The notes beneath the pieces are model-generated. The model was not told the DNA's origin. It saw only the letters and a list, made by a program, of their open reading frames with translations, and made no database searches. Shown in pieces: positions 1 to 64,000 of a DNA stretch of 64,000 nt; the stretch's first letter is position 1, and the number at the start of each line of letters is the position of its first letter. The position numbers and the translations under genes were made by a program. This DNA is from an uncultured Eubacteriales bacterium (GTDB lineage: Bacteria; Bacillota; Clostridia; Lachnospirales; Lachnospiraceae). The stretch is from positions 62,001 through 126,000 of the forward strand of contig CASFBK010000001.1 in the NCBI GenBank assembly GCA_949292785.1. Reading direction: 5' to 3'.

Positions 1-2
1 AT

Positions 3-95
3 TTATCTTATGTAACATGTGGTCAGAATGTGCCGGAGGATATTGAAATTTTCAATATGCAGAAAAACGTAAAGATTCTGCTTGGAGGAAAATAG
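3..95 (+). CDS. flhF: FlhF C-terminal end (partial, cut by window start)
   Basis: This is the last 30 codons of an open frame that enters from outside the window. It ends at TAG 93-95, three bases before the FlhG start. The readable tail contains the GQNVPEDIE motif, which is typical of the C-terminus of the SRP-type GTPase FlhF, where a T-x-GQ-x-VP-D/E-D-I-E stretch precedes a short final helix. FlhF directs placement and assembly of flagella and works with the ATPase encoded next. The identification rests on that short motif and on the flhF-flhG order known from motile Firmicutes. The GTPase domain is not in view. Confidence 0.8.
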   Translation, partial: LSYVTCGQNVPEDIEIFNMQKNVKILLGGK

Positions 96-98
96 TTT

Positions 99-977
99 AT
101 GGATCAGGCAGAACAGTTAAGAAATATAGTGAAACAGAAAAATCAGCGATTTATTCCAACTGCAAGGGTGATTACTGTTACCAGCGGAAAAGGGGGAGTT
201 GGAAAGTCAAATGTAGCGGTAAATATGGCAGTCCAGATGCGAAAACGTGGAAAAAGAGTGATAATCATTGATGCAGACTTTGGGCTGGCAAACGTAGAGG
301 TTATGTTCGGGGCTATTCCCAAATATAATTTTAGCGATTTAATCTACCGTGGAAAGAATATTCGTGATATTATAACGTTAGGACCGATGGAAATTGGATT
401 TATATCCGGCGGTTCCGGCATTGCAGGTGTGAATAATCTGACAAAAGAACAAATTGCGTATCTGATTAATAGTATGAAGGAACTAGATCAGATGGCAGAT
501 GTTATCATCATAGATACGGGCGCGGGAATTGCGGACAGTGTTTTGGAATTTGTACTGGCAAGTCCTGAAATTGTCTTAGTTACTACACCGGAGCCAAGTT
601 CGCTTACAGATTCTTATTCCTTGTTAAAAGCGTTATATCGAAGCCCCAAATTTCAGTGGGAAGGTAAGAAAATCAAGGTGGTTTCCAATCGCGCGGCGTC
701 AGTAGAAGAGGGAGCAGCTGTATATGAAAAGCTAAATACAGTGGTAGCACAATTTTTAGATGGAAGTCTGGAATATTTAGGAATGCTTCCACAGGATGGA
801 ATGTTAGAAAAGGCAGTAAGACAGCAAAAGCCGGTTACCCTTTCCTATCCGGAGGCAAAAGTATCGAAAGCCTTTGAAGCATTAACAGAAAGTTTACTGG
901 AAGAGAAAGAAGTTCAATTCCAGATGAAACGGGGAATTGCACAACTGTTTTCCAGTTTGATTCATAAAAGAAAGTAA
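99..977 (+). CDS. flhG: FlhG (YlxH/MinD-like ATPase), flagellar number regulator
   Basis: This is a 292-residue MinD/ParA-type P-loop ATPase. The deviant Walker A motif SGKGGVGKS lies near residues 29-37. It is followed by a DADFGLANVEVMFG segment (switch I) and VIIIDTGAGI (Walker B / switch II) near residue 135. FlhG proteins control flagellar number and position together with FlhF and interact with C-ring components. The start ATG at 99 follows a GGAGG inside the last flhF codons, so the two genes are translationally close. The next gene begins 15 bases downstream. The C-terminal tail is basic, which fits the membrane-targeting helix of this family, but I cannot confirm an amphipathic helix by eye. 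Confidence 0.93.
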   Translation: MDQAEQLRNIVKQKNQRFIPTARVITVTSGKGGVGKSNVAVNMAVQMRKRGKRVIIIDADFGLANVEVMFGAIPKYNFSDLIYRGKNIRDIITLGPMEIGFISGGSGIAGVNNLTKEQIAYLINSMKELDQMADVIIIDTGAGIADSVLEFVLASPEIVLVTTPEPSSLTDSYSLLKALYRSPKFQWEGKKIKVVSNRAASVEEGAAVYEKLNTVVAQFLDGSLEYLGMLPQDGMLEKAVRQQKPVTLSYPEAKVSKAFEALTESLLEEKEVQFQMKRGIAQLFSSLIHKRK

Positions 978-992
978 GAATAGAGGTGCAAA

Positions 993-1730
993 ATGGGTTC
1001 CAATATCGTAAATATAGGAGATAAAATTGATATCCGGATATTACAGCAGGCAGAACAGGAAAAGACAGAAGCAGTGATAGCGAAAGTTTATAAGAGCCGT
1101 GTACAGGATATAAAACCCAATGGCTTATTGGAAATATCTATGCCTATGGATGCCGGTAAAATGGTGTTGCTTTCCGCAGGAATTCGATATGAATGCATTT
1201 TTTATACCAGAAATGGTCTTTATCGGTGTGTCACACAGGTGAAAGAACGCTATAAGGTCGAAGGGTTGTATATGCTTTTGATGGAGCCAAAGAGTCCCAT
1301 GGAAAAGTTTCAGCGAAGAGAGTATTTTCGTTTTGAGTGCGCTATGGATATAGATTACTGTAAGATTACAGAAGAAGAGGCTAAGATAGAGGACATAGAG
1401 GAGCTCAAACGGAATTACCCAAAATCACAGGAAGAAGCTGGGATGAGTCAGGGAATCGCGGTAGATTTAAGCGGTGGCGGAATACGTTTTGTGGCAGAGG
1501 AAGAAGGGCAAAAGGGGAAATACCTTTTAGTCAGTATTTTCCTGCGAAGTGTAGATGTGAATCAACTGATAGAGGTTGCCGGACGGGTACTTTCCTGTAG
1601 ACAGATAGAAGGAATCCATGGGAAAAAATATGAATATCGGGTACAATTTTTAACCAGAGATCAGAAGAAACGAGAAACAATTATAAAATATATTTTTGAG
1701 CAGGAACGCAAAAACAGGCAAAAAGGATGA
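993..1730 (+). CDS. PilZ-domain c-di-GMP receptor, YcgR/flagellar brake type
   Basis: This is a 245-residue cytosolic protein. The N-terminal ~100 residues resemble the YcgR_2/PilZN barrel. The PilZ domain starts near residue 104 with the RREYFR signature (the RxxxR c-di-GMP-binding arginines) and continues to DLSGGG near residue 156. Both halves of the c-di-GMP site are intact, so ligand binding is expected. In other bacteria YcgR-like proteins slow or brake the flagellar motor when c-di-GMP is high. Its position between flhG and cheB supports a motility role. The stop TGA lies four bases before the cheB ATG. The motor target in this organism is inferred only. Confidence 0.88.
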   Translation: MGSNIVNIGDKIDIRILQQAEQEKTEAVIAKVYKSRVQDIKPNGLLEISMPMDAGKMVLLSAGIRYECIFYTRNGLYRCVTQVKERYKVEGLYMLLMEPKSPMEKFQRREYFRFECAMDIDYCKITEEEAKIEDIEELKRNYPKSQEEAGMSQGIAVDLSGGGIRFVAEEEGQKGKYLLVSIFLRSVDVNQLIEVAGRVLSCRQIEGIHGKKYEYRVQFLTRDQKKRETIIKYIFEQERKNRQKG

Positions 1731-1734
1731 TAGT

Positions 1735-2811
1735 ATGAAGAAGAATATTTTGGTCGTTGATGACTCTGCACTCATGAGAAGGGTTATATGTGATATAATC
1801 AACACAGATAGTATATTTCAGGCAACGGATGTATGCCGGGATGGTCTGGAAGCGTATGAGAAGTTAAAGACAACAAAATATGATGCGGTTGTCTTAGATG
1901 TAAATATGCCAAGGATGGATGGTCTGGAATTACTGGAAAAACTGCAACAAGAGCATATCAGCGCTACCGTTATTATGGTAAGTACAACTACTACCGCAGA
2001 TGCAAGTGTGACCATGTTAGCTATGGAACGTGGAGCAGTTGATTTTGTTGCAAAGCCATATAATATCATCGAAGCAAAGGGTGAGGAGTTCAAAAGTAAG
2101 TTACTGAGTGTTTTAAAAGCAGTACTAAAGAATCATAGTACAGAACATTTCTCTTCCGCAGTAAAGCCACCGGTAAAGACGGCTCTGAAAAATAAAGTCA
2201 GCACACCCGTAAAAGTGGCTGGAAATGCCGGAAACAAGCTGGTAGCATTGGCTTGTTCTACAGGAGGACCGAAAGCGCTGCAGAGCGTAATTCCGTATCT
2301 TCCGAAAGATATGGACGCGCCCATGGTTTTAGTACAGCATATGCCCAAGGGATTTACAAAGTCTATGGCAGAACGTCTGAATGAAATCAGTGAGATTTCC
2401 GTAAAGGAAGCAGAAGAAGGAGATGTTCTGAAAAAGGGCTGGGTGTACATAGCTCCCGGCGGAAAGCATATGGAAGTTGTAAAGATAGCGGACGGAGGAC
2501 ATAAGATACATTTGAACGAAGAACCTGCCATTGGTGGATTAAGACCATGTGCCAACATTACTTATGAATCTCTGCGGACAAGCAGCTTTGACAAAATTGT
2601 CTGCGTGGTTCTGACCGGAATGGGAGCAGATGGAACGAAAGGAATACTTTCCCTGAGAGAAAATAAGCCAGTGCATGTAATTGCCCAAAATGCTCAGACA
2701 TGTGTTGTATATGGTATGCCGAAAGCAATCGCGGATGCGGGTGTTGTAGATGAAGTAGTTCCGTTGACGGAAGTAGCGCAAACAATTATTAAGAACGTGG
2801 GGGTACATTAA
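1735..2811 (+). CDS. cheB: CheB, chemotaxis protein-glutamate methylesterase/deamidase
   Basis: CheB removes methyl groups from chemoreceptors and deamidates some receptor glutamines. The protein has 358 residues from ATG 1735. An earlier in-frame ATG at 1696 lies inside the PilZ gene and would add 13 residues with no family match, while 1735 follows AAGGATG. The receiver domain covers residues 1-120 (VVDDSALMRR, phospho-Asp in VVLDVNMPRMDG, Lys in VAKPYN). After a linker, the methylesterase domain holds the catalytic Ser in CSTGGP, His in VQHMPKG and Asp in TGMGADG. Both domains look intact. CheA, two bases downstream, is the expected phosphodonor. Confidence 0.96.
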   Translation: MKKNILVVDDSALMRRVICDIINTDSIFQATDVCRDGLEAYEKLKTTKYDAVVLDVNMPRMDGLELLEKLQQEHISATVIMVSTTTTADASVTMLAMERGAVDFVAKPYNIIEAKGEEFKSKLLSVLKAVLKNHSTEHFSSAVKPPVKTALKNKVSTPVKVAGNAGNKLVALACSTGGPKALQSVIPYLPKDMDAPMVLVQHMPKGFTKSMAERLNEISEISVKEAEEGDVLKKGWVYIAPGGKHMEVVKIADGGHKIHLNEEPAIGGLRPCANITYESLRTSSFDKIVCVVLTGMGADGTKGILSLRENKPVHVIAQNAQTCVVYGMPKAIADAGVVDEVVPLTEVAQTIIKNVGVH

Positions 2812-2813
2812 GT

Positions 2814-4919
2814 ATGGATGTAAGCCAATATCTTGAGATTTTTATCGACGAAACAAATGAACATTTGCAGAATTTATCAGACTGTATTATGAGTCTGGAA
2901 AAGGATCCGGAAAATATGGATACCATCAATGAAATTTTCCGTGCGGCACACTCCTTAAAAGGAATGGCTGGAACAATGGGATTCAAGCGTATGCAGCACT
3001 TGACCCATGATATGGAAAATGTATTCCAGGAAGTACGCAGCGGCAATATGAAAGTAACCAGTGGACTGGTAGACGTATTGTTCCAGTGTCTGGATGCCAT
3101 TGACGCATATCTGGAAAATGTAAAAGAAAGTTCCGATGAAGGAACGGAAGATAACGAAGCGATTATTCAGGAACTGAATGACATTCTGGCAGCAGGAACC
3201 GGAAATGCTCCGGCAGAAAGTAAACCGGCTGCACAAGCAGAAGAGAAGAAAGAAGAGCCGGCAAAGAATAATAAATACGAGAAAAAGTATTTTAATGCAG
3301 AGTTATCCGAAAAAGAAAAAGACGCCATTAAGGAAGCAGAAGAACGGGGAATGAATGTATATGGAATTACGGTATATATTCAGGAGGAATGTTTATTAAA
3401 GGCAGCCCGTGCATTTCTGGTGTTCAAGGCAGTGGAAGATTACGGAAATATCCTGGTATACTATCCAAGTTCACAGGATATTGAAGATGAGAGATTTGAA
3501 AATGACTTTAGCTTCTTCTTAGAGACAGAAGCATCCTTAGAAAAAGTAATTGAAGCATCCAAATCTGTTTCTGAAATTGCAGAAGTAGTAGGAGAGAAAG
3601 TAAAATATACAGAATTAACTGCCGCGGTAGAGAAGAAAGAAGCAGCTGAGGCCGCAGCAGAAAAGGCGACACCTGCAGTAGCAGAAAAGACAGCGCCGGC
3701 TGCGGCACAGCAGACCAAGGCAGCACCTGCAGCGAAAAAACAGACAGCAGGTAAACCGGTTACCAACCGTACCGTTCGTGTAGATATTGAAAAGCTGGAT
3801 GCATTGATGAATCAGGTCAGCGAGTTGATTATTGCGAAAAACTCTCTGGTATCTATCAGCAGTACAGAAGGAAGCAGTCTGCAGAGCCAGACCTTCCATG
3901 AGCAGATTGAATATCTGGAAAGAATCACAACGAACCTGCATGAATCTGTAATGAAGGTACGAATGGTACCGATTGAAAGCGTAGTGAATAAGTTCCCACG
4001 TATGATTCGTGATTTGGCGAAAAAGCTGGACAAGAAGATGGAACTGGTTATGACCGGTGAGGATACCGAATTAGACAGAACGGTCGTAGACCAGATTGGT
4101 GACCCGTTACAGCATCTGCTTCGTAATTCCGCAGACCATGGTCTGGAAAACGGAGAGCTGCGTTTGAAGAGAGGAAAGCCGGAAGTAGGTACCATCTGCC
4201 TGAATGCATTCCAGGAAGGAAACAACGTTATTATTGAAGTAAGTGATGATGGTAACGGAATTGATACAGAAGCCATAAAGGAAAAGGCAATCGAACGTGG
4301 CATCGTTACACCGGAACAGGCAGAAGCATTGAGCCAGAAAGAAATCACCGATTTCCTGTTCATGCCAAGCTTCTCCATGGCAAAGAAGATTTCCGATATT
4401 TCCGGACGAGGTGTAGGACTTGACGTAGTAAAATCCAATATTGAAGCGTTGGGCGGAGATGTGGAAGTAAAGAGTGTGTTAGGGGAAGGAACCAAATTTA
4501 TCGTAAGATTACCATTGACACTGGCAATTATTCAGGCATTAATGGTTGAAGTACACGATGAGAAGTACGCAATCGCATTAGGTTCCATCCAGACCATCGA
4601 AGATGTGCCGGTAAGTGAGATTAAGTATGTACAGGCAGAAGAAGTAATTCACCTTCGTGGTTCCGTTATTCCATTGATTCGTCTTGAACGTGTTCTGGAT
4701 ATGAAGCCGGCAGAAGAAGAAAAGGAAAGCCTGACCGTGGTTATCGTAAAGAAAGGCGAGAGACTTGCAGGACTTGTAGTAGATAATTTAATGGGACAGC
4801 AGGAAATCGTTATTAAATCTATCGGTAAATACATTAACAATAATAAGATTATCAGTGGTGCAACCATTCTCGGTGACGGTGAAGTCGCATTAATCTTAGA
4901 CGCAAATGCATTGATGTAG
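2814..4919 (+). CDS. cheA: CheA, chemotaxis sensor histidine kinase
   Basis: This is a 701-residue cytoplasmic histidine kinase. The P1 HPt domain carries the phosphorylated His46 in AAHSLKGMAG. A P2 CheY/CheB-docking domain lies around residues 160-260, followed by an Ala/Glu/Lys/Pro-rich linker of low complexity. The P3 dimerisation helices start near 323. The P4 ATPase has an N-box HLLRNSADHG, G1 DDGNGID and G2 GRGVGLDVV. The P5 CheW-like domain runs to the end. All kinase boxes are present. Spacing to cheB is 2 bases and to cheW 13 bases, so the genes are co-transcribed. No cheY or cheR lies within the window, so its main response partner must be encoded elsewhere. Confidence 0.97.
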   Translation: MDVSQYLEIFIDETNEHLQNLSDCIMSLEKDPENMDTINEIFRAAHSLKGMAGTMGFKRMQHLTHDMENVFQEVRSGNMKVTSGLVDVLFQCLDAIDAYLENVKESSDEGTEDNEAIIQELNDILAAGTGNAPAESKPAAQAEEKKEEPAKNNKYEKKYFNAELSEKEKDAIKEAEERGMNVYGITVYIQEECLLKAARAFLVFKAVEDYGNILVYYPSSQDIEDERFENDFSFFLETEASLEKVIEASKSVSEIAEVVGEKVKYTELTAAVEKKEAAEAAAEKATPAVAEKTAPAAAQQTKAAPAAKKQTAGKPVTNRTVRVDIEKLDALMNQVSELIIAKNSLVSISSTEGSSLQSQTFHEQIEYLERITTNLHESVMKVRMVPIESVVNKFPRMIRDLAKKLDKKMELVMTGEDTELDRTVVDQIGDPLQHLLRNSADHGLENGELRLKRGKPEVGTICLNAFQEGNNVIIEVSDDGNGIDTEAIKEKAIERGIVTPEQAEALSQKEITDFLFMPSFSMAKKISDISGRGVGLDVVKSNIEALGGDVEVKSVLGEGTKFIVRLPLTLAIIQALMVEVHDEKYAIALGSIQTIEDVPVSEIKYVQAEEVIHLRGSVIPLIRLERVLDMKPAEEEKESLTVVIVKKGERLAGLVVDNLMGQQEIVIKSIGKYINNNKIISGATILGDGEVALILDANALM

Positions 4920-4932
4920 GGGGTGTTTGATT

Positions 4933-5394
4933 ATGGCAAGTAATGTGTCAGTATTAGATATTGATAGAAAACAGTTTATCGTAGTAAAAATCGGTAGTGA
5001 GCAGTATGGTATCGATATAGGTTATGTGGATAATATTGTGCGTATGCAGAAAATTACCAGAGTACCAAAAGCCCAGAGCTATTTCCCGGGAATCATTAAT
5101 CTGCGTGGAGAAATCGTTCCGGTTATGAGTGTTCGTACCAAAATGGGACTGGAGCCGGATGAGATTACCGACGCTTCCAGAATTATCATTTTAAAAATTG
5201 AACAGCAGGGTTCCTTTGGAATTATCACGGATGCGGTAAAGGAAGTTGTAACACTGAGTGAAGAGGAAATCGATAAGGTTTCCGGTGTAAGAGCAGGAAA
5301 AGACTTTTTTATCAACGGAATCGGAAAGCATGGAGATGAGTTGATTTCTCTGTTCGATATCAATGCGATTATCGAAGAAAAAGAAAATGCATAG
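4933..5394 (+). CDS. cheW: CheW, chemotaxis coupling protein
   Basis: This 153-residue CheW-domain protein bridges chemoreceptors and CheA P5. Recognisable features are the first barrel strands (QFIVVKIGSEQYGID), the VPKAQSYFPGIINLRGEIVP core motif near residues 40-58, and FFINGIGK near the end. I place the start at ATG 4933, which has TAGGGGGTG eight bases upstream. A TTG at 4927 is in frame but overlaps that Shine-Dalgarno sequence. A 90-base gap with a stem-loop (5417-5452) separates it from cheC, the longest gap within the chemotaxis block. Confidence 0.95.
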   Translation: MASNVSVLDIDRKQFIVVKIGSEQYGIDIGYVDNIVRMQKITRVPKAQSYFPGIINLRGEIVPVMSVRTKMGLEPDEITDASRIIILKIEQQGSFGIITDAVKEVVTLSEEEIDKVSGVRAGKDFFINGIGKHGDELISLFDINAIIEEKENA

Positions 5395-5416
5395 GATTGG
5401 CTTTTGAAAAATGGAC

Positions 5417-5452
5417 GGCTGTTGCAGAAGCGTTTAGGCGTTAGCAACAGCC
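5417..5452 (+). other. Stem-loop between cheW and cheC
   Basis: A perfect 9-bp inverted repeat, GGCTGTTGC (5417-5425) and GCAACAGCC (5444-5452), encloses an 18-base loop. No run of T follows, so it is not a canonical intrinsic terminator. It is located in the only sizeable gap of the chemotaxis cluster and could act in mRNA processing or differential stability of cheC-cheD relative to cheB-cheA-cheW. That function is inference. Confidence 0.6.
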
Positions 5453-5484
5453 TGTTCACAATAAACGAAGAAAGGTCGGCGATT

Positions 5485-6105
5485 ATGGCTAAGTTTGATT
5501 TGGAACAAGTAAATGACATGTATGTTGATGTATTAAAAGAGATAGGAAATATCGGGGCAGGAAATGCAACTACTGCCATATCCAATATGCTTAATTTAAA
5601 GGTGAACATGGACGTTCCTAAGGTAGAACTTCTGACCTTTCAGGAACTTCCTGCGGCAATTTCAGCAGAGGAAGAGACAATCGCAGGAATTTATCTGGAA
5701 GTGGAAAGTGATATCAGCGGAAGCATGATGTTTCTGTTGAAAATGGATTCCGCCCATTACCTTGTAAATCGTCTTATGGGAAGACCGGATGATTATAATG
5801 AAGAGTTTAATGAATTGGACTTGTCAGCGTTAAAAGAAATAGGAAACATTATTTCAGGCTCCTATTTGTCGGCATTGTCCACGATGACCAATATGTGTAT
5901 TACTTCTTCTGTACCATATCTTGCAATCGATATGGCAGGGGCAATTTTAAGTGTACCGGCAATTCAGTTTGGGCAGTATGGAGACAATGCACTTTTGATT
6001 GAAACAGAATTTGGTGATGATGTAAAAATCCAAGGATTTTTCATTTTGTTACCGGACATTGATTCATATGATAAGATATTAACATCCTTGGGAATCCAGA
6101 TATAA
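5485..6105 (+). CDS. cheC: CheC, CheY-P phosphatase / CheD partner
   Basis: CheC dephosphorylates CheY-P weakly and binds CheD, giving an adaptation loop in Bacillus-type chemotaxis. The protein has 206 residues from ATG 5485. An upstream in-frame ATG at 5404 would translate through the intergenic stem-loop and adds 27 residues unlike the family, and ATG 5485 follows AAAGG. Two copies of the phosphatase helix are visible: KEIGNIGAGN (Glu19, Asn22) and KEIGNIISGS near residue 118. Both Glu/Asn pairs are present, so both sites look competent. cheD follows after 12 bases, the usual pairing. Confidence 0.95.
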   Translation: MAKFDLEQVNDMYVDVLKEIGNIGAGNATTAISNMLNLKVNMDVPKVELLTFQELPAAISAEEETIAGIYLEVESDISGSMMFLLKMDSAHYLVNRLMGRPDDYNEEFNELDLSALKEIGNIISGSYLSALSTMTNMCITSSVPYLAIDMAGAILSVPAIQFGQYGDNALLIETEFGDDVKIQGFFILLPDIDSYDKILTSLGIQI

Positions 6106-6117
6106 GGAGTGCAGGTT

Positions 6118-6600
6118 ATGGCTACAATTAAGGTGGGAATGGCGGACTTGAATATATGCAAGTCGCCGGATATGATTACAACGCTGGGACTTGGGTCTTG
6201 TATTGGAATCGCATTGTATGATCCTGTAACCAAAATCGGGGGGCTCGCGCATATTATGCTTCCGGATAGTACACAGATGAGAAATAATTCAAATATTGCA
6301 AAATTTGCTGATACAGGAATCGAAGAACTGGTAAAAAGAATGATAGCAGCGGGAGCAAATAAGAACAGACTGGTTGCCAAAATAGCAGGCGGGGCCAAAA
6401 TGTTCGAGGTGAGCGGTCTTTCTGCCATCGGAAACGTTGGAGAAAGGAATGCACAGGCTTCCAGAGAAAAATTAAAACAAATGGGAATTCCGCTGAAGGC
6501 AGAGGACACCGGATTGAACTATGGTCGGACGGTGGAATTATATACGGAAACAGGAGAGTTTCGTATTAAATCAGTCGGAAAGACAGTAAAAACAATTTAA
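6118..6600 (+). CDS. cheD: CheD, chemoreceptor glutamine deamidase
   Basis: This 160-residue protein deamidates receptor glutamines and is sequestered by CheC when CheY-P is high. The catalytic Cys28 in LGLGSCIG and His45 in GLAHIML are present, with Thr21/Thr22 nearby as in the Cys-His-Thr triad of the family. The start is ATG 6118, eight bases after AAGGAG. A GTG at 6109 overlaps that ribosome-binding site and is rejected. The C-terminal half keeps the KIAGGAKMF motif and the final NYGRTVEL strand that interacts with CheC in known structures. The gene follows cheC closely and precedes a small membrane-protein gene by 13 bases. Confidence 0.95.
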   Translation: MATIKVGMADLNICKSPDMITTLGLGSCIGIALYDPVTKIGGLAHIMLPDSTQMRNNSNIAKFADTGIEELVKRMIAAGANKNRLVAKIAGGAKMFEVSGLSAIGNVGERNAQASREKLKQMGIPLKAEDTGLNYGRTVELYTETGEFRIKSVGKTVKTI

Positions 6601-6613
6601 AGGATGAGGGAAT

Positions 6614-6880
6614 ATGAAAACAAAACAGATACCTGCAATTATTATGTTAATAGCAGGATTGGTCACGAGTATTGCCGCCATCTTAAGTCATATGGAAACA
6701 CTACAGTTTTTAAAAATATTAATCGTTGTACTGATTGTATTTTATGTATTGGGCTGTGTTGTAAAAGTGATTTTAGATAGGAACTTCAAGGAAGAGGTTG
6801 AAGAAGCCGGGTCGGAGACAGAGGCTGAAGAGAACAAAATGTCTGTAGAGGAGAACGAAGAAGTACAGACAGAAGAATAA
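6614..6880 (+). CDS. Small two-helix membrane protein between cheD and fliA
   Basis: This is an 88-residue protein of unknown function. Residues ~5-25 and ~30-55 form two hydrophobic segments joined by a short SHMETLQ-type turn. A basic stretch (KVILDRN) then leads to a strongly acidic tail of mostly Glu, Asp and Ser from residue ~62. The start ATG 6614 has AAAGGATGAGG upstream, and fliA begins 20 bases after the stop. Its strict placement inside the chemotaxis/flagellar run implies a motility-linked role, but I recognise no named family. The positive-inside pattern would place the acidic tail in the cytoplasm. Confidence 0.7.
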   Translation: MKTKQIPAIIMLIAGLVTSIAAILSHMETLQFLKILIVVLIVFYVLGCVVKVILDRNFKEEVEEAGSETEAEENKMSVEENEEVQTEE

Positions 6881-6900
6881 CCTGAACTTGGGGGCTTTGG

Positions 6901-7665
6901 ATGAAAACAGCAGAGAGAGAACAATTATGGGAAGAATTTTTTAAGAATCCATCAACGGAATTAAGAGAGCAGATTATCGTAGAATACGCACCGCTGGTCA
7001 AAATCGTTGCAGGACGGCTCAGCATGTATTTAGGATATAATGTGGAATATGATGATTTGGTTGGATATGGAATCTTTGGACTGATTGATGCAATCGATAA
7101 ATTTGATATAAATAAAGAGGTAAAGTTTGAAACTTATGCAAGTCTCAGAATACGCGGTTCTATTTTAGACCAGATTCGAAAAATGGACTGGATTCCAAGA
7201 ACGGTGAGACAAAAGCAGAAGAAAATTGATGAAGCAATTCGCAAGATAGAAACAGAAACCGGAAGAAATGCACAGGATGAAGAAATTGCCAGAGAGTTAG
7301 GGGTAAGTGAAGAAGAATTGACTAATTGGCAGTCGCAGTTAAAAGTAACGAATCTGGTTTCTTTAAATGAATATGTGGACCAGGGACTGGAGCCGGTTAT
7401 GGACGCAAGAAATAATTCTCATTTTGCACAACCGGAGGATGCCATTGCAGAGGAAGAACTGAAAAAAATGCTGGCGCAGTCTCTGGAGATTCTGACCGAA
7501 AAAGAGCGAAAGGTCATCACCTTGTATTATTATGAGAATCTTACGTTAAAAGAAATCAGCAATATCCTTGAAGTATCAGAATCTCGTGTTTCACAGCTGC
7601 ATACAAAAGCGTTGACAAAAATGAAAAAGATTATGGGACCTTATATGGAGATATTAATGGATTAG
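6901..7665 (+). CDS. fliA: RNA polymerase sigma-28 factor FliA/SigD
   Basis: This sigma factor for late flagellar, motility and chemotaxis genes has 254 residues. Region 2 spans residues ~20-95, with YDDLVGYGIFGLIDAIDKF and the DNA-melting segment FETYASLRIRGSILDQIR. Region 3 follows (RTVRQKQKKIDEAI). Region 4 spans ~195-250, with the helix-turn-helix LTLKEISNILEVSESRVSQL. The complete domain set without a region 1.1 fits the FliA/WhiG class. The start ATG 6901 has TTGGGGGC upstream. I did not find a convincing FliA-type promoter in the window, so its targets here are unknown. Confidence 0.95.
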   Translation: MKTAEREQLWEEFFKNPSTELREQIIVEYAPLVKIVAGRLSMYLGYNVEYDDLVGYGIFGLIDAIDKFDINKEVKFETYASLRIRGSILDQIRKMDWIPRTVRQKQKKIDEAIRKIETETGRNAQDEEIARELGVSEEELTNWQSQLKVTNLVSLNEYVDQGLEPVMDARNNSHFAQPEDAIAEEELKKMLAQSLEILTEKERKVITLYYYENLTLKEISNILEVSESRVSQLHTKALTKMKKIMGPYMEILMD

Positions 7666-7679
7666 GCAGGGAGGCTATA

Positions 7680-9281
7680 ATGGAAAATAGAAATGGATAT
7701 TTTAAGCTGGATATGAGAGATGCAGGTGTTTTTCTTGTGGTATACGCCCCTACAGGAACCGGAAAGCCTGTAGATATCAAAGAAGTAACAGTATATCTGG
7801 ATGAAAAAAATTTCAATAAATATGATTTAAAAGAAGTAAATCGTATTGTAAATACCACTCAGGAATCCGAAGAGGTTTATATTGGCGAGTGGCATGGAAT
7901 TTATGAAAATGAGATGATGCAGGTAACGGTTTCCAGCGATAAGATGCTGGCTTTTTGTCGTTTTTATGCTCCCTCTAACGGTGGAAAACGGATGACAGCA
8001 GAGGATATTATCAGCGATTTACGTCTGCAGAAGATTATAGTTGGGATTCAGAGCGAAGAAATCAAACGCTTTTTAGAAGAACGTAAATATTGTACAGATT
8101 ATGTTTTGGCGAAAGGAATTCCGCCGGTGAATGGAACCGATGCAAAAATCGAGTATTTTTTCAATACCAATCCGAACTTAAAGCCTAAAAAGAACGAAGA
8201 TGGTACCGTAGATTATCATGACTTAAATACCATCAGCAGGGTGGAAGGCGGACAGCTTTTGGCAAGGCTTCATCCGGCAGTGAAGGGGCAGCCTGGTAAG
8301 GATGTGTTTGGAGCTCCGATTTCGGCAAGAACAGAGAAAAACTTAAAGTTGGAGTTTGGCAATAACGTTGCAGTTTCAGATGATAAGACAGAGATATATT
8401 CCCAGGTGACAGGACATGCCAGACTCATCAATGGCAAGGTGTTTGTTTCTAATGTATATGAAGTTCCGGCTGATGTAGATAATACCACCGGAGATATTGA
8501 TTACAATGGAAATGTCGACATAAAAGGAAATGTAAAAAGCGGTTTTTCTGTAAGGGCAAAAGGCGATATTGTAATCGATGGCGTAGTAGAAGGCGCTTAC
8601 TTATCCGCAGGTGGTCAGATTATTGTAAAACGTGGAATTCACGGAATGAACAAAGGAAAGGTAGAAGCGAAAGGAAATATCATTACCAAATTTATTGAGA
8701 ATGCAACGGTTTCTTCCGAAGGCTTTATCGAGTCCGGTTCCATTTTACATAGTCAGGTATCTGCTGGGAGTGAAGTTCGAATAAATGGAAAAAAGGGGTT
8801 CGTAACGGGCGGTGTTATTCGTGCCGGCAATCTGGTGGAAGCTCAGACCATTGGTTCTGATATGGGAACCATAACAAGGATTGAGGTGGGCGTTGATCCG
8901 GAAGTCAAGGAAAGATATAATCTGTTACAGAAACAGATTATGGAAACACGCAAGGAAATGGAAAAAATGAAACCGGCACTTGTAAATTATAGTGAGAAAA
9001 TGGCAAGAAAAGAGCCGGTAAGTCCCGAAAGAGTGATTCAGATTCAGTCAATCGCAAAGAATTATAAAACAAAGCAGGAAGAAATTGCGGGAATGCGGGA
9101 AGAATTTGCAAAGATTCACGAGCTGATTCAGTTAGAAACAGGTGCTAAGGTAAAAGTGAATGGAAGTATATATCAGGGAGTTTCCATTGCAATATCAGAT
9201 ATCAGTTATAATGTGAAAGGCACTATTTCTTATTCAAAGTTTGTAAAAGAACAGGGTGAAATTGTAGTTCGCCCATTATAA
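7680..9281 (+). CDS. FapA family (DUF342) polymer-like beta-helix protein
   Basis: This 533-residue protein has the layout of DUF342/FapA (flagellar assembly protein A) proteins. The N-terminal alpha/beta half runs to ~residue 250. A right-handed beta-helix of short Gly-rich turns (such as NGNVDIKGNVKSG and ARGDIVIDG-like repeats) covers ~265-400. A long charged coiled coil from ~418 to 490 is followed by a short C-terminal barrel. In other bacteria FapA-like proteins affect polar flagellum assembly or act as envelope-sensor adaptors. Here it follows fliA by 14 bases and precedes a small hydrophilic protein by 13. No signal peptide is seen, so it is cytoplasmic. The exact role is not established. 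Confidence 0.85.
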   Translation: MENRNGYFKLDMRDAGVFLVVYAPTGTGKPVDIKEVTVYLDEKNFNKYDLKEVNRIVNTTQESEEVYIGEWHGIYENEMMQVTVSSDKMLAFCRFYAPSNGGKRMTAEDIISDLRLQKIIVGIQSEEIKRFLEERKYCTDYVLAKGIPPVNGTDAKIEYFFNTNPNLKPKKNEDGTVDYHDLNTISRVEGGQLLARLHPAVKGQPGKDVFGAPISARTEKNLKLEFGNNVAVSDDKTEIYSQVTGHARLINGKVFVSNVYEVPADVDNTTGDIDYNGNVDIKGNVKSGFSVRAKGDIVIDGVVEGAYLSAGGQIIVKRGIHGMNKGKVEAKGNIITKFIENATVSSEGFIESGSILHSQVSAGSEVRINGKKGFVTGGVIRAGNLVEAQTIGSDMGTITRIEVGVDPEVKERYNLLQKQIMETRKEMEKMKPALVNYSEKMARKEPVSPERVIQIQSIAKNYKTKQEEIAGMREEFAKIHELIQLETGAKVKVNGSIYQGVSIAISDISYNVKGTISYSKFVKEQGEIVVRPL

Positions 9282-9294
9282 AGGAGTTGATAGG

Positions 9295-9609
9295 ATGTCG
9301 ATTAGACCGGTAGATTTTAATGGAATGATTCAAAGAACACAAGATGTCAGCGCAATGAAACAGAATGAAAATAATAAGCCGGTTATGGAACAGCAGAACA
9401 TTCAAACGCAGTTCAGCAAAGAAACCGTGCGTCATATGCAACAGGTCACTCATGCAGATGATGCCCAAAATCAGCAGAAGCGTTACGATGCCAAAGAGAA
9501 GGGCAGCAATGAATATGTGAATCAGCAAAAGCAGAAAAAGAAGGAAAAAAAGAAAGATGGAAAGGTGATAGCGAAGTCCACGAGCGGTGGATTTGATATC
9601 AAGATATAG
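9295..9609 (+). CDS. Small hydrophilic protein of the flagellar operon, unknown function
   Basis: This is a 104-residue soluble, highly charged protein rich in Gln, Asn and Lys, with a poly-Lys patch near residues 80-92 and a conserved-looking C-terminal end TSGGFDIKI. Its N-terminus (MSIRPVDFNGMIQRTQD) resembles small uncharacterised proteins that recur at the ends of clostridial flagellar operons. No cofactor or catalytic motif is visible. It is 13 bases after the FapA-like gene and 10 before the coiled-coil membrane protein, so co-expression is expected. It is predicted to be largely disordered, judged from composition. Confidence 0.65.
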   Translation: MSIRPVDFNGMIQRTQDVSAMKQNENNKPVMEQQNIQTQFSKETVRHMQQVTHADDAQNQQKRYDAKEKGSNEYVNQQKQKKKEKKKDGKVIAKSTSGGFDIKI

Positions 9610-9619
9610 GTAGAAGTTT

Positions 9620-10306
9620 ATGACAGCAATAGAAATTGTTTTAATCGTAATAGGTGTTATTATGATGATTGCCAGCTTCTTTGTAATGGAAAGGCTTTCA
9701 AATAATGAAATCAACAAAATGGCAGAATTGAGTACAGAAGAGATTCAGCGTATTTTAGAACGCAATATGAAAGAAGCAGAGCAGAAAATAAATGATATGA
9801 TTGATGGTGTCATAGAGCAGTCAATCGAGGAATCTACAGAAAAGGTAGAGCGTGCTCTGGATAAGGAGAGCAACGAAAAAATAAAAGCAATTAACGAATA
9901 TTCCGATACGGTATTGGAATCTATTAACAAGACCCATAATGAAGTAATGTTTTTGTATAGCATGCTGAATGATAAACATTCCGAATTAACAGCTTACGCA
10001 GGGAAAATGGCGCAGCTGGCAATTCATTTAGAGGAATTACAGGAAAACATAGAGCAGACCATCGAAAAGACACAGGAATTTTTGGAGCAGCCCATAAGAA
10101 CTCAGGAAAAATCAGAGGAAACGGCAAGGATAATAGAAGAATTAGAAGAAAAAACAGAGCAGCAGGAACAGGAAAGAAATCAAAAGCAGCAGATTTTGGA
10201 AATGTATAAAGAAGGAATGGATGCTGTTGAAATTGCACGTCAGTTTCATATGGGCGTTGGTGAAGTGAAATTGATCATAGAACTGTTCAGAGAGGAAGAT
10301 ATCTAA
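9620..10306 (+). CDS. Membrane-anchored coiled-coil protein with C-terminal HTH-like motif (DUF6115-like)
   Basis: This 228-residue protein has one N-terminal transmembrane helix (residues ~4-22) and a long Glu/Lys/Gln coiled coil from ~30 to 190. A compact C-terminal module, MYKEGMDAVEIARQFHMG, reads like a resolvase/sigma-type helix-turn-helix and ends in IELFREEDI. The same layout occurs in uncharacterised DUF6115 proteins of Clostridia. The HTH would lie in the cytoplasm, so it could bind DNA or be a protein-interaction fold. The start ATG 9620 overlaps nothing, and the gap to the next gene is 3 bases. Function is unknown. Confidence 0.7.
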   Translation: MTAIEIVLIVIGVIMMIASFFVMERLSNNEINKMAELSTEEIQRILERNMKEAEQKINDMIDGVIEQSIEESTEKVERALDKESNEKIKAINEYSDTVLESINKTHNEVMFLYSMLNDKHSELTAYAGKMAQLAIHLEELQENIEQTIEKTQEFLEQPIRTQEKSEETARIIEELEEKTEQQEQERNQKQQILEMYKEGMDAVEIARQFHMGVGEVKLIIELFREEDI

Positions 10307-10309
10307 TAT

Positions 10310-10840
10310 ATGAAACTGAAATATTATTTACGAGGCCTTGGGGTTGGAATTGTTTGTACAGCTATTATTATGGGAATTGCCTTATCAGGAAAAGAAAAAC
10401 TGACGGAAGCAGAAATTATAGAGCGGGCAAGACTTCTTGGAATGGTGATGGCAGAGGAAGTGGAAGCAGAAGAACCGGAAGAAGAAAATCAGGAGAAGCA
10501 GGAGAATTCTACGGAGGAAGAAACACCCAATAATCAGGAGAATCAGATTCCACAGATGGAAAACCAGGAATCGGTAGTACCGGAAGTACCGGTAGAGGAG
10601 CCGACAGAGGAACCGGTAGCGGAACCGGAGATAAAGACAATAGAGGTGCTGCCGGGAGAGTATTCCGATGTAGTAAGCCAGAAGTTATTTGAGGCAGGTC
10701 TGATTCCGGATGCAGAGGCGTTTAATAAATATCTGATGGATTCCGGCCGGGATCAGAATATCATGACAGGAGTACACCAGATTCCCATGGGCGCCAGCCA
10801 GGATGAAATTATCAAAATTTTGGGAGAAAAACCAGAATAG
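10310..10840 (+). CDS. Single-pass membrane protein with YceG/MltG LysM-like domain, no transglycosylase domain
   Basis: This is a 176-residue protein. Residues ~10-27 form an N-terminal membrane anchor. A Glu/Pro/Asn-rich linker (~45-105) follows, then a short C-terminal domain of ~60 residues (LPGEYSDVVSQKLFEAGLI onward, to PMGASQDEIIKIL). That domain resembles the LysM-like subdomain of MltG/YceG endolytic murein transglycosylases. The catalytic transglycosylase domain of MltG (family length about 330 or more) is absent, so this is either a stand-alone wall-binding adaptor or a trimmed MltG. It ends the flagellar cluster, and an rpsB promoter begins immediately after its stop codon. Confidence 0.65.
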   Translation: MKLKYYLRGLGVGIVCTAIIMGIALSGKEKLTEAEIIERARLLGMVMAEEVEAEEPEEENQEKQENSTEEETPNNQENQIPQMENQESVVPEVPVEEPTEEPVAEPEIKTIEVLPGEYSDVVSQKLFEAGLIPDAEAFNKYLMDSGRDQNIMTGVHQIPMGASQDEIIKILGEKPE

Positions 10841-10843
10841 GTA

Positions 10844-10872
10844 TTGTCAGGAAGTTTTTCCTGTGATATAAT
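10844..10872 (+). promoter_or_regulatory. Sigma-A promoter for rpsB-tsf
   Basis: A -35 TTGTCA (10844-10849) and a -10 TATAAT (10867-10872) are separated by 17 bases, a near-consensus vegetative promoter. It starts four bases after the stop of the last flagellar-cluster gene and gives a leader of about 100 bases before rpsB. Confidence 0.85.
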
Positions 10873-10895
10873 CTTTGAGGCATTATTAAAAAACA

Positions 10896-10952
10896 CACAT
10901 ACGGACTGAAGAGCCGGTGCCCTATCGGTAGCTTTTTAGGAAGAAGTATGTG
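10896..10952 (+). promoter_or_regulatory. Structured 5' leader of rpsB
   Basis: A closing stem CACATAC (10896-10902) / GTATGTG (10946-10952) of 7 perfect pairs encloses a 43-base internal region. Inside it AGCCGG and CGGTAGCT can form a second imperfect helix. The element lies between the promoter and the rpsB Shine-Dalgarno sequence (GGAGGT, 10969-10974). Ribosomal protein leaders are often autoregulatory, so binding by S2 is a reasonable inference, but I cannot match it to a named RNA family. Confidence 0.5.
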
Positions 10953-10981
10953 GAAGAATTCAACCAATGGAGGTAAGAAAA

Positions 10982-11719
10982 ATGGGCGTTATTTCAATGA
11001 AACAGTTATTAGAAGCCGGTGTTCATTTTGGACATCAGACAAGAAGATGGAATCCTAAAATGGCTCCATACATCTACACAGAAAGAAATGGTATTTATAT
11101 CATTGACTTACAGAAGTCTGTAGGAAAAGTAGATGAAGCTTACAAAGCAGTTTCCGATATCGCAGCAGAAGGCGGTACAATTCTTTTTGTAGGAACCAAG
11201 AAACAGGCACAGGATGCTATTAAGGCAGAAGCTGAGCGTTGTGGAATGTTCTATGTAAACGAGAGATGGTTAGGTGGTATGCTTACCAACTTTAAGACCA
11301 TCCAGAGCCGTATTGCAAGATTAAAAGCAATCGAAACAATGGCAGAAGATGGAACATTTGATGTTCTTCCAAAGAAAGAAGTAATCGCATTAAAGAAAGA
11401 ATGGGAAAAGTTAGAAAAGAACCTTGGTGGAATCAAGGATATGAAGAAGATTCCGGATGCTATCTTTATCGTAGATCCTAAGAAAGAAAGAATCTGCGTA
11501 CAGGAAGCACATACCTTAGGAATTCCACTGATTGGTATTTGTGATACAAACTGTGATCCGGAAGAATTAGATTATGTTATTCCGGGTAATGACGATGCTA
11601 TTCGTGCAGTAAAATTAATCGTTGCTAAAATGGCAGATGCTGTTATCGAAGCAAACCAGGGAACGATTGAAACAGATGAAGCTTATGTAGAAGAGGAAGA
11701 AGCAGTAGAAGAAGCATAA
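10982..11719 (+). CDS. rpsB: Ribosomal protein S2
   Basis: This 245-residue 30S protein begins [19 protein letters not shown], the standard S2 opening, and contains [13 protein letters not shown] and [15 protein letters not shown] 10982 follows AGGTAAGAAAA. An ATG at 10967 is in frame but contains the Shine-Dalgarno sequence and is rejected. The acidic C-terminal tail (Glu-rich) is longer than in some relatives but normal for Clostridia. It is first in a unit with tsf, from which it is separated by 94 bases with a stem-loop. Confidence 0.98.
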
Positions 11720-11762
11720 TCTGTAATATCAAAGTTGGAACGATGCGAGACTCGCAAAAGTA

Positions 11763-11790
11763 CGAGGACAGACAGTTTTGCCTGTCCTCG
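11763..11790 (+). terminator. Intercistronic stem-loop between rpsB and tsf
   Basis: CGAGGACAG (11763-11771) pairs perfectly with CTGTCCTCG (11782-11790) around a 10-base loop. The hairpin is strong but is followed by ATTAAAAT and not a T run, so it is at most a partial terminator or an mRNA stability/processing element. rpsB-tsf gaps in other bacteria carry similar elements that adjust S2 to EF-Ts ratios; applying that here is inference. Confidence 0.6.
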
Positions 11791-11813
11791 ATTAAAATAT
11801 GGAGGGAATAAAA

Positions 11814-12746
11814 ATGGCTATTACAGCAGCAATGGTAAAAGAATTAAGAGAAGCAACCGGCGCAGGAATGATGGATTGCAAGAAAGCTTTAAATGAAACA
11901 AACGGCGATATGGAAGCTGCAGTTGAATTCTTAAGAAAGAACGGACAGGCAAAGGCAGAGAAAAAGGCTGGAAGAATCGCAGCAGAAGGTCTTTGTGCCG
12001 TAGTTATGAAGGATGACAAGACAGCAGCAGTAGTAGAAGTCAACTCTGAAACAGACTTCGTTGCTAAGAATGCAACCTTCCAGGAATTTGTAAATGCAGT
12101 TGCACAGCAGGCTGTCAACTCTGACGCAGCAGATGTGGATGCATTTATGGCAGAAGCATGGAATGTAGATTCCAGCAAGACCGTAAAAGATGCATTGGTA
12201 GAAAAAGTAGCAGTTATCGGTGAGAACTTAACAATCAGAAGATTTGAAAAAGTTGTTGCAGAAAATGGATGTGTTGTTTCTTATGTACATGGCGGCGGAA
12301 GAATCGGTGTTATCGTAGAAGCAGAAACTACAGTTGTAAATGATGCCGTAAAAGAAGCATTAACAAACATTGCAATGCAGATTGCAGCTTTAAATCCAAA
12401 ATATGTTTCCAGAGATGAAATCAGTGCAGAATACATTGCACATGAAAAAGAAATTTTGTTAGCACAGATTATGAATGATCCAAAAGAATCCCAGAAGCCT
12501 GAAAAGGTAATTAACGGTATGATTGAAGGTCGTGTAAATAAAGAATTAAAAGAAATCTGTTTAGTAGACCAGGTTTATGTAAAGGCAGAAGATGGAAAAC
12601 AGACGGTTGGAAAATACTTAGAGCAGGTATCTAAGGAAGCAGGCGCATCTGTCAGCATCAAGAAATTCGTTCGTTTTGAGACTGGCGAAGGAATTGAAAA
12701 GAAAGAAGAAGATTTCGCAGCAGAGGTTGCAGCACAGTTGAATTAG
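11814..12746 (+). CDS. tsf: Elongation factor Ts
   Basis: EF-Ts is the guanine-nucleotide exchange factor for EF-Tu. The protein has 310 residues from ATG 11814, which follows GGAGGGAAT. The ATG at 11799 lies within the ribosome-binding region and is rejected. The N-terminal UBA-like module with VKELREATGAGMMDCKKAL is followed by the core with NSETDFVAKN near residue 75 and the dimerisation domain. Length and motifs fit clostridial EF-Ts. A terminator follows the stop. In most Firmicutes pyrH comes next, but here four unrelated genes intervene. Confidence 0.98.
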   Translation: MAITAAMVKELREATGAGMMDCKKALNETNGDMEAAVEFLRKNGQAKAEKKAGRIAAEGLCAVVMKDDKTAAVVEVNSETDFVAKNATFQEFVNAVAQQAVNSDAADVDAFMAEAWNVDSSKTVKDALVEKVAVIGENLTIRRFEKVVAENGCVVSYVHGGGRIGVIVEAETTVVNDAVKEALTNIAMQIAALNPKYVSRDEISAEYIAHEKEILLAQIMNDPKESQKPEKVINGMIEGRVNKELKEICLVDQVYVKAEDGKQTVGKYLEQVSKEAGASVSIKKFVRFETGEGIEKKEEDFAAEVAAQLN

Positions 12747-12755
12747 TTTGTCAGA

Positions 12756-12786
12756 GAGGATATGTATATAGCATATCCTCTTTATT
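12756..12786 (+). terminator. Intrinsic terminator after rpsB-tsf
   Basis: GAGGATATG (12756-12764) pairs with CATATCCTC (12772-12780) around a short loop and runs into TTTATT. The stem can be extended by pairs into the T stretch. It closes the rpsB-tsf unit before the marR-MATE genes. Confidence 0.75.
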
Positions 12787-12841
12787 ACCTCATTTACATA
12801 GGAAGCTATGAAAATGAGAAAGGAAAAATAAGGAGAGACAA

Positions 12842-13267
12842 ATGAAACAAGATAGCATTGCAATCATGATAAAAGCTGCAAGTGTTGAATTTGATAAGCT
12901 GTCAAATCAAATTTTGGCAGACTACAATCTGACTCATAGCCAGTTCAAGGTGCTCAAATTTATTTTACGGGAACCGGAGCTTACGGTGCGTCAGATTGAT
13001 ATTGAAAAGTTTTTCTATATGACGAATCCATCTGTAACAGGGCTTTTACATAATTTAGAAAAGAAACAGATGATAGAAAGAATTCCCAATCCCCAGGACC
13101 ACCGGAGCAAAGTAATCCGCCTGACGGAAAAGGTATACGAAATGGAAGAGCAGTTGTCGCAGATTGGAAATACTCTGGAAGAACGATTCACCCAGAATCT
13201 TAACAGGGAAGAGAAGGAACAGTTGAGAAGCCTCCTTCGGAAAATGTTAGGAAACTGTGTAAATTGA
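12842..13267 (+). CDS. MarR-family transcriptional regulator
   Basis: This 141-residue winged-helix protein has an N-terminal dimerisation helix followed by the recognition region around residues 35-95. There LTVRQIDIEKFFYMTNPSVT forms the helix-turn-helix, and the DHRSKVIRLTEKV wing is the family signature. The start ATG 12842 follows AAGGAGAGACAA. MarR proteins usually bind small phenolic or drug-like ligands and repress adjacent transporters. The MATE transporter immediately downstream (stop TGA, then 24 bases) is the likely target. I see no clear operator palindrome in the 55 bases upstream, so autoregulation is inferred from context. Confidence 0.9.
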   Translation: MKQDSIAIMIKAASVEFDKLSNQILADYNLTHSQFKVLKFILREPELTVRQIDIEKFFYMTNPSVTGLLHNLEKKQMIERIPNPQDHRSKVIRLTEKVYEMEEQLSQIGNTLEERFTQNLNREEKEQLRSLLRKMLGNCVN

Positions 13268-13291
13268 ATGAAAAAGAAAGGAAACAGAATT

Positions 13292-14659
13292 ATGGAGAGA
13301 ACAGAAAATCCAATGGGAACCAAACCGGTACCAAAGCTTTTATTGTCATTGGCGATTCCTGCAATTATAGCAAATCTGGTTAATTCACTGTACAATATTG
13401 TGGATCAGATTTTTATTGGACATAAGATTGGATATCTGGGAAACGCGGCCACTAATATTGCATTTCCGCTTACAACAATCTGTCTTGCCATTGGGCTTAT
13501 GGCAGGACTTGGAGCAGCAGCCGGCTTTAATCTGGAATTGGGCAGAAAAAATCCGGAGCATGCCAGAAAAATAGCAGGTACAGCATTTTCAGCGCTGCTT
13601 ATTTGTGGAGTGGTTCTTTGCATTTTGATTCGAATATTCTTAAAGCCACTGATGATTGCTTTTGGCGCAACGGATAATATTCTTGATTATGCCATGGAGT
13701 ATTCCGCTATTACCTCTTTAGGAATTCCTTTTTTGCTTTTTTCCACAGGAACGAATCCCATTGTGAGAGGGGATGGGAATGCAGCATATTCCATGATGTC
13801 CATTGTAACAGGGGCGATACTGAACATTATACTGGATGCATTCTTTATGTATGGATTGGATTTGGGAATAGCCGGAGCAGCATGGGCTACGATAATCGGG
13901 CAGATTGTTTCGGCAGTTATGCTGGCAGTTTATTTTCGGAAATTTCGAAACGTAACGTTTTCTATAGAGGATTTTATTCCAAAATGGAAATATATAGTAC
14001 AAATCTGTAAGCTGGGATTTGCATCCTTTATTTTTCAGGCATCTTTGCTGGTAGTGCAGGTAACGCTTAATAATCTATTAAGAACCTACGGCGGACAGTC
14101 TGTTTATGGAAGTGATGTGACTATTGCAGTGGCAGGTATCCTGTCGAAAATCAATGCCATTTTTGTGGCAGTGGTCATTGGCGTAGTGCAGGGCTCCCAG
14201 CCAATCTGCAGCTTTAACTACGGGGCAAAAAAATATACGAGAGTTAGAGAAACCGTAAGGCTTCTGCTGATTACAACCACCGTGTTGTCCACGATTATTT
14301 TTATCGTGATTCAGTGTTTCCCGCGACAGATTATAGGGCTGTTCGGAGAAGGAAACGATGCATATTTTGAGTTTGCAACAATGTACACCAGAGGCTTTGC
14401 GGCTTGTATGTTTCTAAACGGAATACAAGTATCATCGTCTACATTTTTTCCGTCGATTGGAAAAGCCGGAAAGGGTGCGATTATATCACTGTCAAAACAG
14501 ATTATCCTTTTGGTTCCGCTGCTTTTGGTGTTGTCACATTTCCTTGGGCTTACAGGAATTATAATTGCAACGCCTATTACAGATGCATTGGCCTTTGTTC
14601 TGGCAGTTTCGCTGCTTTATTTTGAAATGAAAAATATGCCTAAGACAGATATGGACTGA
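13292..14659 (+). CDS. MATE-family multidrug/sodium antiporter
   Basis: This 455-residue integral membrane protein has about 12 hydrophobic segments arranged in two similar halves, as in MatE efflux pumps. The opening PKLLLSLAIPAIIANLVNSLYNIVD and the IGYLGNAATNIAFP stretch match the first-helix signatures of the family. GVVQGSQPICSFNYGAKKY marks the second-half repeat. I chose ATG 13292 because GAAAGG stands 10 bases upstream; an ATG at 13268, directly against the marR stop, has no suitable ribosome-binding site. Substrate is unknown. The gene is co-oriented with and adjacent to marR and is closed by a strong terminator. Confidence 0.92.
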   Translation: MERTENPMGTKPVPKLLLSLAIPAIIANLVNSLYNIVDQIFIGHKIGYLGNAATNIAFPLTTICLAIGLMAGLGAAAGFNLELGRKNPEHARKIAGTAFSALLICGVVLCILIRIFLKPLMIAFGATDNILDYAMEYSAITSLGIPFLLFSTGTNPIVRGDGNAAYSMMSIVTGAILNIILDAFFMYGLDLGIAGAAWATIIGQIVSAVMLAVYFRKFRNVTFSIEDFIPKWKYIVQICKLGFASFIFQASLLVVQVTLNNLLRTYGGQSVYGSDVTIAVAGILSKINAIFVAVVIGVVQGSQPICSFNYGAKKYTRVRETVRLLLITTTVLSTIIFIVIQCFPRQIIGLFGEGNDAYFEFATMYTRGFAACMFLNGIQVSSSTFFPSIGKAGKGAIISLSKQIILLVPLLLVLSHFLGLTGIIIATPITDALAFVLAVSLLYFEMKNMPKTDMD

Positions 14660-14713
14660 TCCTGGTGAGAAGCGAAGGATAAAGTAGAAAAGATGAATTT
14701 TCAGAATATTTGC

Positions 14714-14756
14714 AAAAAAATGCGAAAAAATAGTACATATTTTTTCGCATTTTTTT
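14714..14756. terminator. Long A/T-flanked intrinsic terminator after the MATE gene
   Basis: A 19-bp perfect inverted repeat (14714-14732 and 14738-14756) encloses a 5-base loop. The core is TGCGAAAAAATA against its complement, flanked by an A tract on the left and a T tract on the right, so it can work in both directions. It separates marR-MATE from the deacetylase gene. Confidence 0.88.
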
Positions 14757-14776
14757 AATGCGTTTTAAGAAAAATG

Positions 14777-14785
14777 TGTTACAAT
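14777..14785 (+). promoter_or_regulatory. Candidate extended -10 promoter for the deacetylase gene
   Basis: TGT followed by TACAAT (14780-14785) forms an extended -10 box just after the terminator. No good -35 is present at the correct spacing. Transcription would start close to the Shine-Dalgarno GGGAGG (14791-14796), leaving a very short leader. Moderate to low certainty. Confidence 0.4.
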
Positions 14786-14803
14786 GTTTTGGGAGGACAA
14801 TAC

Positions 14804-15811
14804 ATGGAAGATAAAACAAGCAACGGACTGCGGGAACAACGCTTGCACCGCAGACGAATTAATCGCATGAAGACAACGATTGTAATGACATTGGCATTGT
14901 GGATATTGCTGTCAATGATATTGATTGTTGTTTTACTGATAAAACTGTTTTCTCTGGAACACAAAGTGGACAAGATGGCGGAGTCGATGATTTCAGTGGA
15001 ACAGATAGCAGAAGGTGAAGATGCTAAGGGTGCTTCACTGCCGGAGGAAGAAACGTCCCTGGATGCATCTGTGCCTCAGGAAGATACCGCAGAGACGGAT
15101 GGGACGGATAACGCAGCAGCGGACGCAGTGAATGTACAGAATCAAGAGGACACTGGAAATCAGAAGGTAGAAGGACAGACACAAAAGGTATATCTGACCT
15201 TTGATGATGGTCCAAGTGAGAATACAGCTAAGATTTTAGATATTCTGAAAGAAAAGAATGTAAAAGCGACTTTCTTTGTAATTGGTAAGGAAGATGAAGA
15301 ATCCAAGGCGCTTTATCAAAGGATTGTTGCAGAGGGACATACTCTGGGAATGCATTCTTTTTCACATAAATATAGTGTGATTTATGATTCTTTGGAAGCA
15401 TTTGAAGAAGATGTAAATCAGTTAAGAAGTTATCTTGCAGAGATAACGGGGGTGGAGCCTGATATCATGCGCTTTCCGGGAGGAAGCAGCAATCAGGTGA
15501 GTAATACGGACATGACGGAGTTTATCCGTTATTTAAAAGAAGAAGGTATTACTTATTATGATTGGAATGTGGCAAGCGGTGATGCTACCAGTCAGGCGTA
15601 TACTGCAGATGAATTGGTGCAGAATGTAATAACAGATGTGGAGAAATATGATACATCTATTGTGTTGATGCATGATGCAGCTACAAAGGGGACTACCGTA
15701 GATGCACTTGGTCCGATGATTGATCAGTTACAGGCAATGGGCGTTGAATTACTGCCTATTGATGAAAATACAAAGCCGATTCAGCATATACCAGCTGACA
15801 GCGTAAATTAA
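14804..15811 (+). CDS. Membrane-anchored NodB-type polysaccharide deacetylase
   Basis: This 335-residue protein has a basic N-terminus, one transmembrane helix (~residues 22-48) and an acidic linker. The extracellular NodB domain starts near residue 125. Its motifs are TFDDGPS (Asp134/Asp135), the metal-binding HSFSH, RFPGGSS, DWN and the C-terminal LMHD, so all five family motifs are present. It should deacetylate N-acetylglucosamine/muramic acid in peptidoglycan or a surface glycan, as PgdA-like enzymes do, often changing lysozyme sensitivity. ATG 14804 follows GGGAGGAC; the in-frame ATG at 14774 lies upstream of the -10 box. A bactofilin gene follows after 22 bases. Confidence 0.9.
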   Translation: MEDKTSNGLREQRLHRRRINRMKTTIVMTLALWILLSMILIVVLLIKLFSLEHKVDKMAESMISVEQIAEGEDAKGASLPEEETSLDASVPQEDTAETDGTDNAAADAVNVQNQEDTGNQKVEGQTQKVYLTFDDGPSENTAKILDILKEKNVKATFFVIGKEDEESKALYQRIVAEGHTLGMHSFSHKYSVIYDSLEAFEEDVNQLRSYLAEITGVEPDIMRFPGGSSNQVSNTDMTEFIRYLKEEGITYYDWNVASGDATSQAYTADELVQNVITDVEKYDTSIVLMHDAATKGTTVDALGPMIDQLQAMGVELLPIDENTKPIQHIPADSVN

Positions 15812-15833
15812 ATAAAAATATGGAGGTACATAC

Positions 15834-16658
15834 ATGAGCTTTTTTAAAGATTTTAAGGATGACCTTTCACAGGCAGTGAATGAGTTAATGCCTGGTGAGG
15901 AATTAAAGGAAGAAGCGAAGAAAGAGGAAAAGTCAGATGTGGTTGCAAATACATTAGAGCAGGAAGTAGATGTAAAGTCTGAACTTGAAAAATTAGAGGG
16001 CCTGTTTGAAAAGGTGGAAGAGCCGGAAGAAACATTAGAAAATGTCATTGAGAAAGCCCAGAAAGAAGAAAAAGCAGCAAAAAAGGCAAAAGAAACGAAA
16101 GAAACAAAAGAAGCGAAAGAAGCTGAAAAAGCAGAAGAGCCAAAACAGGAGGAAAAAGTTGTGAATACAGAACCAACAGAAGTAAAATCGAATGAAGTGT
16201 CCGATGAAGTAACCGTTATTACAGAGGGAACATCTCTGACAGGTAATCTGGAATCTACCGGTTCTTTTGAATTAAGAGGAAAGATTGACGGAAATGTTCG
16301 TTGCAATGGTAAAATGACAGTTACCGGAAGTATCAAGGGTAATTCTGATGCTGCGGAATTTTTTGCGGATTCAGCCAAAATCGAAGGTGAGATTACTACC
16401 ACAGGAACTGTTAAGATTGGTCTTGGTTCTGTTGTTATTGGTAATATTTCTGCCACAAGTGCAGTAATTGCAGGTGCAATTAAAGGAGATATTGATGTTC
16501 AGGGACCTGTCGTTGTAGATACTTCTGCTGTTGTAATGGGAAATATCAAGTCACGTTCTGTACAGATTAACAATGGAGCAGTAATTGAAGGATTCTGTTC
16601 TCAGTGCTATGCAGATGTAGATGTAAACAGCCTTTTTGATGAAAAGAAGGGTTTATAG
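15834..16658 (+). CDS. Bactofilin with long charged N-terminal extension
   Basis: This 274-residue protein has about 125 N-terminal residues that are highly charged (Glu/Lys), with a Lys-Glu-Thr/Ala repeat at 16075-16135. A bactofilin (DUF583) beta-helix then runs from about residue 126 to 265, with turns such as GSFELRGKIDGNVRCNGK and GNIKSRSVQINNGAVIEG. Bactofilins polymerise without nucleotide and often position cell-wall enzymes. It follows a peptidoglycan-type deacetylase by 22 bases, which supports a scaffold-enzyme pair. The N-terminal extension is unusually long for the family. The stop TAG (16656-16658) abuts the pyrH ATG. Confidence 0.88.
   Translation: MSFFKDFKDDLSQAVNELMPGEELKEEAKKEEKSDVVANTLEQEVDVKSELEKLEGLFEKVEEPEETLENVIEKAQKEEKAAKKAKETKETKEAKEAEKAEEPKQEEKVVNTEPTEVKSNEVSDEVTVITEGTSLTGNLESTGSFELRGKIDGNVRCNGKMTVTGSIKGNSDAAEFFADSAKIEGEITTTGTVKIGLGSVVIGNISATSAVIAGAIKGDIDVQGPVVVDTSAVVMGNIKSRSVQINNGAVIEGFCSQCYADVDVNSLFDEKKGL
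16075..16135 (+). repeat. Short AAAGAA/GCGAAAGAA tandem-like repeats in bactofilin gene
   Basis: Purine-rich, roughly 12-base degenerate units encode alternating Lys-Glu-Thr and Lys-Glu-Ala residues in the disordered N-terminal arm. Such runs can vary in copy number by slippage. Confidence 0.55.
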
Positions 16659-16659
16659 G

Positions 16660-17355
16660 ATGAAAAGAATATTATTAAAGTTGAGCGGCGAGGCATTAGC
16701 AGGTGAAAAGCACACAGGCTTTGATGAAGCTACCGTTACAGTTGTGGCAAAACAGGTAAAACAGCTGGTAGATGCAGGAACAGAGGTTGGAATCGTCATT
16801 GGAGGAGGGAATTTCTGGAGAGGAAGAACCAGTGAAACCATTGACAGAACCAAGGCAGACCAGATAGGTATGCTGGCAACGGTCATGAACTGCATTTATG
16901 TATCTGAGATATTCCGTTCCGTTGGGATGATGACGCAGGTATTGACACCTTTTGAATGTGGTTCTTTTACCAAGTTATTTTCTAAAGACAGAGCGAATAA
17001 ATATTTTGCAAGAGGAATGGTATGTTTCTTTGCAGGAGGTACCGGACATCCGTATTTTTCTACTGATACGGCTACTGTTTTACGTGCCATTGAGATTGAA
17101 GCAGAGGGAATTCTGTTGGCAAAGGCAGTGGATGGTGTTTATGACAGTGACCCTAAGGTAAATCCAAATGCAGTAAAATATGAGGAAGTGACTATTCAGG
17201 AAGTCATTGATAAGAAGCTGGCGGTGGTAGATTTAACGGCTTCTATTATGTGTATGGAAAATAAGATGCCTATGTATGTATTTGGGCTAAATGAAGAAAA
17301 CAGTATTGTAAAGGCAATGAGCGGTGAATTTACGGGAACAAAGGTTACTGTATAA
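16660..17355 (+). CDS. pyrH: Uridylate kinase (UMP kinase)
   Basis: This 231-residue amino-acid-kinase-fold enzyme phosphorylates UMP to UDP. It opens MKRILLKLSGEALAG, keeps the IVIGGGNFWRGR phosphate-binding loop near residue 50, the UMP-binding ADQIGMLATVMN segment, FFAGGTGHPYFSTDTA, and DGVYDSDPK. All family landmarks are present. ATG 16660 lies one base after the bactofilin stop, and an in-frame ATG at 16636 is inside the bactofilin gene and rejected. The gene thus appears to be driven from upstream along with bactofilin. frr follows after 35 bases. Confidence 0.97.
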   Translation: MKRILLKLSGEALAGEKHTGFDEATVTVVAKQVKQLVDAGTEVGIVIGGGNFWRGRTSETIDRTKADQIGMLATVMNCIYVSEIFRSVGMMTQVLTPFECGSFTKLFSKDRANKYFARGMVCFFAGGTGHPYFSTDTATVLRAIEIEAEGILLAKAVDGVYDSDPKVNPNAVKYEEVTIQEVIDKKLAVVDLTASIMCMENKMPMYVFGLNEENSIVKAMSGEFTGTKVTV

Positions 17356-17390
17356 GGAAACTCTCAATATAAGCTTTGGAGGATTTTTTT

Positions 17391-17945
17391 ATGGATGAAA
17401 GATTACAGCAGTATGAGAATAAAATGCAGAAGTCACTGCAGAACTTATTAGAGGAGTTTGGTTCTATCCGTGCAGGACGTGCTAATCCACATGTACTGGA
17501 TAAACTGAAAGTAGATTATTATGGAACACCGACCGGAATTCAGCAGGTGGCAAATGTTTCTGTTCCGGAACCACGTATGATACAGATTCAACCTTGGGAA
17601 GCAAGTATGGTACGTGAAATTGAAAAGGCAATTATGAGTTCCGATTTGGGAATTAACCCAACCAATGATGGAAAAGTCATCCGTCTTGTTTTCCCGGAAT
17701 TAACCGAGGAACGCAGAAAAGAGCTGGCAAAGGATGTTAAGAAAAAAGGCGAAAGTGCAAAGGTTGCAATTCGTAACATCCGAAGAGATGCAAATGATTC
17801 ATTAAAGAAGCTTGGTAAGTCAAACGAAGTTTCAGAAGATGAAGTAAAACAGTTAGAAGACGAAGTACAGAAAATGACAGATAAATATATTGTCAAAGTA
17901 GATAAAGCGGTAGAAGAAAAATCAAACGAAATTCTTACCGTATAA
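17391..17945 (+). CDS. frr: Ribosome recycling factor
   Basis: RRF is a 184-residue factor that splits post-termination ribosomes with EF-G. The family core GSIRAGRANPHVLDKLKVDYYG and PEPRMIQIQPWE are present, followed by the C-terminal long helix. ATG 17391 follows TTTGGAGGATT with normal spacing; a TTG at 17376 overlaps the Shine-Dalgarno sequence. pyrH-frr pairing is standard in bacteria. An intrinsic terminator-like hairpin lies between frr and uppS, so downstream lipid genes may be partly uncoupled. Confidence 0.97.
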   Translation: MDERLQQYENKMQKSLQNLLEEFGSIRAGRANPHVLDKLKVDYYGTPTGIQQVANVSVPEPRMIQIQPWEASMVREIEKAIMSSDLGINPTNDGKVIRLVFPELTEERRKELAKDVKKKGESAKVAIRNIRRDANDSLKKLGKSNEVSEDEVKQLEDEVQKMTDKYIVKVDKAVEEKSNEILTV

Positions 17946-17947
17946 GG

Positions 17948-17987
17948 TTTCAAGGGGACATGACGTTAGTTCGTGTCCTTTTTGAAA
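17948..17987 (+). terminator. Intrinsic terminator/attenuator between frr and uppS
   Basis: GGACATGA (17956-17963) pairs with TCGTGTCC (17971-17978), extended by AAGG / CCTT-type pairs and an outer TTTC / GAAA helix. It is followed by TTTTT. As no clear promoter follows before uppS, read-through probably supplies part of the downstream transcription. Confidence 0.7.
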
Positions 17988-18012
17988 TCATAGGAATTCA
18001 GGAGGTGGAAGT

Positions 18013-18720
18013 ATGAATGTTCCACAGCACATAGCAATCATTTTAGACGGAAATGGAAGATGGGCAAAGCAGCACGGAATGCCGCGAAACTTCGGACACA
18101 CCCAGGGGGCGAAAAATGTGGAAACCATCTGCCGGGAAGCCTGGGATTTAGGTGTGAAGTATCTGACGGTATATGCATTTTCTACAGAGAACTGGAGCAG
18201 ACCCAAAGAAGAAGTAGATGCATTGATGAAGCTATTGCGTAATTATATGAAAAACTGTATCAAGACGGCGGAGAAGAATCACATGAGAGTCCGTGTGATT
18301 GGAGACAAAACAGGATTGTCAGAAGATATTCAGGAAAGTATTGCACGCTTAGAAGAGTCATCGAAGAATCAGGATGGTCTCAACTTTCAGATTGCCATTA
18401 ATTACGGGAGTCGTGATGAAATGCTCCGGGGGATGAGAAAAATGCTCCGGGATTATAAGGAAAATCAGTTTTCCTTAGATGAACTGGATGAAACCAGGTT
18501 TCAGAGTTATCTGGATACGGCAGATATACCGGACCCGGATTTGCTGATTCGTACTAGCGGAGAACAACGGATTTCCAATTATCTGTTGTGGCAGCTGGCG
18601 TATACGGAATTATATTTTACCAATGTACCATGGCCGGATTTTACGAAAGAGGAATTAGTAAAAGCCATTGAGGACTATAATAGTAGAGATAGACGCTATG
18701 GTGGGATAAAGGAGGAATAA
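18013..18720 (+). CDS. uppS: Undecaprenyl diphosphate synthase (cis-prenyltransferase)
   Basis: This 235-residue enzyme condenses farnesyl diphosphate with isopentenyl diphosphates to the C55 carrier used for wall synthesis. The active-site loop IILDGNGRWAKQHG is at residues ~8-22, with the catalytic Asp in LDGNGRW. FGHTQGAKNV, YAFSTENWSRP and DPDLLIRTSGEQRISNYLLW complete the family motifs. ATG 18013 follows CAGGAGGTGG. The gene is followed two bases after its stop by cdsA, a normal Firmicutes neighbour. Confidence 0.97.
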   Translation: MNVPQHIAIILDGNGRWAKQHGMPRNFGHTQGAKNVETICREAWDLGVKYLTVYAFSTENWSRPKEEVDALMKLLRNYMKNCIKTAEKNHMRVRVIGDKTGLSEDIQESIARLEESSKNQDGLNFQIAINYGSRDEMLRGMRKMLRDYKENQFSLDELDETRFQSYLDTADIPDPDLLIRTSGEQRISNYLLWQLAYTELYFTNVPWPDFTKEELVKAIEDYNSRDRRYGGIKEE

Positions 18721-18722
18721 CC

Positions 18723-19523
18723 TTGTTTAAAACACGTTTATTAAGTGGAATCGTACTGGTGGCTGTGGCGCTTGCCCTGATTATTACAGGGGGAAATGTA
18801 TTATTGGCAGGACTTACGATTATTTCACTCATTGGGATATTTGAGCTTTATCGGGTATTTCATATAGAAAAAACACTGGCAGGAATGGTAGGATACATAG
18901 CAGTGCTTGTATACTATGCCAACTTGTTATGGGATTTCATACCAGACATGATGATATTTGTTTTAGGTGTTCTGGTGGTATTTATGGCGGCATATGTATT
19001 TTCTTTTCCAAAATACAAGGCAGAGCAGATTTTTGCCGGGTTTTTGGGTGTTTTTTATGTCGCTGTTATGCTTTCCTGTGTATATCAGACAAGGGAACTG
19101 ACCGCAGGCGCTTACATTATATGGCTGATTTTCCTGTGTTCCTGGGGATGTGATACCTGTGCATACTGCGTGGGAGTTCTGATTGGAAAGCACAAGATGG
19201 CGCCGAAACTGAGCCCTAAAAAATCCGTGGAGGGTGCAGTGGGAGGAGTTCTTGGAGCTGCCTTACTTACAGTTATCTATGGATTTGTATTTCAGAAACA
19301 GATGAATCTTTCTACGGAATATATTTTGGTTCTGGCAGGAATCAGTGCTGTTGGTGCCCTGATTTCCATGGTGGGAGATTTGGCAGCATCAGCAATTAAA
19401 CGAAACTATGATATTAAGGATTATGGAAAGCTGATACCGGGACACGGCGGAATTTTAGACCGTTTTGATAGTGTAATATTTACTGCACCGATTATATATT
19501 ATCTTGCATTGTATTTGATATAG
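18723..19523 (+). CDS. cdsA: Phosphatidate cytidylyltransferase (CDP-diglyceride synthase), TTG start
   Basis: This 266-residue polytopic membrane enzyme makes CDP-diacylglycerol from phosphatidate and CTP. It has about eight hydrophobic helices, a GCDTCAYCVGVLIGKHK segment with KLSPKKSVEG, and the family signature KLIPGHGGILDRFDS near the C-terminus. The start is TTG at 18723, six bases after AAGGAGGAATAA; no ATG gives a family-like N-terminus. uppS-cdsA-dxr-rseP is the standard order, and spacing to dxr is 13 bases. Confidence 0.95.
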   Translation: MFKTRLLSGIVLVAVALALIITGGNVLLAGLTIISLIGIFELYRVFHIEKTLAGMVGYIAVLVYYANLLWDFIPDMMIFVLGVLVVFMAAYVFSFPKYKAEQIFAGFLGVFYVAVMLSCVYQTRELTAGAYIIWLIFLCSWGCDTCAYCVGVLIGKHKMAPKLSPKKSVEGAVGGVLGAALLTVIYGFVFQKQMNLSTEYILVLAGISAVGALISMVGDLAASAIKRNYDIKDYGKLIPGHGGILDRFDSVIFTAPIIYYLALYLI

Positions 19524-19536
19524 ACAGAGGTTGATT

Positions 19537-20679
19537 ATGAAAAAAATTGCGTTATTGGGTTCTACCGGTTCGATTGGTACCCAGACACTGGAGGTAGTAA
19601 GAGAGCAGGGAGATATTCAGGTGGTCGCCATGGCGGCAGGAAAGAATATCCGGCTTTTAGAACAACAGGTTCGGGAGTTTAGACCCGCGCTTGTAGCAGT
19701 ATGGGAAGAAAAGGATGCCTGTATTCTGCGGGAGAGCCTGCGGGATATGCAGATACGGGTCGTATCCGGAATGGAAGGACTTTTGGAAGTTGCGGTCATA
19801 CCGGAGGCAGAGATACTGGTCACTGCAATCGTTGGGATGCTTGGAATCCGCCCTACTATAGCAGCCATTGAAGCGGGAAAAAATATTGCACTTGCCAATA
19901 AGGAAACACTGGTAACAGCAGGACATCTGATTATGCCTTTGGCAAAAGAAAAGGGAGTATCGATTTTGCCGGTGGATAGTGAGCACAGTGCTATTTTTCA
20001 GTCTTTAAATGGTGAGGAGAGCAATAAAATCAATAAGATATTATTGACGGCGTCCGGTGGTCCCTTCCGTGGAAAAAAACGGAAAGATTTAGAGCATATG
20101 CAGGTAGAGGATGCACTGAAACACCCTAACTGGTCCATGGGAAGAAAAATCACCATAGATTCCGCAACCCTTGTGAATAAAGGTCTGGAGGTAATGGAAG
20201 CGAAGTGGCTGTTTGGTGTGGAACTGGAACAGATTCAGGTAGTGGTACATCCTCAGAGCGTTATTCATTCCATGGTGGAATATGAAGATGGTGCAGTGAT
20301 TGCACAGCTGGGAACGCCCGATATGCGTCTTCCCATTCAGTATGCCCTTTATTATCCCAAACGCAGAAGAATGTCCGGGAAGAAACTGGATTTTTATGAA
20401 TTGTCCGGTCTTACCTTTGAACAGCCGGACACGGAGACTTTCCAGGGGCTGGCACTGGCATTTCAAGCCATGAGGCAAGGTGGAAATATTCCGACTGTTT
20501 ATAATGCGGCAAATGAGAAAGCAGTAGCATTGTTTTTAAATCGAAAAATATCTTTTCTGGAAATACCAGAAATCATAAATGCATGCATGGAAAACAGCAG
20601 ATATGTAAATTGTCCTACCGTAGAAGAGATTCTTACTACGGAGGCAGAGACTTATGCATTTATAGAGAGCAGGTGGTAA
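19537..20679 (+). CDS. dxr: 1-deoxy-D-xylulose 5-phosphate reductoisomerase
   Basis: DXR is the second enzyme of the MEP isoprenoid pathway and makes MEP with NADPH and a divalent metal. The protein has 380 residues. The Rossmann start LLGSTGSIGTQTLEVV is visible, with ANKETLV near residue 125, LPVDSEHSAIFQ (metal-binding Asp and Glu) and TASGGPFRG. DATLVNKG-like SATLVNKGLEVMEA holds the second Glu ligand. The start ATG 19537 is preferred over the in-frame TTG 19531. Together with ispG downstream it shows that this organism uses the MEP pathway. The stop touches the rseP start. Confidence 0.97.
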   Translation: MKKIALLGSTGSIGTQTLEVVREQGDIQVVAMAAGKNIRLLEQQVREFRPALVAVWEEKDACILRESLRDMQIRVVSGMEGLLEVAVIPEAEILVTAIVGMLGIRPTIAAIEAGKNIALANKETLVTAGHLIMPLAKEKGVSILPVDSEHSAIFQSLNGEESNKINKILLTASGGPFRGKKRKDLEHMQVEDALKHPNWSMGRKITIDSATLVNKGLEVMEAKWLFGVELEQIQVVVHPQSVIHSMVEYEDGAVIAQLGTPDMRLPIQYALYYPKRRRMSGKKLDFYELSGLTFEQPDTETFQGLALAFQAMRQGGNIPTVYNAANEKAVALFLNRKISFLEIPEIINACMENSRYVNCPTVEEILTTEAETYAFIESRW

Positions 20680-20680
20680 C

Positions 20681-21715
20681 ATGAAAATTATAATTGCAAT
20701 TATAATCTTTAGTATGATTATTTTGTTTCATGAACTGGGGCATTTTCTTCTGGCGAAAAAGAATGGAATCCGGGTGAATGAATTTTGTCTGGGGCTGGGA
20801 CCCACGTTATTTGGTGTTACCAAAGGGGAGACCAAGTATTCCATCAAGCTGCTGCCTTTTGGCGGTGCGTGTATGATGGAGGGAGAAGATGGTGACAGTT
20901 CCGACGAAAGGGCTTTTAACAATAAGTCTGTCTGGGCGCGTATCAGCGTCGTGGCGGCAGGTCCTGTTTTTAACTTTATCATGGCATGGATATTTGCATT
21001 GATTATTATGATATGTGTGGGATATGACAGACCGGTGCTGACAGATGTAATCGAAGGCTATCCTGCACAGGAAGCAGGCATGCAGGCGGGGGATGAAATC
21101 ATATCTCTGAATGGACATAAAATACACTTTTATCGGGAAGTGAGCATGTACTCCTTTTTCTATCCGGGAAAAGAAGTTGAAGTAGTGTATGAACGCGACG
21201 GAGAACGATATGAAGTTACCCTTCAGCCTAAATTAGACGAAGAGACTGGAAGCTATATGATGGGAATCAGTGGTTCACTGGCAAGAGAGCGGGGGAATGT
21301 ACTTGAGACCATTTCACACAGCGCTTATGAAGTAAGATACTGGATTTATTCTACGGTGCAGAGTTTGCGCTTACTGGTAACCGGAGGTGTCAGCATGAAT
21401 GACTTAAGCGGTCCAGTGGGAATTGTAAAGAGTATTGGTGACACCTATGATGAGAGCAAGAGCAGTGGCGGCGCTTATCTGACCTTTTTAAGTATGCTGA
21501 ATATCTGCATTTTCCTGTCTGCCAACCTGGGAGTGATGAATCTTTTGCCAATCCCTGCCTTAGACGGAGGACGGCTGGTATTTTTGATTATCGAAGCAAT
21601 ACGCGGGAAGCGGGTAGACCCGGAAAAAGAAGGAATGGTTCATTTTGTGGGACTTATGGCACTTATGGCGCTCATGGTATTTGTAATGTTTAATGACATC
21701 CGTAATATCTTTTAG
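20681..21715 (+). CDS. rseP: RIP zinc metalloprotease RseP/RasP (site-2 protease)
   Basis: This 344-residue intramembrane protease has the zinc motif HELGH (His17, Glu18, His21) in the first helix, followed by the NEFCLGLGP segment. A PDZ domain spans about residues 110-190, and the second active-site motif NLLPIPALDGGRLVF lies near residue 290. It cleaves membrane-embedded anti-sigma factors and signal peptide remnants in Bacillus. Its start lies two bases after the dxr stop, so the two genes are tightly coupled. About four transmembrane segments are seen. Confidence 0.95.
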   Translation: MKIIIAIIIFSMIILFHELGHFLLAKKNGIRVNEFCLGLGPTLFGVTKGETKYSIKLLPFGGACMMEGEDGDSSDERAFNNKSVWARISVVAAGPVFNFIMAWIFALIIMICVGYDRPVLTDVIEGYPAQEAGMQAGDEIISLNGHKIHFYREVSMYSFFYPGKEVEVVYERDGERYEVTLQPKLDEETGSYMMGISGSLARERGNVLETISHSAYEVRYWIYSTVQSLRLLVTGGVSMNDLSGPVGIVKSIGDTYDESKSSGGAYLTFLSMLNICIFLSANLGVMNLLPIPALDGGRLVFLIIEAIRGKRVDPEKEGMVHFVGLMALMALMVFVMFNDIRNIF

Positions 21716-21724
21716 GAGAAGTAT

Positions 21725-22795
21725 ATGGAGACGAATATAGTAAGAAAAAAGACAAAAGAAGTACAGATTGGCAATAAGAAGATTGGAGCAGGAAATCCTA
21801 TCCTGATTCAATCTATGACCAATACAAAGACAGAGGACATTAAGGGCACCATAGACCAGATTCAGCGCTTGACCTCTGCAGGCTGTGATATTATTCGGTG
21901 CGCAGTTCCTAATCTGGAGGCAGCAGAGGCATTGGAAGAAATTAAAAAAGGAATTACCATTCCATTGGTTGCGGACATTCACTTTGATTACCGCCTTGCC
22001 ATTGCAGCAATGGAACACGGCGCGGATAAGATTCGTATTAACCCCGGGAATATCGGTTCAAAGGAGCGGATAAAGGCAGTCATTGACGTGGCAAAGGAAC
22101 GGAATATTCCGATTCGTGTAGGGGTAAACAGTGGTTCCTTAGAAAAGGAACTGGTAGAAAAATACCATGGTGTAACGGCGGAAGGTATTGTGGAAAGTGC
22201 ATTGGATAAGGTGAAAATGATAGAGGACATGGATTATGATAATCTGGTCATCAGTATTAAGTCCTCGGATGTAATGATGTGTGTAAGAGCACATGAGCTG
22301 ATTGCAGATAAAACAGAGCATCCGCTGCATGTAGGAATTACAGAATCAGGTACGGTTACCAGTGGTAATATTAAGTCTGCCATAGGACTTGGGATGATTT
22401 TAGGACAGGGAATCGGAGATACCATAAGGGTATCTTTGACCGATGACCCCTTAGAGGAAATTAAGTCCGCGAAGATTATATTAAGAACATTGGGACTTCG
22501 CAAAGGCGGAATCGAAGTAGTATCCTGCCCCACCTGTGGAAGAACTCAGATAGACTTAATTGGTCTGGCAAATCAGGTGGAAAATATGGTGGCAGATATT
22601 CCATTAGACATAAAGGTTGCCGTTATGGGATGTGTCGTAAACGGACCGGGAGAAGCGAAGGAAGCCGATATCGGAATTGCAGGCGGAATTGGAGAAGGCT
22701 TGATTATCAAGCATGGAGAAGTATACAAGAAAGTAAAAGAAGAGGAGTTATTAGAAGCTCTTCGTTATGAACTGCTACATTTCAATGAATCATAG
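21725..22795 (+). CDS. ispG: 4-hydroxy-3-methylbut-2-en-1-yl diphosphate synthase
   Basis: This 356-residue MEP-pathway iron-sulfur enzyme converts MEcPP to HMBPP. The N-terminal TIM-barrel contains GAGNPILIQSMTNT and DIHFDYRLA. The C-terminal [4Fe-4S] domain carries the cluster cysteines in SCPTCGRTQ and MGCVVNGPGEAKEADIG. Length fits the short bacterial type without the plant insert. The start ATG 21725 is six bases after TAGGAGAAG. It takes the place usually held by, or next to, proS in this operon. Confidence 0.97.
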   Translation: METNIVRKKTKEVQIGNKKIGAGNPILIQSMTNTKTEDIKGTIDQIQRLTSAGCDIIRCAVPNLEAAEALEEIKKGITIPLVADIHFDYRLAIAAMEHGADKIRINPGNIGSKERIKAVIDVAKERNIPIRVGVNSGSLEKELVEKYHGVTAEGIVESALDKVKMIEDMDYDNLVISIKSSDVMMCVRAHELIADKTEHPLHVGITESGTVTSGNIKSAIGLGMILGQGIGDTIRVSLTDDPLEEIKSAKIILRTLGLRKGGIEVVSCPTCGRTQIDLIGLANQVENMVADIPLDIKVAVMGCVVNGPGEAKEADIGIAGGIGEGLIIKHGEVYKKVKEEELLEALRYELLHFNES

Positions 22796-22825
22796 CAGTT
22801 TATGAAATGCAGAGGTGAGAATAAA

Positions 22826-25800
22826 ATGAGTAAGCTGTTTTTTGATGTTTTTCCGGAACTTAAGGTAAATCAGGATATGGAGAAGCTGTTAGCAGACGTG
22901 GAAGTAACGAAGGTTTCTACCAATCGTCAGCAGAATCATCTTAGGGTTTATCTGTTAAGTACCAGATTGATTTGGAAAAGTAATATTTTCCATCTGGAAG
23001 GAAACATCAAGAAGCAGCTTTTTCCGCATCATGATGTTTCCGTAAAAATCATAGAAAAATATCAGTTGTCCGGGCAGTATAACCCAAAGAAGCTGATGGA
23101 TGTCTATAAAGACAGTGTTTTAGAGGAATTTCGGGCATACAGCCTCTTAGCATATAATGTCCTGCGGATGGCGCAGATGGACTTTCCGGAAGAAAATAAA
23201 ATGATACTGACCCTGGAGGACTCTGTTATTGCAAGGCAGAAGTCCGAGGAAGTGGTACAGATTTTAGAAAAAATCATCTGCGAACGATGTGGCATGGATG
23301 TAAATATTCAAATAGAATATGCCGAACCCAAAGAAAAAAAATACAAGAAAAATAGTGATATCCAGATTGAAAATGAGGTCAAAAGTATTGTCAGCCAGTC
23401 TTCTCTGGCAAAGGGAAACCAGTCTGGCGAAGACGGAGAAACAGAAGAAAGAGCTGCAGAAGCGGTACCAGTGGAACCAGCAGGAGAAGCAGCTCCATTT
23501 TCACCGGATACTGTTGTAATGGCACAGGCACCAGCGGAAAAAAAGGAAGAGAAAAAGGAAGCGCCAAAGGGTGGCTTCCAAAAGGGCGGCTTCAAAAAAG
23601 GCGGCTACTCTGGCGGTGGCTTCGGCGGCAGCTTTAAACGTTCGGACAATCCGGATGTGGTATACGGAAGAGACTTTGAAGAAGAAACCATTGCCATCAA
23701 AGAGATTCTTGGAGAAATGGGCGAAGTAGTTATCCGTGGACAGATTTTAAGTCTGGAAACCAGAGAAATCCGTAACGAAAAGACCATTATCATGTTTGCC
23801 ATTACAGACTTCACAGATACCATTATGGTGAAGATGTTTTCTAAGAATGAATTCGTAGCGGACATTACCGCAGAAGTCAAAAAGGGAGCCTTTTTGAAAA
23901 TAAAAGGTGTGACTACCATTGATAAATTTGACGGTGAGCTTACCATTGGTTCTATTGCCGGAATTAAGAAAATACCGGATTTTACCTCTACACGGATGGA
24001 CAACAGCCCACAGAAGCGTGTAGAGCTTCATTGTCATACGAAAATGAGTGATATGGACGGTGTTTCCGAGGTAAAGGATATTATCAAGCGTGCTATGAAA
24101 TGGGGGCATCGGGCAATCGCTGTCACAGACCATGGAGATGTTCAGGCATTTCCGGATGCAAACCACGCCGTTTCCCCAGAGGATGATTTTAAGGTCATCT
24201 ATGGTGTGGAAGCCTATCTGGTAGACGATTTAAAGAACATTATTGAGAATCCCAAAGGACAGAGTCTGAACGACACCTATGTGGTATTTGACTTAGAGAC
24301 TACGGGCTTTAGCCCTTTGAATAATAAGATTATTGAAATTGGTGCGGTTAAGGTAGAAAAGGGAAAAATCACAGACCGTTTTTCCACATTTGTCAATCCG
24401 GAAGTACCGATTCCGTTTAAAATCGAAGAGTTGACCAGTATTCGTGACGACATGGTATTAGATGCACCTAAGATAGAAGAGATTCTGCCGGAGTTCTTAA
24501 AGTTCTGCGAAGGCGCCATTATGGTAGCTCATAATGCAGGCTTTGACATGAGTTTTATCAGTAAGAACTGCGAACGGCAGGGCTTAGAATGTGAATATAC
24601 GGTCATTGATACGGTGGCGCTGGCACGTGTGCTGCTGCCCCAGTTAAATCGTTTTAAACTGGATACGGTAGCAAAAGCATTGAAAATTTCTCTGGACAAT
24701 CATCACCGTGCCGTAGATGATGCGGCATGTACGGCAGAAATTTTTGTAAAGTTTATTGCAATGTTAAAAGACCGGGGAATCGAGACTTTAGAGGAAGTCA
24801 ACCAGATGGGAAGCACCTCGGTAGATAACATTAAGAAGCTGCCTTCCCACCATGCAATTATCCTTGCCACCAATGATACAGGAAGAATCAATCTGTATCG
24901 TCTGGTGTCAGAGGCGCACCTGACTTATTATCACAGACAGCCCAGAATTCCAAAGAGCGAATACCTCAAGTATAAGGAGGGACTGATGATCGGCTCCGCC
25001 TGCGAAGCGGGAGAACTGTATCAGGCAATTTTACGAGGAAGCTCCGAAGAAGAGATTGCACGTCTGGTACGTTTTTACGATTATCTGGAAATTCAGCCGC
25101 TTGGAAATAATGCGTTTATGTTAAAAGGAGACAGTCCTACCGTTGCCTCCGAAGAAGAGTTAAAGGATATTAACCGAAAAATCGTAAAACTGGGTGAACA
25201 GTTCAATAAACTGGTGGTTGCCACCTGTGATGTGCATTTCTTAGACCCGGAGGATGAGATATACCGCCGTATCATTATGGCAGGAAAAGGTTTTAAGGAT
25301 GCAGACGACCAGGCGCCATTGTTCTTAAGAACCACAGAAGAAATGCTTGCAGAGTTTGCGTATCTCGGAAGTGAGAAAGCAGAAGAGGTAGTTATCACTA
25401 ACCCAAATAAGATAGCAGATATGTGTGAGAGGATTTCTCCGGTGAGACCAGACAAGTGTCCGCCGGTCATTGAAAATTCCGACCAGATGCTGCGTGATAT
25501 CTGTTATAACAAGGCACATGATATTTATGGACAGGAACTGCCGGAAATTGTATATGAACGTTTGGAACGAGAACTGAATTCCATCATATCCAATGGATAT
25601 GCCGTTATGTATATTATCGCTCAGAAGCTGGTGTGGAAGTCCAATGAGGATGGTTATCTGGTAGGTTCCCGTGGTTCCGTAGGTTCTTCCTTTGTAGCCA
25701 CCATGTCCGGTATTACAGAGGTAAATCCGCTGTCACCCCATTACTATTGTCCGGAATGTCATTTCAGTGATTTTGATTCACCGGAGGTAAAGGAATTCAG

Positions 25801-27349
25801 CGGAAGAGCAGGATGTGACATGCCAGACCGTAAGTGTCCGGTCTGTGGTGCAGACTTAAAAAAAGAGGGATTTGACATCCCATTTGAAACATTCCTGGGA
25901 TTTAAGGGAAATAAAGAGCCGGATATTGACCTGAACTTTTCCGGAGAGTATCAAAGTAAGGCACACGCCTATTGCGAAGTTATTTTCGGATACGGGCAGA
26001 CTTATCGTGCCGGAACCATCGGTACTCTGGCGGATAAGACGGCATTCGGTTATATTAAAAATTATTATGAAGAGCGTGGAATACGAAAAAGAAACTGTGA
26101 AATAGACCGGATTGTACAGGGCTGTGTAGGTGTCAGAAGAACCACCGGACAGCATCCGGGTGGAATCGTTGTTCTTCCGGTAGGGGAGGAAATCAATACC
26201 TTTACACCGGTACAGCACCCTGCCAATGATATGACGACATCCATCATTACCACACACTTTGACTATCATTCCATTGACCATAACCTGTTAAAGCTTGATA
26301 TTCTCGGACACGACGATCCGACCATGATTCGTATGCTGGAGGATTTGACTGGGATTGATGCTCAGAAGATTCCGTTGGATGAGCCCAATGTTATGTCATT
26401 GTTTCAGAGTACAAAAGCGCTTGGGATTGCACCGGAGGATATTGGCGGCTGTCCGTTAGGCTCCCTTGGAATTCCGGAGTTCGGTACCGACTTCGTTATT
26501 CAGATGTTGATTGACACCAAGCCCCAGTCCTTTTCCGATTTGATTCGTATTTCCGGACTGTCTCATGGTACAGACGTGTGGCTTGGAAATGCCCAGACCT
26601 TGATTGAAGAGGGAAAGGCGACCATTTCAACGGCAATCTGTACCCGTGACGATATTATGATTTATCTGATTAACATGGGATTAGAAAGTGAACTTTCCTT
26701 TACCATTATGGAAAGCGTCCGAAAGGGAAAAGGCCTGAAGCCGGAATGGGAAGAAGTTATGACAGAACATGGCGTACCGGATTGGTACATCTGGTCCTGT
26801 AAAAAAATCAAGTACATGTTCCCGAAAGCCCATGCGGCAGCTTATGTTATGATGGCTTGGCGTATTGCGTACTGCAAGGTATATCATCCGCTGGCTTATT
26901 ATGCGGCATTTTTCAGTATCAGGGCAACGTCATTTAATTATGAGCTGATGTGTCAGGGAAAGGAAAAGCTGAATTATTTTATAGCAGATTACGAACGGCG
27001 CAAAGATATTCTGACGAAGAAAGAACAGGATACCTTAAAAGATATGAAAATTGTTCAGGAGATGTATGCCAGAGGGTTTGAATTTGTTCCGGTAGACTTA
27101 TTTACAGCGAAAGCGCATGCGTTCCAGATTATCGAAGGAAAGCTCATGCCATCCTTAGACTCTATCGAAGGTCTGGGAGATAAGGCGGCGGATGCAGTGG
27201 TGGAAGCAGCCAAGGACGGAAAGTTCCTGTCAAAGGACGATTTCCGCCAGAGAACCAAGGTGTCAAAGACGGTCATCGACCTGATGGATGATTTGGGAAT
27301 TTTGGGAGATTTACCGGAGTCCAATCAGTTGTCGTTGTTTGACTTTTAA
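22826..27349 (+). CDS. polC: DNA polymerase III, PolC-type alpha subunit
   Basis: This is a 1507-residue replicative polymerase with built-in proofreading. The N-terminal domain is followed by a charged linker with a Gly/Lys-rich patch (~residues 245-275). An OB domain comes next (~290-390), then a PHP domain start HCHTKMSDMDGV. The DnaQ-type exonuclease (FDLETTGFSPL, AHNAGFDMSFI, HHRAVDDA) is inserted in the PHP domain. The polymerase core then shows SRGSVGSSFVA and PDIDLNFSGEYQ, the latter with catalytic Asp residues, and a CxxC zinc region (YYCPECHF and RKCPVCGADL). I choose ATG 22826, 8 bases after AGAGGTGAG, over an ATG at 22802. Confidence 0.97.
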   Translation: MSKLFFDVFPELKVNQDMEKLLADVEVTKVSTNRQQNHLRVYLLSTRLIWKSNIFHLEGNIKKQLFPHHDVSVKIIEKYQLSGQYNPKKLMDVYKDSVLEEFRAYSLLAYNVLRMAQMDFPEENKMILTLEDSVIARQKSEEVVQILEKIICERCGMDVNIQIEYAEPKEKKYKKNSDIQIENEVKSIVSQSSLAKGNQSGEDGETEERAAEAVPVEPAGEAAPFSPDTVVMAQAPAEKKEEKKEAPKGGFQKGGFKKGGYSGGGFGGSFKRSDNPDVVYGRDFEEETIAIKEILGEMGEVVIRGQILSLETREIRNEKTIIMFAITDFTDTIMVKMFSKNEFVADITAEVKKGAFLKIKGVTTIDKFDGELTIGSIAGIKKIPDFTSTRMDNSPQKRVELHCHTKMSDMDGVSEVKDIIKRAMKWGHRAIAVTDHGDVQAFPDANHAVSPEDDFKVIYGVEAYLVDDLKNIIENPKGQSLNDTYVVFDLETTGFSPLNNKIIEIGAVKVEKGKITDRFSTFVNPEVPIPFKIEELTSIRDDMVLDAPKIEEILPEFLKFCEGAIMVAHNAGFDMSFISKNCERQGLECEYTVIDTVALARVLLPQLNRFKLDTVAKALKISLDNHHRAVDDAACTAEIFVKFIAMLKDRGIETLEEVNQMGSTSVDNIKKLPSHHAIILATNDTGRINLYRLVSEAHLTYYHRQPRIPKSEYLKYKEGLMIGSACEAGELYQAILRGSSEEEIARLVRFYDYLEIQPLGNNAFMLKGDSPTVASEEELKDINRKIVKLGEQFNKLVVATCDVHFLDPEDEIYRRIIMAGKGFKDADDQAPLFLRTTEEMLAEFAYLGSEKAEEVVITNPNKIADMCERISPVRPDKCPPVIENSDQMLRDICYNKAHDIYGQELPEIVYERLERELNSIISNGYAVMYIIAQKLVWKSNEDGYLVGSRGSVGSSFVATMSGITEVNPLSPHYYCPECHFSDFDSPEVKEFSGRAGCDMPDRKCPVCGADLKKEGFDIPFETFLGFKGNKEPDIDLNFSGEYQSKAHAYCEVIFGYGQTYRAGTIGTLADKTAFGYIKNYYEERGIRKRNCEIDRIVQGCVGVRRTTGQHPGGIVVLPVGEEINTFTPVQHPANDMTTSIITTHFDYHSIDHNLLKLDILGHDDPTMIRMLEDLTGIDAQKIPLDEPNVMSLFQSTKALGIAPEDIGGCPLGSLGIPEFGTDFVIQMLIDTKPQSFSDLIRISGLSHGTDVWLGNAQTLIEEGKATISTAICTRDDIMIYLINMGLESELSFTIMESVRKGKGLKPEWEEVMTEHGVPDWYIWSCKKIKYMFPKAHAAAYVMMAWRIAYCKVYHPLAYYAAFFSIRATSFNYELMCQGKEKLNYFIADYERRKDILTKKEQDTLKDMKIVQEMYARGFEFVPVDLFTAKAHAFQIIEGKLMPSLDSIEGLGDKAADAVVEAAKDGKFLSKDDFRQRTKVSKTVIDLMDDLGILGDLPESNQLSLFDF

Positions 27350-27366
27350 CAGAAGAAAAAGAGAAG

Positions 27367-27420
27367 CAGAGTAATGTAGAAAACAAGGAAATCTACTGTT
27401 TTCTACATTGCTCTGTTTTT
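27367..27420 (+). terminator. Strong intrinsic terminator after polC
   Basis: A 19-bp stem (27367-27385 with 27397-27415, only one G-T pair) encloses an 11-base loop and is followed by TTTTT. It closes the long frr/uppS-to-polC run and separates it from the pilus locus. Confidence 0.9.
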
Positions 27421-27459
27421 ACATAATGAAAAAATATCGGAAAGGAATAAGTAAATAAC

Positions 27460-27485
27460 GAATTTCGATATAAAATATCAAATTC
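27460..27485. promoter_or_regulatory. Palindrome upstream of the XRE gene, candidate operator
   Basis: GAATTTCGATA (27460-27470) and TATCAAATTC (27476-27485) form a near-perfect inverted repeat around TAAAA, with one bulged base. It is 80 bases upstream of the XRE-type regulator start, and a weak -10-like TATGAT (27504-27509) follows. It could be the operator of that regulator; binding is inferred from position and symmetry only. Confidence 0.5.
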
Positions 27486-27564
27486 CAAAATTTCCCAACG
27501 AAGTATGATAGTATAAGATGTCGTATAGCGTAAGCGGGAATTTACATTTATCAGGGGTAACATT

Positions 27565-27837
27565 ATGGTTAGGATTTACTTATCAAAGCTTCTGGGTGAA
27601 AGACGCATGACGCAAAGAGAATTATCAGATTTAACTGGAATAAGACCCAATACTATTAACGAATGGTATCATGAGATTGCAGTTAGCCTGAAAGTGGAAC
27701 ATATTGACAAAATATGTGAAGTATTAGGGTGCTCTGTTGATGAGCTGATTGAAGTGATTCCCAATAAAGTTTCGAAGACAGGTAAAAACCTGATTATTGA
27801 AGAACATGGAAACCAAAAAGCAGGAAGAGAATACTAA
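27565..27837 (+). CDS. XRE/Cro-type helix-turn-helix regulator of the pilus locus
   Basis: This 90-residue protein consists almost entirely of a Cro/C1 HTH domain. ERRMTQRELSDLTGIRPNTI forms helices 2-3, and the next helices end at LGCSVDELIEVIP. The C-terminal ~22 residues are polar. ATG 27565 follows AGGGGTAAC. The coding sequence of the sortase overlaps or abuts its 3' end, so the regulator and sortase are translationally linked. A palindrome about 80 bases upstream is a plausible operator. Control of pilus expression is inferred from the arrangement. Confidence 0.85.
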   Translation: MVRIYLSKLLGERRMTQRELSDLTGIRPNTINEWYHEIAVSLKVEHIDKICEVLGCSVDELIEVIPNKVSKTGKNLIIEEHGNQKAGREY

Positions 27838-28774
27838 ATTGAAAAAGAAGATAATTCAGATGAGTTGTATTTGCCTTTACCTTGGAGGGATTATCATTTT
27901 CTCCTATCCGGATATCAGAGCAGTAGAGAATTCAATCCGTAATAACAAGGTAATCCGAGAGTTTGAAGAGCATTTGGAAAACACAAAGACAGATGGTTCG
28001 GATTCCTTGCAATTCGGAGAATTGCGGGCTGTTATGGAGAGCTACAACAGACAGATATATGCGGAAAGGCAGGAAAATCTGAAGGATCCATGGTCCTATG
28101 AACAAAGCAGCATTGACCTGAGTGATTATGGCGTAGAAAATAACGTAGTGGGAGTAATCTCAATTCCGAAAATGGATGTAGAACTGCCGATTTATCTTGG
28201 AGCAATGCAGGAGAACATGAAAAGCGGTGCGGTACTGTTAGGTCAGACCTCCTTTCCATTGGGAGAGAACAATAGTAATAGCGTGATTGCAGCACATCGG
28301 GGCTGGAAAGGAATTCCGATGTTTCGGGAAATCGAAAAGCTCAGTCTGGGAGATACCATTACCATTCGGAATTTTTGGGAAATACTTACTTATGAAGTGA
28401 CCGAAATCAAGGTGATTATGCCTGAGGACGTTCATGAAATATTGATACAGGATAACAGAGATATGGTAACACTCCTGACCTGTCATCCGTATACGCAGAA
28501 TACCAGAAGGTATGTGGTTTTTTGTGAAAAAGTAAGTAGCACAGCAAAAGAGAAAGAAAAGGAAAAAAGCGCAGCGATGGGGAGCTGGAGTGAGAAAATA
28601 GAAATTAGCTATGAAGCAGATATTTTAGAAGAAAAGGAGGATGCTGAGGTTATAAAAAAAGAAAAAACGGTACGCAGTGTGGGGTACGTGATTCTGGGTA
28701 TCGTTGGAATTATGTTAATTGTTATCAATAACATAAATGGTAAAGTGGAGGCAGAACAGAAAAGTAAGCAGTAG
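27806..28774 (+). CDS. Class C (pilin-polymerising) sortase, first copy
   Basis: This 322-residue membrane sortase has a basic N-terminus, a signal-anchor helix (~18-36), a coiled region, a lid with Asp-Pro-Trp (KDPWSYE near residue 93), and the beta-barrel core. The catalytic His164 (AAHRGW), Cys226 (LLTCHPYT) and Arg234/235 (TRRY) are all present. A C-terminal transmembrane helix (~295-313) completes the class C layout. The start is uncertain: ATG 27806 overlaps the regulator gene by 32 bases, while a TTG at 27839, just past the regulator stop, has AGGAAGAG at ideal distance and would give 311 residues. It probably links or anchors the large LPATG protein downstream. Confidence 0.88.
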   Translation: METKKQEENTKLKKKIIQMSCICLYLGGIIIFSYPDIRAVENSIRNNKVIREFEEHLENTKTDGSDSLQFGELRAVMESYNRQIYAERQENLKDPWSYEQSSIDLSDYGVENNVVGVISIPKMDVELPIYLGAMQENMKSGAVLLGQTSFPLGENNSNSVIAAHRGWKGIPMFREIEKLSLGDTITIRNFWEILTYEVTEIKVIMPEDVHEILIQDNRDMVTLLTCHPYTQNTRRYVVFCEKVSSTAKEKEKEKSAAMGSWSEKIEISYEADILEEKEDAEVIKKEKTVRSVGYVILGIVGIMLIVINNINGKVEAEQKSKQ

Positions 28775-28821
28775 TAAGTGTAAAACGTAGTATGTGAGTT
28801 CTATTGAAAGAGGAGAGGAAT

Positions 28822-31800
28822 TTGAAAAATAATGTAAAAAGAATTCTATGTATGCTTATGGTTTTCTTTGTGACGGTGGAATTTCTTTTGTCTGGAGGAG
28901 TTGCGGCAATGGCACAGAACAGCACGGATGCGGCAGCCACAGTAAATATATCGGCACTGGATGAGACGGTTTTGTCAGGTGAGAGTCATAAGGTACATAT
29001 TTCTGCCAACAATAATATTCAAAAGGAGATTTGCTTAAAGGTATATTTGAAAAATGTAGACGGCACGGCGGCAACCGATGTCTCTATATGGAACATTACA
29101 GAACCGGATGTGGTGCAGATGGAACAGAGGGATATAGAAGGAAATGCAGCACAGCGGTATTTACAGACAGTGCTTCCGGCAGGCGGGACTGCGGATTTTG
29201 ATATACTTCTTTCTGTGGATTGCGGTGAGGAACAGCAGGAACAACAGATTGTATTAGAGGCACAGGTATGGGAGGATGATTCCGTAGAAGCCGGTGCAGT
29301 GGGGCAAAGCAGCATTACCGTTACATGGAAGTCGGAAGCAGCAGAAGAAGATGCAAAAGAAGATGATGCGGAAGTTACGCAGACGGCAGACAGCCTTATG
29401 ACGTTAGAAACCGATGCAGACAGTCTTATGACAATAGATGAAGCTACAGACAGCCTTATGGCATTAGAAGCCGGTGCAGACAGTGGACTGACAGTGGGAG
29501 ATTATTTGTATCTGAATACGTCAGGTTTTACTGCGTGGGAGGAAGCCGGTGCAGTCTTTGCATTGCGGTATGAGTCGTCAGGCAGTTCTGTGTGGCTGGT
29601 ACAGCAGATGGAGGAATGGGAAACTCATCTGTACCGCGTTAAGATTCCTGCTGATATGAAATCTGGAGGAAACTTTCAATTTGTAAGAGTGAATCCGGCA
29701 AACACTTCAGAGATATGGAATTATAACCAGGATACAAATCTAAGCAGCGCCCTAGCGGCAGGTTCTAACACTTTCCGGGTAACGGGTTACGAAAGTGGTG
29801 CATGGGAAGCAAATACCTGGAATATAAGTAATTATGCGGGAGAAGTAATTTATTTTTTTAATATGGAAACGTTACCGGAAATGTTTCCAGAGCAGGGAAC
29901 ACTGGAAGCGGAATTTACCGTTAGTGGAGAAACGGATGCAGGAAGCGATAAGATAGAAATGACGGCGGTTTCCGGAACAACAGTCATTTATCAGGGAATC
30001 ATACCGGAAGGCGATTATGACACGGTTACCTTTTCAAAGAACGGAGAAGAGCTGGTAACGGAAAAGATAATCAAGGGAACATATGCGCCGGGAAGTACGA
30101 ATACTCTCTATTGGCATGTGAGCAAAACGGCGGAGGGAAATTATATTAATGCATGGGAAGAATATCCCGCGGCAGCGTCCGGGATTACCGGAAAAACGTT
30201 ATATCTGGATAAGCTGAGCTTTTCTGCCGGTCAGGAAGCGACTATTCAGATTGGAACCGGAGCAGAGGTGCCTCTGACAACTGTCAGCGATGATGCGAAA
30301 ACCTATAGCTATGTGATTCCATCAGAAAGCGAGGCGACGCAGCGGACGGTCATTACGGTAAGAACAGGAGGAGCAGAATATCATTTCTTATGGAAGGATT
30401 TAGCGTCTAATCTGCTGATACTGGAAAATGATGTTGCTCTTGTCAGCGGAACCTATAGCAAGAGCTATACGGTATACTTTGATGCGGCAGTGTCAAAGCT
30501 GTCCTATGCGGGTTCAGCAATCGATGCAAGTATCCCCCTTGGCTCTAACAAGATATACTATCATGCGTGGAATACAGCAACGGACTTTGAAGACGGAGAG
30601 CTGGCGCTGACAGCCTCCCACAGTCAGGGGAGCAATAAATGGACGGATGTTTATAAAGGGGAGCTGAGCAAAGAGTTTACCAATATCATATTTTACAGCA
30701 GCTCCGGTCTGGGCAACTATCCTACTGCCAAGGCGGCACAGACGGTGGACCTTGTGATACCCTGGGACAGTGTGGAAAATCCGTGCTTTTATCCGGATAC
30801 CAGTGATGATTCGGTATACAACAATGCAAACCGAAGCGGTTACTGGAATGAGGTATATACCATAAGAAATGCGGAGGAAGGAAAAAACGCAGAGGGCAAA
30901 AATAAAGATGTAGTAGATATTGAGCAGGGAACCTTTACGAGAGAGGAAGAGGCGAATTATATTAATGCTACCTTTTTTGATTACTATACGGATTACGAAT
31001 TAAATGGGAATAACCGTGATGACTATAACTGGGATAACACTGCCAGTCAGCGCAACTGGGTAAATTTCCGGCAGTTTAATCAGGCGTTGAGCGATTATTA
31101 CAGGGAGGCGAATGTATCCATTCCGGTTTATGTGGGACACTTTCAGCCGTCAGGGATGGGAATCCAATTTGCCGATATTGCCGGAACACTGAATTTATTT
31201 GGATGGGATAATTATGCAAATTTTATTTCTACAAATAATTCAAATTATGATGTTTATCTTTCCGGCGGAAAGGTCAACTGCGCGACACAGGGACTCATAG
31301 CAGATACGCTTAATGACGGCGATTTAATGGCAAAGGGAGGAACGGTGCCACAGCCTCTTTTTGACAGAAGCTTTTTACAGGGAAATAACAGCAAGAATTC
31401 TGTACTGGGTCAGGTGTATGAGGATGTGTCTTTCCCCTTTAAAAAGAAGGAGCTGACCATGGATGGAAAGACCGCAACCTACTGGTATTTTAACAGCAGT
31501 GAAACCACGCTTCAGATGAAGACGGACAGTACGAGCGGATATTACCTGGAGGACGTAGGAAACCAGAACTGGTCAAAGAATGTAGACAGCAGAAGCTCTA
31601 CAAGCGGCGTGACGAATACCTACGGATTTTTTCCATTTAATAATACTGCTGCTGCGACCACTGCCTCTACCTATAATTATGGTTTTGGTGTGAAGCTGCA
31701 ATTTAATTTTCGTCTGACCGAGGACGGTACAATTCTTGCAGAAAACAATGGAGTTACGGTGCCGATTACTTTTAATTTCAGCGGTGATGACGATGTTTGG

Positions 31801-34548
31801 GTATTTATTGACGGCAAGCTGGCGTTGGATATAGGAGGTTCTCACGGAAGAGTAGACGGAAGTCTGGACTTTTCTAATCAGACAGCCACCGTCAGTGCGG
31901 TAAAAGCAAGCGCCGGGTCTGGCAGTACGGAAACTACCACAACCTTTGAACTGGAGGGGAGAAAAACCGATGAGCATACTCTCACCATGTATTACATGGA
32001 GCGGGGAATGTGGGAATCCAACATGCAAATCAGCTTTAACTTCCCGGATGAGAATCAGCTTCAGGTAGAAAAAGTGGTGGATAAGACCGATTTAAACGAG
32101 CTGTTTTGGGATGTATTTGATAATCAGTCCCTCTATAGATTCAACATTAAGAATCTGGCAACTCATTATGGAAGCAAAGAGGTAGAGGAACAGCAGTTGC
32201 TTCCGGAGACCTATAATGCAGACTTTTCCTCCGGCAGCATAGGCGCTACATATAGTACGACGGTATTTGAACATATAGCCCAACAAGGGGACCAGACAGA
32301 TGTGGTGCATTGGAGGGCGGCGGAGGATGACCGAACAGGCTCATATCGCAGCCTGCGTTATGGTGTAATCTATCCGGAAAGCGGAGGCAAAGCAGATATT
32401 TCCCATATGAATTATCTGGAATTTAAATATTATTATGATTATTTTGATACGCCTACGCTGGCCAACATGTACTTGCAGATTGTGGACAGCAACGGAAGAA
32501 CCCTTGGAAGTTCTACGGAGTATCTTTCCGGAAAAACCTATGGTGTTGTTTCCATGGCCAGCAGAAAGTGGGTAACGGTACGGATTGATTTAAGCAGGCT
32601 GATAAAGGAAACGGGATTTGATGCAACAAATGTGGCAGAAATCAGATTTGGTTACAACTATTCCAGAGATATTTATTTGAATGATTTTATCTTTTATCCC
32701 GAAAGCATATCCAGTTCGCTGACAGGGTTTGTAATGAAGCAGTATGAAATACCGGATTATGGTTCGGCGCAGTCCGGTCAGCTGGAAGTTCCGGTAGGTG
32801 CTGTTTATTCTTCTTCGGTTCCGGATACAAACGGGAATATAAAAAAATTTGTAATCGGAACGGACGGAACCTTTTATCTGGAAAATCATGAAACAGCCAC
32901 CTTTTCCGACCAGTTCCGTCGAGGCAGCTATATTGCGCTGGAAGAGCAGATCGATTCAAAGCTGTTTGATGTCTCCTGGACGATGTATGAAAACGGAGTT
33001 CTGGTGGATTCCATGAACGAAGGAACGGGCAATATTATAAAAAACAGTTCTGAAGAAATCAGTCTGATAGAGGTTCTTTCTTCCATTGTAGATGATGGAA
33101 GAACAGAGGTATACCGTACCGGTTCGACAGACGGAAACCTTCTGCAAAATGCATACAATGGAGTGCGGCCGGATAATACCTTTGTATTCCGTTCTTACTT
33201 AGAACCGGATATTGAGACAACTACCACAAAACTGAAGGTGGTATTTACCAATAAAATAAAAACGGGTTCACTCACCATAAAAAAGACAGGGCTCTGTGAA
33301 AGAGATAAGGAGAATCTGACAGGAACGTATCGTTTTAAAGTGACCTTTTCTAATGTGGGCGGTTATGACCTGGAGCCTACGCCCATTGAACCGGTAGAGG
33401 TAGAACTGAAGGTGGGAGAGGAATATACCATATCCGGGATTCCCATTGGCACCCATTACAGTGTGGAAGAGATTCTGCCGGAGGATGGTTCTGAGCTAAA
33501 GGGCATTTTTGTCCATGTTGGTTCCGAACCGGGAAAGGAAACGAGTCGGGACGATATGATACTGATAGAAGGAAATACCGTATCGGGACTTATTTCATCG
33601 GAAGCGAGTCATACAACGGTAAAATTTCAAAATACCATAAAGCCGGTAATCAAAGTAAGCCTTGAAAAGCTATGGAAGGACATGGATGGAAATTCCTTAA
33701 CGGCGCATATGCCTTCTTCCATTTACGTTCAGCTTCAGAGGCGGATAAAGGGAAGCGACGGAGAATATACGGCGGTACCGGGTTATGAGAAGCTTACGAT
33801 TACACAGGGCAGTGACGGAAGCTGGAAATACACCATTCCTGATTTAGAAAAATATGAAGATTACAAGGATGCAGATAACATAAATGAATGGGAGTATCGT
33901 CTGATGGAAACAGACAGTCAGGGAAATATCATAGAGAATAACACATTTTTGAAAAATTTCCTTGTAACGTATACGGAACCTCAGACAGATTCCGGTACGG
34001 ATGATACGATATGTACCATAACCAATACTTTATATGATAAGACAAATTTAAAAATAATGAAGTATGGTGTAGGTTCGGAAGCGCAGACACTGCTGTCCGG
34101 CGCAACCTTCAAGCTGGAAAAGCTGGATGCGGATGGAAATATTGACAGTACCGTTTCCCCGTTGAACGGAACTACCGGAGAAAAGGACTATGATGGGGAC
34201 GGCTATCCGGATGAAGGAATTCTGGTATTTGAAAATGTTCCTGATGGAACCTGGCTTTTGACAGAAATAGAAACAGCGGCCGGATACAGCCTGTTAAAGG
34301 AACCCATTACCGTTGTGCTTGACCGGGAAAATGGATGTACCGTAAACGGAAAGGACTATACGGTAGAGCAGCAGAGTAATACCATTACTCTGAAGATTTC
34401 CAACCGCTTGAAGCTGGTGCTTCCGGCAACCGGAGGATTTGGAATATTTTTTATAATAATTTCCGGAATCGGCATAACTGCCGCAGGAATATCTATATAC
34501 AAAACACACCGGAGGGAAAAAATCCCGAAGGGTGATAACCATAAATAA
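28822..34548 (+). CDS. Giant LPATG-anchored tip/adhesin protein with fibro-slime and Cna-B/SpaA-type domains, TTG start
   Basis: This is a 1908-residue surface protein. It has a signal peptide at residues 1-32, an N-terminal beta domain, and a three-unit DSLM repeat. Several beta-sandwich-like modules follow (~225-640). A fibro-slime/PA14-like domain spans ~935-1075, with FSGDDDVWVFIDG, LALDIGGSHG and the HTLTMYYMERG end. A second beta-rich region follows, then three Cna-B/SpaA-like domains (~1480-1605, ~1610-1735, ~1745-1865). LPATGG at 1867, a hydrophobic helix and a basic tail form the sorting signal. The start is TTG 28822, right after GAGGAGAGG; TTG 28804 lacks a ribosome-binding site. 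Length, position and domains suggest the pilus tip adhesin. Its ligand cannot be told from sequence. Confidence 0.85.
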   Translation: MKNNVKRILCMLMVFFVTVEFLLSGGVAAMAQNSTDAAATVNISALDETVLSGESHKVHISANNNIQKEICLKVYLKNVDGTAATDVSIWNITEPDVVQMEQRDIEGNAAQRYLQTVLPAGGTADFDILLSVDCGEEQQEQQIVLEAQVWEDDSVEAGAVGQSSITVTWKSEAAEEDAKEDDAEVTQTADSLMTLETDADSLMTIDEATDSLMALEAGADSGLTVGDYLYLNTSGFTAWEEAGAVFALRYESSGSSVWLVQQMEEWETHLYRVKIPADMKSGGNFQFVRVNPANTSEIWNYNQDTNLSSALAAGSNTFRVTGYESGAWEANTWNISNYAGEVIYFFNMETLPEMFPEQGTLEAEFTVSGETDAGSDKIEMTAVSGTTVIYQGIIPEGDYDTVTFSKNGEELVTEKIIKGTYAPGSTNTLYWHVSKTAEGNYINAWEEYPAAASGITGKTLYLDKLSFSAGQEATIQIGTGAEVPLTTVSDDAKTYSYVIPSESEATQRTVITVRTGGAEYHFLWKDLASNLLILENDVALVSGTYSKSYTVYFDAAVSKLSYAGSAIDASIPLGSNKIYYHAWNTATDFEDGELALTASHSQGSNKWTDVYKGELSKEFTNIIFYSSSGLGNYPTAKAAQTVDLVIPWDSVENPCFYPDTSDDSVYNNANRSGYWNEVYTIRNAEEGKNAEGKNKDVVDIEQGTFTREEEANYINATFFDYYTDYELNGNNRDDYNWDNTASQRNWVNFRQFNQALSDYYREANVSIPVYVGHFQPSGMGIQFADIAGTLNLFGWDNYANFISTNNSNYDVYLSGGKVNCATQGLIADTLNDGDLMAKGGTVPQPLFDRSFLQGNNSKNSVLGQVYEDVSFPFKKKELTMDGKTATYWYFNSSETTLQMKTDSTSGYYLEDVGNQNWSKNVDSRSSTSGVTNTYGFFPFNNTAAATTASTYNYGFGVKLQFNFRLTEDGTILAENNGVTVPITFNFSGDDDVWVFIDGKLALDIGGSHGRVDGSLDFSNQTATVSAVKASAGSGSTETTTTFELEGRKTDEHTLTMYYMERGMWESNMQISFNFPDENQLQVEKVVDKTDLNELFWDVFDNQSLYRFNIKNLATHYGSKEVEEQQLLPETYNADFSSGSIGATYSTTVFEHIAQQGDQTDVVHWRAAEDDRTGSYRSLRYGVIYPESGGKADISHMNYLEFKYYYDYFDTPTLANMYLQIVDSNGRTLGSSTEYLSGKTYGVVSMASRKWVTVRIDLSRLIKETGFDATNVAEIRFGYNYSRDIYLNDFIFYPESISSSLTGFVMKQYEIPDYGSAQSGQLEVPVGAVYSSSVPDTNGNIKKFVIGTDGTFYLENHETATFSDQFRRGSYIALEEQIDSKLFDVSWTMYENGVLVDSMNEGTGNIIKNSSEEISLIEVLSSIVDDGRTEVYRTGSTDGNLLQNAYNGVRPDNTFVFRSYLEPDIETTTTKLKVVFTNKIKTGSLTIKKTGLCERDKENLTGTYRFKVTFSNVGGYDLEPTPIEPVEVELKVGEEYTISGIPIGTHYSVEEILPEDGSELKGIFVHVGSEPGKETSRDDMILIEGNTVSGLISSEASHTTVKFQNTIKPVIKVSLEKLWKDMDGNSLTAHMPSSIYVQLQRRIKGSDGEYTAVPGYEKLTITQGSDGSWKYTIPDLEKYEDYKDADNINEWEYRLMETDSQGNIIENNTFLKNFLVTYTEPQTDSGTDDTICTITNTLYDKTNLKIMKYGVGSEAQTLLSGATFKLEKLDADGNIDSTVSPLNGTTGEKDYDGDGYPDEGILVFENVPDGTWLLTEIETAAGYSLLKEPITVVLDRENGCTVNGKDYTVEQQSNTITLKISNRLKLVLPATGGFGIFFIIISGIGITAAGISIYKTHRREKIPKGDNHK
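29389..29484 (+). repeat. Three 30-bp coding repeats in the adhesin gene
   Basis: Three consecutive 30-base units, each starting GACAG(C/T)CTTATG and ending near G(C/A)A, plus a partial fourth GACAGT, encode DSLM-centred decapeptides. They lie between the N-terminal beta domain and the next module, as a short flexible spacer. Confidence 0.75.
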
Positions 34549-34581
34549 AGAAGCATGAGTAAAGAAAGAGAGGAAAAAGAT

Positions 34582-36597
34582 ATGAAAAAACTCAAAAAAT
34601 TTCTGGCAGGAATGCTGGGAGCAATGATGGCAATTTCAATCGTTCCGGGAGCGGCTCTGGCTGCGCCTACGATTGACACGACCCAAACCGGAAGCCTGAC
34701 AATTCATAAGTATGAGTACAATGGAAACAATGCAGGCACGGGAACCGGTGAAGCGACAGATGAAAATAATGTACCGGCAGATGCAGTTCCGCTGGGAGGA
34801 GTTACCTTTAAAGCTACCAAAGTTGCGGAATTAAGTACTTATTACGGAACCGATGCAAAGGCTCTTCCTACTGTTGCTGAAGCAAAGGTATTGGCAGAAA
34901 GTGCCGCGGCTTCTGATATTTATACAGGTGTTACAAGCTCCGCTGAGGGTGACACAAAGGGTACGGTAACATTTTCGGATCTTCCGTTAGGTCTATATCT
35001 GGTGCAGGAAATATCCGCTCCGGCACAGATTACCGGAAAGGTAGAAGATTTTCTGATATCAATTCCAATGACAACGGTGGATGGAGACGACTGGATATAT
35101 GATGTACATGTCTTTCCGAAGAACAGCTCTACATACGCAGGAGTAACCCTGCAGAAGAAAGGAAAAATAGGAGACGGTACAGAAACGAATCTGGCAGGAG
35201 CAACCTTTGTACTTCAAAAATGCACCAATCCGGAAGCGGCTGCTGCGCAAAGGAAATGGGAAACAGTAAAGGCAAATAATAAAGGCGATGCATTGGGCGT
35301 AGATGGTGTTCTAACCACAGGTGCCGATGGAAAAATAACTATTACAGATTTGGCGCCGGGAACCTATCGTTTTGTGGAAACAGGAGTTCCTAATGATACC
35401 GGTTATATTATGAACGGTGCTGATTCCTATGAGTTTGTAATCAATGATGACGGTAAGGTAGAAATAGATGGTACAGAGGTAGATACGACAAATACGCCCA
35501 TTGCCATAGTAAATGAAAAGCCTGACTTAGAGAAAGAGGTAAAGGACAGAGAGGATGGCACATGGGGAATTGACGGTGATTACAGTGCAGGAGATACTGT
35601 GCCGTATCGTATTACCGTAGATGTGCCGGAAAGTATAGCAAGACTGGCAGACTTTACAATATCCGATACCATGGATAAGCTGACCTATGTGACAGGTTCA
35701 CTGAAAATATACAGTGATGCAGACATGCAGAATGAAATTCTGACAACAGGAGGCACAGCAGACTATACAGTAGATACTTCCGGAGCAGACTGGAGCATTG
35801 CATTCAACAGCAAGAATACAACAACAGGAGTGATTACCAGTCTGTTGGAAAATTATGCAGGAAAGAGCATTTATATTTATTTTGAGGCAACCTTAGACGA
35901 TGATGCAGTTGTAACATCAGTGGGAAATCCCAATACGGTCGAACTGAAATATTCCAATCAGATACTTCCGGAATCCAATGACGACGGAAACCCGAATGAA
36001 CCGGGAGAGCCGGAGAGTGATATTATTACAGACCAGGCCGTTGTATATACGTTCAAAATTGCAGTAGAAAAGGTGGACGCAGCGGATAACAAGGCGCTTG
36101 CAGGAGTAACCTTTGATTTATACAGAAAGCTGGATGATGCTGCAACGGGAGACGGAGTATTGACGAATCCGGTAAGCGGACTGACAGGAAAATATGAAAA
36201 GGTGAACACAAGTGACTTAGAAACAGATGCAAATGGTCAAATCAATGTCAGCGGTCTGGCGAATGGAACCTATTATCTGGTGGAAACCAAAACAAACGAG
36301 GGATATAATCTGCTGCAGGCGCCGGTAGAAATTGAACTGGCAATAGAATATGCAACAACAACCACGACCAAAATAACAACGGAAGATGGAGTTACAACTA
36401 CCGCAACAACCGTAGTAAATCAAAAATTTGAAGATGCGGATGGCAATAACGGAACCATAACCAACACCGTTAAGAACAGTAAGGGCTTCACCCTTCCTGT
36501 TACCGGAGGTATGGGTACCATACTGTTTTCTGTAATCGGTCTTGCCTTAGTGGCAGGAGCAGCGGTGATTTTAATACGCTCCCGGAAAAAGGCATAA
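34582..36597 (+). CDS. Backbone (major) pilin, LPVTG-anchored, SpaA type
   Basis: This 671-residue wall protein has a signal peptide ending near GAALAAPT (~residue 30). The first domain contains a pilin motif WIYDVHVFPKN with Lys180, the residue that joins subunits in sortase-built pili. Two further Cna-B-like domains with GTYRFVETGVP and GTYYLVETKTNEGYNL (E-box-type Glu residues for isopeptide bonds) follow, then a Thr-rich stretch, LPVTGG at 638, a transmembrane helix and a RSRKKA tail. ATG 34582 follows AGAGAGGAAAAAG; ATG 34555 is in frame but gives an unlikely N-terminus. A class C sortase gene follows 12 bases later, as in typical backbone-sortase pairs. Confidence 0.93.
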   Translation: MKKLKKFLAGMLGAMMAISIVPGAALAAPTIDTTQTGSLTIHKYEYNGNNAGTGTGEATDENNVPADAVPLGGVTFKATKVAELSTYYGTDAKALPTVAEAKVLAESAAASDIYTGVTSSAEGDTKGTVTFSDLPLGLYLVQEISAPAQITGKVEDFLISIPMTTVDGDDWIYDVHVFPKNSSTYAGVTLQKKGKIGDGTETNLAGATFVLQKCTNPEAAAAQRKWETVKANNKGDALGVDGVLTTGADGKITITDLAPGTYRFVETGVPNDTGYIMNGADSYEFVINDDGKVEIDGTEVDTTNTPIAIVNEKPDLEKEVKDREDGTWGIDGDYSAGDTVPYRITVDVPESIARLADFTISDTMDKLTYVTGSLKIYSDADMQNEILTTGGTADYTVDTSGADWSIAFNSKNTTTGVITSLLENYAGKSIYIYFEATLDDDAVVTSVGNPNTVELKYSNQILPESNDDGNPNEPGEPESDIITDQAVVYTFKIAVEKVDAADNKALAGVTFDLYRKLDDAATGDGVLTNPVSGLTGKYEKVNTSDLETDANGQINVSGLANGTYYLVETKTNEGYNLLQAPVEIELAIEYATTTTTKITTEDGVTTTATTVVNQKFEDADGNNGTITNTVKNSKGFTLPVTGGMGTILFSVIGLALVAGAAVILIRSRKKA

Positions 36598-36609
36598 CAG
36601 AAATAGTTT

Positions 36610-37452
36610 ATGAAAAAAGTTAAAATTGTATTTGCAATCATAATGATGATATCAGGGATGGGAATTATTGCCTATCCCTTTATCAGCAACAAGCTGGCGG
36701 AAAAAAATGCCAGTGTAGCAATTCAGAAATACCAGGACACGGTAGCTGAATTAGAGCAGGAAAAACTGGACGCAGCAAAGGAAGCAGCAAGCAAATATAA
36801 TGAGCAGCTCAGTAATGTCCTGCTGGAAGATGCCAGCAGAGAAGAAGACACCATTGTCAGTTATGTGGATATGCTGGGACTCGGAGAGGGAATCGGCTAT
36901 ATTACGATTCCAAAGATTGACGTCAATTTGCCCATATATGAGGGAACCAATGATGACGTGTTAAGTAACGGAGTAGGACATATGAGTCAGTCCTCCTTTC
37001 CTATCGGAGGGGAAAGCACCCACTGCGTTCTCACGGGACACCGTGGGATGCCGGGGGCTGTATTATTTACGAATTTAGACCAGATGGAGGTTGGAGATTA
37101 TTTTTTTCTGCATGTTTTAGATGAGATTCTCGCCTATCAGGTGGACCAGATTAAGGTGGTGGAGCCGGAGGAAACCTCCGATTTAGAAATCATTCCGGGG
37201 GAGGACTACTGTACATTAATTACCTGTACACCTTATGCGGTCAATTCCCACCGTCTGCTGGTGCGGGGAGTGAGGACAGAATACAGTGAGGAGGAGAGCC
37301 GGATACAATACCAGGAGCTTCAGACGGGAACCCTGATTCAACGTATGGTAGATGTATGGCAGTGGCTTGTAGTTTCCCTCATTGTAGTAGTGGGAGGAGA
37401 AGCACTCCTGTTGTTTTTGATTATAAGAAAAAGGAGGAGAAAGGAACGATGA
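36610..37452 (+). CDS. Class C sortase, second copy (backbone pilin polymerase)
   Basis: This 280-residue sortase has an N-terminal anchor, a short coiled region, a core barrel and a C-terminal transmembrane helix with an RKRRRKE tail. The catalytic His is in LTGHRGMPG, the Cys in LITCTPYAV and the Arg in SHRLLVRG. LGYITIPKIDV-like GYITIPKIDVNLPIY marks the barrel start. The usual DPW/DPF lid motif is not obvious; the lid region reads DASREEDT. Its place directly after the backbone pilin gene makes it the likely polymerase of that pilin, while the first sortase may act on the tip or housekeeping anchoring. The stop overlaps the moxR start. Confidence 0.93.
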   Translation: MKKVKIVFAIIMMISGMGIIAYPFISNKLAEKNASVAIQKYQDTVAELEQEKLDAAKEAASKYNEQLSNVLLEDASREEDTIVSYVDMLGLGEGIGYITIPKIDVNLPIYEGTNDDVLSNGVGHMSQSSFPIGGESTHCVLTGHRGMPGAVLFTNLDQMEVGDYFFLHVLDEILAYQVDQIKVVEPEETSDLEIIPGEDYCTLITCTPYAVNSHRLLVRGVRTEYSEEESRIQYQELQTGTLIQRMVDVWQWLVVSLIVVVGGEALLLFLIIRKRRRKER

Positions 37453-38390
37453 TGTATGTGAACAAGGCAAAGCTTGTGACCGAAGAGGTTTCAAGAGTCA
37501 TTCTTGGAAAAAAAGAATGTATTGAAAAGATTATGACAGCAATTCTGGCTACAGGTCATATTTTAATCGAGGACATTCCGGGAGTGGGAAAGACCACACT
37601 GGCGCTGGCATTTGCCAAGGCTATGGATTTAAAACAGAACCGTGTTCAGTTTACCCCTGATATCATGCCTTCGGATATTACCGGATTTTCTATGTATCAG
37701 AAAGAAATGGAAAAATTCATTTATCATCCGGGAGCAATTATGTGTAATCTTTTTCTGGCGGATGAGATTAATCGTACCTCAGCCAAAACCCAGTCTGCAT
37801 TGCTCGAGGTTATGGAAGAGTCTGCAATCACTGTAGACGGAGTCACCAGACCGGTTCCGTCCCCCTTTCTTGTAATCGCAACGGAAAATCCTATCGGTTC
37901 TGCGGGGACCCAGATGCTGCCGGAATCCCAGCTGGACCGATTTATGATTCGGATTGTAATGGGTTACCCCCAAAAAGAGGATGAGGTAGATATTCTGCTG
38001 AAACAGTCCGGGCACCGTCTTCTGGATGAGGCAGAGGCGGTAATCACCAGACAGGAGCTTATAGAAATGCAAAAAGAAGTAAAAACAGTATACGTGCACA
38101 GAGATATTGCGGATTATATCGTGGAATTGTCTCATTGCAGCAGAACGCATGCCATGCTGTCATTGGGACTTAGTACCCGTGGTTCTCTGGCGCTTTCCCA
38201 TATGGCAAAGGCGGCAGCTTATATGCAGGGCAGGGATTATGTAATACCGGATGATGTCTGCAAGGTATTTGCAGATGTGGCTGGGCACAGGCTGAGATTA
38301 AATGCCCAGGGAAAAATGAATCATCTGACGGTAGAAGAGGTAATGAAAGACATTCTCACTTCTGTCTCAAAGCCGAGACCGGAAAAATGA
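37449..38390 (+). CDS. MoxR-family AAA+ ATPase
   Basis: This 313-residue AAA+ ATPase of the MoxR/RavA group has Walker A IEDIPGVGKTTLAL (~residue 40), Walker B NLFLADEINRTSAKTQSALLEVMEE, sensor FLVIATENPIGSAGTQMLPES with LDRF(M), and the C-terminal lid domain. MoxR proteins act as chaperones that insert metals or activate partner enzymes, usually beside DUF58 (vWA-like) proteins. The start ATG 37449 overlaps the last bases of the sortase gene (ATGATG at 37449-37454), and its stop overlaps the DUF58 ATG, so the three genes are translationally coupled. Confidence 0.93.
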   Translation: MMYVNKAKLVTEEVSRVILGKKECIEKIMTAILATGHILIEDIPGVGKTTLALAFAKAMDLKQNRVQFTPDIMPSDITGFSMYQKEMEKFIYHPGAIMCNLFLADEINRTSAKTQSALLEVMEESAITVDGVTRPVPSPFLVIATENPIGSAGTQMLPESQLDRFMIRIVMGYPQKEDEVDILLKQSGHRLLDEAEAVITRQELIEMQKEVKTVYVHRDIADYIVELSHCSRTHAMLSLGLSTRGSLALSHMAKAAAYMQGRDYVIPDDVCKVFADVAGHRLRLNAQGKMNHLTVEEVMKDILTSVSKPRPEK

Positions 38391-39442
38391 GAGGTAAGCT
38401 TTATTATGTGTTGGCATGCGTTGTAACATTTTTTCTTGCTGCCTCCCACCGCAGTGAATTTTTATGGTTTCTGCTGGGATTGGAAGTCATGCTTGGAATA
38501 TGTCTGTTCTTGCAGGTGTGCCGGATGGGAAAACGAGTATCTGCCAGACTGCGGCTTCCGCGGACTGCCGGACAAAAGGGGGAGAAGTGGCAGGTAGAGG
38601 TAATTTGTAAAAATCGGGGATATCTTCCGGTGCCGGAGGCGGTGGTAGTGCTGGAATGTGTGGACTTAGATACAGGAGGCTGCAGCAGGTTCCATGCATC
38701 TGTCATGCTGGAGGAAAAAAGCGAAGCGGTGCTTTCCTTTTCCCTTCAGGCGCTCCATTGCGGAGTAGTGGGACTTCGTGTCATTCAGATAAAGGTCCGC
38801 GATTACGTTGGAATTTTTCAGGCGCGGGGAAGAATAGAGAAAGGGAGTGCAGAATTCTCTGTTCTGCCACAGTGGAAACAGGAAGGTGCACAGGAGATGC
38901 CGGAAGCGTGGCAGTACGCCGGAGAAGGGGGAGAAGCGCCTGTGCAGCAGCAGGGGGAAGAAGTAGGAGAAGTTCGGGATATCCGTACCTTTCATCAGGG
39001 GGATACGCTTCACAGGATTCATTGGAAAATGAGCGCTAAGATGGATGAGCTTCTGGTACGTAATTTTAATGAGGAGAAGGAGTGTACCACACTGCTTCTG
39101 TTGGAGTTACAAAGACAGGAGGCGAAGATAACCAGAGAGGAATGGGATTTTTTCCTGGAAACAGTGGCATCCCTGTCCTTTCAGCTTTTAACGGAAACCC
39201 GGGGACAGTATGTGGCTTGGTATGATGTGGAGACAGGAGAAGTGCAGAGAAGCTATGTAGGCAGTCAGGAAGAGCTGGAATATATGCTGGCACTGCTTCT
39301 GCGGGCAAAGCTGTATGACTATGGCGACGTTGCGGTATATTATAAGGAGAAGTTTGCAGATGAAAGAATCCAGGAGGTCATTGGGATTAACATACGAGGA
39401 GAGGTCAGACAGCAGGCAGAGGAAGCGCACCGGAGGGCATGA
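38387..39442 (+). CDS. DUF58-domain membrane protein
   Basis: This 351-residue protein has two N-terminal hydrophobic helices (~5-40) and a soluble beta-rich region. The DUF58 signature is the segment VRDIRTFHQGDTLHRIHWK, followed by LLVRNF. DUF58 proteins pair with MoxR ATPases and commonly with transglutaminase-like membrane proteins. The present order MoxR-DUF58-transglutaminase matches that module. The start ATG 38387 overlaps the moxR stop. Molecular activity is not known. I suggest work on envelope or wall assembly because the locus sits next to pili, which is inference. Confidence 0.85.
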   Translation: MRGKLYYVLACVVTFFLAASHRSEFLWFLLGLEVMLGICLFLQVCRMGKRVSARLRLPRTAGQKGEKWQVEVICKNRGYLPVPEAVVVLECVDLDTGGCSRFHASVMLEEKSEAVLSFSLQALHCGVVGLRVIQIKVRDYVGIFQARGRIEKGSAEFSVLPQWKQEGAQEMPEAWQYAGEGGEAPVQQQGEEVGEVRDIRTFHQGDTLHRIHWKMSAKMDELLVRNFNEEKECTTLLLLELQRQEAKITREEWDFFLETVASLSFQLLTETRGQYVAWYDVETGEVQRSYVGSQEELEYMLALLLRAKLYDYGDVAVYYKEKFADERIQEVIGINIRGEVRQQAEEAHRRA

Positions 39443-39482
39443 AAAGGAGCAGGCTGTCAAAGGAGAATATTTTCGTGGGGAC

Positions 39483-41834
39483 ATGGGAATCACCTTAAAG
39501 GAACGAGAGCTTTTCCAAAGAAAAGAAGGCAGAAGGAGACGGCTTTTCTGGTTTTTGACAGCCTATGGCATGCAGCTTCTGCTGCTGGAGGGAATATGTG
39601 CGGTAGTAATTACTGCATTTTCCATAGGAACCGTTTCCTGGATGGTATATCTGGAGACAGCGCTGCTTTGTCTGGGATTTCAATGGCTTTCTTATTCGAG
39701 GATATCAGGAGAGTATTGTATATATATTATATTAGCAGCAGTGCCGGTATATGCATTGCTGCTGTTTTGGATGCAGGAATCCTTTGTGGAAGGCGCGAAA
39801 CAGGCGGCAAATTGTGTGATACGTTGTATTAATAAGCAGTATGCCAGCAGCATCGGACTTTTTCCTGTGGGAGAGAATTTTTCTCTGACGCTGTTTTTTC
39901 TCATGGTGTTGATTCCGATTGCAGCAGTTTTTTGCGCAACGGTAGCATATCATCCGGATATGCTGGTTACGCAGCTTTTGTTGTTTCCGGTTCTGGCAGC
40001 TGTTTTACTGACCGGCGGAGCACCGTCTGTTTTTTCCATGCTGCTTTTACTGTTTGGAACACTGGGGCTTCTGGCTGCGTCAGGAGGAATGGCACCTAAA
40101 GGGATTTGGGGAACGAAGGAAAGTAAGGCTTATGAAAGAAACCGGATTTGTCATGAGAATGTCCAAAAGAAAGTAGTGGTGGTATTGTGCCTGATGGGAC
40201 TTTTTCTGGCGGTGCCCGGCTATTATGTGGTAAGACCGGGAATGAACCTGCATTTTCAAAGACTGGAAGATAAGGTTGGAACAATAGAAGGAAAATGGAT
40301 AGGAGCTCTGTCAAAGCTGCTGCCGGAGGTATCTGCGGGAAAATGGAATCTGCGTCTGGAAGCGGCGGAGGGCGGCGTGTCTGATGGAGTATTATCCGGA
40401 GATTCCGGCTACAGGGTAGAGGGAGTAGAGGACTTAAGGCTCATATGCAGGGAGAAGCCGGAGGAAACCTTATATCTAAAAGGATATGTGGGAAGCACCT
40501 ATACGGGGGAAAGCTGGGAGACGACCTCAGAGAAGGATTTCTCTAACGCGGCGCTGGGGTGGGAAATAGCGGAGGAGCCGGAGCTTTATATTCAGAATCT
40601 GTCCTTTTTAAAAGCGCTGTACATAGAAAACAGCAGGGGAGAGGGAAGTGGGGGAATGAATCAGATAACGGTAGAGCGCATTAACGCAGACAGCCGCTAT
40701 ACGTATTATCCTTATCATGCATATTTGAACGAATATTATGAGGTGGTAGGAGGAGACGGCTATATAACGGGGCAAAATATACAGGATGATGTATTTTCTT
40801 ACTATCCCGATAGAATATATCAACAAATTATAGCAGAGCAAACAGAAGAGACAAAACAGGGAGTATTGAATCGAGTGGAAAGCGCCTACAGTTCTTATGC
40901 AGGGACACGTTATCTGGAGGTGCCGGAAGGCTTTGAGGAATTAAAAGAGCAGTGTGCGGGAGAGAGCCTGAAAGATATAGAAGAAATCACCGGATACATT
41001 CAGAAGCTTTTGACGGAAAATTATACCTATAATACGAAAGCGGCTGCAACTCCGGCAGGAGAGGATTTTATCCGTTATTTTCTCTATGAATCAAAAGAGG
41101 GATACAGTACCCATTTTGCCTCAGCGGGAACCATTCTGTTTCGGATGTTTGGAATTCCTGCAAGGTATGTGGTGGGCTATGCGGCGCCGCAGAATCTTTT
41201 TACGGTACAGTCGGACGGAACCTATCAGGCTGTGTTAGAAGACGATAACGCTCATGCATGGGTGGAAATCTATCAGGACCAGATTGGCTGGACGCCTATC
41301 GAGGTAACGCCGGGAGCCGTAGGTTATACACAGGACGTTGCATATAAGGGGGATAAGATTACGGAGGAGGTAACGCTGGAAACAGAAAAAGAAGAGGGGG
41401 GAGAGGCAGCGGATTCCGGAAAAAAGAGATTAGAATTTTCCGGAAAGCTGGAGGGATGGATGCATATCCTGATGGTACTGCTTCCGGTAACGGCGGTGGG
41501 AGCCGGAGGATTTCTGTTATGGCGCAGGCGGCGCCGCAATCTGGGATTGGACAGGAAGCGGACGCCGGAGCAGAGGATTCGTGATATTTTTCAGGCGTAT
41601 TATGCAAAACTGGAAAGAAAAGGGCTGGAGCCGGAAACAGAATCCGGAACAGAAGGATTTGCGGTCTTTGCCATGAAAGTCTGCCCCAATCTTGAAAAAG
41701 AGGAGCTGGAACATATGTTACAACTGGTATACGAAAGCTGCTACGGATTCCAAAGCAGAAGCGAGGAGGATGTGGAATATATGCGGCGCTTATACCGAAA
41801 GCTGGGAAACAGGTCCAGAGAGAAAATCAGGTAA
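39483..41834 (+). CDS. Polytopic membrane protein with transglutaminase-like domain, catalytic Cys replaced by Ser
   Basis: This protein has about 783 residues, with roughly six to seven N-terminal membrane helices (~25-270), a large external region, a transglutaminase-fold domain (~500-620) and a further helix near 680. The domain keeps FRMFGIPARYVVGY and NAHAWVEIY (His591), plus GWTPIEVTPG. However, the segment that normally reads GYCxxFA has GYSTHFA, so Ser542 stands where the nucleophile Cys is expected. The start is uncertain: ATG 39483 lies beyond the DUF58 stop, but its ribosome-binding site is weak. ATG 39360 has AAGGAG at good spacing but overlaps DUF58. It completes a MoxR-DUF58-transglutaminase module. 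Confidence 0.8.
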   Translation: MGITLKERELFQRKEGRRRRLFWFLTAYGMQLLLLEGICAVVITAFSIGTVSWMVYLETALLCLGFQWLSYSRISGEYCIYIILAAVPVYALLLFWMQESFVEGAKQAANCVIRCINKQYASSIGLFPVGENFSLTLFFLMVLIPIAAVFCATVAYHPDMLVTQLLLFPVLAAVLLTGGAPSVFSMLLLLFGTLGLLAASGGMAPKGIWGTKESKAYERNRICHENVQKKVVVVLCLMGLFLAVPGYYVVRPGMNLHFQRLEDKVGTIEGKWIGALSKLLPEVSAGKWNLRLEAAEGGVSDGVLSGDSGYRVEGVEDLRLICREKPEETLYLKGYVGSTYTGESWETTSEKDFSNAALGWEIAEEPELYIQNLSFLKALYIENSRGEGSGGMNQITVERINADSRYTYYPYHAYLNEYYEVVGGDGYITGQNIQDDVFSYYPDRIYQQIIAEQTEETKQGVLNRVESAYSSYAGTRYLEVPEGFEELKEQCAGESLKDIEEITGYIQKLLTENYTYNTKAAATPAGEDFIRYFLYESKEGYSTHFASAGTILFRMFGIPARYVVGYAAPQNLFTVQSDGTYQAVLEDDNAHAWVEIYQDQIGWTPIEVTPGAVGYTQDVAYKGDKITEEVTLETEKEEGGEAADSGKKRLEFSGKLEGWMHILMVLLPVTAVGAGGFLLWRRRRRNLGLDRKRTPEQRIRDIFQAYYAKLERKGLEPETESGTEGFAVFAMKVCPNLEKEELEHMLQLVYESCYGFQSRSEEDVEYMRRLYRKLGNRSREKIR

Positions 41835-41848
41835 AATACAAGTAAAAT

Positions 41849-41878
41849 CTGCCGGGAAAACTTGCCTTTCCCCGGCAG
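41849..41878 (+). terminator. Terminator-like hairpin after the transglutaminase-like gene
   Basis: CTGCCGGG (41849-41856) pairs with CCCGGCAG (41871-41878), followed by TTGTTAT, a poor T run. The right arm and loop overlap the -35 region of the pheA promoter, so termination and initiation share bases. Confidence 0.6.
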
Positions 41879-41890
41879 TTGTTATATGAT
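41862..41890 (+). promoter_or_regulatory. Candidate promoter for pheA
   Basis: A -35 TTGCCT (41862-41867) and a -10 TATGAT (41885-41890) are 17 bases apart, and the pheA ATG lies 29 bases downstream of the -10. It overlaps the preceding hairpin. Confidence 0.55.
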
Positions 41891-41918
41891 AAAAGAAAAT
41901 ACTTTAAGGATGTGGCAT

Positions 41919-43049
41919 ATGAAAGATTTAACAGAAATTCGAGAAGAGATTGATGATATAGACAGTCGTATCATAAGGTTGTACGAGAAGCGTATGGAGC
42001 TGACTACCGGGGTTGCGGAATATAAAATTTCCACCGGAAAACAGGTCTTGGATAAGGAAAGAGAGCTGGAAAAGCTGAAACGTGCAGAGGAACTGGTAGT
42101 GGATGAAAAGAACCGCTACGGGGTGCGGGAGCTGTTTGAACAGATTATGGCAATGAGCCGCAAGCGGCAGTATCAGCTTATGGTGAGTGCAGGACTGGGA
42201 GAAAAGACGGATTTTCAGCTGGTGGACAGACTTCCCTTTGAAAAGGGCAAGGTGGTATATCAGGGCGTGGAAGGCGCTTACAGCCAGATTGCAATGCAGG
42301 AGTATTTCGGAAAAAATGTAGAAAGTTTTCATGTAGATACCTGGCGGGATGCCATGGAAGCCATTAAGAATGTAGAAGCAGATTATGCAGTACTTCCTAT
42401 TGAAAATTCTTCCGCGGGAATTGTAAGCGAGAATTATGACCTGTTAGTAGAATACAATCATTACATAGCGGCAGAGCAGACCATTAAAGTGGAAAGCGCT
42501 CTGCTTGGAGTACCGGGAGCAGAGATTTCCGATATTACCTGCGTATATTCTCATCCGCAGTCTTTTTTACAAAGTGTAGATTTCTTAAACGAGCATAAGG
42601 ACTGGGAGCAGATACGATTGGTAAATAACGCGGTGTCTGCTAAGAAAGTCAGCGAAGAAGGCAAGAAGAATCAGGCAGCCATTGCCAGCCCCATAAATGC
42701 AGAACTTTATGGGCTTAAGATTTTAAAAGAACGTGTGAATTACAGTGCAGAAAACAGCACACGTTTTATTATTGTTACAGGGAAAAAGGTTTATACCAAA
42801 GATGCGGGAAAGATAAGTATCTGTTTTGAGATTCCTCACGAAAGTGGTTCTTTGTATCGCATGTTATCCCATTTTATTTTCAACAATATCAATATGGTAA
42901 AGATTGAATCACGTCCGATTAAGGACAAGAGCTTCGAGTATCGTTTCTTTGTAGAATTTGAAGGAAAGCTTACGGATGGAGCAGTACAGAATGCATTAAA
43001 GGGCTTGAAAGAAGAAGCAAGTGCAGTAAAAATATTAGGAAATTATTAA
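41919..43049 (+). CDS. pheA: Bifunctional chorismate mutase/prephenate dehydratase (P-protein)
   Basis: This 376-residue enzyme catalyses chorismate to prephenate to phenylpyruvate in phenylalanine synthesis. Residues 1-90 form the AroQ chorismate mutase (EIREEIDDIDSRIIRLYEKR, with the conserved Arg and Lys). Residues ~108-285 are the prephenate dehydratase (VVYQGVEGAYSQIAMQEYF, PIENSSAGIVSENYDLL, NSTRFIIV). A C-terminal ACT domain (~290-376) carries ESRPIKDKSFEYRFFVEF, the Phe-binding region for feedback inhibition. ATG 41919 follows AAGGATG. The fusion is usual in Clostridia. No T-box or leader peptide is apparent. Confidence 0.95.
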   Translation: MKDLTEIREEIDDIDSRIIRLYEKRMELTTGVAEYKISTGKQVLDKERELEKLKRAEELVVDEKNRYGVRELFEQIMAMSRKRQYQLMVSAGLGEKTDFQLVDRLPFEKGKVVYQGVEGAYSQIAMQEYFGKNVESFHVDTWRDAMEAIKNVEADYAVLPIENSSAGIVSENYDLLVEYNHYIAAEQTIKVESALLGVPGAEISDITCVYSHPQSFLQSVDFLNEHKDWEQIRLVNNAVSAKKVSEEGKKNQAAIASPINAELYGLKILKERVNYSAENSTRFIIVTGKKVYTKDAGKISICFEIPHESGSLYRMLSHFIFNNINMVKIESRPIKDKSFEYRFFVEFEGKLTDGAVQNALKGLKEEASAVKILGNY

Positions 43050-43065
43050 GTAAAGAGGTTACAAA

Positions 43066-44358
43066 ATGAAGAGCACAAAGAATCTGATTTTATATAAGGA
43101 GTTCGAGCAGGAAGAAATCTTTTATGATTTCACTTGGATTATTGAAAATTATAATAACGATTATTATAACAAGGAAGATGTGCGTGCATTATGGTATGAA
43201 TGTTTTCATGCATTGATAGAGCTATCTGCAAGCCATGGATTTGAAGGAAATCTCTGGCATAATTATTTGACCTATCTTTTGGTAAATAATGAAAATGCCT
43301 ATAGCACTGCCTGTGAGATTAAAGGTAAAATAGAAGGCAGCATCAACCAGCTGGCACTTCATGATTTTGCCATTTTTCGGGAACTGTTTGAGTTTGATTT
43401 GAATCAGATAGAGTCTGCATTGGAAACAGATGGTATGGCGATTTTGGAAAATTACACCAGGTCGGAAGGCACAGGAAAGATGTTTAATCACCGGATTCGG
43501 GACCGTATCTGTAATTTGAGCAGACGTCTGGAGGAAGTGGGCACCGTAGAAGAATTCAAGGATGCGGTGACAGAATTTTATAAGGATTTTGGAGTCGGAA
43601 AGCTGGGACTTCACAAGGCATTTCGCATTGAGCATGGAGAAGAGGAAGCAAAGATTGTACCAATCACCAACATTGCACATGTACATTTAGATGATTTGGT
43701 AGGATATGAAATTGCAAAGAAAAAACTGATTGATAACACAGAAGCCTTTGTAAAAGGAAAGCAGGCAAATAACTGTCTGATGTTTGGAGATGCAGGAACT
43801 GGAAAGTCTACCAGTATCAAGGCAATCATTAACCAGTATTACGACCAGGGGCTGCGTATGATTGAAGTGTATAAGCATCAATTTCAGGATTTGAATTCTG
43901 TAATTGCACAAATTAAGAATCGAAATTACAAATTTATCATATATATGGATGACTTATCCTTTGAAGAATTTGAAATCGAATATAAGTATCTGAAAGCAGT
44001 AATCGAAGGCGGATTAGAGAAAAAGCCGGATAATGTACTGATTTATGCGACCTCCAACAGACGTCATCTGGTACGTGAAAAGTTCAGCGATAAAGAGGAA
44101 CGTAATGATGATTTACATACCAATGATACCGTACAGGAAAAGCTGTCATTGGTGGCAAGATTTGGAGTTACCATTTATTTTGGCGCACCAGACAAAAAGG
44201 AGTTCCAGAACATTGTAAAAACCTTAGCGAAAAAGTATCAGGTTCAGATACCGGAAGAAGAACTTCTGGCAGAAGCAAACAAGTGGGAACTAAGTCATGG
44301 TGGATTATCCGGAAGAACGGCGCAGCAGTTTATTAATTATCTGCTTGGGAAACAATAA
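43066..44358 (+). CDS. DUF815-family AAA-type ATPase
   Basis: This 430-residue protein has an N-terminal helical half (~1-200) of unknown role and a C-terminal ATPase with LVGYEIAKKKLIDNT, Walker A MFGDAGTGKST, Walker B KFIIYMDDLSFEEFE, and a sensor ATSNRRHLVREKF. These are hallmarks of DUF815 (PF05673), P-loop ATPases of unknown function common in Firmicutes. It lies 16 bases after pheA and 43 before the Ppx gene. The neighbours give no clear functional hint beyond polyphosphate metabolism downstream. The ATPase motifs look complete. Confidence 0.88.
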   Translation: MKSTKNLILYKEFEQEEIFYDFTWIIENYNNDYYNKEDVRALWYECFHALIELSASHGFEGNLWHNYLTYLLVNNENAYSTACEIKGKIEGSINQLALHDFAIFRELFEFDLNQIESALETDGMAILENYTRSEGTGKMFNHRIRDRICNLSRRLEEVGTVEEFKDAVTEFYKDFGVGKLGLHKAFRIEHGEEEAKIVPITNIAHVHLDDLVGYEIAKKKLIDNTEAFVKGKQANNCLMFGDAGTGKSTSIKAIINQYYDQGLRMIEVYKHQFQDLNSVIAQIKNRNYKFIIYMDDLSFEEFEIEYKYLKAVIEGGLEKKPDNVLIYATSNRRHLVREKFSDKEERNDDLHTNDTVQEKLSLVARFGVTIYFGAPDKKEFQNIVKTLAKKYQVQIPEEELLAEANKWELSHGGLSGRTAQQFINYLLGKQ

Positions 44359-44401
44359 GAGGTATCAAAACTGACAGAATTTTAAGAGGAAGGAGCAGAC
44401 C

Positions 44402-45937
44402 ATGAAAATTACAACATTTGCAGCAATTTATATTGGTTCCTATGAAGTAAGTTTAAAGATATTTGAGATTTCGCCCCGCAAAAAAATACGGGCAGTCGAT
44501 TATGTTCGAAGCAGGGTAGAGTTAGGCCGGGATGCCTATACAAAAGGAATTATCGGATACGAGCTGGTAGAGGAATTATGCGAGGTATTAAAAGAATTTC
44601 ATACGATTATGGAAGGGTATAAGGTAAATGCTTATGAAGCTTATGCTGGGAATGTGATTCGTGATGTAAGCAATGAGCTGTTTATTTTAGACCAGATTCG
44701 TCTGCGTACTCAGATAGAAGTAACGGTACTTAGCAATTCCGAACACCGTTTTATGGGATATAAGTCTCTGGCAGCTATGCCGGAATTTGAAGAAATGATA
44801 CAAAAGGGAGCAGCAGTCGTAGATGTAGGCGGCGGCAGTATGCAGATTACCTTGTTCTGGAAAGGCAATGCGATTACGACCCAGCATATCGTATTGGGAA
44901 TCATGCGTATCAGAGAAAAGCTCTCCGGAATTGAGAACCTGGTTTCTCATTATGAAACGCAGATACAGGAGTTGATTGATAAGGAACTGGAAATTTTTAA
45001 ACGTCTGTATCTTCCTAAAAAGGACATGAAATATGTGATTATGATGGGAGACTATATCGGTGAAATTGCAAGTGGCGTATCGAAAAAGGAAGCGGATGGA
45101 AGTATCGAAACGGAACGCTTCGTGAAGCTTTTGAACAAGCTGAATAAAAAATCACCGGAAGAAATCGCCAAGGAACTGAATCTTACCAACGAACATGACC
45201 CATTGATTCTTCCTTCCGTGGTATTGTATAAGCGTTTGGCAGAGGAAGTGAATGCCCCTTATATCTGGGTGCCGGGAGTAAATATCAGCGATGGGATTGT
45301 CTATGATTATGCGGAAAAGCACAATATGCTTCATTATGAGCATGATTTCGATGAAGATGTTCTGTTTGCGGCAAGGAATTTAGCAGAACGTTATCAGGGA
45401 TATTCCAGTCATACAGAAGCGGTCATGAATATGAGCATCACTATTTTTGATGCCATGAAAAAAGTGCATGGAATGCAGGAAAGAGAGCGGCTCCTGTTAC
45501 AGACAGCGGCTATGCTTCATGACTGTGGCCGCTATATCAGTCTGGTCAATCAGGCAGAATGCTCCTATCAAATCATTATGGCATCTGAGATTATAGGTAT
45601 GACCCATTTGGAGCGGGAAATTGTCGCCAGTGTTGTAAAGTACAATTCTCAGCCTTTGCCTGCGTATGAGAGTATGATGGATAAAATGGACCAGGAAAGC
45701 TATATGATAGTAGCAAAGCTGGCAGCTATTTTGAAAATTTCCAATGCAATGGACCGCAGTCATAAGCAGAAGTTCAAAAATGTCAGGGCATCTTTAAAGG
45801 ATAAAGAGCTGATGATTACCGTAGAAGCAATGGAAAGCATTGTGTTAGAAAAGGGCTTGTTCTCAACTTATGCAGATTCCTTTGAAGAGATTTTCAGTGT
45901 AAAACCAATGATAAAAGAAAAGCGAGTTTTCAAATAA
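44402..45937 (+). CDS. Ppx/GppA phosphatase with C-terminal HD domain
   Basis: This 511-residue protein has two parts. The first ~300 residues are an actin-fold exopolyphosphatase/pppGpp phosphatase domain (NSEHRFMGYKSL, AAVVDVGGGSMQITLF). The C-terminal ~190 residues are an HD domain (HDCGRYIS) as in long GppA/Ppx proteins. It should hydrolyse polyphosphate or pppGpp. It precedes ppk by 11 bases, so synthesis and breakdown genes of polyphosphate are paired. The N-terminal nucleotide loop is not the exact DxGSNS pattern seen in E. coli, but YIGSYEVSLK fits the same position in Firmicutes relatives. Confidence 0.88.
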   Translation: MKITTFAAIYIGSYEVSLKIFEISPRKKIRAVDYVRSRVELGRDAYTKGIIGYELVEELCEVLKEFHTIMEGYKVNAYEAYAGNVIRDVSNELFILDQIRLRTQIEVTVLSNSEHRFMGYKSLAAMPEFEEMIQKGAAVVDVGGGSMQITLFWKGNAITTQHIVLGIMRIREKLSGIENLVSHYETQIQELIDKELEIFKRLYLPKKDMKYVIMMGDYIGEIASGVSKKEADGSIETERFVKLLNKLNKKSPEEIAKELNLTNEHDPLILPSVVLYKRLAEEVNAPYIWVPGVNISDGIVYDYAEKHNMLHYEHDFDEDVLFAARNLAERYQGYSSHTEAVMNMSITIFDAMKKVHGMQERERLLLQTAAMLHDCGRYISLVNQAECSYQIIMASEIIGMTHLEREIVASVVKYNSQPLPAYESMMDKMDQESYMIVAKLAAILKISNAMDRSHKQKFKNVRASLKDKELMITVEAMESIVLEKGLFSTYADSFEEIFSVKPMIKEKRVFK

Positions 45938-45948
45938 GGAGGAGCATC

Positions 45949-48075
45949 ATGGAAAAAGACTATTTAAAACCAGAATATTATGAGAACAGGGAATTGAGCT
46001 GGCTGAAGTTTAATGGTCGTGTATTAAACGAAGCAAGAGATAAGTCCATACCATTACTGGAACGTTTAAAATTTATAAGCATTACCTCATCGAATCTGGA
46101 TGAGTTCTTTATGGTACGTGTAGCATCCTTAAAGGATATGGTACATGCTGGATATAAGAAAAAAGATATTGCCGGAATGACAGCAATAGAGCAGTTAGAG
46201 GCAATCAATAAAGATACCAGAGCCCTGGTGGAAACGCAGTATTCCACATATAACCGTTCATTACTTCCCCTCTTAAAAAATCAGGGCATCGAAATTATTG
46301 ACCGATTTGAGGAATTAACAAAGGAACAGGAAGAATATGTAGACCGATATTTTGAAGAAAACGTATATCCCGTTCTGACACCTATGGCAGTAGATGCTTC
46401 CAGACCATTTCCGCTGATTCGGAATAAGACATTGAATCTGGCAGCATTGTTGTCCAAAAAAGATGATACCAAGGGAGAAGTAGAATTTGCTACTGTACAG
46501 GTGCCTTCCGTACTTTCCAGAATCATTCAGATTCCGGCTACAAAGGAAGGAATGCGCAGCTTTATCCTGTTAGAGCAGATTATTGAACGGAATATTAATC
46601 AGCTGTTTTTGAATTATAACGTATTATGCGCATATCCTTACCGTATTATGAGAAATGCGGATCTTAGTATTGATGAAGATGAAGCAGAGGATTTATTACA
46701 GGAAATTCAAAAGCAGCTTAGAAAACGTCAGTGGGGCGAGGTGATTCGTCTGGAAGTAGAAGATGGAATTGAGAAGCGTCTGCTTAATATTTTAAAAGAA
46801 GAACTCAATATCCAGCAGGAGGCGATTTACAAGATAAGCGGTCCTCTTGATTTGACCTTTTTAATGAAAATGTATGGATTAGAAGGCTGTGACGAATTAC
46901 GTTATGCACCATATAAGCCACAGCGGGTTCCGCAGATTGTTCCGGGAGAAGATATTTTTGAAGAGATACGCAAAGGAGATATCTTATTGCATCACCCATA
47001 TCAGACCTTTGACCCGGTGGTAGATTTTATTCGTCAGGCATCGGTTGACCCGAATGTACTTGCCATCAAACAGACCTTGTATCGTGTCAGCGGAAATTCT
47101 CCGATTATTGCCTCCCTCGCACAGGCGGCGGAGAATGGAAAACAGGTTTCTGTATTGGTAGAATTAAAGGCAAGATTTGATGAAGAAAATAATATTGTAT
47201 GGGCGAAGAAGCTAGAAAAGGCAGGCTGCCATGTTATTTACGGACTGGTAGGCTTAAAGACTCATAGTAAAATTGCCTTGGTGGTACGTCGGGAGGAAGA
47301 TGGTATCCGCAGATATGTGCATTTGGGTACCGGAAACTATAACGATTCCACTGCAAAGCTGTATACGGACCTTGGTATGTTTACCTGTTCAGAAGCAATC
47401 GGAGAGGATGCAACAGCGGTATTCAACATGCTTTCCGGTTATTCAGAACCTTTAAGCTGGAATAAGCTGGTAGTAGCACCAATCTGGCTGAGAAAAAAAT
47501 TCTTAAAGCTGATTAAGCGTGAGGTAAAACATGCCCAGGAGGGAAAAGAAGCATTTATTAAGGCAAAAATGAATTCCTTATGCGACAGAGAAATTATCGC
47601 TGCGTTGTATGAAGCTTCGGCTGCAGGTGTAAAAATTGATTTGGTGGTTCGCGGAATCTGTTGTCTGAGGGTCGGCATACCGGGAATCAGTGAGAATATT
47701 TCAGTAAGATCCATTGTGGGAAATTTCTTAGAGCACAGCAGAATCTTTTATTTCCATAACGATGGACAGGAAGAAATCTACATGGGAAGTGCCGACTGGA
47801 TGCCGCGTAACTTAGACCGGCGTGTAGAAATTCTATTCCCGGTTGAAAATGAACGGCTGATGGAAGAAATCAAGCATATTTTAAACACACAGTTAGAAGA
47901 TAATACCAAGGCACACATTCTGCAAAACAATGGTGAGTACAGTAAAATAGACAAACGAGGGAAAAAACTTGTGAATTCCCAGGAACAATTCTGCAAGGAA
48001 GCTAAGAAAGCAATTCCAAAACGGAAGAATATCTATCAGGAAAGGGTGTTCATTCCGGCAGAACCGGTAGAGTAA
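45949..48075 (+). CDS. ppk1: Polyphosphate kinase 1
   Basis: This 708-residue enzyme polymerises ATP gamma-phosphate into polyphosphate. The N-domain (YYENRELSWLKFNGRVL) is followed by the head domain and two PLD-like catalytic domains. These contain KQTLYRVSGNSPI, HSKIALVVR, the HLGTGNYND motif with the autophosphorylated His, and LVVRGICCLRVGIPG and EHSRIFYF in the second domain. Length and motifs match PPK1. It starts 11 bases after the Ppx/GppA gene. A hairpin that also serves the converging gene terminates it. Confidence 0.97.
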   Translation: MEKDYLKPEYYENRELSWLKFNGRVLNEARDKSIPLLERLKFISITSSNLDEFFMVRVASLKDMVHAGYKKKDIAGMTAIEQLEAINKDTRALVETQYSTYNRSLLPLLKNQGIEIIDRFEELTKEQEEYVDRYFEENVYPVLTPMAVDASRPFPLIRNKTLNLAALLSKKDDTKGEVEFATVQVPSVLSRIIQIPATKEGMRSFILLEQIIERNINQLFLNYNVLCAYPYRIMRNADLSIDEDEAEDLLQEIQKQLRKRQWGEVIRLEVEDGIEKRLLNILKEELNIQQEAIYKISGPLDLTFLMKMYGLEGCDELRYAPYKPQRVPQIVPGEDIFEEIRKGDILLHHPYQTFDPVVDFIRQASVDPNVLAIKQTLYRVSGNSPIIASLAQAAENGKQVSVLVELKARFDEENNIVWAKKLEKAGCHVIYGLVGLKTHSKIALVVRREEDGIRRYVHLGTGNYNDSTAKLYTDLGMFTCSEAIGEDATAVFNMLSGYSEPLSWNKLVVAPIWLRKKFLKLIKREVKHAQEGKEAFIKAKMNSLCDREIIAALYEASAAGVKIDLVVRGICCLRVGIPGISENISVRSIVGNFLEHSRIFYFHNDGQEEIYMGSADWMPRNLDRRVEILFPVENERLMEEIKHILNTQLEDNTKAHILQNNGEYSKIDKRGKKLVNSQEQFCKEAKKAIPKRKNIYQERVFIPAEPVE

Positions 48076-48101
48076 AAAGAATAGGAAAAGAATATCACAG
48101 G

Positions 48102-48137
48102 AAAAGGACATCACATGATTTAATGTGACGTCCTTTT
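48102..48137. terminator. Bidirectional terminator between ppk1 and the PHP gene
   Basis: AAAAGGAC-A-TCACAT (48102-48116) pairs with ATGTGA-C-GTCCTTTT (48123-48137), with one internal mismatch and a 6-base loop. T runs lie on the correct side for each strand. The loop contains the stop codon of the minus-strand gene and the right arm is within its last codons. Confidence 0.82.
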
Positions 48138-48962
48138 TCTTTTGATCTCTTCCAGAATACTTTCGGGAATACGAAGATTTCCTCTTCCTGTCCCAAGATG
48201 AATATATGGTTTATTTTCACCATGAAAATCAGAGCCGCCACTGATGAGCAGACCGAATTCCTCTGCCAGTTTTTTCATATTACGCTCATCTCCGGGAGTG
48301 TTCATGGAATAAATTGCTTCCATACCGGTAAGACCGGCTTTTTTTAAGTCTTTTACAAAAAAGCGAAGTCTGTCGTGGTTCATATGGCAGAGTACGGGAT
48401 GTGCGAAAAAGGAAAAACCACCACCAAGCCGGATTAAATCAATGGCTTCAAAGGGAGTAATTTTTTCTCTTGGAACATAACAGCGGCAGTTATCCCCAAG
48501 ATATTTGCGAAATACCGTGTCACGGTCCTTGACGAATCCATGTTCTACCAGATAGCGGGCAAAGTGTGCACGGGTAATGACGCTTTCGGGATATTCCTGA
48601 TATAATTGTTCCAGTGTAATGTCGAAGCCTTCCTTTTGAAGCAGAAAAGCCATTTTTTCATTACGGACATCACGGCTGTCAATAAATTCCTGTAACTTTG
48701 CCAGAAAAGCCGGATTCGTATTGTCGATGTAGAAGCCGAGCATGTGCACCTCAGTTCCGTTATAATCGGTAGAAAGCTCAATGCCGGGAATCAGTTCAAT
48801 TCCAAGCTGTCTGGCGACCGGCTCTGCCTTGCTAAGTCCCCCAACGGTGTCATGGTCTGTCAATGCAATGGCGGAAAGCCCGGTATCAGCAGCAAGCTGC
48901 ATTAATTCTTCCGGTGTTAGTGTTCCGTCAGATTCTGTAGAATGTGTGTGTAAGTCAATCAT
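48120..48962 (-). CDS. PHP-domain metallophosphoesterase (RNase AM/TrpH-like)
   Basis: This 280-residue protein is the only clear minus-strand gene. It opens with MIDLHTHSTESDGTLTPEE and ALTDHDTVGGL, the PHP metal-binding motifs, and retains ELSTDYNG, FFAHPVLCH and GGSDFHGENKP. Relatives (YciV/TrpH, RNase AM) trim 5'-phosphorylated RNA or hydrolyse phosphodiesters such as pAp. A candidate TATAAT extended -10 on the minus strand lies at 49012-49007. It converges on ppk1 and diverges from infC. The substrate is not settled by sequence. Confidence 0.9.
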   Translation of the reverse strand: MIDLHTHSTESDGTLTPEELMQLAADTGLSAIALTDHDTVGGLSKAEPVARQLGIELIPGIELSTDYNGTEVHMLGFYIDNTNPAFLAKLQEFIDSRDVRNEKMAFLLQKEGFDITLEQLYQEYPESVITRAHFARYLVEHGFVKDRDTVFRKYLGDNCRCYVPREKITPFEAIDLIRLGGGFSFFAHPVLCHMNHDRLRFFVKDLKKAGLTGMEAIYSMNTPGDERNMKKLAEEFGLLISGGSDFHGENKPYIHLGTGRGNLRIPESILEEIKRKRTSH

Positions 48963-49006
48963 AGAAAATCCTTTCTTTTTGAAATAGAATGTGATAGTAT
49001 TTTTAT

Positions 49007-49012
49007 ATTATA
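49007..49012 (-). promoter_or_regulatory. Candidate extended -10 box for the PHP gene
   Basis: On the minus strand TGT then TATAAT gives an extended -10 about 45 bases before the ATG. The -35 region is poor. Confidence 0.35.
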
Positions 49013-49072
49013 ACATATTGCTTCGCAGTATAGTATGGTCTGTCAAAAATTGTATATATTTTGAAAAAACAC

Positions 49073-49101
49073 TTGACGATAGCCGTAAGGTATGATAAAG
49101 T
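49073..49101 (+). promoter_or_regulatory. Promoter of the infC-rpmI-rplT unit
   Basis: TTGACG (49073-49078) and TAAAGT (49096-49101) are separated by 17 bases. Transcription from here gives a leader of about 160 bases before the infC start. Confidence 0.65.
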
Positions 49102-49132
49102 AATGAAGTTGTAAGTAGAAAACAAAGTAGAG

Positions 49133-49239
49133 TATCCACTCTCACCTTAGCACAAATGCGTGACTAATGGTTCAATATTCGTTAAAAGATACGATAAGTA
49201 TTTGGAATATAAGTGGATAGTCTGCCTATCCACTTTTTT
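49133..49239 (+). promoter_or_regulatory. L20-type attenuator leader with alternative helices
   Basis: AAGTGGATAG (49211-49220) pairs with CTATCCACTT (49226-49235), followed by TTTT, an intrinsic terminator upstream of infC. An upstream TATCCACT (49133-49140) has the same sequence as the terminator right arm and can pair with AGTGGATA, forming an antiterminator. This arrangement matches the L20-controlled leader of Bacillus infC-rpmI-rplT, where excess L20 favours termination. Protein binding is inferred from gene context. Confidence 0.78.
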
Positions 49240-49251
49240 ATATTAATTTTT

Positions 49252-49268
49252 GGAGGTGCACAACCATT
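49252..49268 (+). promoter_or_regulatory. infC Shine-Dalgarno and AUU start
   Basis: GGAGGTG (49252-49258) is followed at 7 bases by ATT (49266-49268), in frame with infC. The first ATG, at 49278, is 19 bases from the Shine-Dalgarno sequence, too far. AUU initiation is the known self-regulating start of IF3 genes. Confidence 0.78.
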
Positions 49269-49772
49269 AGCGAGTTAATGATTAATGAACAAATCAAAGA
49301 TAAGGAAGTTCGTTTGATTGGCGAAAACGGAGATCAGCTGGGTGTTATGTCTGTAAGAGAAGCATTAAAGCTTGCCCAGGAAGCAGATCTTGATTTAGTA
49401 AAAATCGCCCCAACTGCAAAGCCGCCGGTATGTAAGATTATCGATTACGGCAAATACAAATACGAGCTTGTCAGAAAAGAAAAAGAAGCCAAGAAGAAAC
49501 AGAAAACTGTTGAGGTAAAGGAAATCCGTTTATCACCAAACATTGAAACCAATGATTTGAATACAAAAATTAATGCAACAAGAAAGTTTATTGCCAAGGG
49601 TAATAAGGTGAAGATTACATTACGTTTCCGCGGAAGAGAGATGGCTCACATGCAAAGCAGTAAGCATATTCTGGATGAATTCGCAGAAACACTCTCAGAT
49701 GTTGCAGTAGTGGAAAAGGCACCTAAATTAGAAGGCCGCAGTATCAGTCTGGTGCTGGCGGAAAAGAAATAA
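49266..49772 (+). CDS. infC: Translation initiation factor IF-3, AUU start
   Basis: IF-3 checks initiator tRNA and start codon at the P site and prevents subunit joining. The protein has 168 residues from ATT 49266, reading (M)[18 protein letters not shown], an N-terminus like those of other clostridial IF-3 proteins. The Shine-Dalgarno sequence GGAGGTG fits this start and not the ATG at 49278. The N-domain, the Lys-rich linker ([11 protein letters not shown]) and the C-domain ([28 protein letters not shown]) are all present. A rare start lets IF-3 limit its own synthesis. The leader also carries an L20-type attenuator. rpmI follows after 23 bases. Confidence 0.93.
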
Positions 49773-49795
49773 ACAGATTTAAGGAGGAAACAAAA

Positions 49796-49993
49796 ATGCC
49801 AAAAATTAAAACAAGCAGAGCAGCAGCAAAACGTTTCAAAGTGACAGGTACAGGAAAGTTAAAGAGAAATAAAGCTTATAAGAGACATATCTTAACAAAG
49901 AAATCTACAAAGACCAAGAGAAATTTAAGAAAAGCAGCAATGACAGATGCAACTAATGTTAAGAATATGAAAAAGATTTTACCATATTTGTAA
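49796..49993 (+). CDS. rpmI: Ribosomal protein L35
   Basis: This 65-residue, very basic 50S protein begins [20 protein letters not shown] and contains [17 protein letters not shown], both hallmarks of bL35. ATG 49796 follows AAGGAGGAAAC. The infC-rpmI-rplT order is the universal one, and translation of all three is expected to be balanced by the upstream leader. Confidence 0.98.
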
Positions 49994-50019
49994 GAATGAG
50001 TTAAGGAGGAATAGAAGTC

Positions 50020-50376
50020 ATGGCAAGAATTAAAGGCGGATTAAACGCTAAGAAAAGACATAATAGAACATTAAAATTAGCAAAAGGATACAGAGGAGCA
50101 CGCTCCAAACAGTATAGAGTAGCTAAACAGTCTGTCATGAGAGCATTAACCAGTTCTTATGCAGGTAGAAAAGAAAGAAAAAGACAGTTCAGACAGTTAT
50201 GGATTGCACGTATCAACGCTGCAGCAAGAATCAATGGTATTTCTTACAGCCAGTTCATGCATGGATTAAAATTAGCTGGTGTAGAAGTAAACCGTAAAAT
50301 GTTAGCTGAAATGGCTGTAAATGATGCAGAAGGATTCGCAACATTAGCTGAATTAGCAAAATCTAAAGTGGCTTAA
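50020..50376 (+). CDS. rplT: Ribosomal protein L20
   Basis: This 118-residue basic protein begins [20 protein letters not shown] and includes [16 protein letters not shown] and [16 protein letters not shown], the bL20 signatures. It binds 23S rRNA early in assembly. In Firmicutes L20 also binds the infC leader and represses the operon. ATG 50020 follows AAGGAGGAATAG. The stop lies 19 bases before a weak A/T hairpin that may end the transcript. Confidence 0.98.
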
Positions 50377-50394
50377 TTTGTAGAAAATTTAGAG

Positions 50395-50424
50395 TTTTTC
50401 AAATTTTTTTAATTTTTTGAAAAA
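50395..50424 (+). terminator. Weak A/T-rich terminator after rplT
   Basis: TTTTTCAAA (50395-50403) pairs with TTTGAAAAA (50416-50424) across a T-rich loop. It has no GC-rich stem, so it is a weak terminator at best, and read-through into the tRNA gene is possible. Confidence 0.45.
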
Positions 50425-50430
50425 TAGTAC

Positions 50431-50459
50431 TTGATTTTTTGAAACTCAGCATGTATAAT
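50431..50459 (+). promoter_or_regulatory. Promoter of tRNA-Glu
   Basis: TTGATT (50431-50436) and TATAAT (50454-50459) are 17 bases apart. The predicted start is about 15 bases upstream of the mature tRNA. An 8-bp inverted repeat GAAACTCA (50441-50448) / TGAGTTTC (50468-50475) brackets the -10 box. Confidence 0.82.
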
Positions 50460-50480
50460 AGCACTGTTGAGTTTCAACAT

Positions 50481-50552
50481 GGCTCGTTGGTCAAGCGGTT
50501 AAGACGCCGCCCTCTCACGGCGGAAACAGGGGTTCGATTCCCCTACGAGCTG
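50481..50552 (+). tRNA. tRNA-Glu (anticodon CTC)
   Basis: This 72-base cloverleaf has a 7-bp acceptor (GGCTCGT with ACGAGCT, first pair G-U), a D arm with GGTCAAGCGGTTAAGAC, an anticodon stem CCGCC/GGCGG with loop CTCTCAC (anticodon CTC, reading GAG), and a T arm AGGGG-TTCGATT-CCCCT. The discriminator is G and the next bases are CTA, so CCA is not encoded and must be added by the nucleotidyltransferase. A strong terminator follows 34 bases downstream, making a single-gene unit. Confidence 0.95.
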
Positions 50553-50585
50553 CTAGCTATAATAGAATAGCCCAACCCGTAAAAG

Positions 50586-50625
50586 ATGCTGAAAGCCTGC
50601 ACATGGTTTTGAGCATTTTTTGTTT
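50586..50625 (+). terminator. Intrinsic terminator after tRNA-Glu
   Basis: ATGCTGAAAGCC (50586-50597) pairs with GGTTTTGAGCAT (50605-50616) with one mismatch and one G-U, followed by a T run through 50627. An outer CGTAAAA / TTTTACG helix can extend it. Confidence 0.85.
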
Positions 50626-50698
50626 TTACGCTATAGGAAATACCGTGTTGCGTTAAAGTGTAAAATTGTGATTCCTATGGAAATTTTTTTAAAACCCC

Positions 50699-50727
50699 TT
50701 GCAATTCATGGATTTAAGTGCTATGAT
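50699..50727 (+). promoter_or_regulatory. Promoter of the rimP-nusA-infB operon
   Basis: TTGCAA (50699-50704) and TATGAT (50722-50727) are separated by 17 bases. The transcript would have a ~95-base leader containing a strong hairpin before rimP. Confidence 0.8.
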
Positions 50728-50755
50728 ACTAATGATAACAAAGATAACCTTAGAC

Positions 50756-50789
50756 TTGAGAGTGGGCGTTGGTCCACTCTCAATTTTAT
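50756..50789 (+). promoter_or_regulatory. Leader hairpin upstream of rimP
   Basis: TTGAGAGTGG (50756-50765) pairs perfectly with CCACTCTCAA (50774-50783) around an 8-base loop and runs into TTTTAT. It resembles the intrinsic attenuator hairpins found before ylxS/rimP-nusA in Firmicutes. NusA, encoded in the operon, is itself a pausing/termination factor, so feedback through this hairpin is plausible. Confidence 0.65.
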
Positions 50790-50828
50790 GTAAGGGTAAG
50801 AAAATTGAATATGGAAAGAGGTGTAAAT

Positions 50829-51296
50829 ATGTCAAAGAAAGAGACGTATGAACAGCGTACAGAAGAATTGCTGCTGCCTATCATGGAGGAAAATAACTTT
50901 GAACTGGTAGATGTAGAATATGTGAAGGAGGGCGGCAACTGGTATCTGCGTGCTTACATCGATAAGGAAGGCGGAATCACGGTAGATGACTGCGAAGTTG
51001 TAAGCAGAAGAATGAGTGACCTGCTGGATGAAACAGATTTCATTGAGGAATCCTATATTTTTGAAGTGAGTTCACCAGGACTGGGAAGACCACTGAAGAA
51101 GGAAAAAGATTATGTAAGAAGCATGGGAAAAGAATTAGAAATCAGAACCTACCGTGCGATTAATAAACAGAAAGAATTTTATGGTATTTTAACTGCTTAC
51201 GATGAAAATACCGTTACCATTCAACCGGAGGATGGAGAAGAAATGATATTCAATAAATCAGACATTGCATTAATTCGTCTGGCTTTTGATTTTTAA
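50829..51296 (+). CDS. rimP: Ribosome maturation factor RimP
   Basis: This 155-residue protein is required for 30S maturation. It has an N-terminal alpha/beta domain (NNFELVDVEYVKEGGNWYLR) and CEVVSRRMSDLLDE, the core EVSSPGLGRPLK motif, and a C-terminal SH3-like barrel ending in DIALIRLAF. ATG 50829 follows AGAGGTGTAAAT. Two upstream in-frame ATGs (50769, 50811) are poorer, and the first would begin inside the leader hairpin. nusA follows after 52 bases. Confidence 0.95.
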   Translation: MSKKETYEQRTEELLLPIMEENNFELVDVEYVKEGGNWYLRAYIDKEGGITVDDCEVVSRRMSDLLDETDFIEESYIFEVSSPGLGRPLKKEKDYVRSMGKELEIRTYRAINKQKEFYGILTAYDENTVTIQPEDGEEMIFNKSDIALIRLAFDF

Positions 51297-51348
51297 AATA
51301 CGTCATAAAATGCGTCAATAACAAGAAAACATTCAGGAGGATAAAAAA

Positions 51349-52524
51349 ATGAACAATGAGTTATTAGAAGCGTTAAACATACTGGAAAAGGAAAAAGATA
51401 TCAGTAAAGAGACTCTGTTAGAGGCCATTGAGAATTCATTGATTACAGCATGCAAGAATCATTTTGGAAAATCAGATAATATCAAAGTAAATATCAATCC
51501 GGAAACATGTGAATTCCATGTGTATGCGGAAAAGACTGTCGTAGAAGAAGTACAGGATGAAGCGTTAGAAATCAGTCTTGGAAATGCAAAAATGATAGAT
51601 TCCAAATATGACCTGGGCGACATTGTCAATGTGGAAGTAAAGTCCAAAGAGTTCGGACGTATTGCCACACAGAATGCAAAGAATGTTATTCTGCAGAAGA
51701 TTCGTGAAGAGGAAAGAAAAGTATTATTCAATCAATACTATGGAAAAGAAAAAGATGTAGTTACCGGTATTGTGCAGCGTTATGTAGGAAAAAATATCAG
51801 CATTAACCTTGGAAAAGTAGATGCTATCTTAAGTGAAAACGAACAGGTAAAGGGAGAGGTGTTCCAGCCTACCGAAAGAATCAAACTGTATATTCTGGAA
51901 GTAAAGTCTACCTCCAAAGGACCAAAGATTCTGGTTTCCAGAACACACCCGGAACTGGTAAAGCGTTTATTTGAGTCGGAAGTAACAGAAGTAAAAGACG
52001 GTATCGTAGAGATTAAGAGCATTGCAAGAGAAGCAGGAAGCAGAACCAAGATTGCTGTATGGAGCAATGACCCGGATGTAGACCCGGTAGGTGCATGCGT
52101 TGGATTAAACGGTGCCAGAGTCAATGCTATCGTAAGCGAGCTTCGTGGAGAAAAGATTGACATTATTAACTGGAGCGATAATGCGGCAATGCTGATTGAA
52201 AATGCATTAAGTCCGGCAAAGGTCATCTCTGTTATCGCAGATGCAGAGGAAAAGACTGCAAAAGTAGTTGTTCCGGACTATCAGTTGTCACTGGCAATCG
52301 GGAAAGAAGGACAGAATGCAAGATTAGCAGCGCGACTAACCGGATTTAAGATTGATATTAAGAGCGAAACACAGGCAAGAGAATCCGGAGACTTCATGGA
52401 TTATGAAAATGATTATGAAGATGATTATGAAGATAATTATGACGATTACGAAGAGGAATATTCCGAAAACAGTGAATATTCCGAAGACGGTGAATATGTA
52501 GATGAGGAGCAGGAGAATGAATAA
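51349..52524 (+). CDS. nusA: Transcription termination/antitermination factor NusA
   Basis: This 391-residue protein has an N-terminal RNA-polymerase-binding domain (1-125), an S1 domain (~135-200), and two KH domains (~200-345) with the GACVGLNGARVNAIVSEL and AIGKEGQNARLAARLTGFKI loops. The last ~40 residues form an acidic Asp/Tyr/Glu/Asn-rich tail with repeated DYED-like units, not part of the core family. NusA promotes pausing, termination and antitermination. ATG 51349 follows AGGAGGATAAA. The end overlaps the next gene by 8 bases. Confidence 0.97.
   Translation: MNNELLEALNILEKEKDISKETLLEAIENSLITACKNHFGKSDNIKVNINPETCEFHVYAEKTVVEEVQDEALEISLGNAKMIDSKYDLGDIVNVEVKSKEFGRIATQNAKNVILQKIREEERKVLFNQYYGKEKDVVTGIVQRYVGKNISINLGKVDAILSENEQVKGEVFQPTERIKLYILEVKSTSKGPKILVSRTHPELVKRLFESEVTEVKDGIVEIKSIAREAGSRTKIAVWSNDPDVDPVGACVGLNGARVNAIVSELRGEKIDIINWSDNAAMLIENALSPAKVISVIADAEEKTAKVVVPDYQLSLAIGKEGQNARLAARLTGFKIDIKSETQARESGDFMDYENDYEDDYEDNYDDYEEEYSENSEYSEDGEYVDEEQENE
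52392..52520 (+). repeat. Acidic Asp-Tyr repeat region in the nusA 3' end
   Basis: Degenerate GATTATGAAGAT-type units of 9-12 bases encode an Asp/Tyr/Glu/Asn/Ser tail of NusA, rich in acidic and Tyr residues. The repeat is coding and in frame. Confidence 0.6.
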
Positions 52525-52789
52525 GAAAATTCCCATGCGTCAATGTGTCGGATGCGGTGAAATGAAGAATAAAAAAGAAATGCTTCGTGTCATCAAAACC
52601 GCAGAAGACGAAATTCTTTTAGATACAACCGGAAAGAAAAATGGCAGAGGTGCATATATATGTTCGGATGGGGATTGCCTCAAAAAGGCAATTAAGACCA
52701 AGGGACTGGAACGCTCCTTAAAAACTGCCATACCACAAGAAGTAATAGAGAATCTGACAAAGGAGATGGAAACCATTGCAGCAAGATAG
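52517..52789 (+). CDS. rnpM: YlxR family RNA-binding protein (RnpM)
   Basis: This 90-residue protein begins MNKKIPMRQCVGCGEMKNK and contains KKNGRGAYICSDGDCLKKA. The CxxC and GRGAYIC motifs define the YlxR/RnpM family, which binds RNA and modulates RNase P in Bacillus. The start ATG 52517 follows AGGAGCAGGAG and overlaps the nusA end by 8 bases, and the gene overlaps ylxQ by 14 bases. nusA-ylxR-ylxQ-infB is the conserved Firmicutes order. Confidence 0.92.
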   Translation: MNKKIPMRQCVGCGEMKNKKEMLRVIKTAEDEILLDTTGKKNGRGAYICSDGDCLKKAIKTKGLERSLKTAIPQEVIENLTKEMETIAAR

Positions 52790-53096
52790 GATATTGTCCA
52801 TGCTTGGCTTAGCAGCAAAGGCAGGGAAAGTAACAAGCGGCGAGTTTTCAACAGAAAAAGCAGTAAAACAAGGGACAGCATTTCTTGTACTGGTATCAGA
52901 AGAGGCTTCTGATAATACAAGGAAAATGTTTCGCAATATGTGTTCCTTTTACCAGGTTCCGATGTATATATATGCTCCAAAGGAGGCATTAGGTCATGCC
53001 ATTGGCAAACAGTTTCGGGCATCTGTTGCAGTGTTGGATGAAGGATTTGCCAAGAGTCTGGAGAAAAAACTAAAATTATTGGAAAAAACTAAATAG
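52776..53096 (+). CDS. L7Ae-family K-turn RNA-binding protein YlxQ, TTG start
   Basis: This 106-residue L7Ae/L30e-fold protein has MLGLAAKAGKVTSGEFSTEKAV at the start and a LVSEEASDNTRKMF helix, as in YlxQ/RplGA. Such proteins bind kink-turn RNAs. The start is TTG 52776, 10 bases after AAGGAG, inside the end of the ylxR gene. No ATG gives the family N-terminus except Met at 52800, which would drop the first helix. infB follows after 15 bases. Confidence 0.9.
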   Translation: MQQDRILSMLGLAAKAGKVTSGEFSTEKAVKQGTAFLVLVSEEASDNTRKMFRNMCSFYQVPMYIYAPKEALGHAIGKQFRASVAVLDEGFAKSLEKKLKLLEKTK

Positions 53097-53111
53097 CGGA
53101 GGTAACAGAGT

Positions 53112-55766
53112 ATGGCAAAAGTCAGAGTACATGAACTTGCAAAAGAATTAGATATACAGTCAAAAGATATTATAAAATTTCTGGAAGAAAAAAATATTAC
53201 CGGGAAGGTAGCAAACAGCTCCATTGAAGATGATGTAATCTCCATGGTAAAGGAAAAGTTTTCCGGTAAGACGGAAAAGGCGGAAAAAGCTGATAAGCCG
53301 GTAAAAGAGGAAAAAACCGAAAAAGAGGCTTCAAATGAGCAAAAGTCAGGAGAACGTCCAAAGAAAAAATCAAGTATTACAGCAGTATTTAATCCACAAA
53401 ACAGTAAGACTGCACCAAAACGTCCGCAGGGACAAAGACCGGATAACCGTCAGCAGCGTCCACAGGGACAAAGACCGGATAACCGCCCACAGCGTCCACA
53501 GGGACAAAACGGAGACGGAAATCGTCAGCAGCGTCCACAGGGACAAAGACCGGAGAATCGTCCGCAGAACGTGCAGGGACAGCAGGTGCAAAGAACCGAT
53601 AATCGCCCACAGCGTCCACAGGGACAAAACGGAGACAATCGTCAGCAGCGTCCACAGGGACAAAGACCGGATAACCGTCAGCAGCGCCCACAGGGACAAA
53701 ACGGAGACAATCGTCAACAGCGCCCACAGGGAGACCGAAATAATAACAATAGAAATGGACAGAACAATCGACCAAATAATCAGAAGAACCGATTTGAGCA
53801 GGAAATAAGTAAGCTGAATCAGAACTCTCCGGCACCTTCCATAGAGGAAAGAGGAAAAGAGAGCAGAGAGCGTGACAACCGTAAAAATAATAACCAGCGC
53901 CATGAAAAAGACATTATGGGCAAAAAGCAGGAGCGGTTTGACAATCTCGAGAAGAACAGCAAGAAGAAAAAACAGCAGCCTGCGCCACAGCCGCAGCCGA
54001 AGGAAGAAGATACCATTAAAACCATTACACTTCCGGAAAAAATGACCATCAAAGAATTGGCAGACCGCATGAAAATTCAGGCATCTGCGATTATTAAGAA
54101 ATTGTTCTTACAGGGAAATATGGTAACGGTAAACAGCGAGATTACCTTTGAAGAAGCAGAAGAAATTGCATTAGAATTCAACTGCATCTGTGAAATGGAA
54201 GAAAAGGTAGATGTAATTGCAGAACTCTTGAAGGAAGAAGAAGAGGATGAAGCAGTTATGGCGAAACGTCCTCCTGTTGTATGTGTTATGGGACACGTAG
54301 ACCATGGTAAGACATCTCTCTTAGATGCAATCCGTGATACCCATGTGATTGACCGAGAAGCAGGCGGAATTACACAGCACATCGGTGCATATATGGTAGA
54401 ATGTAATGGAGAAAAAATTACATTCTTAGATACACCGGGACATGAAGCATTTACTGCAATGCGTATGCGTGGAGCAAATTCTACAGATATCGCAATTCTT
54501 GTAGTAGCCGCAGACGATGGTGTTATGCCGCAGACGGTAGAAGCAATCAGCCACGCAAAAGCTGCAGGTGTGGAAATTATTGTTGCTATCAACAAAATTG
54601 ATAAGCCAAGTGCTAATATTGAACGTGTAAAGCAGGAGCTTGCCGAATATGAACTGATTCCGGAAGACTGGGGTGGAAGTACGATTTTTGTACCGGTGTC
54701 TGCCCATACTCATGAGGGTATAGAACAGTTATTGGAAATGGTTCTGCTGACAGCAGAAATCTGTGAACTGAAAGCAAATCCAAAGCGAAATGCAAGAGGA
54801 GTTGTTATTGAAGCACAGTTGGATAAGGGAAGAGGTTCTGTTGCCACTGTTTTAGTACAGAAAGGTACTTTGCATGTGGGAGAACCGATTGCCTGCGGAA
54901 GCTGTTATGGTAAAGTCAGAGCAATGATTGATGATAAAGGTAGAAGAGTAAAAGAAGCAGGCCCTTCTACACCAGTGGAAATATTAGGTTTGAATAATGT
55001 ACCGAATGCTGGGGAAATCTTTGTATGTACCGGTTCTGAAAAAGAAGCAAAGAGCTTTGCAGAGACTTTCATTTCAGAAGGAAGAGAAAAGATGTTAGAA
55101 GAGACCAAGTCCAGAATGTCTCTTGATGATTTATTTACCCAGATTCAGTCAGGTAACGTAAAAGAGCTTCCGATTATCGTTAAGGCAGATGTTCAGGGTT
55201 CCGTAGAAGCTGTAAAGCAGAGCCTTGTAAAGCTTTCTAACGAAGAAGTAGTGGTAAAAGTAATTCATGGTGGTGTTGGTGCCATCAATGAATCCGACGT
55301 AAGCCTTGCATCTGCATCCAATGCAATTATTATTGGATTTAACGTACGCCCGGATGCAACTGCAAAGGCAACCGCAGAACGGGAAGGCGTAGATGTCAGA
55401 CTGTATAAGGTCATCTACAATGCCATCGAAGATGTTCAGGCAGCCATGAAAGGTATGCTGGACCCGATATTCGAGGAAAAGGTTCTGGGTCATGCAGAAG
55501 TTCGTCAGATATTCAAAGCTTCCGGTGTTGGAAATATTGCCGGTTCCTATGTGCTGGATGGTGTATTCCAGAGAGGATGCAAAGTGCGTATTTCCCGTGA
55601 AGGAGAGCAGATATTTGAAGGTGACCTTGCATCTCTGAAACGATTTAAAGATGATGTAAAAGAAGTAAAAGCAGGATATGAATGTGGTCTTGTGTTTGAA
55701 GGATTCAATGAGATTCAGGAACTGGATGTGATAGAAGCATATACCATGGTAGAGGTTCCAAGATAA
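53112..55766 (+). CDS. infB: Translation initiation factor IF-2
   Basis: This 884-residue GTPase places initiator tRNA on the ribosome. It has a first IF2-N module (1-50), a long disordered Arg/Gln/Pro/Asn-rich repeat (~100-210), and a second IF2-N module (~310-360). The GTPase domain starts with [10 protein letters not shown] (394-403), followed by DTPGHEAF (switch II) and NKIDKP. The beta-barrel and fMet-tRNA-binding C-terminal domains follow. ATG 53112 follows GCGGAGGTAAC. The repeat is longer than in most relatives and is noted separately. Confidence 0.97.
53421..53738 (+). repeat. 36-bp coding tandem repeats in infB
   Basis: About eight units of 36-39 bases share CGTCCACAGGGACAAA and GACCG/GATAACCGTCAG cores and encode a 12-residue unit ([12 protein letters not shown]) between IF2-N and the second N-module. 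The phase is kept and units differ mostly by synonymous or short indel changes, so copy number could vary between strains. Confidence 0.85.
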
Positions 55767-55782
55767 GACTTGAGGAAATGAT

Positions 55783-56139
55783 ATGAGAAAAAACAGTATT
55801 AAGAATACACGGATTAATGGAGAGGTCTTAAGAGAATTGAGCAACATCATTCGCGGTGAAATCAAAGATCCAAGAATCAATCCAATGACTTCCGTCGTAG
55901 CAGTAGAAGTAGCGCCGGATTTAAAAAGCTGTAAGGCATATATCAGTGTACTGGGAGATGAAGAGTCTCAGAAAGATACCTTAGCGGGGCTGAAAAGTGC
56001 AGAGGGCTATATTCGGAGCAAGCTGGCAAAAAATATTAACTTAAGAAACACACCGGAGATTCGCTTTGTGCTGGACCAGTCCATTGAATACGGTGTGAAT
56101 ATGTCAAAATTGATTGATGATGTGAATAAGGAGCAGTAA
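55783..56139 (+). CDS. rbfA: Ribosome-binding factor A
   Basis: This 118-residue KH-fold protein is needed for 30S subunit maturation and cold adaptation. It contains RINGEVLRELSNIIRGEIKDPRI and VEVAPDLKSCKAYISVLG, both family signatures. ATG 55783 follows TGAGGAAATGA. It lies between infB and nrnA, the common Firmicutes order. Confidence 0.96.
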   Translation: MRKNSIKNTRINGEVLRELSNIIRGEIKDPRINPMTSVVAVEVAPDLKSCKAYISVLGDEESQKDTLAGLKSAEGYIRSKLAKNINLRNTPEIRFVLDQSIEYGVNMSKLIDDVNKEQ

Positions 56140-56141
56140 CT

Positions 56142-57089
56142 ATGGAAAATCTGGCTTCACAGCTGGAACAGGTAAAGACAGTTGCCATTGCCGGACATGT
56201 GCGTCCGGATGGGGACTGTGCAGGTTCATGTCTGGCAACTTACAATTATATCAAAACATGGTACCCGGATATTCAGGTAGACCTGTATCTGGAGCCAATC
56301 CCTAATATTTTTAAATTTCTGAAAAATGCAGAGCAGATACATAATAGCTGCGAATCTGATCAGAAATACGATTTATGCATTGTTCAGGACTGTGGAGATG
56401 CCGGGCGTCTTGGCAATGCCGTAAAATACTTTGAAACAGCAAAGAAAACAGTATGTATCGACCATCATGTAAGCAATGACAGCTTTGCGGACGAAAATTA
56501 TATTTTTCCGGAGGCAAGCTCCACTTCTGAATTGATTTTTGAGCTGTTGGAAGAAGAAAGAATTACCAGGGAGATTGCAGAGTGTATTTATGTTGGTATG
56601 GTACATGATACCGGAGTATTCCAGTATTCCTGTACCTCTGCAAAGACCATGAATATTGCAGGAAAACTGATGGAAAAGGGAATTAATTTTACCAAAATCG
56701 TAGATGATACCTTTTACACCAAGACCTTTGAACAGAACAAGATTTTAGGTCAGGCCCTTCTAAACAGCGAGTTGTATCTGGAGGGAGCGTGCATTGCTAC
56801 AGCAGTTTCCAAGGCAGAAATGGAACAATACCATGTGCTTCCAAAGCATCTGGATGGCATTGTAAGCCAGCTTCGTGTAACCAAGGATGTAGAGGCTGCC
56901 ATATTCCTGTATGAGAATGAAGACGGAACCTGGAAAGTAAGTATGCGTTCCAATGAAAAGGTGGATGTGGCGGCGATTGCCGTGAAGCATCAGGGAGGCG
57001 GTCATGTACGCGCGGCAGGCGCAACCATGGCAGGAACCCCGGAAGAAATCATTCGGGTTTTGTGCAAAGAAATAAAGGAGCAGTTATAG
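56142..57089 (+). CDS. nrnA: DHH-family phosphoesterase, NrnA (nanoRNase/pAp phosphatase)
   Basis: This 315-residue DHH/DHHA1 enzyme has the metal-binding motifs GHVRPDGDC, VQDCGDAGRL and CIDHHVSND, and a C-terminal DHHA1 segment GGGHVRAAGA. NrnA degrades nanoRNAs and dephosphorylates 3',5'-pAp, and related enzymes hydrolyse cyclic dinucleotide products. The start ATG is two bases after the rbfA stop, and truB follows after 7 bases. The exact substrate cannot be decided by eye. Confidence 0.92.
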   Translation: MENLASQLEQVKTVAIAGHVRPDGDCAGSCLATYNYIKTWYPDIQVDLYLEPIPNIFKFLKNAEQIHNSCESDQKYDLCIVQDCGDAGRLGNAVKYFETAKKTVCIDHHVSNDSFADENYIFPEASSTSELIFELLEEERITREIAECIYVGMVHDTGVFQYSCTSAKTMNIAGKLMEKGINFTKIVDDTFYTKTFEQNKILGQALLNSELYLEGACIATAVSKAEMEQYHVLPKHLDGIVSQLRVTKDVEAAIFLYENEDGTWKVSMRSNEKVDVAAIAVKHQGGGHVRAAGATMAGTPEEIIRVLCKEIKEQL

Positions 57090-57096
57090 TTCGATT

Positions 57097-58029
57097 ATGA
57101 TAAATGGAATTATTAATGTGTATAAGGAGAGAGGTTATACCTCCCATGATGTAGTGGCAAAGCTCCGCGGCATTCTGCATCAAAAGAAAATTGGACATAC
57201 CGGAACCCTTGATCCGGAAGCGGAAGGGGTTCTTCCGGTGTGTCTGGGGAAAGCCACCCGTGTGTGCGATATGCTGACAGAAAAGGACAAGGTATATGAA
57301 ACGGTTCTGTTGCTGGGACAAAAGACAGATACCCAGGATACTACCGGAACCGTATTAGATACCCGGGAGGTTTTATGTACCAAAGAGCAGGTGGAAGCAG
57401 CAGTGAAATCCTTTGTGGGAACTTATGCACAGATTCCGCCCATGTATTCTGCTCTGAAAGTAAATGGAAAAAAGCTCTGTGATTTGGCAAGGGCGGGCGT
57501 TGAAGTGGAACGAAAGCCAAGAGAAGTAACGATTTTTTCCATAGACATTGAAGAGATAAGTCTTCCAAGAGTAAAGATGAACGTACACTGTTCCAAAGGA
57601 ACTTATATCCGTACCCTTTGTCAGGATATTGGGGACAAGCTGGGCTGTGGAGGGTGTATGGAATCCCTTTTGCGTACCAAAGTAGCACAGTTTACCTTAG
57701 AAGATTCCCTTCGGCTAAATGAGATTGAAAAACGGGTTCAGGAGCTTCGGCAGGGAACAGAGTCAGAACTTACTACAGAGCTGTTAGAAGAAATTGTTAC
57801 CAGAACCGATGCTGTGTTTGAAGGATACCCGAAGCTTTCTGCCAAGAATGGATTTGAAAAAATGCTTTATAACGGAAATGCCATGCAGCCGGAATGGCTC
57901 GACGGGTGGAAAGATTCTCTGCAGGAGAAAAAAATACGTCTCTATGACCAGCAGGAGCGCTTTATTGGGATTTATCAGTATAGCAGTAAAAGCAGGGACA
58001 TCCGACCAATTAAGATTTTTATGGAATAG
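57097..58029 (+). CDS. truB: tRNA pseudouridine(55) synthase
   Basis: This 310-residue enzyme makes pseudouridine 55 in the T arm. It opens with NGIINVYKERGYTSHDVV. The catalytic Asp39 lies in GTLDPEAEGVLPVCLG, and CSKGTYIRTLCQDIG is the RNA-binding thumb motif. A C-terminal PUA-like part ends in the last 60 residues. ATG 57097 follows AAAGGAGCAGTT. The truB-ribF pairing is standard. Confidence 0.96.
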   Translation: MINGIINVYKERGYTSHDVVAKLRGILHQKKIGHTGTLDPEAEGVLPVCLGKATRVCDMLTEKDKVYETVLLLGQKTDTQDTTGTVLDTREVLCTKEQVEAAVKSFVGTYAQIPPMYSALKVNGKKLCDLARAGVEVERKPREVTIFSIDIEEISLPRVKMNVHCSKGTYIRTLCQDIGDKLGCGGCMESLLRTKVAQFTLEDSLRLNEIEKRVQELRQGTESELTTELLEEIVTRTDAVFEGYPKLSAKNGFEKMLYNGNAMQPEWLDGWKDSLQEKKIRLYDQQERFIGIYQYSSKSRDIRPIKIFME

Positions 58030-58038
58030 GACAGAACA

Positions 58039-58968
58039 ATGGAATACATAAAAGGGACAACAACATTTAAAACAGAAGAACCAACGGTCTTATCTCTGGG
58101 AAAGTTTGATGGACTCCACCGGGGACATGAATTGTTGATGGACTATGTGTTTAAAAAGAAAAAGGAGGGGTTAAAGGCAGCCATATTTACCTTTGATATT
58201 CCTCCGAGAAAAAATGTAGAACATGTGGCTGCAAAGGTACTTACTACCAACGAAGAAAAGAGCAGGCTCTTTGAAACGCTTGGAATTGATTACCTGATTG
58301 AATGTCCTTTCACCAGGGAAATCATGGGCATGGAACCGGAACGGTTTATAGAAATGATAGTAAAACAGTTAAATGTAAAATGCATGGTAGTGGGAAAGGA
58401 TTTTCATTTTGGACATAACAGACGGGGCGATTATCACATGCTTCTACAGTATGCAAAAAAGTATGGATATGAGGTAGAAGTGGTAGATAAGATGCAGGAG
58501 GATGGCAGAGACATCAGCAGTACTTTTGTAAGAGAACAGATTACGGCAGGAAACATGGAAAAGGCAAATGAACTTCTGGGATATGGGTATTTTGTGGAAG
58601 GAACCATACTTCACGGAAGGAAGATGGGAAGAGCAGTACTCGGAATCCCGACCATTAATTTGATTCCGCCGGAAGAAAAGCTGCTGCCGCCTTTTGGTGT
58701 ATATATCTCTATTACCGAATGGAACGGAAAGCGTTATCCGGGAATTACCAATATTGGCTGTAAGCCAACGGTAGAAGGGAACAATCCGGTAGGCGTGGAA
58801 ACACATATTTTTGACTTTGACGAAGATATTTACGGAAAAGAAGTGAAAGTAAGCTTCTTAAGTAAAGTACGGGAAGAAAAGAAATTTGCATCACTAGAGG
58901 CCTTAAAGGAACAAATGGCACATGATGTTGCAGTTGGTAAACAATATTTCAGAGAAAATCAAGGGTGA
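58039..58968 (+). CDS. ribF: Bifunctional riboflavin kinase/FAD synthetase
   Basis: This 309-residue enzyme makes FMN and FAD. The N-terminal FMN adenylyltransferase has VLSLGKFDGLHRGHELL and VVGKDFHFGHNRRG. The C-terminal riboflavin kinase has GRAVLGIPTINLIPPEEKLLPP (with the conserved PTxN) and VETHIFDFDEDIYGKEV. ATG 58039 is close to TruB's stop. No FMN riboswitch lies upstream. Confidence 0.96.
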   Translation: MEYIKGTTTFKTEEPTVLSLGKFDGLHRGHELLMDYVFKKKKEGLKAAIFTFDIPPRKNVEHVAAKVLTTNEEKSRLFETLGIDYLIECPFTREIMGMEPERFIEMIVKQLNVKCMVVGKDFHFGHNRRGDYHMLLQYAKKYGYEVEVVDKMQEDGRDISSTFVREQITAGNMEKANELLGYGYFVEGTILHGRKMGRAVLGIPTINLIPPEEKLLPPFGVYISITEWNGKRYPGITNIGCKPTVEGNNPVGVETHIFDFDEDIYGKEVKVSFLSKVREEKKFASLEALKEQMAHDVAVGKQYFRENQG

Positions 58969-58973
58969 AGAAA

Positions 58974-60602
58974 ATGGATCTTATTTTGACATTGTTAGGC
59001 GGTCTCGGACTGTTTTTATTTGGAATGAGCTTTATGAGCCAGGGATTACAGAAGGCGGCAGGAGCAAAATTAAGAAATATACTGGAAGCAATGACAAAAA
59101 ATAAAATTATTGCAGTTATCTTCGGAGCGTTGTTTACTGCGATAATACAGTCTTCCGGAGCAACGACTGTCATGGTGGTAAGCTTTGTAAATGCCGGAAT
59201 TATGTCTCTGGCACAGTCGGTAGGAATTATTTTTGGCGCTAATATCGGTACAACCATCACCTCCCAGCTGGTCGCTTTTAATCTGACGGGAATCGCTCCG
59301 TTTATTTTATTTGTGGGAGCAGTCTTTATGATGTTCGGAAGAAGACCAATGGTGAAAAAAATCGGCGAGGTCATTCTGGGCTTTGGTGCTCTCTTTATGG
59401 GAATCAGTATGATGAAGGATGCCATGGCAGATTTAAGAGACTATCAGACGGTATTGAATGTACTTGGAAGTTTAGACAACCCACTGCTTGGAATCCTTAT
59501 GGGAATGGTAATTACGATTATTGTTCAGAGCTCTTCCGTAACCGTAAGTATTCTGCTTTTGATGGCAAGTCAGGGATTGGTAAGCCTTCCGGTCTGTTTC
59601 TATGTGATATTGGGTTGTAACATTGGTTCCTGTACCCCGGCAGTTCTGGCAAGTCTGGATACCAGAAAGGATGCAAAACGCGCAGCGTTGATTCATGTTA
59701 TGTTCAATGTGTTCGGTATGGTAATTATCGGATTGCTTCTGGTTGTTGGTATGCAGTATTTTGAACCGTTTATATTAAAGATTTCAGGAGCAGATATAGG
59801 CAGATGTGTGGCAAATGCAGATACTCTGTTCAAGACATTTCAGACCATTATTTTCCTTCCGCTTTCTGCTCAGTTTGTAGCCCTGACAAAGGTAATGATT
59901 CCGGGAGAAGATGACATAAATCAGGAATATCAACTGCTTTATATCGGAAAACAGAATATTTTTTCCCCATCTACCGCAGTAGTAGAAACAACACAGGAAA
60001 TTGAGCGTATGGCAGAAATGGCATATGGGAATTTGCAGCTTTCCATGGATGGATTTTTCGATGGAAGTCAGGAAAAGATTCAAAGGGTGTATGACACCGA
60101 AAAACAGATTGATTTCCTGAGTCATGAAATTACAGATTATCTTGTAAAAATCAACCAGCTGCAGCTTCCGGTAGCGGATGCCCAGAGGATTGGTGGATTG
60201 TTCCATATAGTAAGTGATATTGAAAGAATCGGAGATCATGCGGAAAATATTGCAGATGCAGCGGTAAAGTGCAGAGAGGATGGAATTGCTTTCACGAAAA
60301 AAGGAGCAAAGGAAATTCTTGAAATGCATGAGAGGACATTGCTGATATTTAAAGAAGCCATGGAGATGTTCATTACGCAGAATCCGGAAAAACAGGATGA
60401 AATACTGAATTTAGAGAATAGCATTGACCGAATGGAACGAGAACTGCAACAGAACCATGTAAAACGTATGGCAAAGGGAAAATGTTCTCCGATGGCAGGC
60501 ATTATCTTTACAGACCTTGTAACCGGCTTAGAACGTATCGGAGACCATTCCACAAATATCGCGTTTTCTATTTTGGAAAAGGACCCGGAAGAGGAAGAAT
60601 GA
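58974..60602 (+). CDS. Na/Pi cotransporter family protein with C-terminal PhoU domain
   Basis: This 542-residue membrane protein has a duplicated Na/Pi cotransporter half (IIQSSGATTVMVVSFVNAG and IIVQSSSVTVSILLLMASQG) in the first ~310 residues. The last ~200 residues form a PhoU-like four-helix domain (DIERIGDHAENIADAAVK and GLERIGDHSTNIAFSI). Such YjbB/NptA proteins move phosphate with sodium and the PhoU part may sense it. ATG 58974 follows AAGGGTGAAG. It is downstream of ribF by 5 bases; I find no link to the polyphosphate genes except general phosphate metabolism. Confidence 0.92.
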   Translation: MDLILTLLGGLGLFLFGMSFMSQGLQKAAGAKLRNILEAMTKNKIIAVIFGALFTAIIQSSGATTVMVVSFVNAGIMSLAQSVGIIFGANIGTTITSQLVAFNLTGIAPFILFVGAVFMMFGRRPMVKKIGEVILGFGALFMGISMMKDAMADLRDYQTVLNVLGSLDNPLLGILMGMVITIIVQSSSVTVSILLLMASQGLVSLPVCFYVILGCNIGSCTPAVLASLDTRKDAKRAALIHVMFNVFGMVIIGLLLVVGMQYFEPFILKISGADIGRCVANADTLFKTFQTIIFLPLSAQFVALTKVMIPGEDDINQEYQLLYIGKQNIFSPSTAVVETTQEIERMAEMAYGNLQLSMDGFFDGSQEKIQRVYDTEKQIDFLSHEITDYLVKINQLQLPVADAQRIGGLFHIVSDIERIGDHAENIADAAVKCREDGIAFTKKGAKEILEMHERTLLIFKEAMEMFITQNPEKQDEILNLENSIDRMERELQQNHVKRMAKGKCSPMAGIIFTDLVTGLERIGDHSTNIAFSILEKDPEEEE

Positions 60603-60632
60603 TAGAAATATTACATAAATATTACGAAAATC

Positions 60633-60661
60633 TTGACAATGTAATTTTTAGTTGATATAAT
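60633..60661 (+). promoter_or_regulatory. Perfect consensus sigma-A promoter
   Basis: TTGACA (60633-60638) and TATAAT (60656-60661) are both exact, with a 17-base spacer. The expected start at ~60668 lies at the foot of a terminator-like hairpin, so transcripts would be short unless read-through or antitermination occurs. Confidence 0.88.
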
Positions 60662-60667
60662 AGCAAA

Positions 60668-60700
60668 AACAGTAGAGTATAACACATTCTACTGTTTTTT
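60668..60700 (+). terminator. Hairpin with T run immediately after the promoter
   Basis: AACAGTAGA (60668-60676) pairs perfectly with TCTACTGTT (60688-60696), followed by TTTTGTTT. It can end the ribF/Na-Pi transcript and, at the same time, transcripts from the promoter at 60633. Confidence 0.82.
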
Positions 60701-60763
60701 GTTTGGTAAAAATTCGATACGATAGAGAAATTGCTTTGTATTTACTTTTTTAGGAGGTTAATC

Positions 60764-61804
60764 ATGAGATATGAAATGAAAAAAATAATTGCAGCCTGCA
60801 TGGCTGGTGTTACTGTTTTTGGTATGAGTCCAATGCAGTCAGAAGCATCCTCAGGGGTGAATGCAGGAATCGCAGCAGTGTTTGGAGAGAGCCTTTCTAA
60901 TGGAGTAAGTGCCGGAATTACCGCTGTAGAAGCGCAGAATACAACAACAGCAAATATAGAGACAGTATGCGGATATACGAATCTTGGTATTGCTAATGTA
61001 GATAATCATTTGAATATCCGGGAAGGTGCCGGGGAAGATTATGATTTGGTAGGAAAATTACCAAAAAATGCCGGATGTGAGATTTTAGAAACAGAAGGAG
61101 ACTGGAGTAAGATTCAATCAGGTGAAGTGACCGGATATGTAAAGAGCGAGTTTTTATTTACAGGTGAAGAGGCTGTACAGAAAGCAGCAGAAGTGAAATC
61201 CATCGTTGCTACTTCGAATACCATGACCTTGAATGCAAGAACAGAACCAAATACAGATTGTAGTATCTGGACAACCATTGCAGAGGGAGAAGAACTGCAG
61301 GTTGTGGAAGATTTAGGCGACTGGGTAAAGGTAGACATTGACGGAGATGAATGTTACGTTGCAAGAGAATTTGTAGAATTATCAGAAGAACTGCCAAAGG
61401 CAATGACCATGACTGAGATTCGTTATGGTGAAGGCGTATCTGATGTACGTGTAGATATTGTGCAGTATGCTTGTCAGTTTGTAGGAAATCGTTATGTATG
61501 GGGTGGCACAAGCCTTACCAACGGTGTCGATTGTTCCGGATTTACCATGCGTATTTATGAGAAATATGGTATTTATCTGCCACATTCCTCCAAAGCGCAG
61601 GCAAATTACGGTACCAGAATCAGTTCTTCAGATGCGAAGCCTGGCGACTTATTTTTCTACGGAAGTGGAAAGAGCATCAGTCACGTAGCTATGTATATCG
61701 GAGGCGGTCAGGTAGTACATGCAAGCTCTGCAAAGACCGGAATTAAAATATCCAATGCGTTCTATCGTACACCGATTTGTGTGGTAAGATTAATTAATGA
61801 TTAA
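60764..61804 (+). CDS. Secreted SH3-domain NlpC/P60 peptidoglycan hydrolase
   Basis: This 346-residue protein has a signal peptide (~residues 1-30, ending near MQSEASS). Two SH3b wall-binding domains lie at ~80-140 and ~145-215. An NlpC/P60 peptidase domain (~230-346) carries the catalytic Cys257 (GVDCSGFTMRIY), His307 (SHVAMYIGG) and His319 (VVHASS). It should cleave D-Glu-diamino-acid bonds in peptidoglycan stems. ATG 60764 follows TAGGAGGTTAATC; an in-frame ATG at 60731 is far from any ribosome-binding site. The consensus promoter at 60633 probably drives it through a leader with a terminator hairpin. Confidence 0.93.
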   Translation: MRYEMKKIIAACMAGVTVFGMSPMQSEASSGVNAGIAAVFGESLSNGVSAGITAVEAQNTTTANIETVCGYTNLGIANVDNHLNIREGAGEDYDLVGKLPKNAGCEILETEGDWSKIQSGEVTGYVKSEFLFTGEEAVQKAAEVKSIVATSNTMTLNARTEPNTDCSIWTTIAEGEELQVVEDLGDWVKVDIDGDECYVAREFVELSEELPKAMTMTEIRYGEGVSDVRVDIVQYACQFVGNRYVWGGTSLTNGVDCSGFTMRIYEKYGIYLPHSSKAQANYGTRISSSDAKPGDLFFYGSGKSISHVAMYIGGGQVVHASSAKTGIKISNAFYRTPICVVRLIND

Positions 61805-61810
61805 AAATGC

Positions 61811-61840
61811 TTTACAAGCATAGAATATATATGTTATAAT
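61811..61840 (+). promoter_or_regulatory. Promoter of rpsO
   Basis: TTTACA (61811-61816), an 18-base spacer and an extended -10 TGT-TATAAT (61832-61840) are present just after the NlpC/P60 stop. Confidence 0.75.
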
Positions 61841-61856
61841 ACCTTGGTGTGAGTAA

Positions 61857-61915
61857 GCCCATATTCAGTAACCGGACACTCCAACCGTTACTTAATATAT
61901 GCACGAGAACAGGGC
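61857..61915 (+). promoter_or_regulatory. Structured rpsO leader, candidate S15 autoregulatory RNA
   Basis: A closing GCCC (61857-61860) / GGGC (61912-61915) and an inner helix CATATTCAGTAAC / GTTACTTAATATATG (with bulges) enclose a loop, giving a folded element before AAAGGAGG. S15 autoregulates through its mRNA leader in many bacteria; identity of this fold with a named family is unproven. Confidence 0.5.
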
Positions 61916-61948
61916 GATTTTATAGAAGATTTAAAGGAGGTTATCATT

Positions 61949-62215
61949 ATGATAGCAAAGGAAAAGAAACAGGCAATCATTGCTGAATACGGAAGAACAC
62001 CTGGAGATACAGGTTCACCGGAAGTTCAGGTTGCTATTTTAACAGCAAGAATTCAGGAATTAACAGAGCATCTGAAAGAGAATCCGAAGGATCATCATTC
62101 CAGAAGAGGACTTTTAAAAATGGTAGGTCAGAGACGTGGTTTACTTGCGTACTTAAAGAAAACTGATATTGAAAGATATCGTACTTTAATTGACCGTTTA
62201 GGTATCAGAAAGTAA
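61949..62215 (+). CDS. rpsO: Ribosomal protein S15
   Basis: This 88-residue S15 has the motif [41 protein letters not shown] and a final DRLGIRK, all standard uS15. ATG 61949 follows AAAGGAGGTTATC. rpsO-pnp pairing is conserved from E. coli to Firmicutes. A terminator hairpin follows the stop. Confidence 0.98.
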
Positions 62216-62232
62216 TTTTCTGGTGGTTATAG

Positions 62233-62265
62233 AAAATAGAGCGGAGTTCCGCTCTATTTTCGTAA
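62233..62265 (+). terminator. Terminator-like hairpin after rpsO
   Basis: AAAATAGAGCGGA (62233-62245) pairs perfectly with TCCGCTCTATTTT (62248-62260), giving a tight hairpin ending in T-rich bases. It likely separates rpsO from pnp at least partially. Confidence 0.75.
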
Positions 62266-62307
62266 TGTAAAGATTTTTTAGGATAGGAATACCAAAATCA
62301 GTAATTC

Positions 62308-62384
62308 GGCAGAAGGCACTCCCGAGACCACTGAGATGTACATAAATTTTTATGTATGGCTCAGTAGTTTCGGTATCTTCTGCC
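62308..62384 (+). promoter_or_regulatory. Long pnp leader hairpin
   Basis: A 77-base imperfect stem-loop is closed by GGCAGAAG (62308-62315) / CTTCTGCC (62377-62384). Inner helices CCGAGA / TTTCGG and ACTGAG / CTCAGT and a top helix ACATAAA / TTTATGT follow. It sits ~50 bases before the pnp ATG. Long double-stranded leaders cleaved by RNase III and then sensed by PNPase are the autoregulatory device of E. coli pnp; a similar role here is inferred. Confidence 0.65.
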
Positions 62385-62433
62385 ATAACGGAGGGCAAAG
62401 CCTTCTGAAATATATATGAAGGAGATAGAAAAT

Positions 62434-64000
62434 ATGTACAAACAGTTTACAATGGAGCTTGCAGGAAAAACGCTTCGCGTAGATATTGGAAGAGTTGCTG
62501 CACAGGCAAATGGAGCTGCTTTGATGCACTATGGTGACACCGTAGTATTGTGTACCGCCACAGCATCTGAGAAGCCAAGAGAGGGAATTGATTTCTTCCC
62601 ATTAAGTGTAGAATACGAAGAAAAGTTATATTCTGTAGGAAAAATTCCGGGAGGATTTAATAAGAGAGAAGGAAAAGCATCAGAAAATGCAATTTTAACT
62701 TCCCGTGTTATTGACCGTCCGATGCGTCCTTTGTTTCCAAAGGATTACCGCAATGATGTAACCTTAAATAATCTGGTTATGAGCGTAGACCCGGAATGCC
62801 GTCCGGAAATTGTAGCAATGCTTGGTTCTGCTATTGCAACCAGTATTTCCGATATTCCGTTTGCAGGACCTTGTGCGACTACTCAGGTAGGAATGATAGA
62901 TGGAGAATTCATCCTTAATCCAAGTCAGGAACAGTGGAAAAACGGCGATTTGAATCTGACCGTAGCTTCTACCAGTGAAAAAGTGATTATGATTGAAGCC
63001 GGAGCAAACGAGATTCCGGAAGCCAAAATGATTGAAGCAATTTATATGGCTCATGAAATTAACCAGACCATTATTGCATTTATCAATGAAATCGTAGCAG
63101 AAGTTGGAAAACCAAAGCACGAATATACCAGCTGTGCAGTACCGGAAGAATTGTTTGCGGCTATTAAGGAAATCGTACCGCCGGAAACCATGGAAGAAGC
63201 GGTATTTACTGATGTAAAACAGGTGCGTGAAGAAAATATCAGAAAGATTACAGAGCAGTTAGAAGAAGCATTTGCAGAGAACGAAGAGTGGCTTGCTGTA
63301 TTAGGTGAAGCAATTTATCAGTATCAGAAGAAGACAGTCCGCAAGATGATTTTAAAGGATCATAAGCGTCCGGATGGTCGTGCCATCGACCAGATTCGTC
63401 CGCTGGCAGCAGAAGTAGACCTGATTCCAAGAGTACACGGTTCCGCTATGTTTACACGTGGACAAACCCAGATTTGCGATGTGGTTACTTTAGCACCTTT
63501 ATCTGAAGTGCAGAGAATTGACGGATTAGATGAGAATGAAGTAAATAAGCGCTATATGCATCATTATAACTTCCCGTCCTATTCGGTTGGTGAGACAAAG
63601 CCAAGCAGAGGACCGGGACGTCGTGAAATCGGACATGGTGCATTGGCAGAGCGTGCATTGATTCCGGTTCTTCCGTCTGAAGAGGAATTCCCGTATGCAA
63701 TCCGTGCCGTATCCGAGACCTTTGAGTCCAACGGTTCTACCTCCATGGCGTCTACCTGTGCTTCCTGTATGGCACTGATGGCAGCCGGAGTACCGATTAA
63801 GAAAATGGTAGCAGGTATTTCCTGTGGTCTGGTAACCGGAGATACGGATGATGATTATATCGTACTTACCGATATTCAGGGACTGGAAGACTTCTTTGGC
63901 GATATGGACTTTAAGGTAACCGGTACTCACGAAGGTATTACAGCAATCCAGATGGATATTAAAATTCATGGTCTGACCCGTCCTATCGTAGAGGAAGCTA
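62434..64000 (+). CDS. pnp: Polynucleotide phosphorylase (partial, cut by window end)
   Basis: The first 522 codons of PNPase are in the window and the open frame runs off the end. ATG 62434 follows AAGGAGATAG. The first RNase PH domain opens with MYKQFTMELAGKTLRVDIG, followed by GGFNKREGKASE and SRVIDRPMRPLFP. A helical linker follows, and the second RNase PH domain contains KRPDGRAIDQIRPL, FTRGQTQ, PSRGPGRREIGHGALAERAL and GISCGLVTGD. KH and S1 domains are beyond the window. PNPase is a 3'-5' exoribonuclease that releases nucleoside diphosphates and can also add tails. Confidence 0.97.
   Translation, partial: MYKQFTMELAGKTLRVDIGRVAAQANGAALMHYGDTVVLCTATASEKPREGIDFFPLSVEYEEKLYSVGKIPGGFNKREGKASENAILTSRVIDRPMRPLFPKDYRNDVTLNNLVMSVDPECRPEIVAMLGSAIATSISDIPFAGPCATTQVGMIDGEFILNPSQEQWKNGDLNLTVASTSEKVIMIEAGANEIPEAKMIEAIYMAHEINQTIIAFINEIVAEVGKPKHEYTSCAVPEELFAAIKEIVPPETMEEAVFTDVKQVREENIRKITEQLEEAFAENEEWLAVLGEAIYQYQKKTVRKMILKDHKRPDGRAIDQIRPLAAEVDLIPRVHGSAMFTRGQTQICDVVTLAPLSEVQRIDGLDENEVNKRYMHHYNFPSYSVGETKPSRGPGRREIGHGALAERALIPVLPSEEEFPYAIRAVSETFESNGSTSMASTCASCMALMAAGVPIKKMVAGISCGLVTGDTDDDYIVLTDIQGLEDFFGDMDFKVTGTHEGITAIQMDIKIHGLTRPIVEEA

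Follow-up and report, generated by a model that had tools for sequence, protein, structure and literature searches.

The infC leader of an uncultured Eubacteriales bacterium (Lachnospiraceae) is, in all probability, an ordinary L20-type attenuation leader, and the 9-nt complement between this leader and the infC start region is most likely incidental. The leader lies in a window of 64,000 nucleotides, i.e., the whole stretch of DNA that was analysed. The leader arm of the complement is not free sequence; it is one arm of the hairpin P2, which, judging from the substitutions in 129 leaders, is maintained by compensatory change. The complement seems to have arisen as a side effect of constraints that act on the two sequences separately.

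The infC locus and its leader

The features of the locus are as follows.

49073..49101, plus strand: probable promoter TTGACG - 17 nt - TAAAGT, with TG ahead of the second hexamer (consensus scan)
49119..49247, plus strand: whole match to L20_leader (RF00558), covering model positions 1-127 of 127 at a score under the gathering threshold
49127..49143, plus strand: hairpin P1 (fold, Rfam alignment), with UAUCCACU (49133-49140) serving as the antiterminator half
49144..49171, plus strand: hairpin P2 (ACCUUAGCAC x GUG-A-CUAA-U-GGU; folds, covariation), with the segment that the first-pass annotation paired with the start as its 3' arm
49211..49235, plus strand: intrinsic terminator hairpin followed by a T-rich tail (fold, terminator scan); the antiterminator has its partner at 49212-49219 in the left arm
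49252..49258, plus strand: Shine-Dalgarno sequence GGAGGTG (sequence)
49262..49270, plus strand: start region AACCATTAG, the complement of 49164-49172, with the AUU start at 49266-49268
49266..49772, plus strand: infC, translation initiation factor IF-3, AUU start (NCBIfam TIGR00168, E 8.6e-67)
49796..49993, plus strand: rpmI, ribosomal protein L35 (NCBIfam TIGR00001, E 5.3e-26)
50020..50376, plus strand: rplT, ribosomal protein L20, presumably the regulator (NCBIfam TIGR01032, E 4.1e-46)

The promoter is a weak signal when taken alone, the consensus scan having found two promoter-like sites on both strands against a mean of 1.9 in shuffles; by eye, a comparable arrangement stands upstream of infC in relatives. 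A tRNA-Glu gene (anticodon CTC, 50481-50553) is located approximately 100 nt downstream of rplT.

For comparison, infC loci were taken from the genus (28 of its 29 genomes) and from other members of the family, for which 294 of 298 searched genomes gave a match; of 30 family loci retrieved, 28 were new to the sample. The 80 best of 579 titled contigs and the RF00558 loci of the genus search completed the set. Loci beyond the genus represent the highest IF3 similarities, not a random sample, and the set referred to as outside the genus (L043-L150) may include a few genus members. The 149 leaders collapse to 131 distinct ones. The CTCACC motif at the opening of P2 is present in 129 of these; L082 (shortened) and L111 (variant motif) were left out. 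A 9-nt register could be fitted to 125 leaders, leaving aside L109, L133, L137 and L145, in which P2 folds without a paired ACC; this set retains rows that are probably misregistered, namely L083 (an N), L088, L122, L123 and L143 (odd P2 folds) and L146 (start register). In four genus leaders (L004, L005, L006, L008) the distance from terminator to start exceeds that of the window by approximately 30-45 nt, and some of them appear, by eye, to contain an inverted repeat there. In L007 the distance from CTCACC to the start is 369 nt, and the intervening sequence is GC-rich and inverted-repeat-like, as from an inserted repeat element.

Translation signals are well conserved in this sample. GGAGG or GGGGG stands ahead of the infC start in 130 of 131 leaders, and the start codon is ATT in 123 of 129; L046 has ATA and L087, L127 and L132 have ATC, which are other rare start codons, and the remaining two are L083, with its N at the start, and L146, which is in the wrong register. 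The infC start is also given as ATT in B. subtilis (PMC6097659) and as AUA in S. aureus, in an account of infC start codons and IF3 autocontrol (PMC13009471). AUU belongs to the rare start codons that are usual for infC and by which IF3 probably limits its own translation, and in this respect the leaders resemble the known rare-start systems, with nothing unusual.

The RF00558 match covers the full model length with 48.9 bits (E 1.8e-8 for the genome), below the gathering score of 58.7, and therefore the gathering-score scan of the window left L20_leader unreported. The comparison with the Rfam L20 leader model that the first-pass annotation had called for gives the full length and falls short in score. 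At E <= 0.001, RF00558 is matched in 14 of 29 genomes of the genus (none above the gathering score), 133 of 298 of the family (one above) and 174 of 195 of the class (37 above); the family and class searches employed stricter filters, with which weak matches are lost (G014 is present in the genus search and absent from the family search). Among other RNA candidates, a minus-strand match to the C0465 sRNA was dismissed as chance (E 0.11; 21.5 bits, cut-off 40). A 23S rRNA comparison for P2 gave no 23S match in the leader's own genome, and a 16-nt 23S motif had no match in G005; the comparison was dropped.

The terminator comprises 10 pairs and a T-rich tail, and a single one was found where 50 shuffles gave a mean of 0.1. 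As the first-pass annotation had noted, its left arm can alternatively pair with the P1 segment; the coordinates hold, and TATCCACT at 49133-49140 is complementary to AGTGGATA at 49212-49219 over 8 nt. A loose scan, in which some hairpins are wrongly chosen, places a terminator-like hairpin before infC in 129/129 leaders, and at least 7 contiguous pairs (G-U allowed) between P1 segment and terminator left arm are present in 113 of them. The complement is longer with a leader's own P1 than with a swapped one (7.31 vs 6.87, 0/30 swaps reaching the own value). It is not shown in the other 16 leaders, for some of which, such as L007, L009 and L029, the scan probably picked the wrong hairpin.

These elements place the leader next to RF00558, the B. 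subtilis infC leader, which likewise stands before infC-rpmI-rplT and has a P1 segment complementary to the terminator, P2 and the terminator over the full model length; the difference is that the leader of the window scores under the gathering cut-off. In B. subtilis, a rho-independent terminator is reported to be stabilised by L20 binding (PMC6097659; review PMC10931766). By analogy, when little L20 is free, the P1 segment would pair with the left arm of the terminator and RNA polymerase would read through; excess L20 would bind the leader, the antiterminator would not be held, the terminator would form, and transcription would stop. P2, CUAAUGGU included, is predicted to be folded in both states. 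The alternative pairings can be read from the sequence itself; the steps that depend on L20 are inferred by analogy with B. subtilis. What stands of the L20-type terminator/antiterminator reading proposed in the first-pass annotation is accordingly its anatomy, i.e., the full-length Rfam match below cut-off, the operon and the widespread P1-terminator complement; the response to L20 is carried over from B. subtilis.

Predicted folds are consistent with a switch of this kind. In 49105-49300, the terminator pairs have probabilities of 0.48-0.87 and the antiterminator pairs of 0.11-0.13; the free fold (-40.4 kcal/mol) contains P2 and the terminator, and forcing the antiterminator together with P2 gives -39.9 kcal/mol. 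The whole stretch folds modestly better than shuffles (z -1.81).

Hairpin P2 and the complement to the start region

CTAATGGTT (49164-49172) is perfectly complementary to the start region (49262-49270), in which the IF-3 frame begins with the ATT at 49266, so that the letters of the 9-nt complement are as the first-pass annotation gave them. Between the leader (49119-49250) and the start region (49251-49285), a Watson-Crick match of at least 9 nt arises in 32 of 2000 dinucleotide-shuffled leaders (1.6%); by chance, the complement is unusual but not extreme. The same leader segment is the P2 3' arm plus one base, with the 5' arm ACCTTAG at 49144-49150.

P2 retains 94.7% of pair cells in the 129 leaders. 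Two-sided changes are present at 7 of its 10 pairs, namely pairs 4 to 10 (in 55, 27, 28, 18, 21, 42 and 4 leaders, respectively); pairs 1 to 3 have none. These counts are leaders and not independent events. The pairs were taken from minimum-energy folds of each P2 alone, and hence the counts lean towards paired cells; in a check free of this bias, P2 arms bind their own partner with -4.7 kcal/mol and swapped partners with -3.21 kcal/mol, none of 200 swaps reaching the own value.

Pairing of the P2 3' arm with the start region behaves differently. Across the 125 leaders, 6.232 of 9 pairs form with a leader's own start region and 6.242 with swapped ones (sd 0.038; 1297/2000 swaps reach the own value), and the 94 distinct arm-start combinations give 5.734 vs 5.772 (1609/2000). 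In total, 69.3% of cells pair, with standard two-sided changes in 7 of 1124 cells, across 4 of the 9 pairs. The covariation of 49164-49172 with 49262-49270, set beforehand as the check on the proposed pairing, is thus missing among these leaders. Within the genus, 20 of 27 leaders have 9/9 pairs, 5 have 8 and 2 have 7 (G-U allowed); outside the genus set, 9/9 pairs occur in 2 of 98 leaders. Even the genus contains unrepaired breaks, in that the position of U49168 is C in 4/27 leaders and the base at -1 is A in 5/27. As U49168 faces the A of the start codon, the change to C cannot be repaired without losing AUU.

A wider comparison, of the longest exact complement between any leader segment and the start, gives 5.845 own vs 5.605 swapped in all 129 leaders (2/1000 reach), 7.741 vs 7.522 in the genus only (49/1000, borderline) and 5.343 vs 5.353 outside the genus set (581/1000). 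Since the effect disappears outside the genus set, the excess in all 129 leaders is read as relatedness, and start pairing with some other leader segment in relatives was likewise dropped. The energy of the arm-to-start duplex is also borderline (-3.6 own vs -3.43 swapped, 11/200 reach); this result and that for the genus are read as relatedness, yet the genus may have an effect of its own. In the 30 best-scoring loci of the class, CTAATGG occurs in no leader, ACCATTAG in one start region and both together in none; the longest complements between leader and start span 4 to 8 nt. With no covariation in relatives and the motif pair absent from these loci, a start-occluding pairing as a conserved second layer was abandoned.

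Folding energetics point the same way. The start pairing has a probability of 0.0019-0.0025 per pair in 49105-49300, and its middle pair 0.0008 to 0.0153 in four other folding windows, where P2 reaches 0.73-0.99; forcing the start pairing costs stability (-36.8 kcal/mol), and in these folds, computed without pseudoknots, it is not competitive with local structure. Start pairing and antiterminator together would form a pseudoknot, and therefore their combination lies beyond scoring by these folds.

The complement is most likely incidental because the two sequences that produce it, ACC-UUAG in the P2 5' arm and ACC-AUUAG at the start, appear each to have a reason of their own.

Alternative readings of the start region and the terminator

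The first-pass annotation had read the complement as a second control layer acting by start occlusion. Such a two-layer switch, in which the P2 3' arm of the read-through mRNA leaves its hairpin, pairs with the AUU region and lowers IF3 translation, is very improbable. It would account for a perfect complement that shuffling yields in 1.6% of cases, for the high pairing in the genus with its borderline own-vs-swapped result, and for the bulged U49168, which is unpaired in P2 and would pair with the A of AUU. Translation control by 5' sequences is not foreign to infC, given that in B. subtilis, when RNase Y does not cleave, sequences near the 5' end reportedly inhibit translation of infC (review PMC3997798); this is a precedent for 5' sequences reducing infC translation, although the statement in the review leaves the elements unnamed and does not tie them to the leader segment in question. 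Against this reading stand the lack of association between arm and start in 125 leaders, the uncompensated breaks in the genus, pairing probabilities far below those of P2 and the class leaders without the motif pair. In the open-access papers surveyed, as judged by titles and the openings of abstracts, no account of leader-to-start pairing in infC was found. If confined to the genus, a refolding of the read-through infC mRNA, in which the P2 3' arm and the bulged U49168 pair across AUU and tune both transcription and IF3 translation, is equally a long shot; if true, the start pairing would couple L20 supply to IF3 synthesis in one leader.

Least probable of all is a start region whose letters are retained as a mimic of the P2 5' arm (ACC-UUAG), so that L20 contacts the initiation site in a manner loosely like that of the rpmI pseudoknot in E. 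coli. The start motif does resemble ACCTTAG, and in E. coli L20 is reported to repress translation via a long-range pseudoknot (PMC10931766); that system shares with the leader of the window the protein, the operon genes and a long-range pairing. Unlike the leader of the window, the E. coli pseudoknot, as described there, acts on the ribosomal protein genes and not on infC, and by translation. The letters from -3 to -1 speak against imitation, being ACC in 49, ACA in 31, ACT in 14 and others in 31 of 125 leaders; the start region is unassociated with P2 in a comparison that covers the 3' arm, and the first two codons, AUU being the start, account for AUU-AGC.

It is also very unlikely that the terminator acts without any L20 response in the genus. 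The Rfam score under the cut-off and an L20 binding presumed from anatomy would allow such a reading; the covariation of P2 and the widespread P1-terminator complement argue against it, as they are expected of a switch that is kept.

Consequences for infC leaders of the family

Within the preferred reading of an ordinary L20-type attenuation leader, the outcome does away with the second control layer that had been proposed and suggests why the 9-nt complement exists. For the family, the curated Rfam cut-off of L20_leader leaves an annotation gap at the level of Lachnospiraceae: since only one of 298 genomes reaches it while nearly all of the distinct leaders (129/131) carry the motif that opens P2, annotation by the curated cut-off will miss the L20_leader of this family.
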